Positions 1 through 41,519 of a DNA stretch of 41,519 bases are shown here, piece by piece; position 1 is the stretch's first letter; the number at the start of each line of letters is the position of its first letter. This stretch comes from Lentisphaerota bacterium (lineage in GTDB: Bacteria; Verrucomicrobiota; Kiritimatiellia; RFP12; JAAYNR01). The DNA lies in assembly GCA_016873675.1 (NCBI GenBank), contig VGWG01000016.1, forward strand, positions 1 to 41,519. Direction: 5' to 3'. The notes beneath the pieces are model-generated. The model was not told the origin of the DNA and did no database searches. It saw only the letters and a program-made list of their open reading frames with translations. A program made the translations under genes and the position numbers.

Positions 1-128
1 TCATTGACCAGCCGTTCGTTAAGGAACCGAAGCAGACCATTACGCAGGTGGTCAACGACGCCGCCAAGAAGGCGGGCGACACGATCACGGTCACCCGCTT
101 TGTCCGCTTCCAGCTCGGCGCGAGCTAG
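1..128 (+). CDS. tsf: Elongation factor Ts, C-terminal end (5' truncated by window)
   Basis: An open frame enters from the left edge (codon phase starting at base 3) and ends at TAG 126-128, giving 41 residues. The segment reads IDQPFVKEPKQT followed by a short helix and then TRFVRFQLGAS. This matches the end of EF-Ts, where a 'QPFVKDPSKTV' stretch precedes 'RFVRFELGE' at the end of the short bacterial form. EF-Ts is the cytoplasmic nucleotide-exchange factor for EF-Tu. rpsB usually lies upstream of tsf, but that is outside the window. The start is not visible, so only the C-terminus is claimed. Confidence 0.85.
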   Translation, partial: IDQPFVKEPKQTITQVVNDAAKKAGDTITVTRFVRFQLGAS

Positions 129-378
129 AACCGTTCGCGTGCACATGGGAGAGTGTGTGTGGGAGTGTGAGGTCGGGGAGCATTGCCCTTTCATTTCGAT
201 TAGCGGCTAAAAGCGGCGTCGCGCGGGATACCGCTTGCCGCCGCACTCCGAGACGCTGCCGTCGGGGCGCTGCTTTTTTCCGGTGGCCAGCGCAGCTCGG
301 CACCGCTTTTCCGGCGCAAGTCTGTGTCATTGCTGGCTGATTCCGACCTTCGTGATCTGAGTGGTGAAACCCACGCAG

Positions 379-410
379 ACTCACACACTCACATACTCAC
401 ATACTCACAC
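379..410. repeat. Tandem octamer array ACTCACAY x4
   Basis: Four head-to-tail copies are visible: ACTCACAC (379-386), ACTCACAT (387-394), ACTCACAT (395-402) and ACTCACAC (403-410). Only the last base of the unit varies. The array is in the non-coding stretch upstream of glmS. Confidence 0.9.
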
Positions 411-466
411 GCCCTGTCGCCCGCCGACCACCTGAACGTTTGACAACGGACGCGCATTGTGATTTC

Positions 467-514
467 ATCACTGTATCACTGTATCACTGTATCACTGTAT
501 CACTGCGTCACTGC
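467..514. repeat. Tandem octamer array ATCACTGT x4 plus two degenerate units
   Basis: Four perfect ATCACTGT copies (467-498) are followed by ATCACTGC (499-506) and GTCACTGC (507-514). The array ends 58 bp before the glmS start codon. Perfect tandem octamers of this kind can change copy number by slippage. Because the unit is not a multiple of three and lies outside a gene, any effect would be on spacing or transcription, not on reading frame. Confidence 0.92.
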
Positions 515-572
515 GGCTATGTTGGGCGGTACGGGCTGTTGATGATTGATCGGTATCGAATTGGGGGCCGTG

Positions 573-2414
<1,842 letters not shown>

Positions 2415-2444
2415 CCTGCGGAACGGGGCATAGGGAGGTTGCAC

Positions 2445-3794
2445 ATGGGTCAATTGTTCGGCACGGATGGTGTGCGGGGGCAGGCGAACCGGGATCCGGT
2501 GACCCCCGAGATGGCGATGCAGATCGGCAAGGCCGTCGCGGCGGTCATCGGCTCCAGCGGCCACGGCAGCACGCGGGTGGTTTTGGGCAAGGACACGCGG
2601 CTGTCGGGCTACATGCTCGAAAGCGCCCTCACCAGCGGGCTCGTCTCGATGGGCGCCGACGTCTTTCTCGTCGGCCCCGTGCCCACGCCGGCGGTGGCGC
2701 ATCTGACCCGTTCGCTTGCGGCCAACGCGGGGATCATGGTGACGGCGTCGCACAATCCGTTTGATGACAACGGCATCAAGATTTTCAATACCGACGGCTA
2801 CAAGCTCGATGATGCCCAGGAGGAAGCGATCGCCGAGCGGGTGTTGAGCGGCCGCATCCTGTCGGAGCACATCCGCAGCGACCAGCTCGGCAAGGCTTAT
2901 CGCGTGGATGACGCCCGCGGGCGCTACATCGAGTTCGCCAAAAGCACGATTCGCAGCGAGAAGCTGAATCCGCTCAGGATCGTCCTCGACGCCGCCAACG
3001 GCGCCGCCTACCAGATGGCGCCGTACATCTTTCGGGAACTGGGCGCGTCGGTCGTGAAAATGAACACCGAGCCCGACGGCTACAACATCAATAACGAGTG
3101 CGGCGCGCTGCATCCCGAAGTGATGGCCAGGCGTGTCAGGGAGTGCGGCGCCGATCTGGGAATCGCGTTGGATGGCGACGCCGACCGGGTGATTTTCAGC
3201 GATGCGGAGGGGCGCGTCGTCGATGGCGACCGCATTCTGGCGATCTGTGCGCTGGCGTTCCGCGAGGCGGGCACGCTGGCGAATAATACGCTGGTCTGCA
3301 CGAGCATGAGCAACCTCGGTCTGCACGACGCCATGAAGCGGCACGGCGTTGCCGTCGAGGTGACCGACGTCGGCGACCGGTACGTCATCGAGCGGATGCG
3401 CGCGCGAGGCCTGTCGCTGGGAGGGGAGAAATCGGGGCATCTGATTTTTCACGACTTTGCCACAACCGGCGACGGCATCATCAGCGCGCTGCAGGTGATG
3501 CGCGTCATGAAGCAATCGGGCAGACCGCTGGCGGCGCTCGCGGATTGCATGGAGGAATATCCGCAGAAACTGACGGGGCTGAAGGTGCGCGAGAAGCGGC
3601 CGATCAGCGGGATTCCGGCGCTTGCAGCCGCGATTCGGGAGGCCGAACAGGCGCTGGCCGATGGGGGCCGGATCGTGGTCCGGTATTCCGGGACCGAGCC
3701 GAAAATCCGGATTCTGGTCGAGGCGCGGACGCAGGCGCTGGTCGACCGGTGGCACGATCATGTGGTCGCCGTCATCAGTCAAACGTTGGTGTAA
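2445..3794 (+). CDS. glmM: Phosphoglucosamine mutase
   Basis: GlmM converts glucosamine-6-phosphate to glucosamine-1-phosphate in the cytoplasm, the step after GlmS. The start is ATG 2445, with GGGAGG 2433-2438 at 6 nt spacing; the in-frame TTG at 2439 lies against that site and is rejected. The protein has 449 residues, normal for the family. It begins GQLFGTDGVRG; the active-site serine loop is TASHNPFDDNGIKIF (phosphoserine at residue 102), the metal loop is DGDADRVIF, the sugar loop is GGEKSGHLIF, and the C-terminal phosphate loop is RYSGTEPKIRI. In many bacteria GlmM is encoded beside cdaA-cdaR and inhibits CdaA; here those genes lie about 5.5 kb downstream. The next gene starts 11 bp later. 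Confidence 0.97.
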   Translation: MGQLFGTDGVRGQANRDPVTPEMAMQIGKAVAAVIGSSGHGSTRVVLGKDTRLSGYMLESALTSGLVSMGADVFLVGPVPTPAVAHLTRSLAANAGIMVTASHNPFDDNGIKIFNTDGYKLDDAQEEAIAERVLSGRILSEHIRSDQLGKAYRVDDARGRYIEFAKSTIRSEKLNPLRIVLDAANGAAYQMAPYIFRELGASVVKMNTEPDGYNINNECGALHPEVMARRVRECGADLGIALDGDADRVIFSDAEGRVVDGDRILAICALAFREAGTLANNTLVCTSMSNLGLHDAMKRHGVAVEVTDVGDRYVIERMRARGLSLGGEKSGHLIFHDFATTGDGIISALQVMRVMKQSGRPLAALADCMEEYPQKLTGLKVREKRPISGIPALAAAIREAEQALADGGRIVVRYSGTEPKIRILVEARTQALVDRWHDHVVAVISQTLV

Positions 3795-3805
3795 ATGGAG
3801 GTCGA

Positions 3806-4990
3806 ATGAAAACAGACACGATGAAACGTCGTCTGCAGGAGCGCGGTGTGGTGCTGGTGGATCCCGCCGCCGTGTATGTGGCGCCCGATGTGGACCCCGG
3901 CCGGATCGAGGCTGGCGTGGTGCTTTATCCCGGATGCCGGCTCGAGGGACGCGATTTGGCGGTGGGCCCAAACTGCCGCCTGGGCACCGAGGGGCCCCTC
4001 CGGCTGAACGAGTGCCAGCTTGGAGCGGGCGTCGTGCTCGGGGGCGGGAGTTTCGAGCGGGCGACGCTGTTGGACGGGGTGACCGGATCGGACCAGGCGC
4101 TCGTGCGTCCGGGGTGCCTCTTTGAAGAGCGGGCGACCTTTGGCCATTGCTGCGGGTTCAAGCAGACCCTCCTCATGCCGTTTGCGACGACGGGGAGCTT
4201 GGTCAATTTCTGCGACTGCCTGCTCGCCGGCGGAACCGGCAGCGACCACCACTCCGAGGTTGGTTCGTCCTTCATCCATTTCAACTTCACGCCGCACGGG
4301 GACAAGGCGACGGCGTCGCTCTTCGGCTGCGTCCCCGACGGCGTGCTGCTGCGGAGCCGGCGGATCTTTCTGGGCGGTCAGTGCGGGGCGGTCGGCCCGG
4401 TGCGTGTGGCCTATGGAACGGTGCTGGCCGCAGGACAGGTGCTGCGGCACGATGTCGAGACGCCGGGCTTGCTCGTGGTGCCGCCGCCCCCCACGCCGGG
4501 GGAGCGGGTCTACGACGTGGTCTGCCGCCATCCGGAGCGGGTGGTCCGCAACAATCTGATCTACATCGGCAACCTGCTGGCGCTGGATCAGTGGTACCGC
4601 CGCGTCCGGGCCGGTTTCATGGCCAGCACCCCGTGGAGCGCGCGGTGTCACGCTGGCGCGATGCAGCGTCTGGACGAGGCCTTGCGCGAACGGATGGAGC
4701 GGCTCAACGCTTTTGTCCGGATCATCGGGACGGATGCCGAGCGCGCCTGTTTCCCCGCCGGATGGGAGCCGATTCGCGAACGGGTCGCGCAGGCTTTGGG
4801 CGCGCGCGCGGAGATCGGCTGTTCCGAGGCTCTCGCGCCGATGGTCGCTGCGCTGGCCGGCGCGAACTGGACGGAAGCGGTGCAGCGGCTCGACGCTGAT
4901 GCCGCCGCCGCCGTGCGCGCCTGGCTCAAGTCGGTCGTGTCGATCATCGTCGATGGCGCTGGCAAGCCGTGCGGGGGAAGGACGGAGTAG
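3806..4990 (+). CDS. Left-handed beta-helix protein related to the GlmU acetyltransferase domain
   Basis: The 394-residue protein starts at ATG 3806 behind GGAGG (3797-3801); the frame stays open upstream but that part is glmM read out of frame. Residues about 20-230 have the hexapeptide rhythm of a left-handed beta-helix (IEAGVVLYPGCRLEG, VGPNCRLG, LGAGVVLGGG). The loop SDHHSEVGSSFIHFNF, then VGPVRVAYGTVLAAGQVLRHDV, recalls the GlmU acetyltransferase region (NYDG...GTTVTRDV). A mostly helical tail of about 150 residues follows. GlmU's N-terminal uridylyltransferase domain is absent. Position directly after glmS and glmM makes N-acetylation of glucosamine-1-phosphate, or a later UDP-GlcNAc step, the best inference. 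Similar PVC proteins are, as I recall, annotated as UDP-GlcNAc pyrophosphorylase, but I see no nucleotidyltransferase signature to support that reaction. Confidence 0.65.
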   Translation: MKTDTMKRRLQERGVVLVDPAAVYVAPDVDPGRIEAGVVLYPGCRLEGRDLAVGPNCRLGTEGPLRLNECQLGAGVVLGGGSFERATLLDGVTGSDQALVRPGCLFEERATFGHCCGFKQTLLMPFATTGSLVNFCDCLLAGGTGSDHHSEVGSSFIHFNFTPHGDKATASLFGCVPDGVLLRSRRIFLGGQCGAVGPVRVAYGTVLAAGQVLRHDVETPGLLVVPPPPTPGERVYDVVCRHPERVVRNNLIYIGNLLALDQWYRRVRAGFMASTPWSARCHAGAMQRLDEALRERMERLNAFVRIIGTDAERACFPAGWEPIRERVAQALGARAEIGCSEALAPMVAALAGANWTEAVQRLDADAAAAVRAWLKSVVSIIVDGAGKPCGGRTE

Positions 4991-4997
4991 CGGTGTT

Positions 4998-6254
4998 GTG
5001 CAAAATCGCGGAAAACGGAGTGTAGCCGTTCGCAGGCTGCTGGCGCTCGCCACGGCCTTGGCGCTGTACGGGGCTTTCCGGATCGCATGGTCGCCGGTTC
5101 GTCCGGTGAGCGGAGGTGATCAACCCGCGGCCCAGCCGTCGTTGGCCGAAGCCCGCATCGCCTCGACTCGTGCGCTGCATACCGCAGCCGTCCCGGCCGT
5201 ATCGCGCAATTCCGATGTCGGAGGCCGTGGGACCTTGCCGCCGCCTGCGGTCTCCACTTCCTTGCCGCCTGCGCGCGCCGAATCGCCGGCCGGCCCTGGC
5301 GCCGCCGGTCTGGATGGCGCGGGGAAGTCCGTTGCGGGCGTTCCGGGCGAGCACCCCCTGTTTGCCGCTTTGCGCGCCAGCGCGGAACAGCCCATTCCCG
5401 CCGAAGTGCGCGCATTGGCGCTTCAGATCACGGCCGGCAGCACCAACGATCTGCAGCGTGCCCGCGCCATCTACGACTGGCTCACCGGCAATATCCGGTA
5501 TGACACGGAGGAGTGGGCGCACGTGGTCGGCGGCGGCGAAGACTACTGTCACGACCACGACCCGCTGAGCGTGATCCGCCGCGGCACGACGGTCTGCATC
5601 GGCTACGCGTGGCTCTTCAACGCGCTGGCTCAGAGCGTCGGCTTGCGGGCGACCTATCTGATCGGCGATGTGCGCGGGTACCGCGGCACCGAGGATGATA
5701 CGCTCGTCAGTGCCTTCAAGCACGCGTGGAACGCCGTCGAAGTGGACCAGACGTGGCTGCTCCTGGACGCGACCTGGGGGGCGAGCCAGAGCGGACAGAT
5801 CGAAGATGCCTATGCGCCGCGCCGCGCCTACTACTTCAACACGCCGGCCAATCAACTGATCTTCGATCATCTCCCCGAATCGGCGGAGTGGCAGCTCCTG
5901 TTGAATCCGGTTCCGGATGTCGCGAGCTTTGCGGCGCTGCCCAATCTGAAGCCGGCCTTCTTCACCGATGGCCTGCGGCTCGTGACGGCCTTCACGGACA
6001 CGCTGCATCTGGAGCCCGGCACGCCAGCCGGCATCACCCTTCTGGCGCCCGAAGGGGTGAGGTTGATCGCCACCCTGAGTCAGGCGGACGGCACGAACAC
6101 CCGGATGCTGCCCGTGCGGCAGCAGGGCCATCAACGCGACATGGTTGTGGAATCGGTGCCGGCAGGGACGCACATCCTGCGCGTCTACTCGTCGTCCGGG
6201 ACGGACCCCGTCCGGTTCGAATGCGCGGCCGATTTTGTCATCGTGGCGGATTAA
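4998..6254 (+). CDS. Membrane-anchored transglutaminase-like (papain-fold) protein
   Basis: The frame starts best at GTG 4998, 7 bp after the previous gene, giving 418 residues. An N-terminal signal anchor (RRLLALATALALYGAFRIAW, about residues 12-31) is followed by a Pro/Ala-rich linker of about 100 residues and then a transglutaminase core. The triad fits the family: Cys200 (GTTVCIGYAW), His242 (FKHAWNAV) and Asp257 (LLLDATWG). The C-terminal 150 residues look like a beta domain, as in kyphoscoliosis-peptidase-like proteins. The catalytic part should face the periplasm, where it could act as a protease or cross-linker; the substrate is unknown. It follows three UDP-GlcNAc genes, which hints at envelope work, but that is only context. 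The sigma70 promoter for ftsH begins 57 bp after its stop. Confidence 0.75.
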   Translation: MQNRGKRSVAVRRLLALATALALYGAFRIAWSPVRPVSGGDQPAAQPSLAEARIASTRALHTAAVPAVSRNSDVGGRGTLPPPAVSTSLPPARAESPAGPGAAGLDGAGKSVAGVPGEHPLFAALRASAEQPIPAEVRALALQITAGSTNDLQRARAIYDWLTGNIRYDTEEWAHVVGGGEDYCHDHDPLSVIRRGTTVCIGYAWLFNALAQSVGLRATYLIGDVRGYRGTEDDTLVSAFKHAWNAVEVDQTWLLLDATWGASQSGQIEDAYAPRRAYYFNTPANQLIFDHLPESAEWQLLLNPVPDVASFAALPNLKPAFFTDGLRLVTAFTDTLHLEPGTPAGITLLAPEGVRLIATLSQADGTNTRMLPVRQQGHQRDMVVESVPAGTHILRVYSSSGTDPVRFECAADFVIVAD

Positions 6255-6311
6255 TGGCCGCAGGGCGCTGCAGAGGTCTGCAGAGGCTTTTGAACGCGGC
6301 AATGCTGATGG

Positions 6312-6340
6312 TTGACCCCAGCGCATCGGTGGTCTATACT
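6312..6340 (+). promoter_or_regulatory. Sigma70-type promoter for ftsH and the following genes
   Basis: TTGACC (6312-6317) and TATACT (6335-6340) are separated by exactly 17 bp, with five of six consensus matches in each hexamer. The predicted transcript starts near 6347 and gives a leader of about 25 nt before ATG 6372. The TTG of the -35 box happens to be an in-frame start codon for ftsH but should not be taken as the start. Confidence 0.7.
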
Positions 6341-6371
6341 ACGTCCATTTAGTGGGAGCAATTGCCTGACA

Positions 6372-8441
6372 ATGATGAACGACGAACCGAAGAAAGAGGC
6401 GCCGAGCGCGCCGCCCCAGTTGCCCAAGAGCGGCGGGGGGGGGAAGCGTCCCGAAGGGGTGCCGCCGCAGCGTTTTTTGCTGGCCTGGATGGCTGTGCTC
6501 TTTTTACTGGGCATGACCGTGTGGATGGTGTCTGGTGATCGGACCGTTGGCGGCACGCGCGAGATATCCGATGGAGATCTGGAGCAACTGGCCGCGAAGG
6601 GTGAGATTGAGAAAGTTTCATTCGTCCCGGACCCATCGAGCGGCATCCTCCATGTGAGCGCGGTCAAGAAAGGCAGCAGAGAGAAGGTCAGGCTGACGAT
6701 CCTGGGTTCCGACGGCACCGCACTCACCGAGCGGTTGCGTGTCCACGGAGTGCATCCGTCGGTGGAGACCAAATCGGTCTGGATGGCGCTGATGTTTCAG
6801 TTGCTTCCCGTGGTGCTGTTCATCGGGCTGCTCTATTTCGTCTTCATGCGGCAGGTCCGTTCGTCGGGCATGGGCGCGATGAATTTTGGCAAAAGCCGGG
6901 CCAAGATGTTGAATCAGGACAAGAAGAAGATCACCTTCGCCAACGTGGCCGGGATCAAGGAGGCGAAGGAGGAGGTGCAGGAGATCGTCGAGTTCCTGAA
7001 GGAACCGAAAAAATTCTCCAAGCTGGGGGGGCGCATTCCCAAGGGGGTCCTACTGATGGGGCCGCCGGGCACCGGCAAGACGCTGATGGCCAAGGCGATC
7101 GCGGGCGAGGCCGACGTGCCTTTCTTCAGTATCAGCGGCTCGGACTTTGTGGAGATGTTTGTGGGTGTCGGCGCCTCGCGGGTGCGCGACATGTTTGAGC
7201 AGGGTAAGAAAAATGCCCCCTGCATCATTTTTATCGATGAGATCGACGCGGTTGGCCGCAGTCGCTTCACAGGGATTGGGGGCGGGCACGACGAGCGCGA
7301 GCAGACGCTCAACGCCCTCCTGGTCGAGATGGACGGATTTGAGACCTCCGAAGGGGTGATCATCATCGCGGCGACGAACCGCTCCGACGTCCTCGACCCG
7401 GCCCTCCTGCGGCCGGGGCGGTTCGACCGGCAGATCATGATTGACCTGCCGACGCTCGACGGCCGCGAGGAAATTTTGCGGATGCACGCGCAGAAGCTCA
7501 AGCTGGGTCCGACCGCCGACCTGCGGCGATCCGCCCGTGGAACCCCCGGATTTTCAGGCGCCGATCTGGCCAACCTGCTCAACGAGGCGGCCCTGCTGGC
7601 CGCGCGCCAGAACAAGGAGGGAGTGGATCAGGCCGATCTCGAGGAGGCCCGCGACAAGGTGTTGTGGGGGCGCGAGCGGCGCAGTCGGGCGATGAGCGAG
7701 AAGGAGCGGACCATCACCGCCTGGCATGAGGCGGGTCATGCGCTCACGCAGGTCCTGCTGGAGCACACCGAGCCGGTGCACAAAGTCACGATTATCCCGC
7801 GGGGGCAGGCGCTGGGAGCGACGATGTCGCTGCCCGATCACGACGTGCTGAACCGAACCTGCAAAGAGCTGCTGGATCAAATGGTTGTGCTGATGGGCGG
7901 GCGCATTGCCGAGAAACTTCACACGGGCGATGTTTCCACGGGCGCGCGGATGGACATCCGCATGGCGAGCCAGATCGCGCACCACATGGTCTGCGAATAC
8001 GGCATGAGCGAGGTGCTCGGACCCCAGTCGTTTGGCGAGAATCAGGAGCTGATCTTTCTCGGACGCGAAGTCTCGCGCACGCAGGCGCATAGCGAGGCCA
8101 CGGCTGAGAAGATCGACGCGGAGGTTAGCCGGTTGATCCGCGAGGCGTGCGACCGGGCCGACGCGCTGCTGACGGCCCACCGTGACAAGCTTCAGATTCT
8201 GGTCGAGCGCCTGCTGGAAGAGGAGACGATGGACGGCCGCGAGGTGGCCGATCTGGCGAAGCTGGGACGGTTTCTCACGCGCGAGGAGCTGGCTGAACGG
8301 GAGCATCAGGAGAGCCGGGCGCGCGCCGAGAAAGAGGCGGAGGCGGAGGCCGAGGCTCGGGCCGCCCGTCCCACGCCGGCGACGCACGCTGCGGAGATCG
8401 ATGGCGAAGCGCCGTTTCAGCCACCCTCGCCGCCTGTCTGA
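6372..8441 (+). CDS. ftsH: ATP-dependent zinc metalloprotease FtsH
   Basis: FtsH is the hexameric inner-membrane AAA+ protease that extracts and degrades membrane and cytosolic proteins. The start is ATG 6372 or 6375 (MMNDEPKK), with GGGAG at 6354-6358. From 6372 the protein has 689 residues. It shows TM1 ([20 protein letters not shown]), a short periplasmic region, TM2 ([16 protein letters not shown]), Walker A GPPGTGKT (about 230-237), pore loop MFVGVG, Walker B IIFIDEID (about 285-292), the second region of homology ending RPGRFDRQI, and the zinc site HEAGH (about 452-456). The tail is rich in Glu, Ala and Arg and probably helical, longer than in the E. coli protein. Order ftsH-folP-cdaA-ybbR recurs in other Gram-negative bacteria. 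Confidence 0.98.
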
Positions 8442-8459
8442 ATCGGGGGAACATGCGCG

Positions 8460-9332
8460 ATGGGCAGTGGCTTTCAGAACGTGTGGCGGTGTCGCGGGCG
8501 GTCAGTCAGTCTGGATCGGCCGCAGGTCATGGGCATTGTCAATGTCACGCCCGACAGCTTTTCCGACGGAGGCCTGTGGGACGGCGCCCCGCACCGCGCG
8601 GCGGCCCACGGCCTCGCGCTGCTTGAAGCCGGCGCCGACATCCTCGATGTGGGCGGCGAGTCGACCCGGCCGGGCGCGGCCGACGTGTCGATCGAAGAGG
8701 AGTTGAACCGGGTGATTCCGGTCATCCGCGAGCTGGCTCGTCAGACGCACGCGCCGCTCTCGGTCGACACCCGCAAGGCGGCGGTCGCCCGCGCGGCGAT
8801 AGACGCTGGCGCCTGCATCATCAACGACGTCACGGCGCTCGGCGGGGATCCGGAGATGCGGCGGGTTTCGGTCGAAACCGGCGCGGGCGTGGTGCTGATG
8901 CACCGGCGCGGAACGCCGCAGACCATGAACGCTCTGGCCGTATATCAGGATGTGGTGCAGGAGGTCTGCGAGGCCTTGCGCGCAGCGGTTGACGCCGCCC
9001 GCGCGGCAGGCGTGGTGCGGGAGGCGATTCTGATCGATCCCGGATTCGGCTTTGCCAAGGAGACGGAACACAACGTGGCCCTGCTGCGCGATCTGGCTCG
9101 GCTGACGGCGCTGGGTCCGGTTCTGGTCGGGGTCTCGCGCAAGCGGTTCATCGGCGCGCTGACCGGCCGGACGGTTCCGGCTGAGCGGATGGCCGGCAGC
9201 GTCGCGGCCGCGATGATCGCCGTGCAGCGCGGCGCGTCCGTGGTCCGGGTTCACGATGTGCGCGAAACCGTTGACGCATTGCGGGTGCTGGGCGCGGTTG
9301 GGGCTTCGGAAAGGGGGGGCGCACGATGCTGA
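8460..9332 (+). CDS. folP: Dihydropteroate synthase
   Basis: FolP condenses para-aminobenzoate with the pterin diphosphate to give dihydropteroate, a cytoplasmic step of folate synthesis. The start is ATG 8460, with GGGGGA 8445-8450 upstream. The 290-residue protein carries the family signatures VMGIVNVTPDSFSDGG (pterin and diphosphate loop), DVGGESTRPGA, LSVDTRK, INDVTAL, DPGFGFAK and GVSRKRFIG. Its last 7 nt overlap cdaA (ATGCTGA), so the two are probably translationally coupled. Nothing is unusual in the visible motifs. Confidence 0.97.
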   Translation: MGSGFQNVWRCRGRSVSLDRPQVMGIVNVTPDSFSDGGLWDGAPHRAAAHGLALLEAGADILDVGGESTRPGAADVSIEEELNRVIPVIRELARQTHAPLSVDTRKAAVARAAIDAGACIINDVTALGGDPEMRRVSVETGAGVVLMHRRGTPQTMNALAVYQDVVQEVCEALRAAVDAARAAGVVREAILIDPGFGFAKETEHNVALLRDLARLTALGPVLVGVSRKRFIGALTGRTVPAERMAGSVAAAMIAVQRGASVVRVHDVRETVDALRVLGAVGASERGGARC

Positions 9333-10216
9333 CACCCCTCCAGATCGAGTTGCGCGACTGTCTGCAAATCGCCATTCTGGCCGTGGCGCTCTATTATGTG
9401 TTGCGATTCATCCGCGGGACACGGGTCGCCGCTCTGTTAATGGGGTTTGGCGTCGTGGTCCTGGGCGTCATCGCCTCCATCAGCATCTTCAATCTCGATG
9501 TGCTTGGCTGGTTGTTTGGGGGGTTGGCCCTTTACCTCGCGTTTGGGGTCGTGATCATTTTTCATCCGGAATTCCGGCGGGGGTTGGTGATGTTCGGGAG
9601 GCAGCCGTTCCTCAGCGCGATGCCCTGGCAGACGACGCGGAACATCCAACCGGAACCGGTCTCGGAGAAACTCTGCGAGGTGGTGGACCGGCTCTCGGAG
9701 CGGCGGATTGGCGCCTTGATCGCGATTGAGCGGGCGGAATCGCTCAGCGTGTTTGTGGATTCCGGCGTGCGGATCGACGCGCCGCTGATCCCCGAACTCC
9801 TGCAGACGCTTTTCTATCCCCCCGCGCCGTTGCACGACGGCGGGGTGATCCTTCGGGGCGAGTGCATCGTGGCGGCGCGGTGCATTTTTCCGCTCTCGGA
9901 GCGGCTGCGATCAGAGATGAAGGGGCTGGGGACGCGCCATCAGGCGGCGATGGGGCTCAGCGAGGCGAGCGACGCGGTCGTCGTCGCCGTTTCCGAAGAG
10001 ACGGGAATCGTATCGATTGCGCATGACGGCAAGTTCTACCGGGATATTCGGCCGGATGCGTTGCGCCGGTATTTGCGCGCGCTGGATCCGCTGAGGAACG
10101 CCGAACAGATGATGTTCGGACGATTCCTGGAGCGACTGAACCGGAGTTCGCAGAACGGGAATCCGCAACGGGTGCGGCAACGCGTCAGGCGGCAGCGGGA
10201 GGTGGATCATGACTGA
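9326..10216 (+). CDS. cdaA: Diadenylate cyclase, CdaA type (c-di-AMP synthesis)
   Basis: CdaA makes c-di-AMP from two ATP at the inner face of the membrane, controlling osmolyte transport and wall balance. The 296-residue protein has about three N-terminal membrane segments (residues about 10-80), followed by the DAC (DisA_N) domain. The catalytic loop reads LHDGGVIL (171-173, family DGA) and the nucleotide motif reads LGTRHQAAMG (204-206, family RHR). Both are conservative positions for the fold, but Gln at 206 replaces a usually invariant Arg. The later VVVAVSEETGIVSIA is typical. It overlaps folP by 7 nt and ybbR by 8 nt. The pairing with ybbR (CdaR) supports the identification. Confidence 0.92.
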   Translation: MLTPLQIELRDCLQIAILAVALYYVLRFIRGTRVAALLMGFGVVVLGVIASISIFNLDVLGWLFGGLALYLAFGVVIIFHPEFRRGLVMFGRQPFLSAMPWQTTRNIQPEPVSEKLCEVVDRLSERRIGALIAIERAESLSVFVDSGVRIDAPLIPELLQTLFYPPAPLHDGGVILRGECIVAARCIFPLSERLRSEMKGLGTRHQAAMGLSEASDAVVVAVSEETGIVSIAHDGKFYRDIRPDALRRYLRALDPLRNAEQMMFGRFLERLNRSSQNGNPQRVRQRVRRQREVDHD

Positions 10217-11321
10217 CCGCGGGACGAGTGGGCGCCGTGCCGCGCTTTGGGGCGATGTGGTTTTCTGGGTTCTGCGCGACTGGCCTTGGAAGACGGTGGC
10301 GCTGGTGCTGGCGACCATCCTCTATCTCTTCATTCGTGCGCGGATCCGGAATACCGAGACGGTTGTGGTGCCGCTGGATATCGATCCGCAGGCGCAGGTG
10401 ACGGCCGCCACGATCGAACCGCTCGCGGTGTCGGTGACCCTTCAAGGGTCGCTGGCTGAGTTGCAGCGGTTGGACAGCCGTAAGCTGCGGATGCTGGTCC
10501 GCCCCAGTTTTTCAGAGGGACGCGCGGTAACCCCATCCTGGTTCAGCCGCCTACTGCGGTCGGCCGCCGGCAACCGTTCTCGCGTGCGGGGCAATACCGA
10601 GGAGTTCCGGCTCTCCGCGCGCAACCTGCAGGGCGTCAACCGGCAGATGCGGGTGACCAAGATCGATCCCAGAACGGCGAAAGTCACTTACGACGTGCGC
10701 GTAGAGGTCGAATTGCCCGTGGCCGAACCGGTCGTGGTGGGCAAGCCTTATCGGGGGCGCGTGGTCATCGACTATACGCCCAAGACCGTTCGTGTGACCG
10801 GTTCGCGCGATCAGCTTGAGGAGATGGTGGCGAGTGGCGTGCAACTGCAAACCGGGCCGGTCGACGTGGACGGCCGCGTGCAGGGTTACAGAAAGACGGT
10901 GCCGATCTTGCAGCCCAGCGTGTCGCGGCTGGTTAAGCTGGAACCGGCCGAAGTGACCGCCGAGGTCAAGATCATCACGGATCGGTTCACGAGTGTGTTT
11001 TCGAACGTCACCGTGCTGGTGAAGGGGTTGCCGGGTGAGGGGTCCGGGTGGACCTGCGCGCCGGCGGAGGTTTCCGTGAAGCTGACGGGCCGGGCGGAGG
11101 TGGTCAACGCCATCCAATCGGATCAGGTTTCCGTATTTGTTGACAGGCGCGAGGCACAGCGCCTCGGTACCAACGTCTTGCCGGTGAAGGTGTTTCTTCC
11201 CTATGAATTGTCGGTTGAGACCGCCGAGACAGAGCCGTCGACGGTCACCGTGTCAACGGTAGCGTCGGAAGCGGATGCGGGGTCGGGACCTGAAGACGCC
11301 GCAAAGGTTCCCGAAGGATGA
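10209..11321 (+). CDS. ybbR: YbbR-domain protein, CdaR-like regulator of CdaA
   Basis: The 370-residue protein starts at ATG 10209 inside the end of cdaA (8-nt overlap). One N-terminal membrane segment (about residues 22-43, TVALVLATILYLFIRARI) anchors a long extracytoplasmic region of beta-rich YbbR-type repeats, with phrases such as VTLQGSLAELQRLD, VRVTGSRDQLEEM and VSVKLTGRAEVV marking three repeat units. In Firmicutes CdaR binds CdaA and modulates c-di-AMP synthesis. The same membrane topology and gene order suggest the same role here. The C-terminal 25 residues are Glu, Thr and Val rich without a recognised domain. ftsK starts in the stop codon overlap (ATGA). Confidence 0.88.
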   Translation: MTDRGTSGRRAALWGDVVFWVLRDWPWKTVALVLATILYLFIRARIRNTETVVVPLDIDPQAQVTAATIEPLAVSVTLQGSLAELQRLDSRKLRMLVRPSFSEGRAVTPSWFSRLLRSAAGNRSRVRGNTEEFRLSARNLQGVNRQMRVTKIDPRTAKVTYDVRVEVELPVAEPVVVGKPYRGRVVIDYTPKTVRVTGSRDQLEEMVASGVQLQTGPVDVDGRVQGYRKTVPILQPSVSRLVKLEPAEVTAEVKIITDRFTSVFSNVTVLVKGLPGEGSGWTCAPAEVSVKLTGRAEVVNAIQSDQVSVFVDRREAQRLGTNVLPVKVFLPYELSVETAETEPSTVTVSTVASEADAGSGPEDAAKVPEG

Positions 11322-13972
11322 GGATTATGGCAGACGACGAACAAGCAGACGTTTCGATTCCGCCGCCGAGTCTGGCGGCGCGGCTGGCGGGCGCCGCCTT
11401 GATTCCGGCCAGCCTGTTTCCCGTGCTCGCGTTGTTGACCTACGACTGCCGCGACATTGCGTGGGTGCATGTTCCCGCCAACATGCCCCCCACGAACCTC
11501 ATGGGTGTGGTCGGCGCGTGGCTGGTCTTTGGGGGTTATGCGCTGTTTGGTTTTGCGCTATGGCTGCTGCCGCCGACGCTGATGCTCATCGGGGTGCTGA
11601 TGGCATTCGGACATCCCGCGCACCTCGGAAGGCGTTTGCTCTGGGGCTTCCCGTTCTTCCTCATGGTGTGCGCCCTCATTCAATTGGCGGCAGGCACCGC
11701 GCCCCTGATGGCGTGGATGTCGGCCTTGAACATCACCCCGAATGCGGGCGGTGTCGTTGGGCAATGGATCATGACGTGCTTTCTCAAGCGCTGGCTCAAT
11801 CCGATGGGCGGTGCGGTGGTGGCGGTGACGCTGGCCGTGGTGTTTGGCATGTTTGCGGTTGGGTTACGGACGCTGTGGTGCGCGGGGCGATGGCTCCTGC
11901 ATTGGCTGCGGGATCGGCGCATCAAGGCGCGCCAAGAGGCGGAGCGACTGGGCCGTGATGCGGAGATTGCCGCGAAAGACGCGGCGCGTGAGCAGGCGCG
12001 GGATGCCAGGGAGGCCGCCCGTGCGCTGCGCGAGCAGGAACGGCTGTTCAGACAGCAGAAGGACGAGGAGTCCCGGCGCGCCAGCGATGAGCGTAAACGG
12101 GTGATGGCGGAAGAGCGTCTGCGCGTCGCGCCGCAACAGGCAGAGGACCTGCGCGATCAAATGGCGGCGATGCGCGAAGCAGCGCAACGCGAACAGCGCG
12201 CGAGCATCACGGCACCCACCGAGCCGACCGCTGCTGGCGCTGGTTCGGTCCCCCCGGTGGCGGATGCCGGCGGCGAAGCAGACGAACCGGATCTGCAGCC
12301 GGAACCGTATCGGCTGCCGCCGGTCGATTTGCTGTCCCCGGTGCCCGATGACCGCCCCACGCTCGGCGACATGGAGCAGACGGCCGCCAACCTGATCGCA
12401 AAATTCAAGGAATTCAACATCCAGATCGAGGTGACCAACATCATCCCGGGCCCGGTCGTGACCCAGTATGAGGTGCTGCCCGGGCCGGGGGTTCGGGTGG
12501 AACGGATCGCCGCTGAGGTGCGCAACCTGCAGCTTGCGCTTGGTGCCGCCAGCCTGCGCGTGCAGGCGCCGATCCCGAATAAAAAAGTCTGTGGCATTGA
12601 AGTTCCCAATCTGGTGGCGCAAAAGGTGACGCTGCGGCAGGTTCTGGAGAGTGAAAAATGGGAGAAGGGGACGTATGCCCTGCCGCTGGCCATGGGCAAG
12701 GACGTCGTGGGCAATGACTTGGTGCTCGATCTGGCGACGCTTCCGCACATGCTGGTCGCCGGGCAGACGGGATCGGGGAAGAGCGTCTGCCTGAACGCGA
12801 TTCTCATCGGCCTGCTCATGAGCCGGACGCCTGAGGAACTCCGCCTGATTCTGGTCGATCCCAAGCGGGTCGAGTTCCCGCCCTACAACGATCTGCCTCA
12901 CCTGCTCGTGCCGGTCATCACCGATCCCAAAAAAGTGGCGTATTCCCTCCGCTGGGCACTGGGCGAGATGGACAAGCGGCTGAAGATGTTCCAGGCGGCC
13001 AAGACCCGCAACATTGCGGCTTTCAACGCCCGCACGGTTGTGCAGCAGGACGATCTGTTCGCCCCCGGTTCGGCCGCCATTCCGGTCGACGACGGCTTCC
13101 CCCGCAGACTGCCCCACATCGTGATTGTGATTGATGAGATGGCCGATCTGATGTCCTCCGTGGGCAAGGAGATCGAGGCGAGCATATCGCGCCTGGCGGC
13201 CGTGTCGCGGGCGGCGGGTATCCATATGATTCTGGCGACCCAGCGCCCTTCGGTCGACGTGCTCACCGGGACCATCAAGGCCAACATACCCGGGCGCGTC
13301 GCCTTCCAGGTCGCGCAGCGCAACGATAGCCGAATCATCCTCGATGCCCAGGGCGCCGAGAGCTTGATCGGCAGGGGCGACATGATCTTCCTCGATGCCA
13401 AGCTCGGACAGGTGCGTGTGCAGGGGGCCTGGGTCGGCGATGACGAGATCGCCCGCGTCGTCACCTTTGTCAAGGAGCATAGCCAGCCGGCGTTTGACGA
13501 CGCATTCCTCAGCAAGCTGGGGAAGGTGCGTGAGCTGGGGGCCGATGACCATGAAGAGGACGAGGATGGCGGTGACGGCGGACATGCTGGCGCCGAACGG
13601 ACCGGCGAGGGGGAGGGGGCCGCTGAAGAGGGCGGGGACGAGGAGATGGTGCGCGAGGCGATCCGCGTGATCCGGGAGTCGCGCCGGGCCTCGACATCCA
13701 CGCTGCAGCGGCGGCTGCGCATCGGGTTCACGCGCGCGGGGCGCATCATGGATCTGCTTGAAGAGCGGGGAATCATCGGCCCGCCGCAGGGCGTGGCCCC
13801 CCGCGATATATTGGTTGATTTGGACGCCGTATATGTCCATACTGACGGCTTGTCTGAATCTTCCGTTCAGGCGGAGGAGACGGACGAAGGCGCGTTGGGA
13901 ACGGATGCCGACGAACCACCGGACGGTTCCAAAGACGCTGGGAGCGGACAGAAGAAGCGGGAAGGCGGGTGA
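11318..13972 (+). CDS. ftsK: DNA translocase FtsK/SpoIIIE family
   Basis: FtsK pumps chromosomal DNA through the closing septum. The start is ATG 11318, overlapping the ybbR stop by 4 nt; ATG 11327 is an equally possible start. The 884-residue protein has about four N-terminal membrane segments (within residues 20-190), a charged Arg/Glu/Ala-rich linker (about 200-310) that is probably coiled coil, the alpha and beta motor domains (Walker A AGQTGSGKS near 482-489, Walker B IVIVIDEMADL near 600-610), and a gamma winged helix (about 775-825). The gamma domain is followed by an acidic tail of about 55 residues. An acidic, Gly-rich spacer (EEDEDGGDGG) joins the motor to gamma. The motor is 200-300 residues nearer the N-terminus than in E. 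coli, where the linker is longer. Confidence 0.96.
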   Translation: MRIMADDEQADVSIPPPSLAARLAGAALIPASLFPVLALLTYDCRDIAWVHVPANMPPTNLMGVVGAWLVFGGYALFGFALWLLPPTLMLIGVLMAFGHPAHLGRRLLWGFPFFLMVCALIQLAAGTAPLMAWMSALNITPNAGGVVGQWIMTCFLKRWLNPMGGAVVAVTLAVVFGMFAVGLRTLWCAGRWLLHWLRDRRIKARQEAERLGRDAEIAAKDAAREQARDAREAARALREQERLFRQQKDEESRRASDERKRVMAEERLRVAPQQAEDLRDQMAAMREAAQREQRASITAPTEPTAAGAGSVPPVADAGGEADEPDLQPEPYRLPPVDLLSPVPDDRPTLGDMEQTAANLIAKFKEFNIQIEVTNIIPGPVVTQYEVLPGPGVRVERIAAEVRNLQLALGAASLRVQAPIPNKKVCGIEVPNLVAQKVTLRQVLESEKWEKGTYALPLAMGKDVVGNDLVLDLATLPHMLVAGQTGSGKSVCLNAILIGLLMSRTPEELRLILVDPKRVEFPPYNDLPHLLVPVITDPKKVAYSLRWALGEMDKRLKMFQAAKTRNIAAFNARTVVQQDDLFAPGSAAIPVDDGFPRRLPHIVIVIDEMADLMSSVGKEIEASISRLAAVSRAAGIHMILATQRPSVDVLTGTIKANIPGRVAFQVAQRNDSRIILDAQGAESLIGRGDMIFLDAKLGQVRVQGAWVGDDEIARVVTFVKEHSQPAFDDAFLSKLGKVRELGADDHEEDEDGGDGGHAGAERTGEGEGAAEEGGDEEMVREAIRVIRESRRASTSTLQRRLRIGFTRAGRIMDLLEERGIIGPPQGVAPRDILVDLDAVYVHTDGLSESSVQAEETDEGALGTDADEPPDGSKDAGSGQKKREGG

Positions 13973-13978
13973 GAACAT

Positions 13979-14881
13979 ATGGCTCTTGGAGCAACTTTAA
14001 AAGAAGCTCGTGAACGCAAAGGGTTGACGCCGCAACAGGTTGCGGAGGCCACCCGGATGATGGAGCAGATTGTTGAAGACCTCGAACGCGAGGATTTTCG
14101 CAAGATTGCCGCCCCGCTTTACGGCCGGGGCTTCATCAAGCTTTATGCCGAATGCGTGGGTCTCGATCCGGAACCGTTGGTTACGGAATTCATCGAGATA
14201 TTCACAGGGAAGCGCGCGCCTCAGGTCTTGCGCCGTGCGATCCCGGCCGCTCCAGCCCCCGTCTCCGCTCCCGCAGCGCTTCAGCCGGGGACGCGCAAGC
14301 CGGAGTTCGCTCCCACATCTCCGTCGATCGTGCCCAGTCCGGCAAAGGAGTTGCCAGAACGGGTCTCGCCTGCGGCGATGTTTGAACCGATCCCTCAGAC
14401 ACCGAAATCCGCGCCGGAAGTGATGCCGTTGGACCAACCCGATGAGGAACCGCCCACGGACCTGTTCACACTCGCGCATGCCCAGAGGCCGGCGGCCATG
14501 CCGCGCAGCAGAACCCGCGCTTCAAGCGGAACCGATGCCGCGCCGCCACGGGTTCATCCGTTCAGCGGCCGTAAAGAGGCGGACGCGGCGCCGGCCGACC
14601 TTGCGGAGAAGCTGGACCCGCCGCCGCGACGGCTGGCCGAACCCGTCTGGACCAAATCACGGGTGGTGGTAAGGGAAGTGGCCCGAATCTGGAGCGGCAT
14701 GCCGCGTTTGCAGGCGAAGTGGTTCACGACACGCCGGCTGATGCTGGCGGCTGGGATCGTTGCGGGCGTCGCGCTCGTGCTGATCGGCCTGCGGATCATC
14801 GCGTCGCTGGCCGCTGGTGCGGACGTCAAACCCGTGGTTTCGCAGCGCGTCTTCGCGCCGCCGCCTCCCTATTTTGAGTGA
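13979..14881 (+). CDS. RodZ-like helix-turn-helix membrane protein
   Basis: The 300-residue protein starts at ATG 13979, 6 bp after ftsK. Residues 1-75 form the HTH_25 domain of RodZ (LGATLKEARERKGLTPQQVA, then FIKLYAECVGLDPEPL), which in RodZ contacts MreB. A Pro/Ala-rich disordered stretch (about 80-220) leads to one membrane segment (about 252-277, LMLAAGIVAGVALVLIGLRI). Only about 23 residues follow it, so the periplasmic beta domain of E. coli RodZ (DUF4115) is missing. A role in rod-shape control or as a membrane-tethered MreB adaptor is the likely call; a plain transcription factor is less likely. The ftsK-rodZ-rimO order supports it. Confidence 0.8.
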   Translation: MALGATLKEARERKGLTPQQVAEATRMMEQIVEDLEREDFRKIAAPLYGRGFIKLYAECVGLDPEPLVTEFIEIFTGKRAPQVLRRAIPAAPAPVSAPAALQPGTRKPEFAPTSPSIVPSPAKELPERVSPAAMFEPIPQTPKSAPEVMPLDQPDEEPPTDLFTLAHAQRPAAMPRSRTRASSGTDAAPPRVHPFSGRKEADAAPADLAEKLDPPPRRLAEPVWTKSRVVVREVARIWSGMPRLQAKWFTTRRLMLAAGIVAGVALVLIGLRIIASLAAGADVKPVVSQRVFAPPPPYFE

Positions 14882-14903
14882 GCCTTCAAACGGGAGCGGT
14901 GTG

Positions 14904-16256
14904 GTGGCTGTAAATTCGGTTTCCGTTGGATTTGTCAGCCTGGGATGCTCGAAGAATGTGGTGGACGCCCAGGTGATGGCTGGCTTCGTGCTGGATGACG
15001 GTCTGGTTCTCGCGCCCTCTCCCGAAGCGGCTGATGTCGTAATCGTCAACACCTGCGCCTTCATCGGTGACGCGCGCGCAGAAGCTGCCGAGGCGATCCT
15101 GCAGGTGTGCGCGCTCAAGACGGCGGGGGGGTGCCGCGGGGTCGTGGTTACCGGGTGTCTGGCGCAGCGGTACGGCGACCGACTGTTGCAGAGCTTTCCG
15201 GATATTGACGCGTGTGTCGGTGTAGACGCTCTGGACCGGATCGGTGCGATCATTCGGCGCGTAGCTGCCGGGGAGCGGGGCATTGTCGCGGTCACAGCGA
15301 CGCCTTCGCGCCTCTTCAGCCCCACCCGCCCAACGCTCTCGTTCAGCGGCGGGCCTTTCGCGTGGCTCAAGATTGCCGAAGGGTGCAGCCATGCCTGCGC
15401 GTTTTGCGCCATTCCTGGAATACGCGGCACGCTCCGCTCGCGGCCGATGGCCGAGGTGGTGTCCGAGGCGCGGGCCTTGCTCGGCGCCGGCGCGGGTGAA
15501 TTGAACCTCATTGCACAGGACACGACCGCCTATGGCCGCGAGTGCCGGGAGCCGGGCGGCCTGGCGGCGCTGCTGCGGACGTTGGATGTCCTGGACGGAC
15601 GCTTCTGGCTGCGCGTGATGTACGGGTACCCGTCGCTGATCTCCGACGCGCTGCTCGAAACCATCGCCACCTCCCGGCACGTCTGCCGTTATTTCGACGT
15701 GCCGCTGCAACACAGCCACCCCGACATCCTGCGGGCGATGCGGCGGGCGGATACGATCAAGCCGGTCGCCACGCTTGCCGCGCGGATCCGGAACGCCGTT
15801 CCGGGGGCGGTTTTGCGCACCACCTGCCTGGTCGGATTTCCGGGCGAAAACGATGCCCATTTTGAACATTTGCTGGCCACCGTGACACAGGCGCGATTTG
15901 ACCATGTGGGGGTCTTCGTCTACTCCCCCGAAGAAGGGACAGCCTCCTACCGGATGGACGCTGTGCCGCCGCCTGAAGTGGCTGCGGAACGGCGGCAGCG
16001 GCTCATGCTGGCACAACGCCGGATCGTTGATGAGAAACGGCGCGAGCTGGTCGGCACACACGCCGACGCCCTGCTCATCCGTTCTTCGCGTCCGCTGCGC
16101 GGCCGTCCGACCTGGGAGGCTCGCCTCGAGCGCCAGGCCCCCGATGTGGACGGCGTCACGCGCGTCGTCGGCGTTCCGGCCCACGCCAAGCCGGGGGACT
16201 GGGCGCGGGTCGCCCTCACTGGCGGCCGCAGCTACGACCTGTATGCGACGGTTTAG
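14904..16256 (+). CDS. rimO: Ribosomal protein S12 methylthiotransferase
   Basis: RimO adds a methylthio group to an Asp of ribosomal protein S12 using two 4Fe-4S clusters. Tandem GTG codons at 14901 and 14904 follow GGGAG (14892-14896); 14904 has the better spacing and gives 450 residues. The upstream open frame overlaps rodZ and is not used. The N-terminal cluster cysteines are Cys15 (SLGCSKN), Cys51 (NTCAF) and Cys85 (TGCLAQ). The radical-SAM motif is CSHACAFC (Cys161, 165, 168). A TRAM domain ends the protein. SLGCSKNVVDAQ is the RimO form, which separates it from MiaB. It is the last gene of the series; a convergent gene ends 22 bp beyond. Confidence 0.95.
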   Translation: MAVNSVSVGFVSLGCSKNVVDAQVMAGFVLDDGLVLAPSPEAADVVIVNTCAFIGDARAEAAEAILQVCALKTAGGCRGVVVTGCLAQRYGDRLLQSFPDIDACVGVDALDRIGAIIRRVAAGERGIVAVTATPSRLFSPTRPTLSFSGGPFAWLKIAEGCSHACAFCAIPGIRGTLRSRPMAEVVSEARALLGAGAGELNLIAQDTTAYGRECREPGGLAALLRTLDVLDGRFWLRVMYGYPSLISDALLETIATSRHVCRYFDVPLQHSHPDILRAMRRADTIKPVATLAARIRNAVPGAVLRTTCLVGFPGENDAHFEHLLATVTQARFDHVGVFVYSPEEGTASYRMDAVPPPEVAAERRQRLMLAQRRIVDEKRRELVGTHADALLIRSSRPLRGRPTWEARLERQAPDVDGVTRVVGVPAHAKPGDWARVALTGGRSYDLYATV

Positions 16257-16278
16257 AATAAGCGATTCAGACGTGTCC

Positions 16279-17658
16279 TTAAGCGGCCATGATATTCCAA
16301 AATGCCAGATACGGTTTGCCTTCAATCTGCCGCTTGACATACAAGGCCGCTTCACGGACATGGTAGTCGCCCCACATACTCGATTCGCCGCACGGCACCT
16401 TCCTGCCCGCCGGAATGTGATCCCATCCATTGGGCCGATGGTAGACAGAATGGAGGAGCAATCCCTGATGGTCGGGCGCGGTACTGAGATACGGCTCGTC
16501 GATCACGGTGGCCAGTATCTGGAGTCCAGCCTGTTCGTAGCGAGTGGCGGCCCCGGGATTCTTTGATTTCAAGTGGTGGCCCAGCCGCAGGAATCCCTGT
16601 GCGGCAATAGCCGCGGCGGAACTGTCCACAGGCTCAAAATCATTGAACGGGTCTGCAGGCCGATCCAGAACGTTCCCAAGCCGCGCCAGGCCAGGTGCGC
16701 CTGTATCCCAGTAGGGAATGCCATCTGCCGGGGTTTCGGCAATGTAGAAATCCGCAGTGGCGCGGGCCGTCTTCAGGAATAGATCTTCCACGGCGGCGCG
16801 CCCCCCGAAGGGAAGAAACTCCGCATCGGGCAGGATCGCCAGGAATTCGAGCTGCTCGGCGAATCCCAGCAGAACCCAGGCGAGCCCGCGGGTCCAAGTG
16901 GTAAAGGGCGAGAAGCCCTGCTGGGAACTCGGACACCGATACGAGCCGTCGTTGAGGTTGAAGAGGCTCTCGTGGGCCACGCGGCCCCGGACATCGTAGA
17001 CGTCACGCCCCTCGCCGAAATAGACGTTGTAGCGGGCGGTGGCAGTCGCATGCTGGATCAGGCGCGCCAGAAGGGAGATGCGCTCGTCGCGTTCGCCCAT
17101 CATGACGTGGCCCAGCAGGTGGCTGACGGCCAGCACGCGCAGGGAACGAATGGTGTCGGCAAAGAGCGAGTGGGGACCATTGAAGGAATAGACGTAGCCG
17201 CCCTCGGGGAGAACGGTCCAGCGCCGGGCCTGCACGGCGCCTGAGACTTTGAGCGCGAGCTCACAAAAGCGGCGTTCCCACCCCTGCTCAGGGATTCGTT
17301 CTTCATGGATCAGGCGCAGCAGCGTACCATAGGTGCTGATGTTATTGAAGCCGTGATCGTGCACCCCGAAGTGGGTGAGGTGCGGTGCCATGCGGGTGAC
17401 GGTGCGTTGCCGACCCATCTCCAAAAAGGCGGCATCGAGGGTGGCGTCAAACTGAAGCAACGCCGAGCCGAACTGGAATCCCTGAGTCCATTCCGTCCAC
17501 CCGCGGGCTGTATAACGCCCCTTGATCGTGAAGACCGGGGCGCCCTCGCAGTCACCATACGCTTCTTCCATCAGCCGTAGTTTCGCGGCCGACACCTCCC
17601 AGAACCGGTTGATCGAAGCGGTCAGGTCGGCGGGGATAAGGCGCTTGGATAGGTTCAT
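16279..17658 (-). CDS. Glycoside hydrolase family 88, unsaturated glucuronyl hydrolase-like
   Basis: The start is ATG at 17658, behind AGGAGA. The 459-residue protein fits the alpha6/alpha6-barrel GH88 family, which hydrates and splits unsaturated uronic acids left by polysaccharide lyases. Candidate catalytic acids are Asp101 (VHDHGFNN) and Asp168 (LFADTIRSL), matching the two Asp of Bacillus UGL. Other family marks are FTTWTRGLAWVLLGF, PVDSSAAAIAAQGFLRL and GESSMWGDYHVREAALYV. No signal peptide is visible, so it probably acts on imported oligosaccharides in the cytoplasm or a related compartment. GH105 is the nearest alternative family. No lyase is in the window to fix the substrate. Confidence 0.82.
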   Translation of the reverse strand: MNLSKRLIPADLTASINRFWEVSAAKLRLMEEAYGDCEGAPVFTIKGRYTARGWTEWTQGFQFGSALLQFDATLDAAFLEMGRQRTVTRMAPHLTHFGVHDHGFNNISTYGTLLRLIHEERIPEQGWERRFCELALKVSGAVQARRWTVLPEGGYVYSFNGPHSLFADTIRSLRVLAVSHLLGHVMMGERDERISLLARLIQHATATARYNVYFGEGRDVYDVRGRVAHESLFNLNDGSYRCPSSQQGFSPFTTWTRGLAWVLLGFAEQLEFLAILPDAEFLPFGGRAAVEDLFLKTARATADFYIAETPADGIPYWDTGAPGLARLGNVLDRPADPFNDFEPVDSSAAAIAAQGFLRLGHHLKSKNPGAATRYEQAGLQILATVIDEPYLSTAPDHQGLLLHSVYHRPNGWDHIPAGRKVPCGESSMWGDYHVREAALYVKRQIEGKPYLAFWNIMAA

Positions 17659-17709
17659 GCTGTTCTCCTGGGTTGCCGCCCGCCGCAGATGCGCCTGGCT
17701 TCCTGAGGT

Positions 17710-18141
17710 TCAGAACCAGCCTTGGTGGCCCTGCGCATAGAGCCTGTCGAAATCCTCGTCAGATTTCGTCAGGTAGATAATCCCCTCGATGAAACCGATC
17801 ATAGAGATGACCCCCGTCGCCAGACCACACGTGACCATTCCGCCAAGAACCGACACCAGCAGCATGATCACGCCCTCCTTAGAATACCCCAAGTAGAACT
17901 TGTGAATGCCGATCCAGCCTAGGAACAGGCCGAGCAGTCCCGCCGCAACCTTGCTTTTCGCGCCACACACCGCCGGGCGGGCGGCTAGCGTCGTCCCACA
18001 ACTCACGCACATCGTTTGATTCGATTGGGTTGCGATCCCGCAATTCTGGCAGAACTTGTTCTCGACCCAAGGCGGAACACCGCACCCCGGACATGCCACC
18101 GCCTGTGAGTGGACGTCCTTTCCGCAGTTTTTGCAATACAT
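17710..18141 (-). CDS. TM2-domain protein with N-terminal zinc ribbons
   Basis: The start is ATG at 18141 (MYCKNCGKDV), behind AAGGAGA; a longer reading to 18192 lacks such a site. The 143-residue protein has three or more CxxC/CxxxC zinc-ribbon pairs in residues 1-60 (YCKNCG, ACPGCG, FCQNCG, CVSCG). The TM2 domain follows, with its loop motif LGWIGIHKFYLGYSKEG between two membrane helices. It is a small inner-membrane protein; function in the family is not established. It faces the GH29 operon across a 192-bp divergent spacer and ends 51 bp before the GH88 start. Confidence 0.85.
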   Translation of the reverse strand: MYCKNCGKDVHSQAVACPGCGVPPWVENKFCQNCGIATQSNQTMCVSCGTTLAARPAVCGAKSKVAAGLLGLFLGWIGIHKFYLGYSKEGVIMLLVSVLGGMVTCGLATGVISMIGFIEGIIYLTKSDEDFDRLYAQGHQGWF

Positions 18142-18178
18142 ATCCGAGTTTCTCCTTGCCTGCCGATTCGAGAGGATG

Positions 18179-18206
18179 ATATTACCACACACCTGAGTGG
18201 AGTAAA
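18179..18206 (-). promoter_or_regulatory. Possible promoter for the TM2 gene
   Basis: On the minus strand TTTACT (18206-18201) and TAATAT (18184-18179) are 16 bp apart, each matching four of six consensus bases. The position suits a leader of about 30 nt before ATG 18141. The match is weak, so this is a candidate only. Confidence 0.3.
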
Positions 18207-18251
18207 GCGGTTTCTACTGCTTGCCGTGACATTGCATCCCAAAGAAGCCGC

Positions 18252-18280
18252 TTGTTTTCCAACGGCAACTGTCATACACT
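18252..18280 (+). promoter_or_regulatory. Possible promoter for the GH29-GH38-PfkB operon
   Basis: TTGTTT (18252-18257) and TACACT (18275-18280) are 17 bp apart, about 54 bp before the GH29 start. Three and four of six bases match consensus. This is weak evidence and only the best pair I can see in the spacer. Confidence 0.27.
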
Positions 18281-18333
18281 TTCCACGCGCAGGGAAGAGC
18301 GTTATTCATTCGGCAACAGGAAGGAAGAACAGG

Positions 18334-19362
18334 ATGAAACGAGAGGTGTTGGTAGCGATCAACGGCTTGCTCGCGATGACAGCATTCGGCGGCGAGATAC
18401 AGGATGGGGTCATCCGCCCCTCAAACAAACCCAATGCCGTTCAGCAACAGATGATCGCCCGACAGTATGGAATGTTCATCCACTTTGGCATCAACACCTT
18501 TCACAACCAGGAGTGGACGGACGGAACCCAACCGCCCACGAGCTACAATCCCAAAACGGTGGACACAGATCAGTGGGCGCAGACGGCACGGGATGCCGGA
18601 ATGAAGTATGTCATCTTGACGGCCAAGCACCACGACGGTTTCTGCCTGTGGGACAGCCAGCACACAGACTATGATGTTGCGAACAGTCCGAACAAAACTG
18701 ATGTTGTGGCAGCTCTGGCCGCATCCTGCAAGAAGTACGGCATCCAGATGGGACTCTACTATTCACTGTGGGATCGACATGAACCCACCTACAAAGACGA
18801 CAAGAAATACGTCGCGTACATGCTGAAGCAACTGACGGAGTTGCTCACGGACTACGGCCCTGTCTGCGAACTGTGGCTGGACGGTGGTTGGGACAAGCGT
18901 CGAGAGAATTGGGATATTCCGGGTGTTTATGCGCTGGTGAAGAAACTCCAGCCGGAATGTGCCGTTGGAGTTAACTGGACGATCGGACTTCCCGATAATC
19001 CTGATGCCAAAAATGTGAAACCTGACCAGCAAAAGGAGGGATTTCCCATTCGCTACTTCCCAAGCGATTTCAGGCTGGGGGATCCGTATCTTCCGGGAGA
19101 CCCTGATCCAAAGCTTTTCTCCCACGATGGGCAACTCTTCTACCTGCCTTTCGAGGCCACGGTGTGTTTGAACGGCAAATGGTTCTTCAACACGCGAGAC
19201 AGCCAATTGAAAACTCTGGGTGAACTTGAATCGCTCTTTAAACGCGCCACCGCTCAGGACAACATACTGATCCTGAATTCTCCGCCTAATCGTGACGGAG
19301 TCATGACCGAAGGCAATGTGAAACAACTCAAGGCCTTGGCCGAGCGACTGGGACTCCATTGA
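18334..19362 (+). CDS. Alpha-L-fucosidase, glycoside hydrolase family 29
   Basis: The start is ATG 18334, with AAGGAAG at 18320-18326; the open frame upstream has no support. The 342-residue protein is a compact GH29 catalytic domain that releases alpha-L-fucose by a retaining mechanism. Family marks are YGMFIHFGINTF, KYVILTAKHHDGFCLW and ELWLDGGW, in which Asp183 is the likely nucleophile. A weakly hydrophobic N-terminus (VLVAINGLLAMTAFGG) might be a signal peptide, so export is possible but uncertain. No C-terminal beta domain or carbohydrate module is present. Its stop overlaps the TTG start of the next gene (TTGA), implying coupled translation of a fucosidase and a mannosidase-like protein. 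Confidence 0.9.
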   Translation: MKREVLVAINGLLAMTAFGGEIQDGVIRPSNKPNAVQQQMIARQYGMFIHFGINTFHNQEWTDGTQPPTSYNPKTVDTDQWAQTARDAGMKYVILTAKHHDGFCLWDSQHTDYDVANSPNKTDVVAALAASCKKYGIQMGLYYSLWDRHEPTYKDDKKYVAYMLKQLTELLTDYGPVCELWLDGGWDKRRENWDIPGVYALVKKLQPECAVGVNWTIGLPDNPDAKNVKPDQQKEGFPIRYFPSDFRLGDPYLPGDPDPKLFSHDGQLFYLPFEATVCLNGKWFFNTRDSQLKTLGELESLFKRATAQDNILILNSPPNRDGVMTEGNVKQLKALAERLGLH

Positions 19363-22142
19363 AAACAACACCCAAGCCTCACACGCTGCATGTGATCAAC
19401 GCCACGCATTGGGACCGCGAATGGCTGCTCTCGTTCGTGGGCTACCGGCGGCACTTGCTGCATCATAACGACCAGTTGATCGAGCTGATGGAAAGCAACC
19501 CGGCGTTCAAGCACTACCAGATGGACGGCCAATCCATTTGCGTGGAGGACTACCTGCGCCTGCGGCCTGAGATGACCACGCGGCTGCGCAAGCTGATCCG
19601 ATCCGGGCGTATTCTCGTCGGCCCGTGGTACACGCTGCCGGACATGCCGCTGCTGCATGGCGAGGCCGTCGCGCGTAACCTGCAGATCGGCCTGGGTGTC
19701 GCCGAGTCGCTGGGCGGTGCCATGCGCGAAGGCTACACCGCGTGCTCCAATGGCCAAATCGCCCAGTTGCCCCAGCTCTACAATGGGTTCGACATTCGTT
19801 CGGCGGTCATCTACAAGGGCATTTCGGACGCGCGCGCCCCGCGCGAATTTCGCTGGCAAAGCCCCGATGGGTCCGAGGTGCTGACCCTCCATTTGGGAGC
19901 GCGCTACGGGCGCACCAATTTCTACTGCCTGCTCTATCACGAGGTCATCGCCAATGTGATCCACGATACGCCGGATCAGAATTGGGAATATGCGATGACC
20001 GATAACTGGTATCCGTATCGCGTGGATGGGCTGGCGCAACACGACCCCTACAGCTATCCGTGCCTCAACAGCCGGGAGGGATGGCACGCCCACCACCTGC
20101 GCCCTTACCTGACCAAGTTGCGCGATACGACGGCGCTCGGTGCGGCGACCTCCCACCTGGCCGCTTTCAACTGCATGGATCACACCATGCCGTTCCCAGC
20201 CACACCGAAACTGATCGCCGCTGCAGACAAGGTCTTCGCCGACCTCCGGGTGAAGGACAGCTCGCTTCCTGAATATTTTGCCGCCGTCCGCCGCGAGGCC
20301 GGATCACGCTTGCCGGTCCACATCGGCGAACTGCGCGACGCCCGGGCAACCGAGCGGGACCGCGATGTCTGGTGGGCGACGCTGTCCGCCCGCATGGGCC
20401 TGAAAATCGCCAATCGCATCAGCGAGCATCTGCTGATCGACGTCGCCGAACCCATCAGCACGTGGGCCTGGCTGAAGGGCGCGGCGTATCCGGCCGCATC
20501 CCTCACCGAGGCCTGGAAACTCCTGATCGCCAGCCAGGCGCATGATTCCATCGACGGCTGCAGCCTGACCCGGGTGGCGGATGACATCCTGGCGCGCCTG
20601 GCCGACGTGCAGGCCATGAGCGAAGGGCTGCTGGACGATGCCTGCCGCAGCCTCATGCAACCGGCCCTTGTGCCGACGCGCGCCCGGAACAACCCGCCGG
20701 AACCGCATCTGGTGCTCTTCAATCTGGACGCCCGTCCGCGCGGCGGATTCTGCCAGATGGAGGTCGATATCCCCGGCGCGCAGCCGGTCGAATCCCTGCG
20801 CTTGGTGTCCGGGACCGGCCAGGACATTGTGCCTCACGTGCAGTTCCTGCATGCCTCGGGGTCTTCGGTCTTGGGACTGGTCGGACGCCCGATGACCACC
20901 CGCCGCTACCGGCTCCAGTTCGAAGCGCCGACCATCGCGCCGCTGAGTTGGCTCACGTTGAAGGCGGTTCCGGCGGCTGCGGCCAAGGCACCTCCCGCCC
21001 TCGTCCGAGGTGGCCGCGTGCTCGAGAATGATTGCCTCCGCGCGGTGATCCGTGACGACGGACGGTTGGATCTGACGCATCGGGCGACCGGGGCGACTTA
21101 TGCCGGACTGCACGCTTTCGAAGACGTGGGCGATGTGGGCGACCCGTGGCTCTTCAAGCCGGTGGGTCTGCCCGTCACCCCCACAGGCCCGGCCGAGATC
21201 AGCGTGGTAGAGAACACCCCGTGGCGCGCCACGATTGCGATCACCGTGCGTCTGGAGTTGCCTCTGGCCCGTCCCGCCACGGCACCGGAAGGCACGCCGG
21301 AGAAGGGTCAGGTGCTGCTCACTTCGCGGGTGTCGCTGACCCGTTCGGGCCAGCGGCTCGATATCGAGACGACGATCGACAACGGCTGCCGCGATCACCG
21401 CCTGAGGGTGTGTTTCCCCACCGGCATCACAACCGACACCACCTACGCAGGCGGCCAGTTCAACGTGGACGAACGGCCCACGAAACAGCCGGACATGTCC
21501 ACCTGGATCGAACCGGTGGACGGCTATCCGAACTTCGGCTTTGCCGGTCTGTCCGACGGGCGGCGGGGACTGGCGATTCTCAACCTCGGACTTCCCGAAT
21601 ACTTTGTCGCCGGCCCCGCTAGCGATGTCTTGACCCTGACGCTGATGCGCGCGATGCAGCTCCGGCGCTGGCCGGAGGGTACCGGCGAAGCGCAATGGGC
21701 CGGTGCCCAGCAACTGGGCCGGATGACGGTGCGTTACGCGATTTATCCGCATGCTGGCGGCTGGCAGGAAGGCAAATTGTGGCAGGCGTATCGCGACTTC
21801 TCGCGGCCGCTGGTCTGCTCAGAGATGATCGGCTCCGTGCGCTCCGGATCGACGAGTCTGCTGGCGCTGGACGCCGCAGACCTGGAGGTGGCTTGCCTGA
21901 AAAAGGCTGCGCGCGAGGACGGGTTGATCGTGCGACTCTGGAACCCGACGGGCGCGGCCCAAGCGGGCAAGCTGACGCTGGGTCTGCCGTTCGCTTCGGT
22001 GGTCACGACGAATCTGAATGAAGACGCGCAGGCCGATGCGACGGTCAAACTGCGCCTGAGCGGCCGGCGCACCGTGCGCTTGACAGTTGGCCCGAGAAAG
22101 CTTATTACGTTGCTGTTTCGGTTCCCACAGGGGAAACAGTGA
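19359..22142 (+). CDS. Glycoside hydrolase family 38 alpha-mannosidase-like protein with Cys at the nucleophile position
   Basis: The 927-residue protein starts at TTG 19359, overlapping the fucosidase stop; the next start codon would cut into the conserved start. GH38 marks are ATHWDREW (zinc ligands His17 and Asp19), RSGRILVGPWYTLPD and SQAHDSIDGC (His395). The nucleophile region reads EGYTACSNGQIAQLPQLYNGF, where family members read GYLPDSFGQ: Cys129 stands in place of the Asp that is both nucleophile and zinc ligand. The C-terminal beta domains look complete and the frame is undamaged. It may be a changed-mechanism enzyme, or an inactive binding protein; the fold assignment itself is firm. 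No signal peptide is seen. A PfkB kinase gene follows by 20 bp. Confidence 0.85.
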   Translation: MKTTPKPHTLHVINATHWDREWLLSFVGYRRHLLHHNDQLIELMESNPAFKHYQMDGQSICVEDYLRLRPEMTTRLRKLIRSGRILVGPWYTLPDMPLLHGEAVARNLQIGLGVAESLGGAMREGYTACSNGQIAQLPQLYNGFDIRSAVIYKGISDARAPREFRWQSPDGSEVLTLHLGARYGRTNFYCLLYHEVIANVIHDTPDQNWEYAMTDNWYPYRVDGLAQHDPYSYPCLNSREGWHAHHLRPYLTKLRDTTALGAATSHLAAFNCMDHTMPFPATPKLIAAADKVFADLRVKDSSLPEYFAAVRREAGSRLPVHIGELRDARATERDRDVWWATLSARMGLKIANRISEHLLIDVAEPISTWAWLKGAAYPAASLTEAWKLLIASQAHDSIDGCSLTRVADDILARLADVQAMSEGLLDDACRSLMQPALVPTRARNNPPEPHLVLFNLDARPRGGFCQMEVDIPGAQPVESLRLVSGTGQDIVPHVQFLHASGSSVLGLVGRPMTTRRYRLQFEAPTIAPLSWLTLKAVPAAAAKAPPALVRGGRVLENDCLRAVIRDDGRLDLTHRATGATYAGLHAFEDVGDVGDPWLFKPVGLPVTPTGPAEISVVENTPWRATIAITVRLELPLARPATAPEGTPEKGQVLLTSRVSLTRSGQRLDIETTIDNGCRDHRLRVCFPTGITTDTTYAGGQFNVDERPTKQPDMSTWIEPVDGYPNFGFAGLSDGRRGLAILNLGLPEYFVAGPASDVLTLTLMRAMQLRRWPEGTGEAQWAGAQQLGRMTVRYAIYPHAGGWQEGKLWQAYRDFSRPLVCSEMIGSVRSGSTSLLALDAADLEVACLKKAAREDGLIVRLWNPTGAAQAGKLTLGLPFASVVTTNLNEDAQADATVKLRLSGRRTVRLTVGPRKLITLLFRFPQGKQ

Positions 22143-22162
22143 GCGATTAACAAGGATGCACT

Positions 22163-23359
22163 ATGACACGCAAGTATGATGTAATGGCGGCTGGACATCT
22201 GTGTTTTGACGTGATTCCGAGTTTTCCTGACACCGGCGCGCGCCTCATCGGCGACCTTCTGCGACCGGGCAAACTGGTGCATGTGGACGATGCGATGATG
22301 AGCACCGGCGGGCCGGTCTCCAACACCGGCATCGGCCTGAAGATCTTGGGTAGCCAGGTTGTCTTCACGGCCCGCGTCGGTGCGGACGATTTCGGACGCA
22401 TGACCATGGAGCGCCTCCGCAAGAGCGGCAATGCCGATGGCATCCGCGTCATGAAAGGCTCGACCAGTTCCTACACCGTCGCCCTGGCGCCTCCGGGCAT
22501 TGATCGCATTTTCCTTCACAATCCCGGAACGAATAACGTTTTTGGCGCCGAAGACCTGAAGCCGAAACTGATCGCGCAATGCCGTCACTTCCATTTCGGC
22601 TATCCTCCGCTCATGCGCCGCATGTACACCGACGAGGGCCGCGAATTGGAGAAAATCTTCAAGATCGCCAAGGATGCAGGCGCCACCACGTCGTGCGACA
22701 TGGCGCTGCCTGATCCCGCATCCCCTGCAGGGAAGGCGCCGTGGAAAAAGATATTGGCTCGCATTTTGCCTTATGTCGACATCTTCCTGCCGTCGGTGGA
22801 GGAGGTCCTCTTCATGCTCGAACGTGACACGTTCCTGAAGCTGAAGGCGAAACATCACGGGTCGGACTTGCTGGACGTTCTGCATGCCGAGGATTACTCG
22901 CGGTTGTCGGGCAAGCTGCTGGCCCTGGGTTCTACGATGACGTCGCTCAAGTCCGGCCGCCGCGGCTTTTATTTCCGGTCCAAGTCGAAAGACGCATTCA
23001 GCGGCCTGGGCGCGGCCCGGCCCGGGAATCCGGACAACTGGTCCGGCCGCGAGTTATGGTGTCCGGCCTTTCTGTGCAAGAAGGTCGCCAGCGCGACCGG
23101 TTCGGGGGATTCATCCATCGCCGGCTTTCTGCACGCCTATCTCAAGGGCCTCGACGTGGAGGCCTGCCTCAAGGCCGCCAATGCCCTCGGATGGCAGAAC
23201 ATCCAGGTGCTCGACGCCGTCAGCGGCATCAAGAACTGGAAAGACACCCAAGCCTTCCTGCGGCGCAATCCGCCGCTGGAGGATTTGGTGCTGAATCAGG
23301 CGCCGGGCTGGACCTGGGACAAGACCTTCAGAATGTGGCACGGGCCGAATGACGCCTAA
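22163..23359 (+). CDS. PfkB-family carbohydrate kinase
   Basis: The start is ATG 22163 with AAGGA upstream; the protein has 398 residues, longer than the usual 310-340. Ribokinase-fold marks are AAGHLCFDVIPSF, the double-Gly hinge STGGPVSNTGIGLKILG, ARVGADDFGRM and SATGSGDSSIAGFL, in which Asp316 is the catalytic base. The extra length lies around residues 220-300, between the core strands and the ATP-site half, and has no clear match. It should phosphorylate a sugar or sugar-like alcohol in the cytoplasm. As the third gene of a fucosidase-mannosidase operon its substrate is probably a released monosaccharide, but the residues do not tell which one. Confidence 0.87.
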   Translation: MTRKYDVMAAGHLCFDVIPSFPDTGARLIGDLLRPGKLVHVDDAMMSTGGPVSNTGIGLKILGSQVVFTARVGADDFGRMTMERLRKSGNADGIRVMKGSTSSYTVALAPPGIDRIFLHNPGTNNVFGAEDLKPKLIAQCRHFHFGYPPLMRRMYTDEGRELEKIFKIAKDAGATTSCDMALPDPASPAGKAPWKKILARILPYVDIFLPSVEEVLFMLERDTFLKLKAKHHGSDLLDVLHAEDYSRLSGKLLALGSTMTSLKSGRRGFYFRSKSKDAFSGLGAARPGNPDNWSGRELWCPAFLCKKVASATGSGDSSIAGFLHAYLKGLDVEACLKAANALGWQNIQVLDAVSGIKNWKDTQAFLRRNPPLEDLVLNQAPGWTWDKTFRMWHGPNDA

Positions 23360-23391
23360 ATCCGGCCGTTCAGCTTTAGCAATCGCCACAC

Positions 23392-24402
23392 TTACCCGTT
23401 TCGCGGGGTAAACTGTCGTTTTGAGGAATATTCCGGTTGAGCTGAACCCCCCGCTAACTGATCCATCAGCGCGAGCATGTCGGGCGGGGGCGGCCGGGAG
23501 AAATCAAGCGGCTCTCTCGAGACGGGGTGGGAGAAGGCCAGGCGTGCGGCGTGGAGCATCTGGCGGGCGGGGCATCCGGCGATGGCCTGATCGCGCGTGC
23601 GTGACCCATAGAGGGGGTCGCCGACGATCGGATGACCCAGGTGGGCGAGATGGACGCGGATCTGATGGGTGCGACCGGTCTCGATACAGGCTTCGATGAG
23701 GCTGACGTCACCGCAGGGGCGCACCACGGTATACCGCGTGATGGCCTGTTTGCCGTTGCGGCTGACGACCGCCATCCGCTTGCGGTCGCGCGGGTGGCGT
23801 CCGATCAGCGTGTCGATGAGTCCCGCTGTCTTTTTGGGGACGCCGTGGACGAGGGCGAGATAAACCTTGCGGACGCCACCGGACTTGAATTGCGCGACCA
23901 ACCCGGCCATGGCGGCGTCGGTTTTTGCGACAACCATCAACCCCGAGGTCTCCTTGTCGAGCCGGTGGACAATGCCGGGCCGCTCGACTCCGCCGATGCC
24001 GCCCAGGTCGTCGCAATGGTGTAGGAGAGCGTTCACGAGCGTGCCGTCTGCATGTCCGGGGGCCGGATGGACCACCAGACCGGCCGATTTGTCGAGCACC
24101 AGAATGGATGCGTCTTCAAACACAATATCGAGCGCGATGGCCTCAGGCCGGGGTGTCGCTGGCCCGGAGGGCGGGATCGTCAGGCAGACCGTCTGGCCGG
24201 CGACGAGGCTGGCGCTCGCCTTGGCGGCGTGGCCGTCAACCGTGGCATGGCCAGCGGCGATGAGGCCCTGGATGCGCGACCGCGAGAGCCCCGCCAGAGT
24301 CTGGGCGAGCCAGGCGTCCAGACGGCATCCGGCGGACTCGGCCGGAACGGTCAATGCGCGGGGCTGAAGGAGATCGGCATCGGGTGGAGGGTGGGGGATC
24401 AT
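23392..24402 (-). CDS. rluD: Ribosomal large-subunit pseudouridine synthase, RluA/RluD family
   Basis: The start is ATG at 24402, overlapping the lgt stop by 4 nt (ATGA). The 336-residue protein has an N-terminal S4 RNA-binding domain (CRLDAWLAQTLAGLSRSRIQ, about 26-75), and the RluA catalytic motif VHRLDKETSGLMVVAK with Asp149 as the catalytic residue. Late motifs include ETGRTHQIRVHLAHLGHPIVGD. The S4 domain and length fit RluD, which modifies helix 69 of 23S rRNA; RluC or another RluA-family member is possible, so the symbol is less certain than the family. Its 3' end lies 32 bp from the convergent PfkB gene. Confidence 0.88.
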   Translation of the reverse strand: MIPHPPPDADLLQPRALTVPAESAGCRLDAWLAQTLAGLSRSRIQGLIAAGHATVDGHAAKASASLVAGQTVCLTIPPSGPATPRPEAIALDIVFEDASILVLDKSAGLVVHPAPGHADGTLVNALLHHCDDLGGIGGVERPGIVHRLDKETSGLMVVAKTDAAMAGLVAQFKSGGVRKVYLALVHGVPKKTAGLIDTLIGRHPRDRKRMAVVSRNGKQAITRYTVVRPCGDVSLIEACIETGRTHQIRVHLAHLGHPIVGDPLYGSRTRDQAIAGCPARQMLHAARLAFSHPVSREPLDFSRPPPPDMLALMDQLAGGSAQPEYSSKRQFTPRNG

Positions 24403-25247
24403 GACCGTTGCTGCGGGGGTGCTGGTCGTGAGGCGGAACGGTTTCGGGCGCGCAGGATCATCGCGAGTCCGAAAGCCGCGAGCGCGAGGCTCACCGCTTG
24501 ACTGATGGAGAAGAGACCCACCGGCATGCGCGAGTCGCCCCGGAGCGCCTCGACACCGAAGCGGAGCGCGGCATAGCCGACGGCATAGGCGCCGACCGCC
24601 AATCCGGGACGGTCTGCCCAGCGCCGATAGCGACCAGCCAGCAGGGCGAAGAGAATCAGATTTCCGGCCGCCTCGATGAGCTGGGTGGGGATGACAGGCA
24701 GGCTGAGCGCGGCGGTTTCCGGGAGGATGCCGCAGGCGACGTGGTCATGCCAAGCGGGGGAGAAACGGGGAAAGCAGACGCTGATAGCGGTGTCTGCAGG
24801 CTTGCCATAGCAACAGCCGTGCAGAAAGCACCCGACGCGTCCAAACGCATGGCCGAGGGGAAGCACGGTGGCGAGCAGGTCGGCCAGGCCAAGAAACGAG
24901 TCCCGCTTGATCCGGGCGAAAATGGCCAGCGCGGTGGCCGCGCCGATCAGTCCGCCGTAGAACATCAGTCCGCCCTGATCCAGCCTGAGCAGCGCCGCAA
25001 GATAACCGTGGCCTGTGGGCTCGGCGAATTCGGTCGTCCAGTGTTCGGCGACATAGGCGGTGCGCGCGCCTACCACGCCGGCGAGGAGCATCCAGAGTGC
25101 CAGCGTCGAGAGGGCGTCGGGAGTCCGGCGCGGGGTTTGCGCGGCCAGCCGCGTGGCCATCCAGAGTGCGGTCATGAAGCCCAGCGCCAGGCAAAGACCG
25201 AACGCCCGGATGGTGATCGGCCCGAACTGAAATAATTCCGAATGCAT
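24399..25247 (-). CDS. lgt: Phosphatidylglycerol--prolipoprotein diacylglyceryl transferase
   Basis: Lgt attaches diacylglycerol to the lipobox Cys of prolipoproteins in the inner membrane. ATG 25247 (MHSELFQFGPITIRAFGL) follows GAGGAG and is preferred over an upstream TTG at 25283. The 282-residue protein has about seven hydrophobic segments. Family marks are GGLMFYGGLIG and the signature GHAFGRVGCFLHGCCYGKP, plus VIPTQLIEAAGNL and the late Arg/Glu segment LRFGVEALRGDSR. The signature has Cys in place of the Asn of E. coli, as occurs in many distant Lgt proteins. It is coupled to rluD downstream and divergent from the kinase gene. Confidence 0.93.
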   Translation of the reverse strand: MHSELFQFGPITIRAFGLCLALGFMTALWMATRLAAQTPRRTPDALSTLALWMLLAGVVGARTAYVAEHWTTEFAEPTGHGYLAALLRLDQGGLMFYGGLIGAATALAIFARIKRDSFLGLADLLATVLPLGHAFGRVGCFLHGCCYGKPADTAISVCFPRFSPAWHDHVACGILPETAALSLPVIPTQLIEAAGNLILFALLAGRYRRWADRPGLAVGAYAVGYAALRFGVEALRGDSRMPVGLFSISQAVSLALAAFGLAMILRARNRSASRPAPPQQRS

Positions 25248-25276
25248 GCGCTCCGCTCCTCTGCTCACGTTTGTAT

Positions 25277-25305
25277 TCGACAACGCCCCCCAAGACGGGT
25301 ACTAT
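25277..25305 (+). promoter_or_regulatory. Candidate promoter for the kinase-holA pair
   Basis: TCGACA (25277-25282) and TACTAT (25300-25305) are 17 bp apart, matching five and four of six consensus bases. The transcript would begin near 25312, giving a leader of about 74 nt. The leader contains GTGATTTCATCAC (25352-25364), a partial palindrome also found once upstream of glmS. Confidence 0.42.
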
Positions 25306-25385
25306 ATGCACGCTATGTCTTATTTTCGCAAGACAAAAGTGGCCCTCACGAGTGATTTCATCACGTTCAACAGCCTGTAGCGTCC

Positions 25386-28199
25386 ATGACTGAAGCAACT
25401 GATGTCCAGATACTGACAGATCCGGTGGACCGGGTTTCCTGTCCTAAGTGCGCCCATAAGTCGGATGTGCAGGGGTTGCCGGCGTTCAGCTCTCTGGTGT
25501 GTGCGAATTGCGGCCAGGGCCTGACGGTTCCGGCTCGGCTCGGGCATTTTCTGCTCCTCAAGGTCATCGGACTGGGCGGCATGGGCGGGGTTTATCAGGC
25601 GCATGACGAAGTGCTCAACAGACAAGTCGCCATCAAGGTGATGCGCAAGAGTCTGGGGGATAATCTGGCCTTCAGCGAGACGTTCCTCCGCGAGGCGCAG
25701 GCGGCGGCCCGGATCAATCACCCCAACATCGTGCAGATTCATGCGTTCGGCATGGAGAAGGGGCAGCCCTACATCGTCATGGAACTCGTTCTGGGCGGTG
25801 GCCTGGAGAAACTGATGGCCGGTGGCGTGCCGCTCGATCAGGCGTTGGTGATGGGTATCGGCAAGCAGGTCGCCGAGGGGCTGCGTCACGCGAGCGATGA
25901 GGGGATGGTGCATGGAGACGTCAAGCCGGAGAACATCCTGCTGTTTGAGGGCAACGTGGCCAAACTGGTCGATTTCGGGCTGGCGTCGGTCTCGGGAACG
26001 GCGTCAAACGAAATCTGGGGGACGCCCTATTACATCGCGCCAGAGAAGGTGCGACGGCAGAAGACCGACCATCGGGCCGACATTTACAGTCTGGGCGGGA
26101 CGTTGTATCACGCGATGGCCGGACGGCCGCCATTTGACGGCCCGGACGCGAACGCAGTGGTTCGGGCGCGATTTGCAGAGCCACTCAAGCCCCTGGTGGA
26201 CGTGCGTCCGGATATTGATCCCGAGGTTTCGGCGATCATAACGCGGATGCTGCAGGTTGAGCCGGGCCGGCGCTATCCAACGTACGGATCGCTGCTGAGC
26301 GACATGCGGCGGGTGTTGGATCGGCTGGGGCCTGTCGAGGCGCCTCCGCCGACCGGCAAAAAGATCGTGTTGCGCCGCAAGGGCAAGGGGACGGCGGCCG
26401 ATCCCACGCCTGCCAATCCGGCTGTCACGACCTCTCCCGTGGCGATGTCCAACACATCCCAGGTGTCTCCGGACAAGAAGATCGTGGTGGGTCGCGGGGT
26501 GATGTCGGCAGATTTCCACACATCGGGGTCTCTGACCGACAAGCTGAAAGCGTCGGGATACCCGGCGGCGTCCGCAGACGCAACCGATCACAAACCGGGC
26601 ATACGCATGTGGGTGGTCCGTTTGATCGTGGTGTTGGTGCTCCTCGGCATCCTGGGTGTTTTGGGCAGCCTGTACGGTCTGTTGGTCTGGAAGAAAATGC
26701 GCGATCGCAATGCGGAGGCGGCGCAACGTCAGCAGGTCCTGTTGCGGGAGGATGCCCTGGCTCAATTGCAGCCTGTTGTGGAGCGGGCGAAAGCGTTGGC
26801 GAATCAGTGTGCGGCCGATGCCCAGAAAGCCCGGGCTCAGGCCACGAACGTGGCGGCTCAGGCGGCTGAGCTCATTCCCGAGACGATGCGTTCGTATCTG
26901 GTGCCGCCTCCTCCAGAGCCGCCACGGGCGACGGCGAATGAGGAGCCCGCCCCGCCTCAGAATAACGATGAGCAACCGATGGCCTTGGATACCGAACAGA
27001 TGGCGGAGGCGGTGGCGGCGGCGGTGGCGGCAGGCCTGCCGCCAACCAAGGACTTCATCGTCTCCTATATCCGGAAGATTGAGGAAAAAAGAGGGGTTGC
27101 GGCGTCGGCGACACCTGCCGCAGCGGACGGCGCCACGGGCGAGGACGGGACAAACGATGCGGAAGTCGCTGCAGCAGCGCCGATTCCGGAGCAGGACCTC
27201 CCGCCGGTGGTTCAGCGCATACGCTCCATGTTCAGGGGGGTGTATGAACTCGATCGCGCGGCCGATCTGGCGGCGCGCGCGCATGATGAGATCGAGCAGG
27301 CGATTCAGGCACCCGACGTGGCCAGCCGTCCGCTGGAAGCCCTGCGGTTGTTGCAGGCGCAACTGACCCATTCATGCGAGACGATTGAGGCACAGCCCCC
27401 GGTTTCCGATGTCGCGGGCATCGTGCGGGCGATCGCGGACGATCAGGCGGTGGTTCAGCGGCTGCTGGATGAGATCAGAGCCGAGGTGGAGCGTCAGGCG
27501 CGTGAGGTGAAGGCCCGCGAGGCCGCCGCGCAAGCCGCGCGCGATCTGGAACGGCAGGCGGACGAACGCAAAGCCCGCATTCAGGCTGATGTGGCACGCG
27601 TGGCGGATGCGGAGAAAGAGACGCTCGAACTGATGCACGCGCTCGATTTCCGAAAGGCCGCACGTGCGCTGCGCACGCTGGGGGACGGGCTTGAGACTTC
27701 AGAAGGAAAGTCCGCGGTGGCACTGGCCCAGGATAAACTCGTCCGCATCGAGGCGTTTTACGTGTTCCTGGGTGGCGCGGTGCCCGGCGTGCCGGTCCCC
27801 GTTCCGGAGCATCCCGGCGAGGGGGTGGTGGACGCGGAAAGACCGATTGCGCCCTTCCGCCACCCGATGTCGGGCTGGACGGTGCAGAAGGCGGATGCCA
27901 CAGGAATTACGGTGAACAATATCACGAAGACGTGGGTGGAAGCCGACAAGGACTATGTGATCCGGGTGATGATCATTCGCCACCTGCTCCAGGACCGCAA
28001 GCAGGCTTCGTCCTTGCGATTCCGTTACCGCATCCAACAGTATATCAATGCGGCTTTGTTTCTGAAGACGTTTATCCCCAACAGCCCATCGGTCAATGAC
28101 CTGGCGGTTGTATTGGCTCGCGAAGCGATCAGCCTCTTGCCCCAGAGTCGCAAAGAGATTGACCGGTTGATGCCCGGTCTGCTCAAGATCGAGGAGTGA
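25386..28199 (+). CDS. Membrane Ser/Thr protein kinase with N-terminal zinc ribbon and coiled-coil sensor region
   Basis: The 937-residue protein starts at ATG 25386 with no strong ribosome-binding site. Residues 15-45 form a zinc ribbon (Cys19, 22, 39, 42). The kinase domain (about 52-320) has the Gly loop GLGGMGGVYQA, Lys84, HGDVKPENIL (His176, Gly177, Asp178), DFG at 196 and YYIAPEKV. Gly replaces the usual Arg of HRD, so control by activation-loop phosphorylation is less likely. A Lys-rich linker leads to one membrane helix (about 408-431). The remaining 500 residues are extracytoplasmic, Ala/Glu/Arg rich with coiled coils, and match no domain I know. Catalytic Lys and Asp residues are present, so it should be active. 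holA starts 5 bp later, an odd partner. Confidence 0.85.
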   Translation: MTEATDVQILTDPVDRVSCPKCAHKSDVQGLPAFSSLVCANCGQGLTVPARLGHFLLLKVIGLGGMGGVYQAHDEVLNRQVAIKVMRKSLGDNLAFSETFLREAQAAARINHPNIVQIHAFGMEKGQPYIVMELVLGGGLEKLMAGGVPLDQALVMGIGKQVAEGLRHASDEGMVHGDVKPENILLFEGNVAKLVDFGLASVSGTASNEIWGTPYYIAPEKVRRQKTDHRADIYSLGGTLYHAMAGRPPFDGPDANAVVRARFAEPLKPLVDVRPDIDPEVSAIITRMLQVEPGRRYPTYGSLLSDMRRVLDRLGPVEAPPPTGKKIVLRRKGKGTAADPTPANPAVTTSPVAMSNTSQVSPDKKIVVGRGVMSADFHTSGSLTDKLKASGYPAASADATDHKPGIRMWVVRLIVVLVLLGILGVLGSLYGLLVWKKMRDRNAEAAQRQQVLLREDALAQLQPVVERAKALANQCAADAQKARAQATNVAAQAAELIPETMRSYLVPPPPEPPRATANEEPAPPQNNDEQPMALDTEQMAEAVAAAVAAGLPPTKDFIVSYIRKIEEKRGVAASATPAAADGATGEDGTNDAEVAAAAPIPEQDLPPVVQRIRSMFRGVYELDRAADLAARAHDEIEQAIQAPDVASRPLEALRLLQAQLTHSCETIEAQPPVSDVAGIVRAIADDQAVVQRLLDEIRAEVERQAREVKAREAAAQAARDLERQADERKARIQADVARVADAEKETLELMHALDFRKAARALRTLGDGLETSEGKSAVALAQDKLVRIEAFYVFLGGAVPGVPVPVPEHPGEGVVDAERPIAPFRHPMSGWTVQKADATGITVNNITKTWVEADKDYVIRVMIIRHLLQDRKQASSLRFRYRIQQYINAALFLKTFIPNSPSVNDLAVVLAREAISLLPQSRKEIDRLMPGLLKIEE

Positions 28200-28204
28200 G
28201 ATAC

Positions 28205-29338
28205 GTGGCGGAATCGCGGCTCCAATTGGTGTGTGGCGAAGACGAATACTGGGTCGCCGAGAAGGCCAAGGCGGTCGTGGACGCATGGGTGCCCGAGGCG
28301 GATCGGGCTTTCGGCCTTGAAATTATCGACGGCCGGGTCGACACCGTTGACGCCGTGGTGAAGGCGGTGCGTCAATGTGTCGAAGCCATGCAGACCACCA
28401 GTTTCTTCGGCGGCGGCAAAACCGTCTGGCTGCGTAATGCCGAGTTCCTCGCGGGGGGCGGCCGCTCGTTTGATTCACAGACGGTCAAGGAGATGATCGC
28501 CGAATTGACCGAGCGGATCAAGGGCGGACTTCCCGAAGGCCATGCGTTGTTAATCAGCGCCCGTTCCGTACCGCGCAATTCGGCGTTGTTCAAGGTTTTT
28601 CAAAAGAATGGAGCGGTGTCCGATCTCGGCTCGGGCGGCAAGCCGTGGGAGATCGAGAAGGCAGCGAAGGAGAATCTGGGACACTTGCTTGCTCGGCTCG
28701 GTCTGGAGATGAGCGATGGGGTGCGCGAGGCGTTCCTGGCCAGGGTCGGCGTCGATACGCGGCTGATCCTTCAGGAGATCGAGAAACTCAGCCTCTACCG
28801 GGGCGGCCCCGGCAAAGTCACAGCCGATATGATCGAGGCGGTCACTTCGGTCGGCCGGGAGGCCGAAGCGTGGGATCTGACCGATGCATTCGGCGAGCGC
28901 GATCCTGGCAAGTTGACGGGCGCGCTGCGGCGGTTGGAGGAGCAGGACGAGCCGCCCATCAAGCTTTCCGCGATGCTGGATGGCCGCGTGCGCGACCTGA
29001 TCGTTTTGCGCGTCGCGCTGGACAACCGATGGGTGTCGGTGTCGGCCGGCCGGGCGGCCTGGCAGGGGAATCTGCCCCGCGAGGCCGAGATCGCCCTCAC
29101 CGCGATGACCCACGATCTGCGATCCCAATCGCCGTTCATCGTGGCGAAGCGGGTGGCGCAAGCCGGCAACTACACGCTGAACGAACTGCGTGCCGCCCGG
29201 CACCACCTGATGGAACTGCGCGAGAAGCTCGTCTCCACGACGCTCGATGCGCGATTCCTTCTGGAGACCACCCTCCTCAAAATCGTCGGGCCACCCAAAG
29301 GCGCGCGCAAGGCCGTTACAGAATCCCGCGCTCGCTAG
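28205..29338 (+). CDS. holA: DNA polymerase III subunit delta
   Basis: HolA is the clamp-loader subunit that opens the beta sliding clamp. GTG 28205 is preferred, with GAGGAG (28191-28196) 8 nt upstream; GTG 28196 overlaps the kinase stop and is the alternative. The protein has 377 residues (E. coli 343). Family marks are LVCGEDEYWVAEKAKAVV at the start, the GGGKTVWLRNAEFL segment, then LARLGLEMSDGVREAFLARV and DTRLILQEIEKLSLY, and the C-terminal helical collar. The gene runs tail to tail into lpxA with a 23-nt overlap. Confidence 0.85.
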   Translation: MAESRLQLVCGEDEYWVAEKAKAVVDAWVPEADRAFGLEIIDGRVDTVDAVVKAVRQCVEAMQTTSFFGGGKTVWLRNAEFLAGGGRSFDSQTVKEMIAELTERIKGGLPEGHALLISARSVPRNSALFKVFQKNGAVSDLGSGGKPWEIEKAAKENLGHLLARLGLEMSDGVREAFLARVGVDTRLILQEIEKLSLYRGGPGKVTADMIEAVTSVGREAEAWDLTDAFGERDPGKLTGALRRLEEQDEPPIKLSAMLDGRVRDLIVLRVALDNRWVSVSAGRAAWQGNLPREAEIALTAMTHDLRSQSPFIVAKRVAQAGNYTLNELRAARHHLMELREKLVSTTLDARFLLETTLLKIVGPPKGARKAVTESRAR

Positions 29339-30089
29339 CCTTGACAAAGGCCAGCAGGTGCCGGACTTCGGGGCAATCGGTGATTTCGAGCTGAATGCGC
29401 TCCAGCGCCTGCGACCGGTTCAGCCCTTCGCGAAAGAGGAGGCGATAAGCCTCTTTAATGGCTGTCCGTGTGTCCGCGGAGAGCCCGTGCCGTTGCATGC
29501 CGACCACGTTGGGACCGACCGACTGCGGAGGCAGCCCATCAACAATCATGTAGGGCGGACAGTCTTGGCGGATTTTACATGCGCCGCCGAGCATGGCCAT
29601 CGTCCCGATGCGACAGAACTGGTGTATTCCGGTCATGCCGCCGATGATGGCATCGTCTTCAATCACCACTTCGCCAGCCAGTTGGGCGCCGTTTGACATA
29701 ATCACGCGATTACCGACTGCGCACCCGTGAGCCACATGGCAATACGCCATAATCAGGCAGCCCGCGCCGACGCGGGTCACTTCGCCGTCTTTCGTTCCTG
29801 TGTGGATCGTTGTGAATTCGCGAAGAACCGTCCCCTCTCCGATCTCGGCGTAAGTCTGGTATTCCGCGCGCCACTTCAAATCCTGTGTCTTCATGCCGAT
29901 GCAGGCAAACGGGAACAGTTCGCAGTTCTTGCCGAGCGTCGTGCGTCCGCCGACCACCGCATGTGGGTGCAGCCGGGTTCCCGAGCCGATCACGACCTGT
30001 TCGCCGATCACGCAATAGGGGCCGATCTCAACATCCGGGGCGATCTGGGCGCCTGGGTTGATCACAGCCGAGGGATGAATGGTTGCCAT
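29316..30089 (-). CDS. lpxA: Acyl-ACP--UDP-N-acetylglucosamine O-acyltransferase
   Basis: LpxA puts the first acyl chain on UDP-GlcNAc to start lipid A, so the host makes LPS or a related lipid. ATG 30089 (MATIHPSAVINPG) follows AAGGAAGG; ATG 30122, touching the lptF stop, would add 11 residues. The 257-residue protein (E. coli 262) is a left-handed beta-helix with a helical C-terminus. Catalytic His121 lies in CHVAHGCAVGNR, as His125 in E. coli, and the usual GMTGIHQFCRIG and PPYMIVDG segments are present. Asp after the catalytic His is Gly here. It closes the ompA-lptF-lpxA transcription order and overlaps holA by 23 nt. Confidence 0.95.
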   Translation of the reverse strand: MATIHPSAVINPGAQIAPDVEIGPYCVIGEQVVIGSGTRLHPHAVVGGRTTLGKNCELFPFACIGMKTQDLKWRAEYQTYAEIGEGTVLREFTTIHTGTKDGEVTRVGAGCLIMAYCHVAHGCAVGNRVIMSNGAQLAGEVVIEDDAIIGGMTGIHQFCRIGTMAMLGGACKIRQDCPPYMIVDGLPPQSVGPNVVGMQRHGLSADTRTAIKEAYRLLFREGLNRSQALERIQLEITDCPEVRHLLAFVKASERGIL

Positions 30090-30121
30090 GTTGACCTTCC
30101 TTTTCTTCGATGGGGCCGTCA

Positions 30122-31216
30122 TCATTGGTTTCGCCGCACCAGGACGAAGGCCAGCGCCACGCAGACAGCCACGGGTATCCAGATGAGCAGGTGCATATAG
30201 AACTGCGGCTTGCGCGCCAGCGACTCGGCGGCGATGAGCAGGATGTAAAAGCAGAACGAGATCCCCAGCGCAGTCGCCACGCCGATGGTCGATTCCTTGC
30301 GGTGGGAGCGGACGCCGAGCGGCATGCCGATCAGGATGAAACACAACGGAGCGCTGGCGAGCACGAAGCGTTTATGAAGTTCAAAGAGCGCCGCACCGCG
30401 TTGCGACGGCGGTTGGGGTTCAGTCTTATCGGGCGACACGTCGCGGGCCAGACTGCGGTAGTGATTCAGCAGAGGCCGGAAACGCATGTCTTTGATCCGC
30501 TGCCGGTAGTTGCGCGCTTTCAGCGCATCCGGGATGACGTGCGTCATCCGGTCCGCCATCGCCGCCCCCGGTTTGTCCGGTTGGAAGGGGTCGATCCGCA
30601 CGCGATAGAGTTCAATCTGCAGATTGTCCTGCTCAAACTCGACTCTGGCCTTCTCCGCTCGGATCTCCCGGACCACCTTCGGATGGCTGTAATCATAAAT
30701 CAGGACATTGTGCAGCCAGTGCCCGGTCTTGGAATCGAAGCGGATCTTGACGCTCTTAAAGCTGTTGACGAACCGGCCGGGCTCGAGCAGGTCCAGCGCG
30801 GATCCGAACCCCGCGGCGGCGGTCAGGCGGCGGCGCGCTTCGTGGTTGGGCGGCGTCACTTCGTTGTTGATGTAGAAACTGAATAGTGAAAATGCCGCGC
30901 CCACGGCCAGCGGCCACACCATAATCCGCCACAGGTTGATCCCGCAGGCCCGCATGGCGGCAATCTCGGAGTCGGCGGAGAGTCGTCCAAACACCAGCAA
31001 CGTGCTCACCAGAATCGCCATGGGAATGGTCAAATTGAGCGTCTCAGGGATGCCGATCGCCAAGTACTTTCCGATCATGTGGATCGGCAATCCCTGAATC
31101 AAGAGCCCCGTCACCCGTATCATCAGCCCGACGGCCAGAACAAAGGTCAACACCAGCCACGCCAATAGAACGGATGATAGCAGCGAACCGGTTACATAAC
31201 GCTCCAGGATTTTCAT
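30122..31216 (-). CDS. LptF/LptG family LPS-export permease
   Basis: The start is ATG at 31216, forming TAATG with the stop of the upstream ompA-like gene, so translation is probably coupled. The 364-residue protein has the YjgP/YjgQ layout: TM segments 1-3 in residues 10-115 (SLLSSVLLAWLVLTFVLAVG, AMRACGINLWRIMV), a periplasmic beta-jellyroll (about 120-270), and TM 4-6 at the end. SADSEIAAMRACGIN is the family signature. It forms the inner-membrane part of the LPS transport machine with LptB. Whether it is LptF or LptG cannot be told; the partner is not in the window. lpxA follows. Confidence 0.9.
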   Translation of the reverse strand: MKILERYVTGSLLSSVLLAWLVLTFVLAVGLMIRVTGLLIQGLPIHMIGKYLAIGIPETLNLTIPMAILVSTLLVFGRLSADSEIAAMRACGINLWRIMVWPLAVGAAFSLFSFYINNEVTPPNHEARRRLTAAAGFGSALDLLEPGRFVNSFKSVKIRFDSKTGHWLHNVLIYDYSHPKVVREIRAEKARVEFEQDNLQIELYRVRIDPFQPDKPGAAMADRMTHVIPDALKARNYRQRIKDMRFRPLLNHYRSLARDVSPDKTEPQPPSQRGAALFELHKRFVLASAPLCFILIGMPLGVRSHRKESTIGVATALGISFCFYILLIAAESLARKPQFYMHLLIWIPVAVCVALAFVLVRRNQ

Positions 31217-32511
31217 TATTTGGTGGACGCTTCTTCTTTCAAGAAAGCTTCCTTCGCCGCCAGGCCGCCCGCGCCGCGAATGTAGATCTCAACCCGGCGG
31301 TTCTCCGGATTGCCATTCACCAGATCGGGTTGCACCTTGGGACGGGTGAAGCCGAAGCCCACGGCCTTCAGCCGCGAAGCCTGAATGCCCTTCTCGGTCA
31401 GGTGCTTTTGCACCGCCTTGGCGCGCAGTTCAGAGAGGTTCTGGTTGTACTGCGGGCTGGACTTGGCCTTGCGGTCGGCGTGACCTTCGATCACGGCGGT
31501 GGCTTCGGGGTGTCGGGTCAGCACTTTGGCAATGACATCGAATTGCGCAAAGTACTTCGGATCGCGAATGACCGTCTCGTCATAACCGAATTCCACCTGC
31601 ACGGCGAAGAGCATCAGATCGTCGTTCTTGTTCAACGGGTCCGTGCTGTCTTCCAGCACTTCATGCCCGTCCCACACACCGCCGGCATCGGTGTCGGGTT
31701 TCAGCGGGTCGGTCTTGTACTTCAAGACCTCGTCGCCATCACTCAACAGGTCGAAGTCGGTGTCGCGATTCAAGGGGTCGGTCTTGTAGACGTTGACCTC
31801 TTCCCCGTCCGTGAGCCCGTCGCCATCGGTGTCTTTCATGCGGGGATTCGTTCCCAGGCGAGCCTCCTCTGCGTCGGTCAGTCCGTCACCGTCGGTGTCG
31901 GTCTCACCCACGACTGCGCCGGTGCCCGTCGGCGCAGCGGCCGGCTGGCCGCCAAACCGGTAGATCATGCCCAGATCAAACATGGGCACGGCTTCCACCT
32001 TGCTGTGGATACCAGCCGCCAGCGTCGCATTGGCCCGCAGCGAGACGGAGTCGGTCCAGTGCCAAATCACACCGCCGCCCACGCGCGGCATCCAGGCGTC
32101 GACCGAGTGATCCGCAAAGATGCGATCCGGGCTGCGCATATAGCCGGCGCCGACGGAGACGTAGGGATCCCACCGCTCCCAGCGGTTGAAATGATACAGC
32201 ACGTCGGCAGACACGCCCCAAGCCTCAGCCGGTTTAAACGTCTCGGGTCCGTATTTGCTCTGACTGCTTTTCGAAAACCGCGGTCCGTAAAGCCCGCCAA
32301 ACTCAAAAGTGAGATGGTCGGTGGCTTCATACCCAAGCCGCAGCAAGCCGATGCTGCCGGCATTTGCGGGCTCGTTGCCTTCAAAGATCAGCACGCCGAT
32401 GCCCGGGCTCACATACCATTTGCCAATATCCGATTTTTCCTGCGCGGAAACCGGGGCCGAAGCAACCACGCTGGCTACAGTGGCCAGAAGGATCAGATTG
32501 AGTGTTTTCAT
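31216..32511 (-). CDS. OmpA-family outer-membrane protein with calcium-binding repeats
   Basis: The start is ATG at 32511, with AAGGAG 10 nt upstream. The 431-residue protein has a signal peptide (residues 1-23, cut after APVSA), an outer-membrane beta-barrel (about 25-190), four thrombospondin type-3-like Ca-binding units (about 205-300; [48 protein letters not shown]) and an OmpA peptidoglycan-binding domain ([39 protein letters not shown]). It ties the outer membrane to the wall. The calcium units probably form a stiff spacer. A good promoter precedes it and lptF/G overlaps its stop. Confidence 0.9.
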
Positions 32512-32543
32512 GAGAGGAAACTCCTTTTGTTATGTGCGGTGTC

Positions 32544-32573
32544 ACTGTAGCGGATGACGCCTCAAATTGGCAA
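32544..32573 (-). promoter_or_regulatory. Promoter for the ompA-like - lptF/G - lpxA group
   Basis: On the minus strand TTGCCA (32573-32568) and TACAGT (32549-32544) are 18 bp apart, matching five and four of six consensus bases. The predicted leader is about 25 nt and holds the AAGGAG site. The A/T-rich run just upstream (32571-32583) could serve as an UP element. Confidence 0.52.
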
Positions 32574-32643
32574 TAAAAAAATTCGGTGGCCGATCTGCGT
32601 GGCCATGGCTTTTTCTTTGCCCCCTCTTTCATCAGAAAAAGAT

Positions 32644-32985
32644 ATGCCCTTGCAAGCCCTAGCAGCAACAGCGCGCTTGACACCCCCGGCCTGTTTCTGG
32701 CACGCTCTCAATAAAGAGGCGGATCATTGGGCAGGCGTCCTGGGGCGCGTGCTGGTCCGGTCCCACACGCGATTTCCGAGCATGAATGTAAACGGCAAGC
32801 CTTACCGCAGCATCTGGATCAACCCGAATGGTCCCGCCGCCGTGCAGGTGATCGACCAGCGCAGGCGTCCCCATGCCTTTGCCGTCCTGGATTGGCGCAC
32901 GGTGGAGGCGGTCTGGCGGGCGATTCTCGGCCTCTTCCCCGAGATGAAAACAAAAATCCCCCAAGCCACACGGGGCATCCCATGA
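32644..32985 (+). CDS. Small hypothetical protein coupled to mtnP
   Basis: I do not recognise this 113-residue protein. Its stop overlaps the mtnP start by 4 nt (ATGA), which argues for a real, coupled gene. The N-terminus is uncertain: ATG 32644 (MPLQALAATARL) is used, but 32605 and 32554 are in frame and none has a clear ribosome-binding site. The middle part is rich in Trp, Arg and Pro (HALNKEADHWAGVLGRV, NVNGKPYRSIWIN, QRRRPHAFAVLDWRTVEAVW). It has no membrane segment or signal peptide and looks like a small basic cytoplasmic protein. Confidence 0.55.
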   Translation: MPLQALAATARLTPPACFWHALNKEADHWAGVLGRVLVRSHTRFPSMNVNGKPYRSIWINPNGPAAVQVIDQRRRPHAFAVLDWRTVEAVWRAILGLFPEMKTKIPQATRGIP

Positions 32986-33749
32986 GCATTGGCATCATCG
33001 GCGGATCCGGTCTGGACAATCCCGATTTCTTCGCAAACCCCCATGACGAGGCGGTCGTCACCCCTTATGGGGAGCCGTCCTCGCCGTTGAAGCACGGAAC
33101 GATCGGCGGTGTCGCTGTTGTGCTGCTGGCCCGTCACGGCCGCGGGCACACCCTGCCGCCGACGCAGGTGAATGATCGCGCCAACATCCACGCGCTCAAG
33201 ATGGCGGGCTGCACGCACATTGTGGCGACCACCGCCGTGGGTTCGCTGCGCGAAGAAATCCACCGGGGCGATCTGGTGATTCTGGACCAGTTCATTGATT
33301 TCACCCGGCGGCGGCATCTGACCTTCCACGATTCCTTCGCCTGGCAAGCCCCGGTGCATGCGCCGATGGCCGATCCGTTCAACGGCGCCATGCGCGCCCT
33401 CCTGATCGCGGCGTGCGAGCGGTTGGGCTACGCGCATCACCCCCGTGGAACCGTGATCACGATCGAGGGGCCCCGCTTCTCCACGCGCGCCGAGTCGCGC
33501 ATGTTCCGCCTCTGGGGCGCCGACGTGGTCAACATGTCGGTCGCGATCGAGGCGGGCCTGGCCAACGAAGCGCGCATCCCTTATGCGGCGGTGGCGATGT
33601 GCACGGACTACGACTGCTGGAAAGAGGATGAAGAGCCGGTGAGCTGGGAGGCGATCGCCGCAGTGTTCAAGCAGAACGCCGAAAAGGTCGCCCGGCTCTT
33701 GATGCAGGTGATTCCTCTGGTGACGACCCCCGGCGGAGAGGCGCGCTGA
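32982..33749 (+). CDS. mtnP: S-methyl-5'-thioadenosine phosphorylase-type purine phosphorylase
   Basis: The enzyme splits 5'-methylthioadenosine to adenine and methylthioribose-1-phosphate in the methionine salvage pathway. The start is ATG 32982; the longer open frame overlaps the upstream gene. The 255-residue protein has the whole family pattern: SIGIIGGSGLD (phosphate loop), LARHGRGHTLPP, QVNDRANI, ATTAVGSL, ITIEGPRFSTRAESRMFRLW, GADVVNMS and MCTDYDCWKE. The base-specificity segment TDYDCW is the MTAP form, favouring methylthioadenosine over inosine or guanosine. No other salvage gene is present nearby. Confidence 0.92.
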   Translation: MSIGIIGGSGLDNPDFFANPHDEAVVTPYGEPSSPLKHGTIGGVAVVLLARHGRGHTLPPTQVNDRANIHALKMAGCTHIVATTAVGSLREEIHRGDLVILDQFIDFTRRRHLTFHDSFAWQAPVHAPMADPFNGAMRALLIAACERLGYAHHPRGTVITIEGPRFSTRAESRMFRLWGADVVNMSVAIEAGLANEARIPYAAVAMCTDYDCWKEDEEPVSWEAIAAVFKQNAEKVARLLMQVIPLVTTPGGEAR

Positions 33750-33803
33750 CACGCGGAGATGGAATTGATCGCAAAACAGGTGTCCAATGAAAGGAACACG
33801 CGG

Positions 33804-34844
33804 ATGAAGAAGACACGTTCACACGGCTCCAGACCTCATTCACGGGCGACCACGGAACGGTGCTTCACGCTTGACTGGCCCGACAACGGCGCGGGCGTCG
33901 GCGGTGTCTTTGTGCGCGAGATCATCGGTGGTGGCGATGGCCCCACGCTGCTCGTGACGGCCGGCGAGCATGGCGTGGAACTCTCGGGATGCGCCGGCAT
34001 TGACAGTCTGTGCCGCCGTCTGGCCAGCGCCGCCTTCTGCGGAACCGTGCTGGCGATCCCCTGCCTGATGCCGGGCAATATCCGCCACCGGGCCCATACG
34101 TACGGCCAAACCTACGGCTCGCAGGAGAGGCGAGGGGAGTACGACACCTATTTGGCCTGGCCGGGGCGGCCCGACGGTTCCACCGGTGAACGGCTGTGCC
34201 ACCGCGTCTGGAACGAGGTCGTGTCGCGCGCCGATGTGGTGGTCAACTTCCACGCCTGGCAGAACAGCGCCAGTTGCCTGTTCACCGACCGGCTGGTTCC
34301 CGGCGCGGCGGCGCTGGCGGGGAGCTTTGGTAACGTCTTTAATATTCTGGAGGATGACCTGAAGGGGTGCCTGCATTCCCGCGTGCTGGAGACCGGCCGC
34401 CCCGCGGCCCTGGTCGAGACACACGGTCAGTGCCGTATCGAGCCCGAGGCTGTGGAGCGCGTCCGGCAGGGCCTTTGGAATGTCATGGTAACCCTGGGTA
34501 TGGTGGACGGGCCTCTCGAACTCCCGCGGCCGATGTTCGCGGCGGGCGCGGAGCACCTGATTCGCGCGCCGAAGGCCGGGCTGTTCGTCCCCCTGAAGGC
34601 GCTCGAACAGGTCACGCGCGCCGGCGAATTGCTGGGCTACATGCTCGACGTGGAGACGGGCGAGCGCACCGATATCGTCTCGCCCGTCGATGGTGCGATC
34701 TGGCTGATTGCCCGCAACGGGCCCAAAGCCGACGTGGTTTTGCAGGGGATGCATGCCTACGCCGACCCGGGCGATCTGGTTGTGCTGATCAAGGCGATCA
34801 CCCCCTTGAACTGCAGCAATTCTAATATTGGGTTTGGATCGTAG
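33804..34844 (+). CDS. Succinylglutamate desuccinylase/aspartoacylase-family hydrolase
   Basis: ATG 33804 with AAAGGAA (about 8 nt upstream) is preferred to ATG 33759, giving 346 residues. The zinc site is TAGEHGVELSG (His56, Glu59) and VVNFHAWQNSAS (His150); a candidate catalytic Glu is in LVETHGQC (Glu205). This is the AstE/AspA type of M14-like zinc hydrolase that removes acyl groups from amino acids or similar small molecules. The C-terminal beta part (VSPVDGAIWLIA, AYADPGDLVVLIKA) resembles other members. The last residues (CSNSNIGFGS) are unlike a family end. The substrate is unknown. Confidence 0.8.
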   Translation: MKKTRSHGSRPHSRATTERCFTLDWPDNGAGVGGVFVREIIGGGDGPTLLVTAGEHGVELSGCAGIDSLCRRLASAAFCGTVLAIPCLMPGNIRHRAHTYGQTYGSQERRGEYDTYLAWPGRPDGSTGERLCHRVWNEVVSRADVVVNFHAWQNSASCLFTDRLVPGAAALAGSFGNVFNILEDDLKGCLHSRVLETGRPAALVETHGQCRIEPEAVERVRQGLWNVMVTLGMVDGPLELPRPMFAAGAEHLIRAPKAGLFVPLKALEQVTRAGELLGYMLDVETGERTDIVSPVDGAIWLIARNGPKADVVLQGMHAYADPGDLVVLIKAITPLNCSNSNIGFGS

Positions 34845-34878
34845 GCGGTGCCTCGCCCCTGAGAATGAGAATTGCTGC
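34813..34878. repeat. 11-bp perfect inverted repeat spanning the hydrolase 3' end
   Basis: GCAGCAATTCT (34813-34823) and AGAATTGCTGC (34868-34878) are exact complements 44 bp apart. The left arm is inside the end of the preceding gene, the right arm beyond its stop. A pair this long is only mildly unexpected in 41 kb, so it may be chance, a terminator-like fold, or a scar. Confidence 0.5.
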
Positions 34879-35045
34879 CGTGGCGGCGGTGGGGATAGGC
34901 AAAGGCTCCGTCATGTGCGATGATGGCCCCGTTCTTTTTGCAAGAGTCTCGGGAGATAGACGGTGATGATAACGATGCGGCGGATTATCACGCTCGCCTG
35001 CTTGGCCGCTGGCTGGGTCCGCGCGGCAGGGTGGGGCGATCCTGA

Positions 35046-35462
35046 AGTGACGATCACAATCCTGACGGTCGTGCCGCGCGATGCGCGGACCGCGACGGGT
35101 TTGGCGGATTCCAGCCGATTCGCGCGGTCTGCGATGGCCGGTATAAACTGGTCATCAATCTCTTGGCCACCGACGAATGTTACGACCTGCAGTCCGAGCC
35201 GGGTGAGCTCACCAATCTGATCGACTCGGCCGATCACGCCCCGATACGAACCCGGTTGCACGACGCTATTCTGGACTGGATGAATCGTACCCGCGACCCC
35301 TTCCGAGGCTATTGCTGGGAACGCCGCCCGTGGCGCACCGATGCCCGATCAGCCACCTGGGATTACACCGCCATGACTCGGCAGCGAGAAGACGAACAAG
35401 AGCCACGGCAGTTGGATTACAACACGGGGCTGGAGATGAAGGCCGCGATCAGACCTAAATAG
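35046..35462 (+). pseudogene. Sulfatase remnant (C-terminal part only)
   Basis: The frame ending at TAG 35460-35462 reads DGFGGFQPIRAVCDGRYKLV, then YDLQSEPGELTNLID, RTRLHDAILDWMNRTRD and GYCWERRPWRT. These are the end segments of S1 sulfatases of glycan-degrading bacteria. A stop at 35043 cuts the frame upstream and no start or catalytic region (the Cys/Ser-x-Pro-x-Arg site) exists, so about 138 codons remain of roughly 450-500. About 70 bp upstream another frame opens ATG-ATA-ACG with a signal-peptide-like run (RRIITLACLAAGWVRAA, near 34978-35028). This may be the surviving 5' end of the same gene after an internal deletion. Non-functional as a sulfatase. Confidence 0.75.
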
Positions 35463-35494
35463 ACACGCCATGCGGGACGTTCACGGCGGGCATT

Positions 35495-35539
35495 CGCTTT
35501 TCAGGGGACACGGGCCTGTACCCACCGCACCTGAAAGCG
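35495..35539. repeat. Stem-loop between converging genes
   Basis: CGCTTTTCAGG (35495-35505) pairs with CCTGAAAGCG (35530-35539) apart from one bulged T, and a second smaller stem GGG-ACA/TGT-CCC lies inside. It sits 15 bp beyond the stop of the minus-strand GH38 gene and 33 bp beyond the sulfatase remnant. There is no T-run, so it is either a Rho-assisted or two-way terminator or a REP-like element. I saw no second copy in the window. Confidence 0.55.
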
Positions 35540-35553
35540 CGTTGCGTTCGCGA

Positions 35554-38196
35554 TCACGTGCTCGGCGAACGCATGTCTGGGCCACACGCGCCAGAGGGTT
35601 CCCGTTCCAGAAGGTCCGTCAGGGTCAGTGTTCGGGTGTGGCGGTCTAGGCGAACGGTCTGCAGACACCGCGCGCCAATCGATGTTTTGTAGGCCTGTCC
35701 GTCCACGGTCAGCGTGAAATCGGTATCCACTCCGGCCACTTCCCAAAAGCGCAAAATCAGGGCATCGCCCGCTTCCGCTTTCTTCATGGCGCCCAGGATG
35801 ACGTTATCGCGATCGGTCACGGCAAACGGCACGGAACATACAGGTCGATCAGCGCGCCGGGTGGGGTAATAGACCAGTTGCTCAAGCCCCACATTCGCTT
35901 CGTAGGCCAGGCGCGCCAGGCGCTCGTCGGTGGAGGCTGCTTCGCCGAACACGAAAGTAAAGCGCGCCTGGCGTTCCCCCTGTTCGTGGTGCGGGATGAA
36001 CCGGTGACGGTAGCGTTGCCAGGTGTCGGTCACCGTCATGCACGCGTAGGCCGGACTGCGCAAGACGCTGAGCCAGGTGGCGCCGTCCTGCTGATGGTAG
36101 CCGTGCGTTCCGTGGCTGATCATCCCGATGCTGTGCCGGTTATCGGCGTCGGTCAGGCGCAGAAAGCGCTGATAGGTGCGCTCCCGGTCCGGACGGTCGA
36201 CTGCGTCGGCCTCATCATCGATGCTGTAACATTTCTCCGCGCGGATGCGAGGCAATGGGTCGGCTGGAACCAATCCGAGCTTCAGCATCTTGTCACGCTC
36301 TGCCCAGAAGATGTCTAATTCCACCTCCAGGACCGCGCGCTGCTTGTTGATCTTGTAGCGTTGCGTCAACGCCGTGCGTCCGGAGACAAAGAGCGCTTCC
36401 ACCACCCTGCGGATCGGGCCGTCCTCCAGGATGCGCACCGGCGGGATCAGCTCCGCGTAGTCTGGATTGATCGATTCCGAGGTCAGGAGTCGCGCGGTCT
36501 CTGCGGGAGTGGCCAGGCGGAAGTTTTCCTTTGACTGAGCCCACTCTTTGGCTGCGCTCCAGCCCCAACAGCTCGGCACATCGTCGAAAATGCGAGGCGT
36601 AAACGCGCCCGGTTGCACCTGTTCCCGACCCTCGGCCATGAGGCTGTCGATCAACCCGGTGCTCAGGTTGATCGTCACTTGCATCGCCGCGCCGTCGATC
36701 GTGAGCAAGTCGCCGGCAGGGAGCGCAGGCGACTGCCAGCGAACGACCTGGTCTGGCGGTAGCACCCGATAGTCGGCATCGAACCGCTTATAGGACAACG
36801 GCGGGATGGTGGCGCGGAAGACAGCCTTTTGCCGCCACTCGCTCCAGTGCGGATTGTCAAGGTTCAGATCGCCCTTTTCAAACTGGGCCTCCACCGGTTT
36901 GCCGTCACAGGTGAGGGTGCGCACGATGGCGTCCGCGCCAGCCTGGCGGGCCGTGCCGTACTCCATCTCCACCTCGCGGGTGACCTCCCAGTTGTGCGGG
37001 TTAAAGATGAAAAACGGCGTGATCTCACGATCGGTCAGGGGTTCATCGCGCAGCAAGGCAATCATGCCCTCGACCTTTTTGCGGCGCAGGATCTCCTCGG
37101 CATGCCCCAAAAGCTTCAGGCTGTCGGCTTCCACCTGCTGCGTGCACGAGCCGGGCAGGATGTCGTGGAACTCGGCAAACAAAATGTCCTTCCAGGCCAC
37201 CTCCAAGTCTTTGGTCGGATAATCCCTTCGCCCCTGCCACCACGCGAGCGCGCAGATCTTTTCGGTGAGATGAGCCAGGTTTTCCAAGCGGCGGTGCTGC
37301 TGCTTGACGCGCTGCATCGAGCTGTAGCACCCCTCCATGACCCTGTTGAAATCACCGGTCACCACGGGGAGGTTCTCGCGACCGCGCACCGTGAGTGTGT
37401 GCGCAAAGAATGCCTCCGGGGTGGACTCGATGAACGCGACGTTCGGGAAATCGGCGCGCATGCCCGGAATCTGCGCATATTCAGCCCGGGAGGGGCCGCC
37501 GCCGTGATTACCCACCCCCCAGAGATACATGAAGTCGCCTTCCGCCTCGCGGTAGTGGGCCGGCCAACTGCCGGTTCGCGCCTCATCCTTCGGCACGTCG
37601 CCCTCTCCGTCGATCGCTGTCCCCATCATCCATCGCCGAAGATTTCCCTGGGTCAGGTAATGATCGTCGCTGCGGCGGGCGATGATTTCGGCTCCGGATG
37701 CGTGCCGCCAGCGGAAGCTACCGATGGGCAACGGTCGTTGGCCCGCCGTGGGACGGCAAAAGACATAGGCGTCACAGCCGCAACCGGCCAGGATCTGGAT
37801 CATGCCTTGCGGATGCCCGAAGGAATCGAAGTTGTAGGCCACCCGCGGCTCCACGTCGAACTTATCGGCAAAGTAGCGCTTCCCGATCAGAAACTGCCGG
37901 ATCATGGACTCGCCGGAGGCCGCTATCATGTCCGGTTGCACGTAAGCGCCGCCTGCGATATGCCAACGCCCCTCCTTCACCTGCTGCTGTATACGCGCAA
38001 ACAGGGCGGGATCATTGCGTTCCACCCACTCGTACAACAACGCCTCGTTGTGGTTGAAAACGAATTCGGGGTATTCGTCGATGAAATCCGCGGCCACGCG
38101 AAACGTGGAAATGGCCTCGGCCAACCCCTCTTCCCAGGGCCACAACCAGACCGGGTCAAGATGCGCGTTGCAGACGAGAAAACATTTCTGTTTCAT
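35554..38196 (-). CDS. Alpha-mannosidase, glycoside hydrolase family 38
   Basis: The start is ATG at 38196, with AAGGAGAGG upstream. The 880-residue protein has the complete GH38 active site: NAHLDPVWLW (zinc ligands His12, Asp14), YNFDSFGHPQGM (Asp124, nucleophile and zinc ligand) and FAEFHDILPGSC (His344). C-terminal beta domains follow, as in MngB-like enzymes. No signal peptide is visible, so it probably trims mannosides in the cytoplasm. It lies downstream of the FAD-protein genes on the same strand, so all may share a transcript. It is distantly related to the plus-strand GH38 at 19359 and not a recent copy: start, spacing and motif wording differ throughout. Confidence 0.92.
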   Translation of the reverse strand: MKQKCFLVCNAHLDPVWLWPWEEGLAEAISTFRVAADFIDEYPEFVFNHNEALLYEWVERNDPALFARIQQQVKEGRWHIAGGAYVQPDMIAASGESMIRQFLIGKRYFADKFDVEPRVAYNFDSFGHPQGMIQILAGCGCDAYVFCRPTAGQRPLPIGSFRWRHASGAEIIARRSDDHYLTQGNLRRWMMGTAIDGEGDVPKDEARTGSWPAHYREAEGDFMYLWGVGNHGGGPSRAEYAQIPGMRADFPNVAFIESTPEAFFAHTLTVRGRENLPVVTGDFNRVMEGCYSSMQRVKQQHRRLENLAHLTEKICALAWWQGRRDYPTKDLEVAWKDILFAEFHDILPGSCTQQVEADSLKLLGHAEEILRRKKVEGMIALLRDEPLTDREITPFFIFNPHNWEVTREVEMEYGTARQAGADAIVRTLTCDGKPVEAQFEKGDLNLDNPHWSEWRQKAVFRATIPPLSYKRFDADYRVLPPDQVVRWQSPALPAGDLLTIDGAAMQVTINLSTGLIDSLMAEGREQVQPGAFTPRIFDDVPSCWGWSAAKEWAQSKENFRLATPAETARLLTSESINPDYAELIPPVRILEDGPIRRVVEALFVSGRTALTQRYKINKQRAVLEVELDIFWAERDKMLKLGLVPADPLPRIRAEKCYSIDDEADAVDRPDRERTYQRFLRLTDADNRHSIGMISHGTHGYHQQDGATWLSVLRSPAYACMTVTDTWQRYRHRFIPHHEQGERQARFTFVFGEAASTDERLARLAYEANVGLEQLVYYPTRRADRPVCSVPFAVTDRDNVILGAMKKAEAGDALILRFWEVAGVDTDFTLTVDGQAYKTSIGARCLQTVRLDRHTRTLTLTDLLEREPSGACGPDMRSPST

Positions 38197-38223
38197 AAGC
38201 GATCCTCTCCTTAATCCTCATCT

Positions 38224-38382
38224 TCACTCGAACCGGATACCCCGCTCGATCAAGGCGACCTTGGCGCCGGCGCGCGCCGCGCTGATCGCCGAAGGAATAC
38301 CGGAGGTGCCTCCGCCGCACACCAGGACATCGTAGTCTCCGACGATGGGAAGTTTCCTTTTCGGTTCGGAATAGGTGTTCAT
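38224..38382 (-). pseudogene. FAD-dependent oxidoreductase remnant, first 52 residues only
   Basis: A short frame from ATG 38382 to TGA 38224-38226 reads YDVLVCGGGTSGIPSAISAA and then RAGAKVALIERG, the first beta-alpha-beta unit of an FAD_oxidored protein with its GxGxxG dinucleotide loop. It stops eight residues later (GIRFE, stop), where a full family member would continue several hundred residues. It has no good ribosome-binding site. It is either a decayed gene or, less likely, a tiny free-standing FAD-loop peptide. It lies between a GH38 and a large two-domain FAD protein on the same strand. Confidence 0.8.
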
Positions 38383-38417
38383 GCTTGCTCGTCCAGTTCG
38401 TCTACACGACCTCTGTT

Positions 38418-41369
38418 TCAGATTTTCAGCACCATCGCGGCATATCGCCGGGCCTGGCTGTGGGGTGACTGCACGTACTTCTCCGCGATGTGCCGCTGTG
38501 GATGCCCGAGACGCCCCAGAATTTCCGCCGCCGCCAGTTCGAGTTGCCAGAACACATCTTCACACTGGGGCCAGCGCCCGTTCAGTGAATAGATCTGAAG
38601 CTTGCGTTCACAGGCAATGTCGTCCCGCTTGAGCAGTTCCAGGATCGGCGACACGGCGCGCTGATCGCCGATCCGACCCAGCGCGCGCAGCGTCGCAATC
38701 AGGGCGTCAAATGCCACTGTGCGGTCCGCCAGGACGTCGAGCAGCGCCGGCACGGCGGTAGCGGACCCGATGCGGCCGAGTAATACGATGCACGATTGCC
38801 ACAACGGCACCATGTTGCGGCTGCGCGGTGTGTAGTCCGGGCGTTTCGACAAGCGTTCGTCCACCGCCTTGACCAGTTCGGGAAGCGCAGCCTCATCGCG
38901 CTGCCAGGCCAATGCCACCGAGGCCCAGAACCGGGCGCCGTGCTCTCCTGTTTTCAATGCCTCTTTCAACAGGCGTTGCGCCGGCTCGCCGCCGTGGGCT
39001 AGAAGCCAGACGGCATCCTTGGGATCATCGGACGCCAGCCGCTCACAGCATTGGTCCAAGGGCATTGCCGGTACTACCGGTTTGGGTTTCAGCGATTCGC
39101 TCAACGCGCCGCTCTTCCGGAGTTCGGCCTGAACCAACCGCACATCCACCTGCCGCGGGGTAATCCCCCGTTTGACACACTGCGCGGCCGCGTAGGCAGC
39201 GACCTCCGCCAGGCGATGCTGGTTGCGCATGGTGCGGAACTGGTAGTTATGTTCGTGTGTGCAGGACGCGCCGCGACAGGCCACGAGCACACCGTCAACG
39301 TCTTTGGGCAACATCATGCGATAGGGTAACTGCCCGCCCATGCGCCGCTCGCGATTACCCAGCAGCCATACCCACAGCATCGGGCCGTCCTGATGGTTCT
39401 CGAAATCCTGCGAGTGGCAATCGAACTTGGCTGCGGAATAGCCCACACAGTCATCGAATTCTACCGGCAGAATGCCCTCCAGGAAATCAGGGACATAGTC
39501 ACCCACAATCTGCGGCCCGCCGCGGAGGCCGAGCAACGGACAGAGATACAGAAGCGGGCGGAACCCGAACGGATCCGGAGCAAAACGATCCCACACCTGC
39601 CGGATCCCCTCGCGCCGGGCGCGTGTGAGGTCCACAATATCCCACGGGTCAACAAAGCCGGAGTCCCAGTTCGTAATATTAACCACGCCGCGTGTCGTGA
39701 ACAAAGCACAGACCTGGCTGTAGCAGTGAAGAACGCCATCGTAGTCCCGCCCAATAGTCAACGGCGCCCCAGCCATGCGGGCCACGTCGGCGTCGCCGGT
39801 GCAGTCGATCACCACCTTGGCCCGATAAAGCGTTTTGCCGGACGGTGTCGCCGCCACCACCCCGATGACCCGCCGACCGTTCATCTCCACGCCGATCGCG
39901 GTAGCGCCATACACCCGTTCGGTGCCGGCTTCCGCCGACAGACTTTCCAGCACAACTCTGCCTGCGCCGGCTGGATAGGCCAGAAAAGGACAGCCACTGG
40001 TGGGCGCCGCCGTGGTCTGTTCGAGGTCAGCGTACGTCGCGCCGCCTGCGCCGATTTCATCCGGAGGACGGTGGATTTTGTCGGCTGAATAGGCGGCCTC
40101 ATAGAGCGGAAGCACCTCCTTGATTCGCGCATGAAACTCATCCTGGAATCCGCCGTGAACACCATGTCCGCCCCAGTTCATCCCGGAACCGGTTGCGATG
40201 CCCCCCTGAAAGGTCGTGGCCTCCAACAGGATCGTGCGAACGCCCTGGCGACCGGAAACAATACCGCCCAGCGATCCGCCCGTGCCGCCGCCGACGATCA
40301 AGACATCACACTCACGCACCGGCAGTTCCGCCACGTCGCGCCGTCGCTTCGACGGCCCGGTTTTCGATTGCGCGGGCGGGGTGGCCGTCAGAATCGCTTG
40401 CGCCGTGGCTTCTCCAATTTCAATACGCTTTGCCGGCTGTGTCGCGCGCACGCGCTCCTCTGCATCGGCAATTGCCCAGATTCCGGCTCCGTAGAGATTC
40501 TGGAAGGTCGCGTGACGCGAACCGGGTTCGACCGGGAGTTGCGCCGCGCCGATGGGCAACGGTTCCAGTCCTTCGTGCGTTGCCGGCCCATCGGCTAACT
40601 GCGAAACGGTCTTGCGCACAAAGGCCACGGCATCCGGGTAAAGCAGTCTTGCCCTGCTGATGGATCCGTCAGGCACCGTGTATTCGACGCGTACCTCGCC
40701 CTTGCGAACGGAGCCGTACAACCTGACATCACGCACATGCGCCGAAGCGTCGCCCAGCGCCGACGGAAGGTCCATGCCCGGCTCAGCGCGGTTGAAGAAG
40801 AACGACTGGCACACGTGCGGCGTGTCGCCCGTCCCCCACGCCATATCGGTCAGATGCCAGACCAGCGCCTCCTCAGTGGCATCCACATAGACGTCCGCCT
40901 GGACAACCTGCTCGCCGGCCTTGTTGCCGATCACAACGCCGGTGACCCGGCCACTCTCGGCAATGAGGTCGGTCGGGGTCGAGTAGAGCAGGACATCGAT
41001 GCCATACGACTCGGCCAGATTATCCAAGGCCACCTCGGCAACGACTGCATCCACGGCATCGCCCTGCAGTCCATATACCGCGCTGATTGCACGACGAATC
41101 CTATGCACCGCCGCAGAAGCCGACGCATCCAGATTGCACGTGTAGGCGGCTGTGATCTCCCACCCCAGAAGCGGGCGGCGTTCACAGATAATCACCTTCT
41201 TCCCGTTTCGAGCGAGTGTGAGCGCGGCGCCGATGCCGCAGAGCCCACCGCCCATGATGGCGACGTCGTAGCGACGCTCAAACGGACGGAAGGACTTTCC
41301 TGACGACTTGCCCGCTGAATGATCGAAATTGCATCCGGGCACGCTATCTTCGCAGAGGGAACGAGTCAT
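38418..41369 (-). CDS. Tandem FAD-dependent oxidoreductase with C-terminal HEAT-like repeats
   Basis: ATG 41369 (MTRSLCEDS) follows AGGAGG at ideal spacing, giving 983 residues; the frame stays open to 41441 without such a site. Two FAD_oxidored-type modules run in series. The first Rossmann loop is IMGGGLCGIG (about 40-45), ending near 340. The second is VLIVGGGTGGSLGG (about 360-365) and keeps VVIDCTGDADVARMAG and the SCTHEHNYQFRTMRNQHRLA segment (about 700). The last 220 residues (from about 765) are helical repeats of HEAT type (VPALLDVLADRT, ATLRALGRIGDQRAVSPI). No signal peptide is clear. The redox substrate is unknown; family members often sit with sugar-degradation genes. The first module looks more worn than the second, so the second is the likelier catalyst. 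Confidence 0.85.
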   Translation of the reverse strand: MTRSLCEDSVPGCNFDHSAGKSSGKSFRPFERRYDVAIMGGGLCGIGAALTLARNGKKVIICERRPLLGWEITAAYTCNLDASASAAVHRIRRAISAVYGLQGDAVDAVVAEVALDNLAESYGIDVLLYSTPTDLIAESGRVTGVVIGNKAGEQVVQADVYVDATEEALVWHLTDMAWGTGDTPHVCQSFFFNRAEPGMDLPSALGDASAHVRDVRLYGSVRKGEVRVEYTVPDGSISRARLLYPDAVAFVRKTVSQLADGPATHEGLEPLPIGAAQLPVEPGSRHATFQNLYGAGIWAIADAEERVRATQPAKRIEIGEATAQAILTATPPAQSKTGPSKRRRDVAELPVRECDVLIVGGGTGGSLGGIVSGRQGVRTILLEATTFQGGIATGSGMNWGGHGVHGGFQDEFHARIKEVLPLYEAAYSADKIHRPPDEIGAGGATYADLEQTTAAPTSGCPFLAYPAGAGRVVLESLSAEAGTERVYGATAIGVEMNGRRVIGVVAATPSGKTLYRAKVVIDCTGDADVARMAGAPLTIGRDYDGVLHCYSQVCALFTTRGVVNITNWDSGFVDPWDIVDLTRARREGIRQVWDRFAPDPFGFRPLLYLCPLLGLRGGPQIVGDYVPDFLEGILPVEFDDCVGYSAAKFDCHSQDFENHQDGPMLWVWLLGNRERRMGGQLPYRMMLPKDVDGVLVACRGASCTHEHNYQFRTMRNQHRLAEVAAYAAAQCVKRGITPRQVDVRLVQAELRKSGALSESLKPKPVVPAMPLDQCCERLASDDPKDAVWLLAHGGEPAQRLLKEALKTGEHGARFWASVALAWQRDEAALPELVKAVDERLSKRPDYTPRSRNMVPLWQSCIVLLGRIGSATAVPALLDVLADRTVAFDALIATLRALGRIGDQRAVSPILELLKRDDIACERKLQIYSLNGRWPQCEDVFWQLELAAAEILGRLGHPQRHIAEKYVQSPHSQARRYAAMVLKI

Positions 41370-41459
41370 GGTGGACCTCCTAAGAAAGAGACCGCGCGCG
41401 CGACCGGCCAGTGCAACACTTAGGGTTTTGAAAACGGCCACGCGGTGAAGTACACTTCC

Positions 41460-41478
41460 TTCATGTGGTAAACATGAA
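41460..41478. repeat. 7-bp inverted repeat before the right-edge gene
   Basis: TTCATGT (41460-41466) and ACATGAA (41472-41478) are perfect complements around GGTAA. The element precedes the AAGGAG site of the partial gene at 41489. It could be an operator, part of an insertion-sequence end, or chance. Confidence 0.4.
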
Positions 41479-41488
41479 AGGAGACAAA

Positions 41489-41519
41489 GTGTCTTACACG
41501 CGCGTGACCGGTGAACAGC
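41489..41519 (+). CDS. Partial gene start, possibly an IS30-family transposase
   Basis: GTG 41489 follows AAGGAG (41478-41483) at a good distance and reads MSYTRVTGEQ to the window edge. IS30-type transposases commonly open with M-x-Y-x-x-L/V-T-x-E/D-Q, so the match is suggestive, but ten residues cannot settle it. ATG 41474 is in frame and would add five residues. It is divergent from the FAD protein, with a 119-bp spacer. Confidence 0.35.
   Translation, partial: MSYTRVTGEQ

Follow-up and report, generated by a model that had tools for sequence, protein, structure and literature searches.

The locus described here raises the question of what becomes of catalysis in a GH38 protein that carries Cys in place of the catalytic, zinc-binding Asp. 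The window, that is, the whole analyzed stretch of 41,519 nucleotides (contig VGWG01000016.1 of a Lentisphaerota bacterium), encodes such a protein in an ORF that starts with TTG and runs for 927 codons with zero internal stops (Table 1). ORFs were called in GC-rich DNA with no gene finder; the TTG start is supported by the orthologue in genome G460, which has ATG at the equivalent position. The product is a full-length member of the GH38 family: PF01074 (Glyco_hydro_38N, E=5e-24), PF09261 (Alpha-mann_mid), PF07748 (Glyco_hydro_38C) and PF17677 (38C2) all score above the curated Pfam cut-offs, and the AF2 model (mean pLDDT 91.0, pTM 0.93) has the GH38 fold, with 2wyi/2wyh as the best PDB matches in a Foldseek search (TM 0.82-0.85). 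Against the mannosylglycerate hydrolase equivalog NF007331, the protein scores 360.5 bits, below the cut-off of 1138 bits.

The gene belongs to a tight GH29-GH38-PfkB operon, in which the stop codon of the GH29 gene overlaps the GH38 start (TTGA), in agreement with the earlier note on this DNA, which had placed the gene with a fucosidase and a PfkB kinase. Neither a GH94 gene nor a mutase gene was found in this operon. The presence of the fucosidase suggests a fucosylated glycan as the substrate, the trimmed core of which would be imported. Upstream of the operon, on the opposite strand, lies a gene whose 459 aa product matches GH88 only weakly (16279-17658, minus strand). The second GH38 gene of the window is canonical and is adjoined by a gene (38418-41441, minus strand) for a 1007 aa protein with FAD_oxidored and HEAT-repeat domains; FAD_oxidored genes are also found upstream of Asp-less GH38 genes in loci L097, L103, L116 and L130.

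Table 1. Coordinates in the window of the GH38 gene, its active-site residues and the adjacent or related genes
Feature	Position	Strand	Evidence
GH29 alpha-L-fucosidase ORF, the actual start of which is probably internal	18109..19362	+	PF01120, E=2e-49
Asp-less GH38 protein, 927 aa, without signal peptide	19359..22142	+	Pfam, AF2
H17-W18-D19, two metal ligands (SpGH38 H13, D15)	19407..19415	+	Invariant: 107/107 Asp-less, 32/32 canonical; PMC2815779
Cys129 codon TGC at the position of SpGH38 Asp125 (nucleophile and zinc ligand)	19743..19745	+	Sequence, alignment, PMC2815779
Lys153, equivalent of SpGH38 Arg149	19815..19817	+	Basic across the Asp-less branch (R73 K27 H7)
Asp-less-specific insertion region, approximate limits	19902..20063	+	D170-D274 spacing, median 99 aa vs 58.5 in canonical
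Arg185, two residues past the position aligned with SpGH38 Tyr192	19911..19913	+	Basic in 107/107 Asp-less, 0/32 canonical
Arg221, within the insertion	20019..20021	+	H, R or K in 105/107 Asp-less
Asp274, general acid/base (SpGH38 Asp232)	20178..20180	+	106/107 Asp-less
His395-Asp396, remaining metal ligand and substrate-binding Asp	20541..20546	+	H 106/107, D 107/107 Asp-less
PfkB-family kinase	22163..23359	+	PF00294; 20 bp downstream of GH38
Second GH38, canonical, outside the operon	35554..38196	-	Asp present (YNFDSFGH)

In the Streptococcus pyogenes enzyme (SpGH38; 2wyh), zinc is bound by His13, Asp15, Asp125 and His351; Asp125 is also the nucleophile and Asp232 the acid/base, and both Arg149 and Tyr192 contact Asp125, with Arg149 ionising the nucleophile (PMC2815779). 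The segment of the window protein around residue 129 reads YTACSNGQIAQLPQ, and Cys129 aligns with the D of ...GYFPDTFGNMGQTPQ in SpGH38 as well as with the Asp of the PDTFG motif in Enterococcus faecalis 3lvt/5kbp. The window protein retains the acid/base Asp274 and the equivalents of the other zinc ligands (His17, Asp19 and His395). Thus, the Asp to Cys change at residue 129 (TGC at 19743-19745, aligned with SpGH38 Asp125) and the intact frame with three kept ligands, both of which had been pointed out in the earlier note, are confirmed. The change is not host-wide, as had been argued from the second GH38 of the window: the latter (35554-38196, minus strand) and two further long GH38s of the same genome, three Asp-bearing long GH38s in all, keep the Asp.

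Searches of approximately 390 genomes of the phylum and of 346 genomes of the class yielded four orthologues in addition to the window protein (G460, G166, G322 and G268; 67-90% identity), all with the motif YTACSNGQ, so that Cys129 is common to five of the five. Given that the Cys is present in all these orthologues and that they evolve under purifying selection (dN/dS 0.12-0.23), a sequencing or assembly error or a one-strain mutation is ruled out, and the Cys is conserved in a clade. An alignment slip that would place a different Asp at the metal site can be rejected for the entire branch described below: the only newly invariant acidic residue is E163, which is present in 55% of the canonical members too.

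Beyond the Cys orthologues, we identified full-length relatives at 27-36% identity, every one of which lacks the Asp. When a profile of these Asp-less relatives was scanned against GTDB genomes, there was no Asp at the nucleophile position in any of the best 80 of 573 relatives. These 80 loci come from Lentisphaerota, Verrucomicrobiota, Sumerlaeota, Hydrogenedentota, Armatimonadota, Planctomycetota, Omnitrophota, Calditrichota, Ignavibacteriota, Marinimicrobia, Bacteroidota, KSB1, Bacillota, Spirochaetota and others, such that about 15 or more phylum-level groups are represented in the branch. A large, multi-phylum Asp-less branch of GH38 almost certainly exists. Apparently, it has not been described so far: the open literature that was searched, with subscription journals largely outside its scope, contains no description of an Asp-less GH38 or of a GH38 phosphorylase.

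For comparison, 107 Asp-less sequences, after removal of near-duplicates, were set against 32 canonical GH38s from the phylum of the window. At the position of residue 129, the Asp-less set has Phe in 77 sequences, Thr in 11, Ser in 10, Cys in 7 and Asn and Ala in one each, whereas the Asp is present in all 32 canonical homologues, in SpGH38 and in the three other long GH38s of the window genome. In a tree of 88 proteins built with the motif columns masked, a single change between Asp and not-Asp is required, compared with a mean of 28 after shuffling, and the branch support for this split is 79; on these grounds, a single origin of the Asp-less branch is favoured, although it is not proven. 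In the same tree, Cys arose twice, namely, in the Lentisphaerae-type group that includes the window protein and in Sumerlaeota; Thr is found in the sequences closest to the former group. The Sumerlaeota proteins (L060 and L064) have the Cys independently, at the equivalent position, in the motif YTPCSWGQ. Two other features of individual loci were observed: each of the short loci L057, L084 and L105 holds two Asp-less GH38 genes from different sub-branches, and in the Asp-less GH38 of L024, Ala replaces the acid/base as well (LLAGCAFSSP), so that this protein is possibly a true pseudoenzyme.

Apart from the position of the nucleophile, the active site of the Asp-less branch is nearly invariant: H17, D19 and D396 are present in 107 of the 107 sequences, and H395 and D274 in 106. 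No new branch-wide acidic residue capable of replacing the Asp was found among the 107 Asp-less sequences relative to the 32 canonical ones. What did change is the set of basic residues. Residue 185 is Arg or Lys in all Asp-less sequences and is not basic in any of the canonical ones; judging from the alignment, it would lie near the contact of the lost nucleophile, two positions past the equivalent of Tyr192. The stretch from D170 to D274 is longer by about 40 residues (median 99 vs 58.5), and position 221, which falls in the added segment, is taken by His, Arg or Lys in 105 of 107 sequences. Residue 153, the counterpart of SpGH38 Arg149, remains basic across the branch. R178 was considered as a third branch-specific basic residue and dropped because this position is basic in 14 of the 32 canonical sequences as well. 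Most members of the branch start 11-18 residues before HWD, which leaves no space for a signal peptide, so they are predicted to be cytosolic.

Taken together, these features lead us to propose, with a probability of about 0.4, that the Asp-less GH38s are glycoside phosphorylases that depend on zinc and act with inversion, with phosphate substituting for the lost nucleophile. Inverting phosphorylases need only one catalytic residue, the acid, and the accepted criterion for predicting them is the combination of an acid with phosphate-binding residues and the absence of the second carboxylate (PMC8950772). The Asp-less branch conforms to this single-acid pattern, with Asp in 0 of 107 sequences, no replacing acid and D274 kept, and residues 153, 185 and 221 are the putative phosphate binders. 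Under this scenario, zinc held by His-Asp-His would grip O2 and O3 of a mannose-like sugar, Asp274 would protonate the leaving oxygen, and inorganic phosphate would be bound by residues 153, 185 and 221 where the Asp used to be and would attack C1 directly. The product would be a sugar 1-phosphate (beta from an alpha-glycoside) that the neighbouring mutases and kinases could pass into metabolism. The Cys of the window's sub-branch would then be one residue among several that can be accommodated where the Asp was lost. With the same degree of tentativeness, an alpha-mannoside or ManNAc-like phosphorylase family could be inferred to have evolved inside GH38 and to be present in many bacterial phyla.

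The gene neighbourhoods were surveyed for 100 operon partners of 59 multi-phylum Asp-less loci, in which the commonest families are HAD (14), GH94 (8), phosphohexomutase (7), PfkB (5), URO-D (4) and NanE (3). A typical operon has the order NanE-PGM-HAD-GH38-GH94, and the GH94 of these operons is closest to chitobiose and cellobiose phosphorylases. The operons of L077:4347-14818 and L115:4463-14992, with genes for NanE, a phosphohexomutase, HAD, an Asp-less GH38 and GH94, look like a complete amino-sugar phosphorolysis pathway, and in such NanE operons alpha-ManNAc might, speculatively, be the natural substrate. Downstream of GH94, L077 has a GHL10 gene, and L115 has genes for an aminoglycoside N-acetyltransferase-like protein and an aldose epimerase. 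Both the GH94 genes and the mutase genes occur in two lineages only. GH94 is also located directly upstream of the GH38 gene in two Cys-branch genomes. An ORF opposite GH94 in L052 that had been taken as a gene was dropped after a genome search showed the GH94.

The HAD proteins directly beside Asp-less GH38 genes include a cluster of 17 proteins from 17 loci, for which the best models, below the cut-off, are of the beta-phosphoglucomutase and YqaB types. An inverting cut of an alpha-glycoside would yield a beta-sugar 1-phosphate, which is the kind of substrate used by HADs of the beta-phosphoglucomutase type. These proteins may be either beta-phosphoglucomutases or phosphatases, as structures of both kinds rank equally among the fold matches. 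Members of this family (L122:6937-7947, L068:6926-7936, L095:6817-7887, L131:4237-5223, L097:6592-7959 and 12 more) have an N-terminal extension of about 90 residues, those of the Ignavibacteria type also have a long internal insert, and a search of PDB sequences gave no match. No close homologue of the HAD was detected in the window's own genome. As a control, 17 canonical loci from the phylum of the window were surveyed, for which the listed families include neither HAD nor GH94 nor mutase, and one canonical GH38 is adjoined by a GH130 gene; the 20 Asp-less loci of this phylum have HAD in 4, PfkB in 3 and sulfatase in 6. The difference in HAD (4/20 vs 0/17) is not significant alone (p=0.11) and reaches p=0.02 with all Asp-less loci included.

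The window PfkB is 40-61% identical to PfkBs that adjoin Asp-less GH38 genes in Desulfobacterota, Planctomycetota, Omnitrophota, Spirochaetota and Kiritimatiellae-type genomes, and it has no match among the PfkBs that adjoin canonical GH38s. Among the 53 copies in the class, 8 adjoin an Asp-less GH38, against an expectation of about 0.2. Thus, this PfkB is linked to Asp-less GH38 operons, yet it is not exclusive to them. The AA_kinase beside GH38 in two Cys-branch genomes was considered as a sugar kinase and rejected, given that it scores as a carbamate kinase. This gene (L053:6973-7959 and L173:6323-7318) is flanked by a GH2 mannosidase-like gene on one side and the Cys-type GH38 on the other and is unusual as part of a sugar operon; the L173 locus also has GH94. 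In the same-phylum Asp-less loci L197-L215, genes for sulfatases, MFS transporters, GH95, RbsD/FucU and rhaM are found beside GH38, pointing to sulfated or fucose/rhamnose-containing glycans.

Several observations weigh against the phosphorylase reading: an anionic sugar would be an equally good ligand for the basic residues, and one lineage has sulfatase neighbours; L024 lost the acid/base as well; the window operon has no GH94 or mutase gene, and elsewhere these genes are limited to two lineages; a GH130 gene adjoins a canonical GH38 too; and the HAD fold is ambiguous, its excess over the same-phylum control is not significant alone, and PfkB is not exclusive. Among the alternatives, an inverting hydrolase, in which a water molecule on the His-Asp-His zinc is activated by Asp396, Asp19 or another group and attacks C1 in one step while the basic residues merely shape the subsite, is unlikely. 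The three metal ligands that are kept are a standard water-activating zinc set, and GH97 is a single family with both inverting and retaining members (PMC2670981); nevertheless, no new branch-wide acidic residue could act as the base, and the two universal new basic residues and the phosphorylase and mutase neighbours would be left unexplained.

Rather less probable appears to be an enzyme with substrate-assisted catalysis or an anionic substrate, for which GH99-type and GH20-type catalysis are precedents. Here, the nucleophile would be the 2-acetamido group of alpha-ManNAc, which is axial and thus trans to the leaving group, or else O2 (GH99-type, via a 1,2-anhydro sugar), and the basic residues would bind a sugar carboxylate or sulfate, in line with NanE (ManNAc-6-P epimerase) in the operons of one lineage and the sulfatases beside the Asp-less GH38 of another. 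However, no one anionic or N-acetyl substrate suits all the lineages, with their fucosidase, sulfatase, NanE and carbamate kinase contexts, yet residue 185 is universal; moreover, O2 is a zinc ligand in GH38, and an acetamido group would alter this contact.

A non-catalytic relative, that is, a sugar-binding or regulatory protein with the fold retained, is improbable. Loss of the nucleophile abolishes hydrolysis in known enzymes, and dGMII D204A is an inactive, substrate-trapping mutant (PDB titles; PMC2815779). Nevertheless, the whole 900-residue architecture is preserved, and across about 15 phyla there is little or no variation in the acid/base (106/107), for which a lectin would have no need, or in the three zinc ligands (106/107 or more for each); the binding protein suggested in the earlier note is accordingly disfavoured.

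Finally, Cys-specific chemistry of the GH127/GH146 kind, in which Cys129 would bind zinc, act as the nucleophile or do both, is quite improbable even for this sub-branch: the Cys is found in 5/5 Lentisphaerae-type orthologues and again in Sumerlaeota, but sister sequences with the other residues alike carry Thr, Phe predominates elsewhere in the branch, the several Cys of the GH127 zinc site are absent, and the conserved Cys of a zinc-thiolate enzyme of that type is reduced here to 7 of 107 sequences in two small sub-branches. As a mechanism shared by the whole branch, it is rejected. Because the position is mostly occupied by Phe (77/107), which cannot bind zinc, and because Cys arose separately twice, a key role of the Cys itself as a zinc ligand is not supported; of the earlier suggestion that the Cys binds zinc or marks a changed mechanism, the changed mechanism survives as the best reading and the Cys as key zinc ligand does not.

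If the phosphorylase reading is correct, GH38 would be a new phosphorylase fold, given that the family is absent from the list of phosphorylase families in a review (PMC8950772). It would also provide a second mechanism in a common, well-drugged fold, a new way for uncultured phyla to save energy when they use alpha-linked sugars, and a new means of synthesising sugar 1-phosphates and glycosides. If the Asp-less proteins are hydrolases instead, GH38 would work without a nucleophile, and the part played by zinc in catalysis in this family would have to be revised. Hundreds of bacterial proteins currently annotated as alpha-mannosidases may not be hydrolases.

Among known systems, the zinc-thiolate enzymes of GH127/GH146 are glycosidases with a Cys near the zinc site, from which the Asp-less GH38s differ in fold and ligand set and in that the Cys is not conserved across the branch. 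The GH65 phosphorylases offer a parallel in the way of working, as they convert an alpha-glycoside to a beta-sugar 1-phosphate and are paired with an HAD of the beta-phosphoglucomutase type, but their fold differs from that of GH38, and the HAD beside the Asp-less GH38s could be a phosphatase. A functional parallel can also be drawn with the mannoside phosphorylases of GH130, which have a single acid, no base or nucleophile and basic residues, and are cytosolic (PMC4599007, PMC8950772). In these intracellular phosphorylases, phosphate is held by three basic residues, whereas the GH130 hydrolases, which are secreted, have carboxylates in place of the basic residues (PMC4599007). Unlike the Asp-less GH38s, GH130 has an unrelated five-bladed propeller fold and acts on beta-mannosides, and in GH38 the role of phosphate is predicted. 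The retaining alpha-mannosidases of GH38 itself (SpGH38 2wyh, E. faecalis 3lvt/5kbp, dGMII and mannosylglycerate hydrolase) share with the Asp-less proteins the whole domain order, the fold (TM 0.82-0.85), the HWDRE motif, the His-Asp-His ligands and the acid/base Asp; in contrast to these enzymes, the Asp-less branch has no nucleophile Asp, is variable at the F127 position (Asn in the window protein), and has the basic residue 185 and an extra loop of about 40 residues with the basic residue 221.
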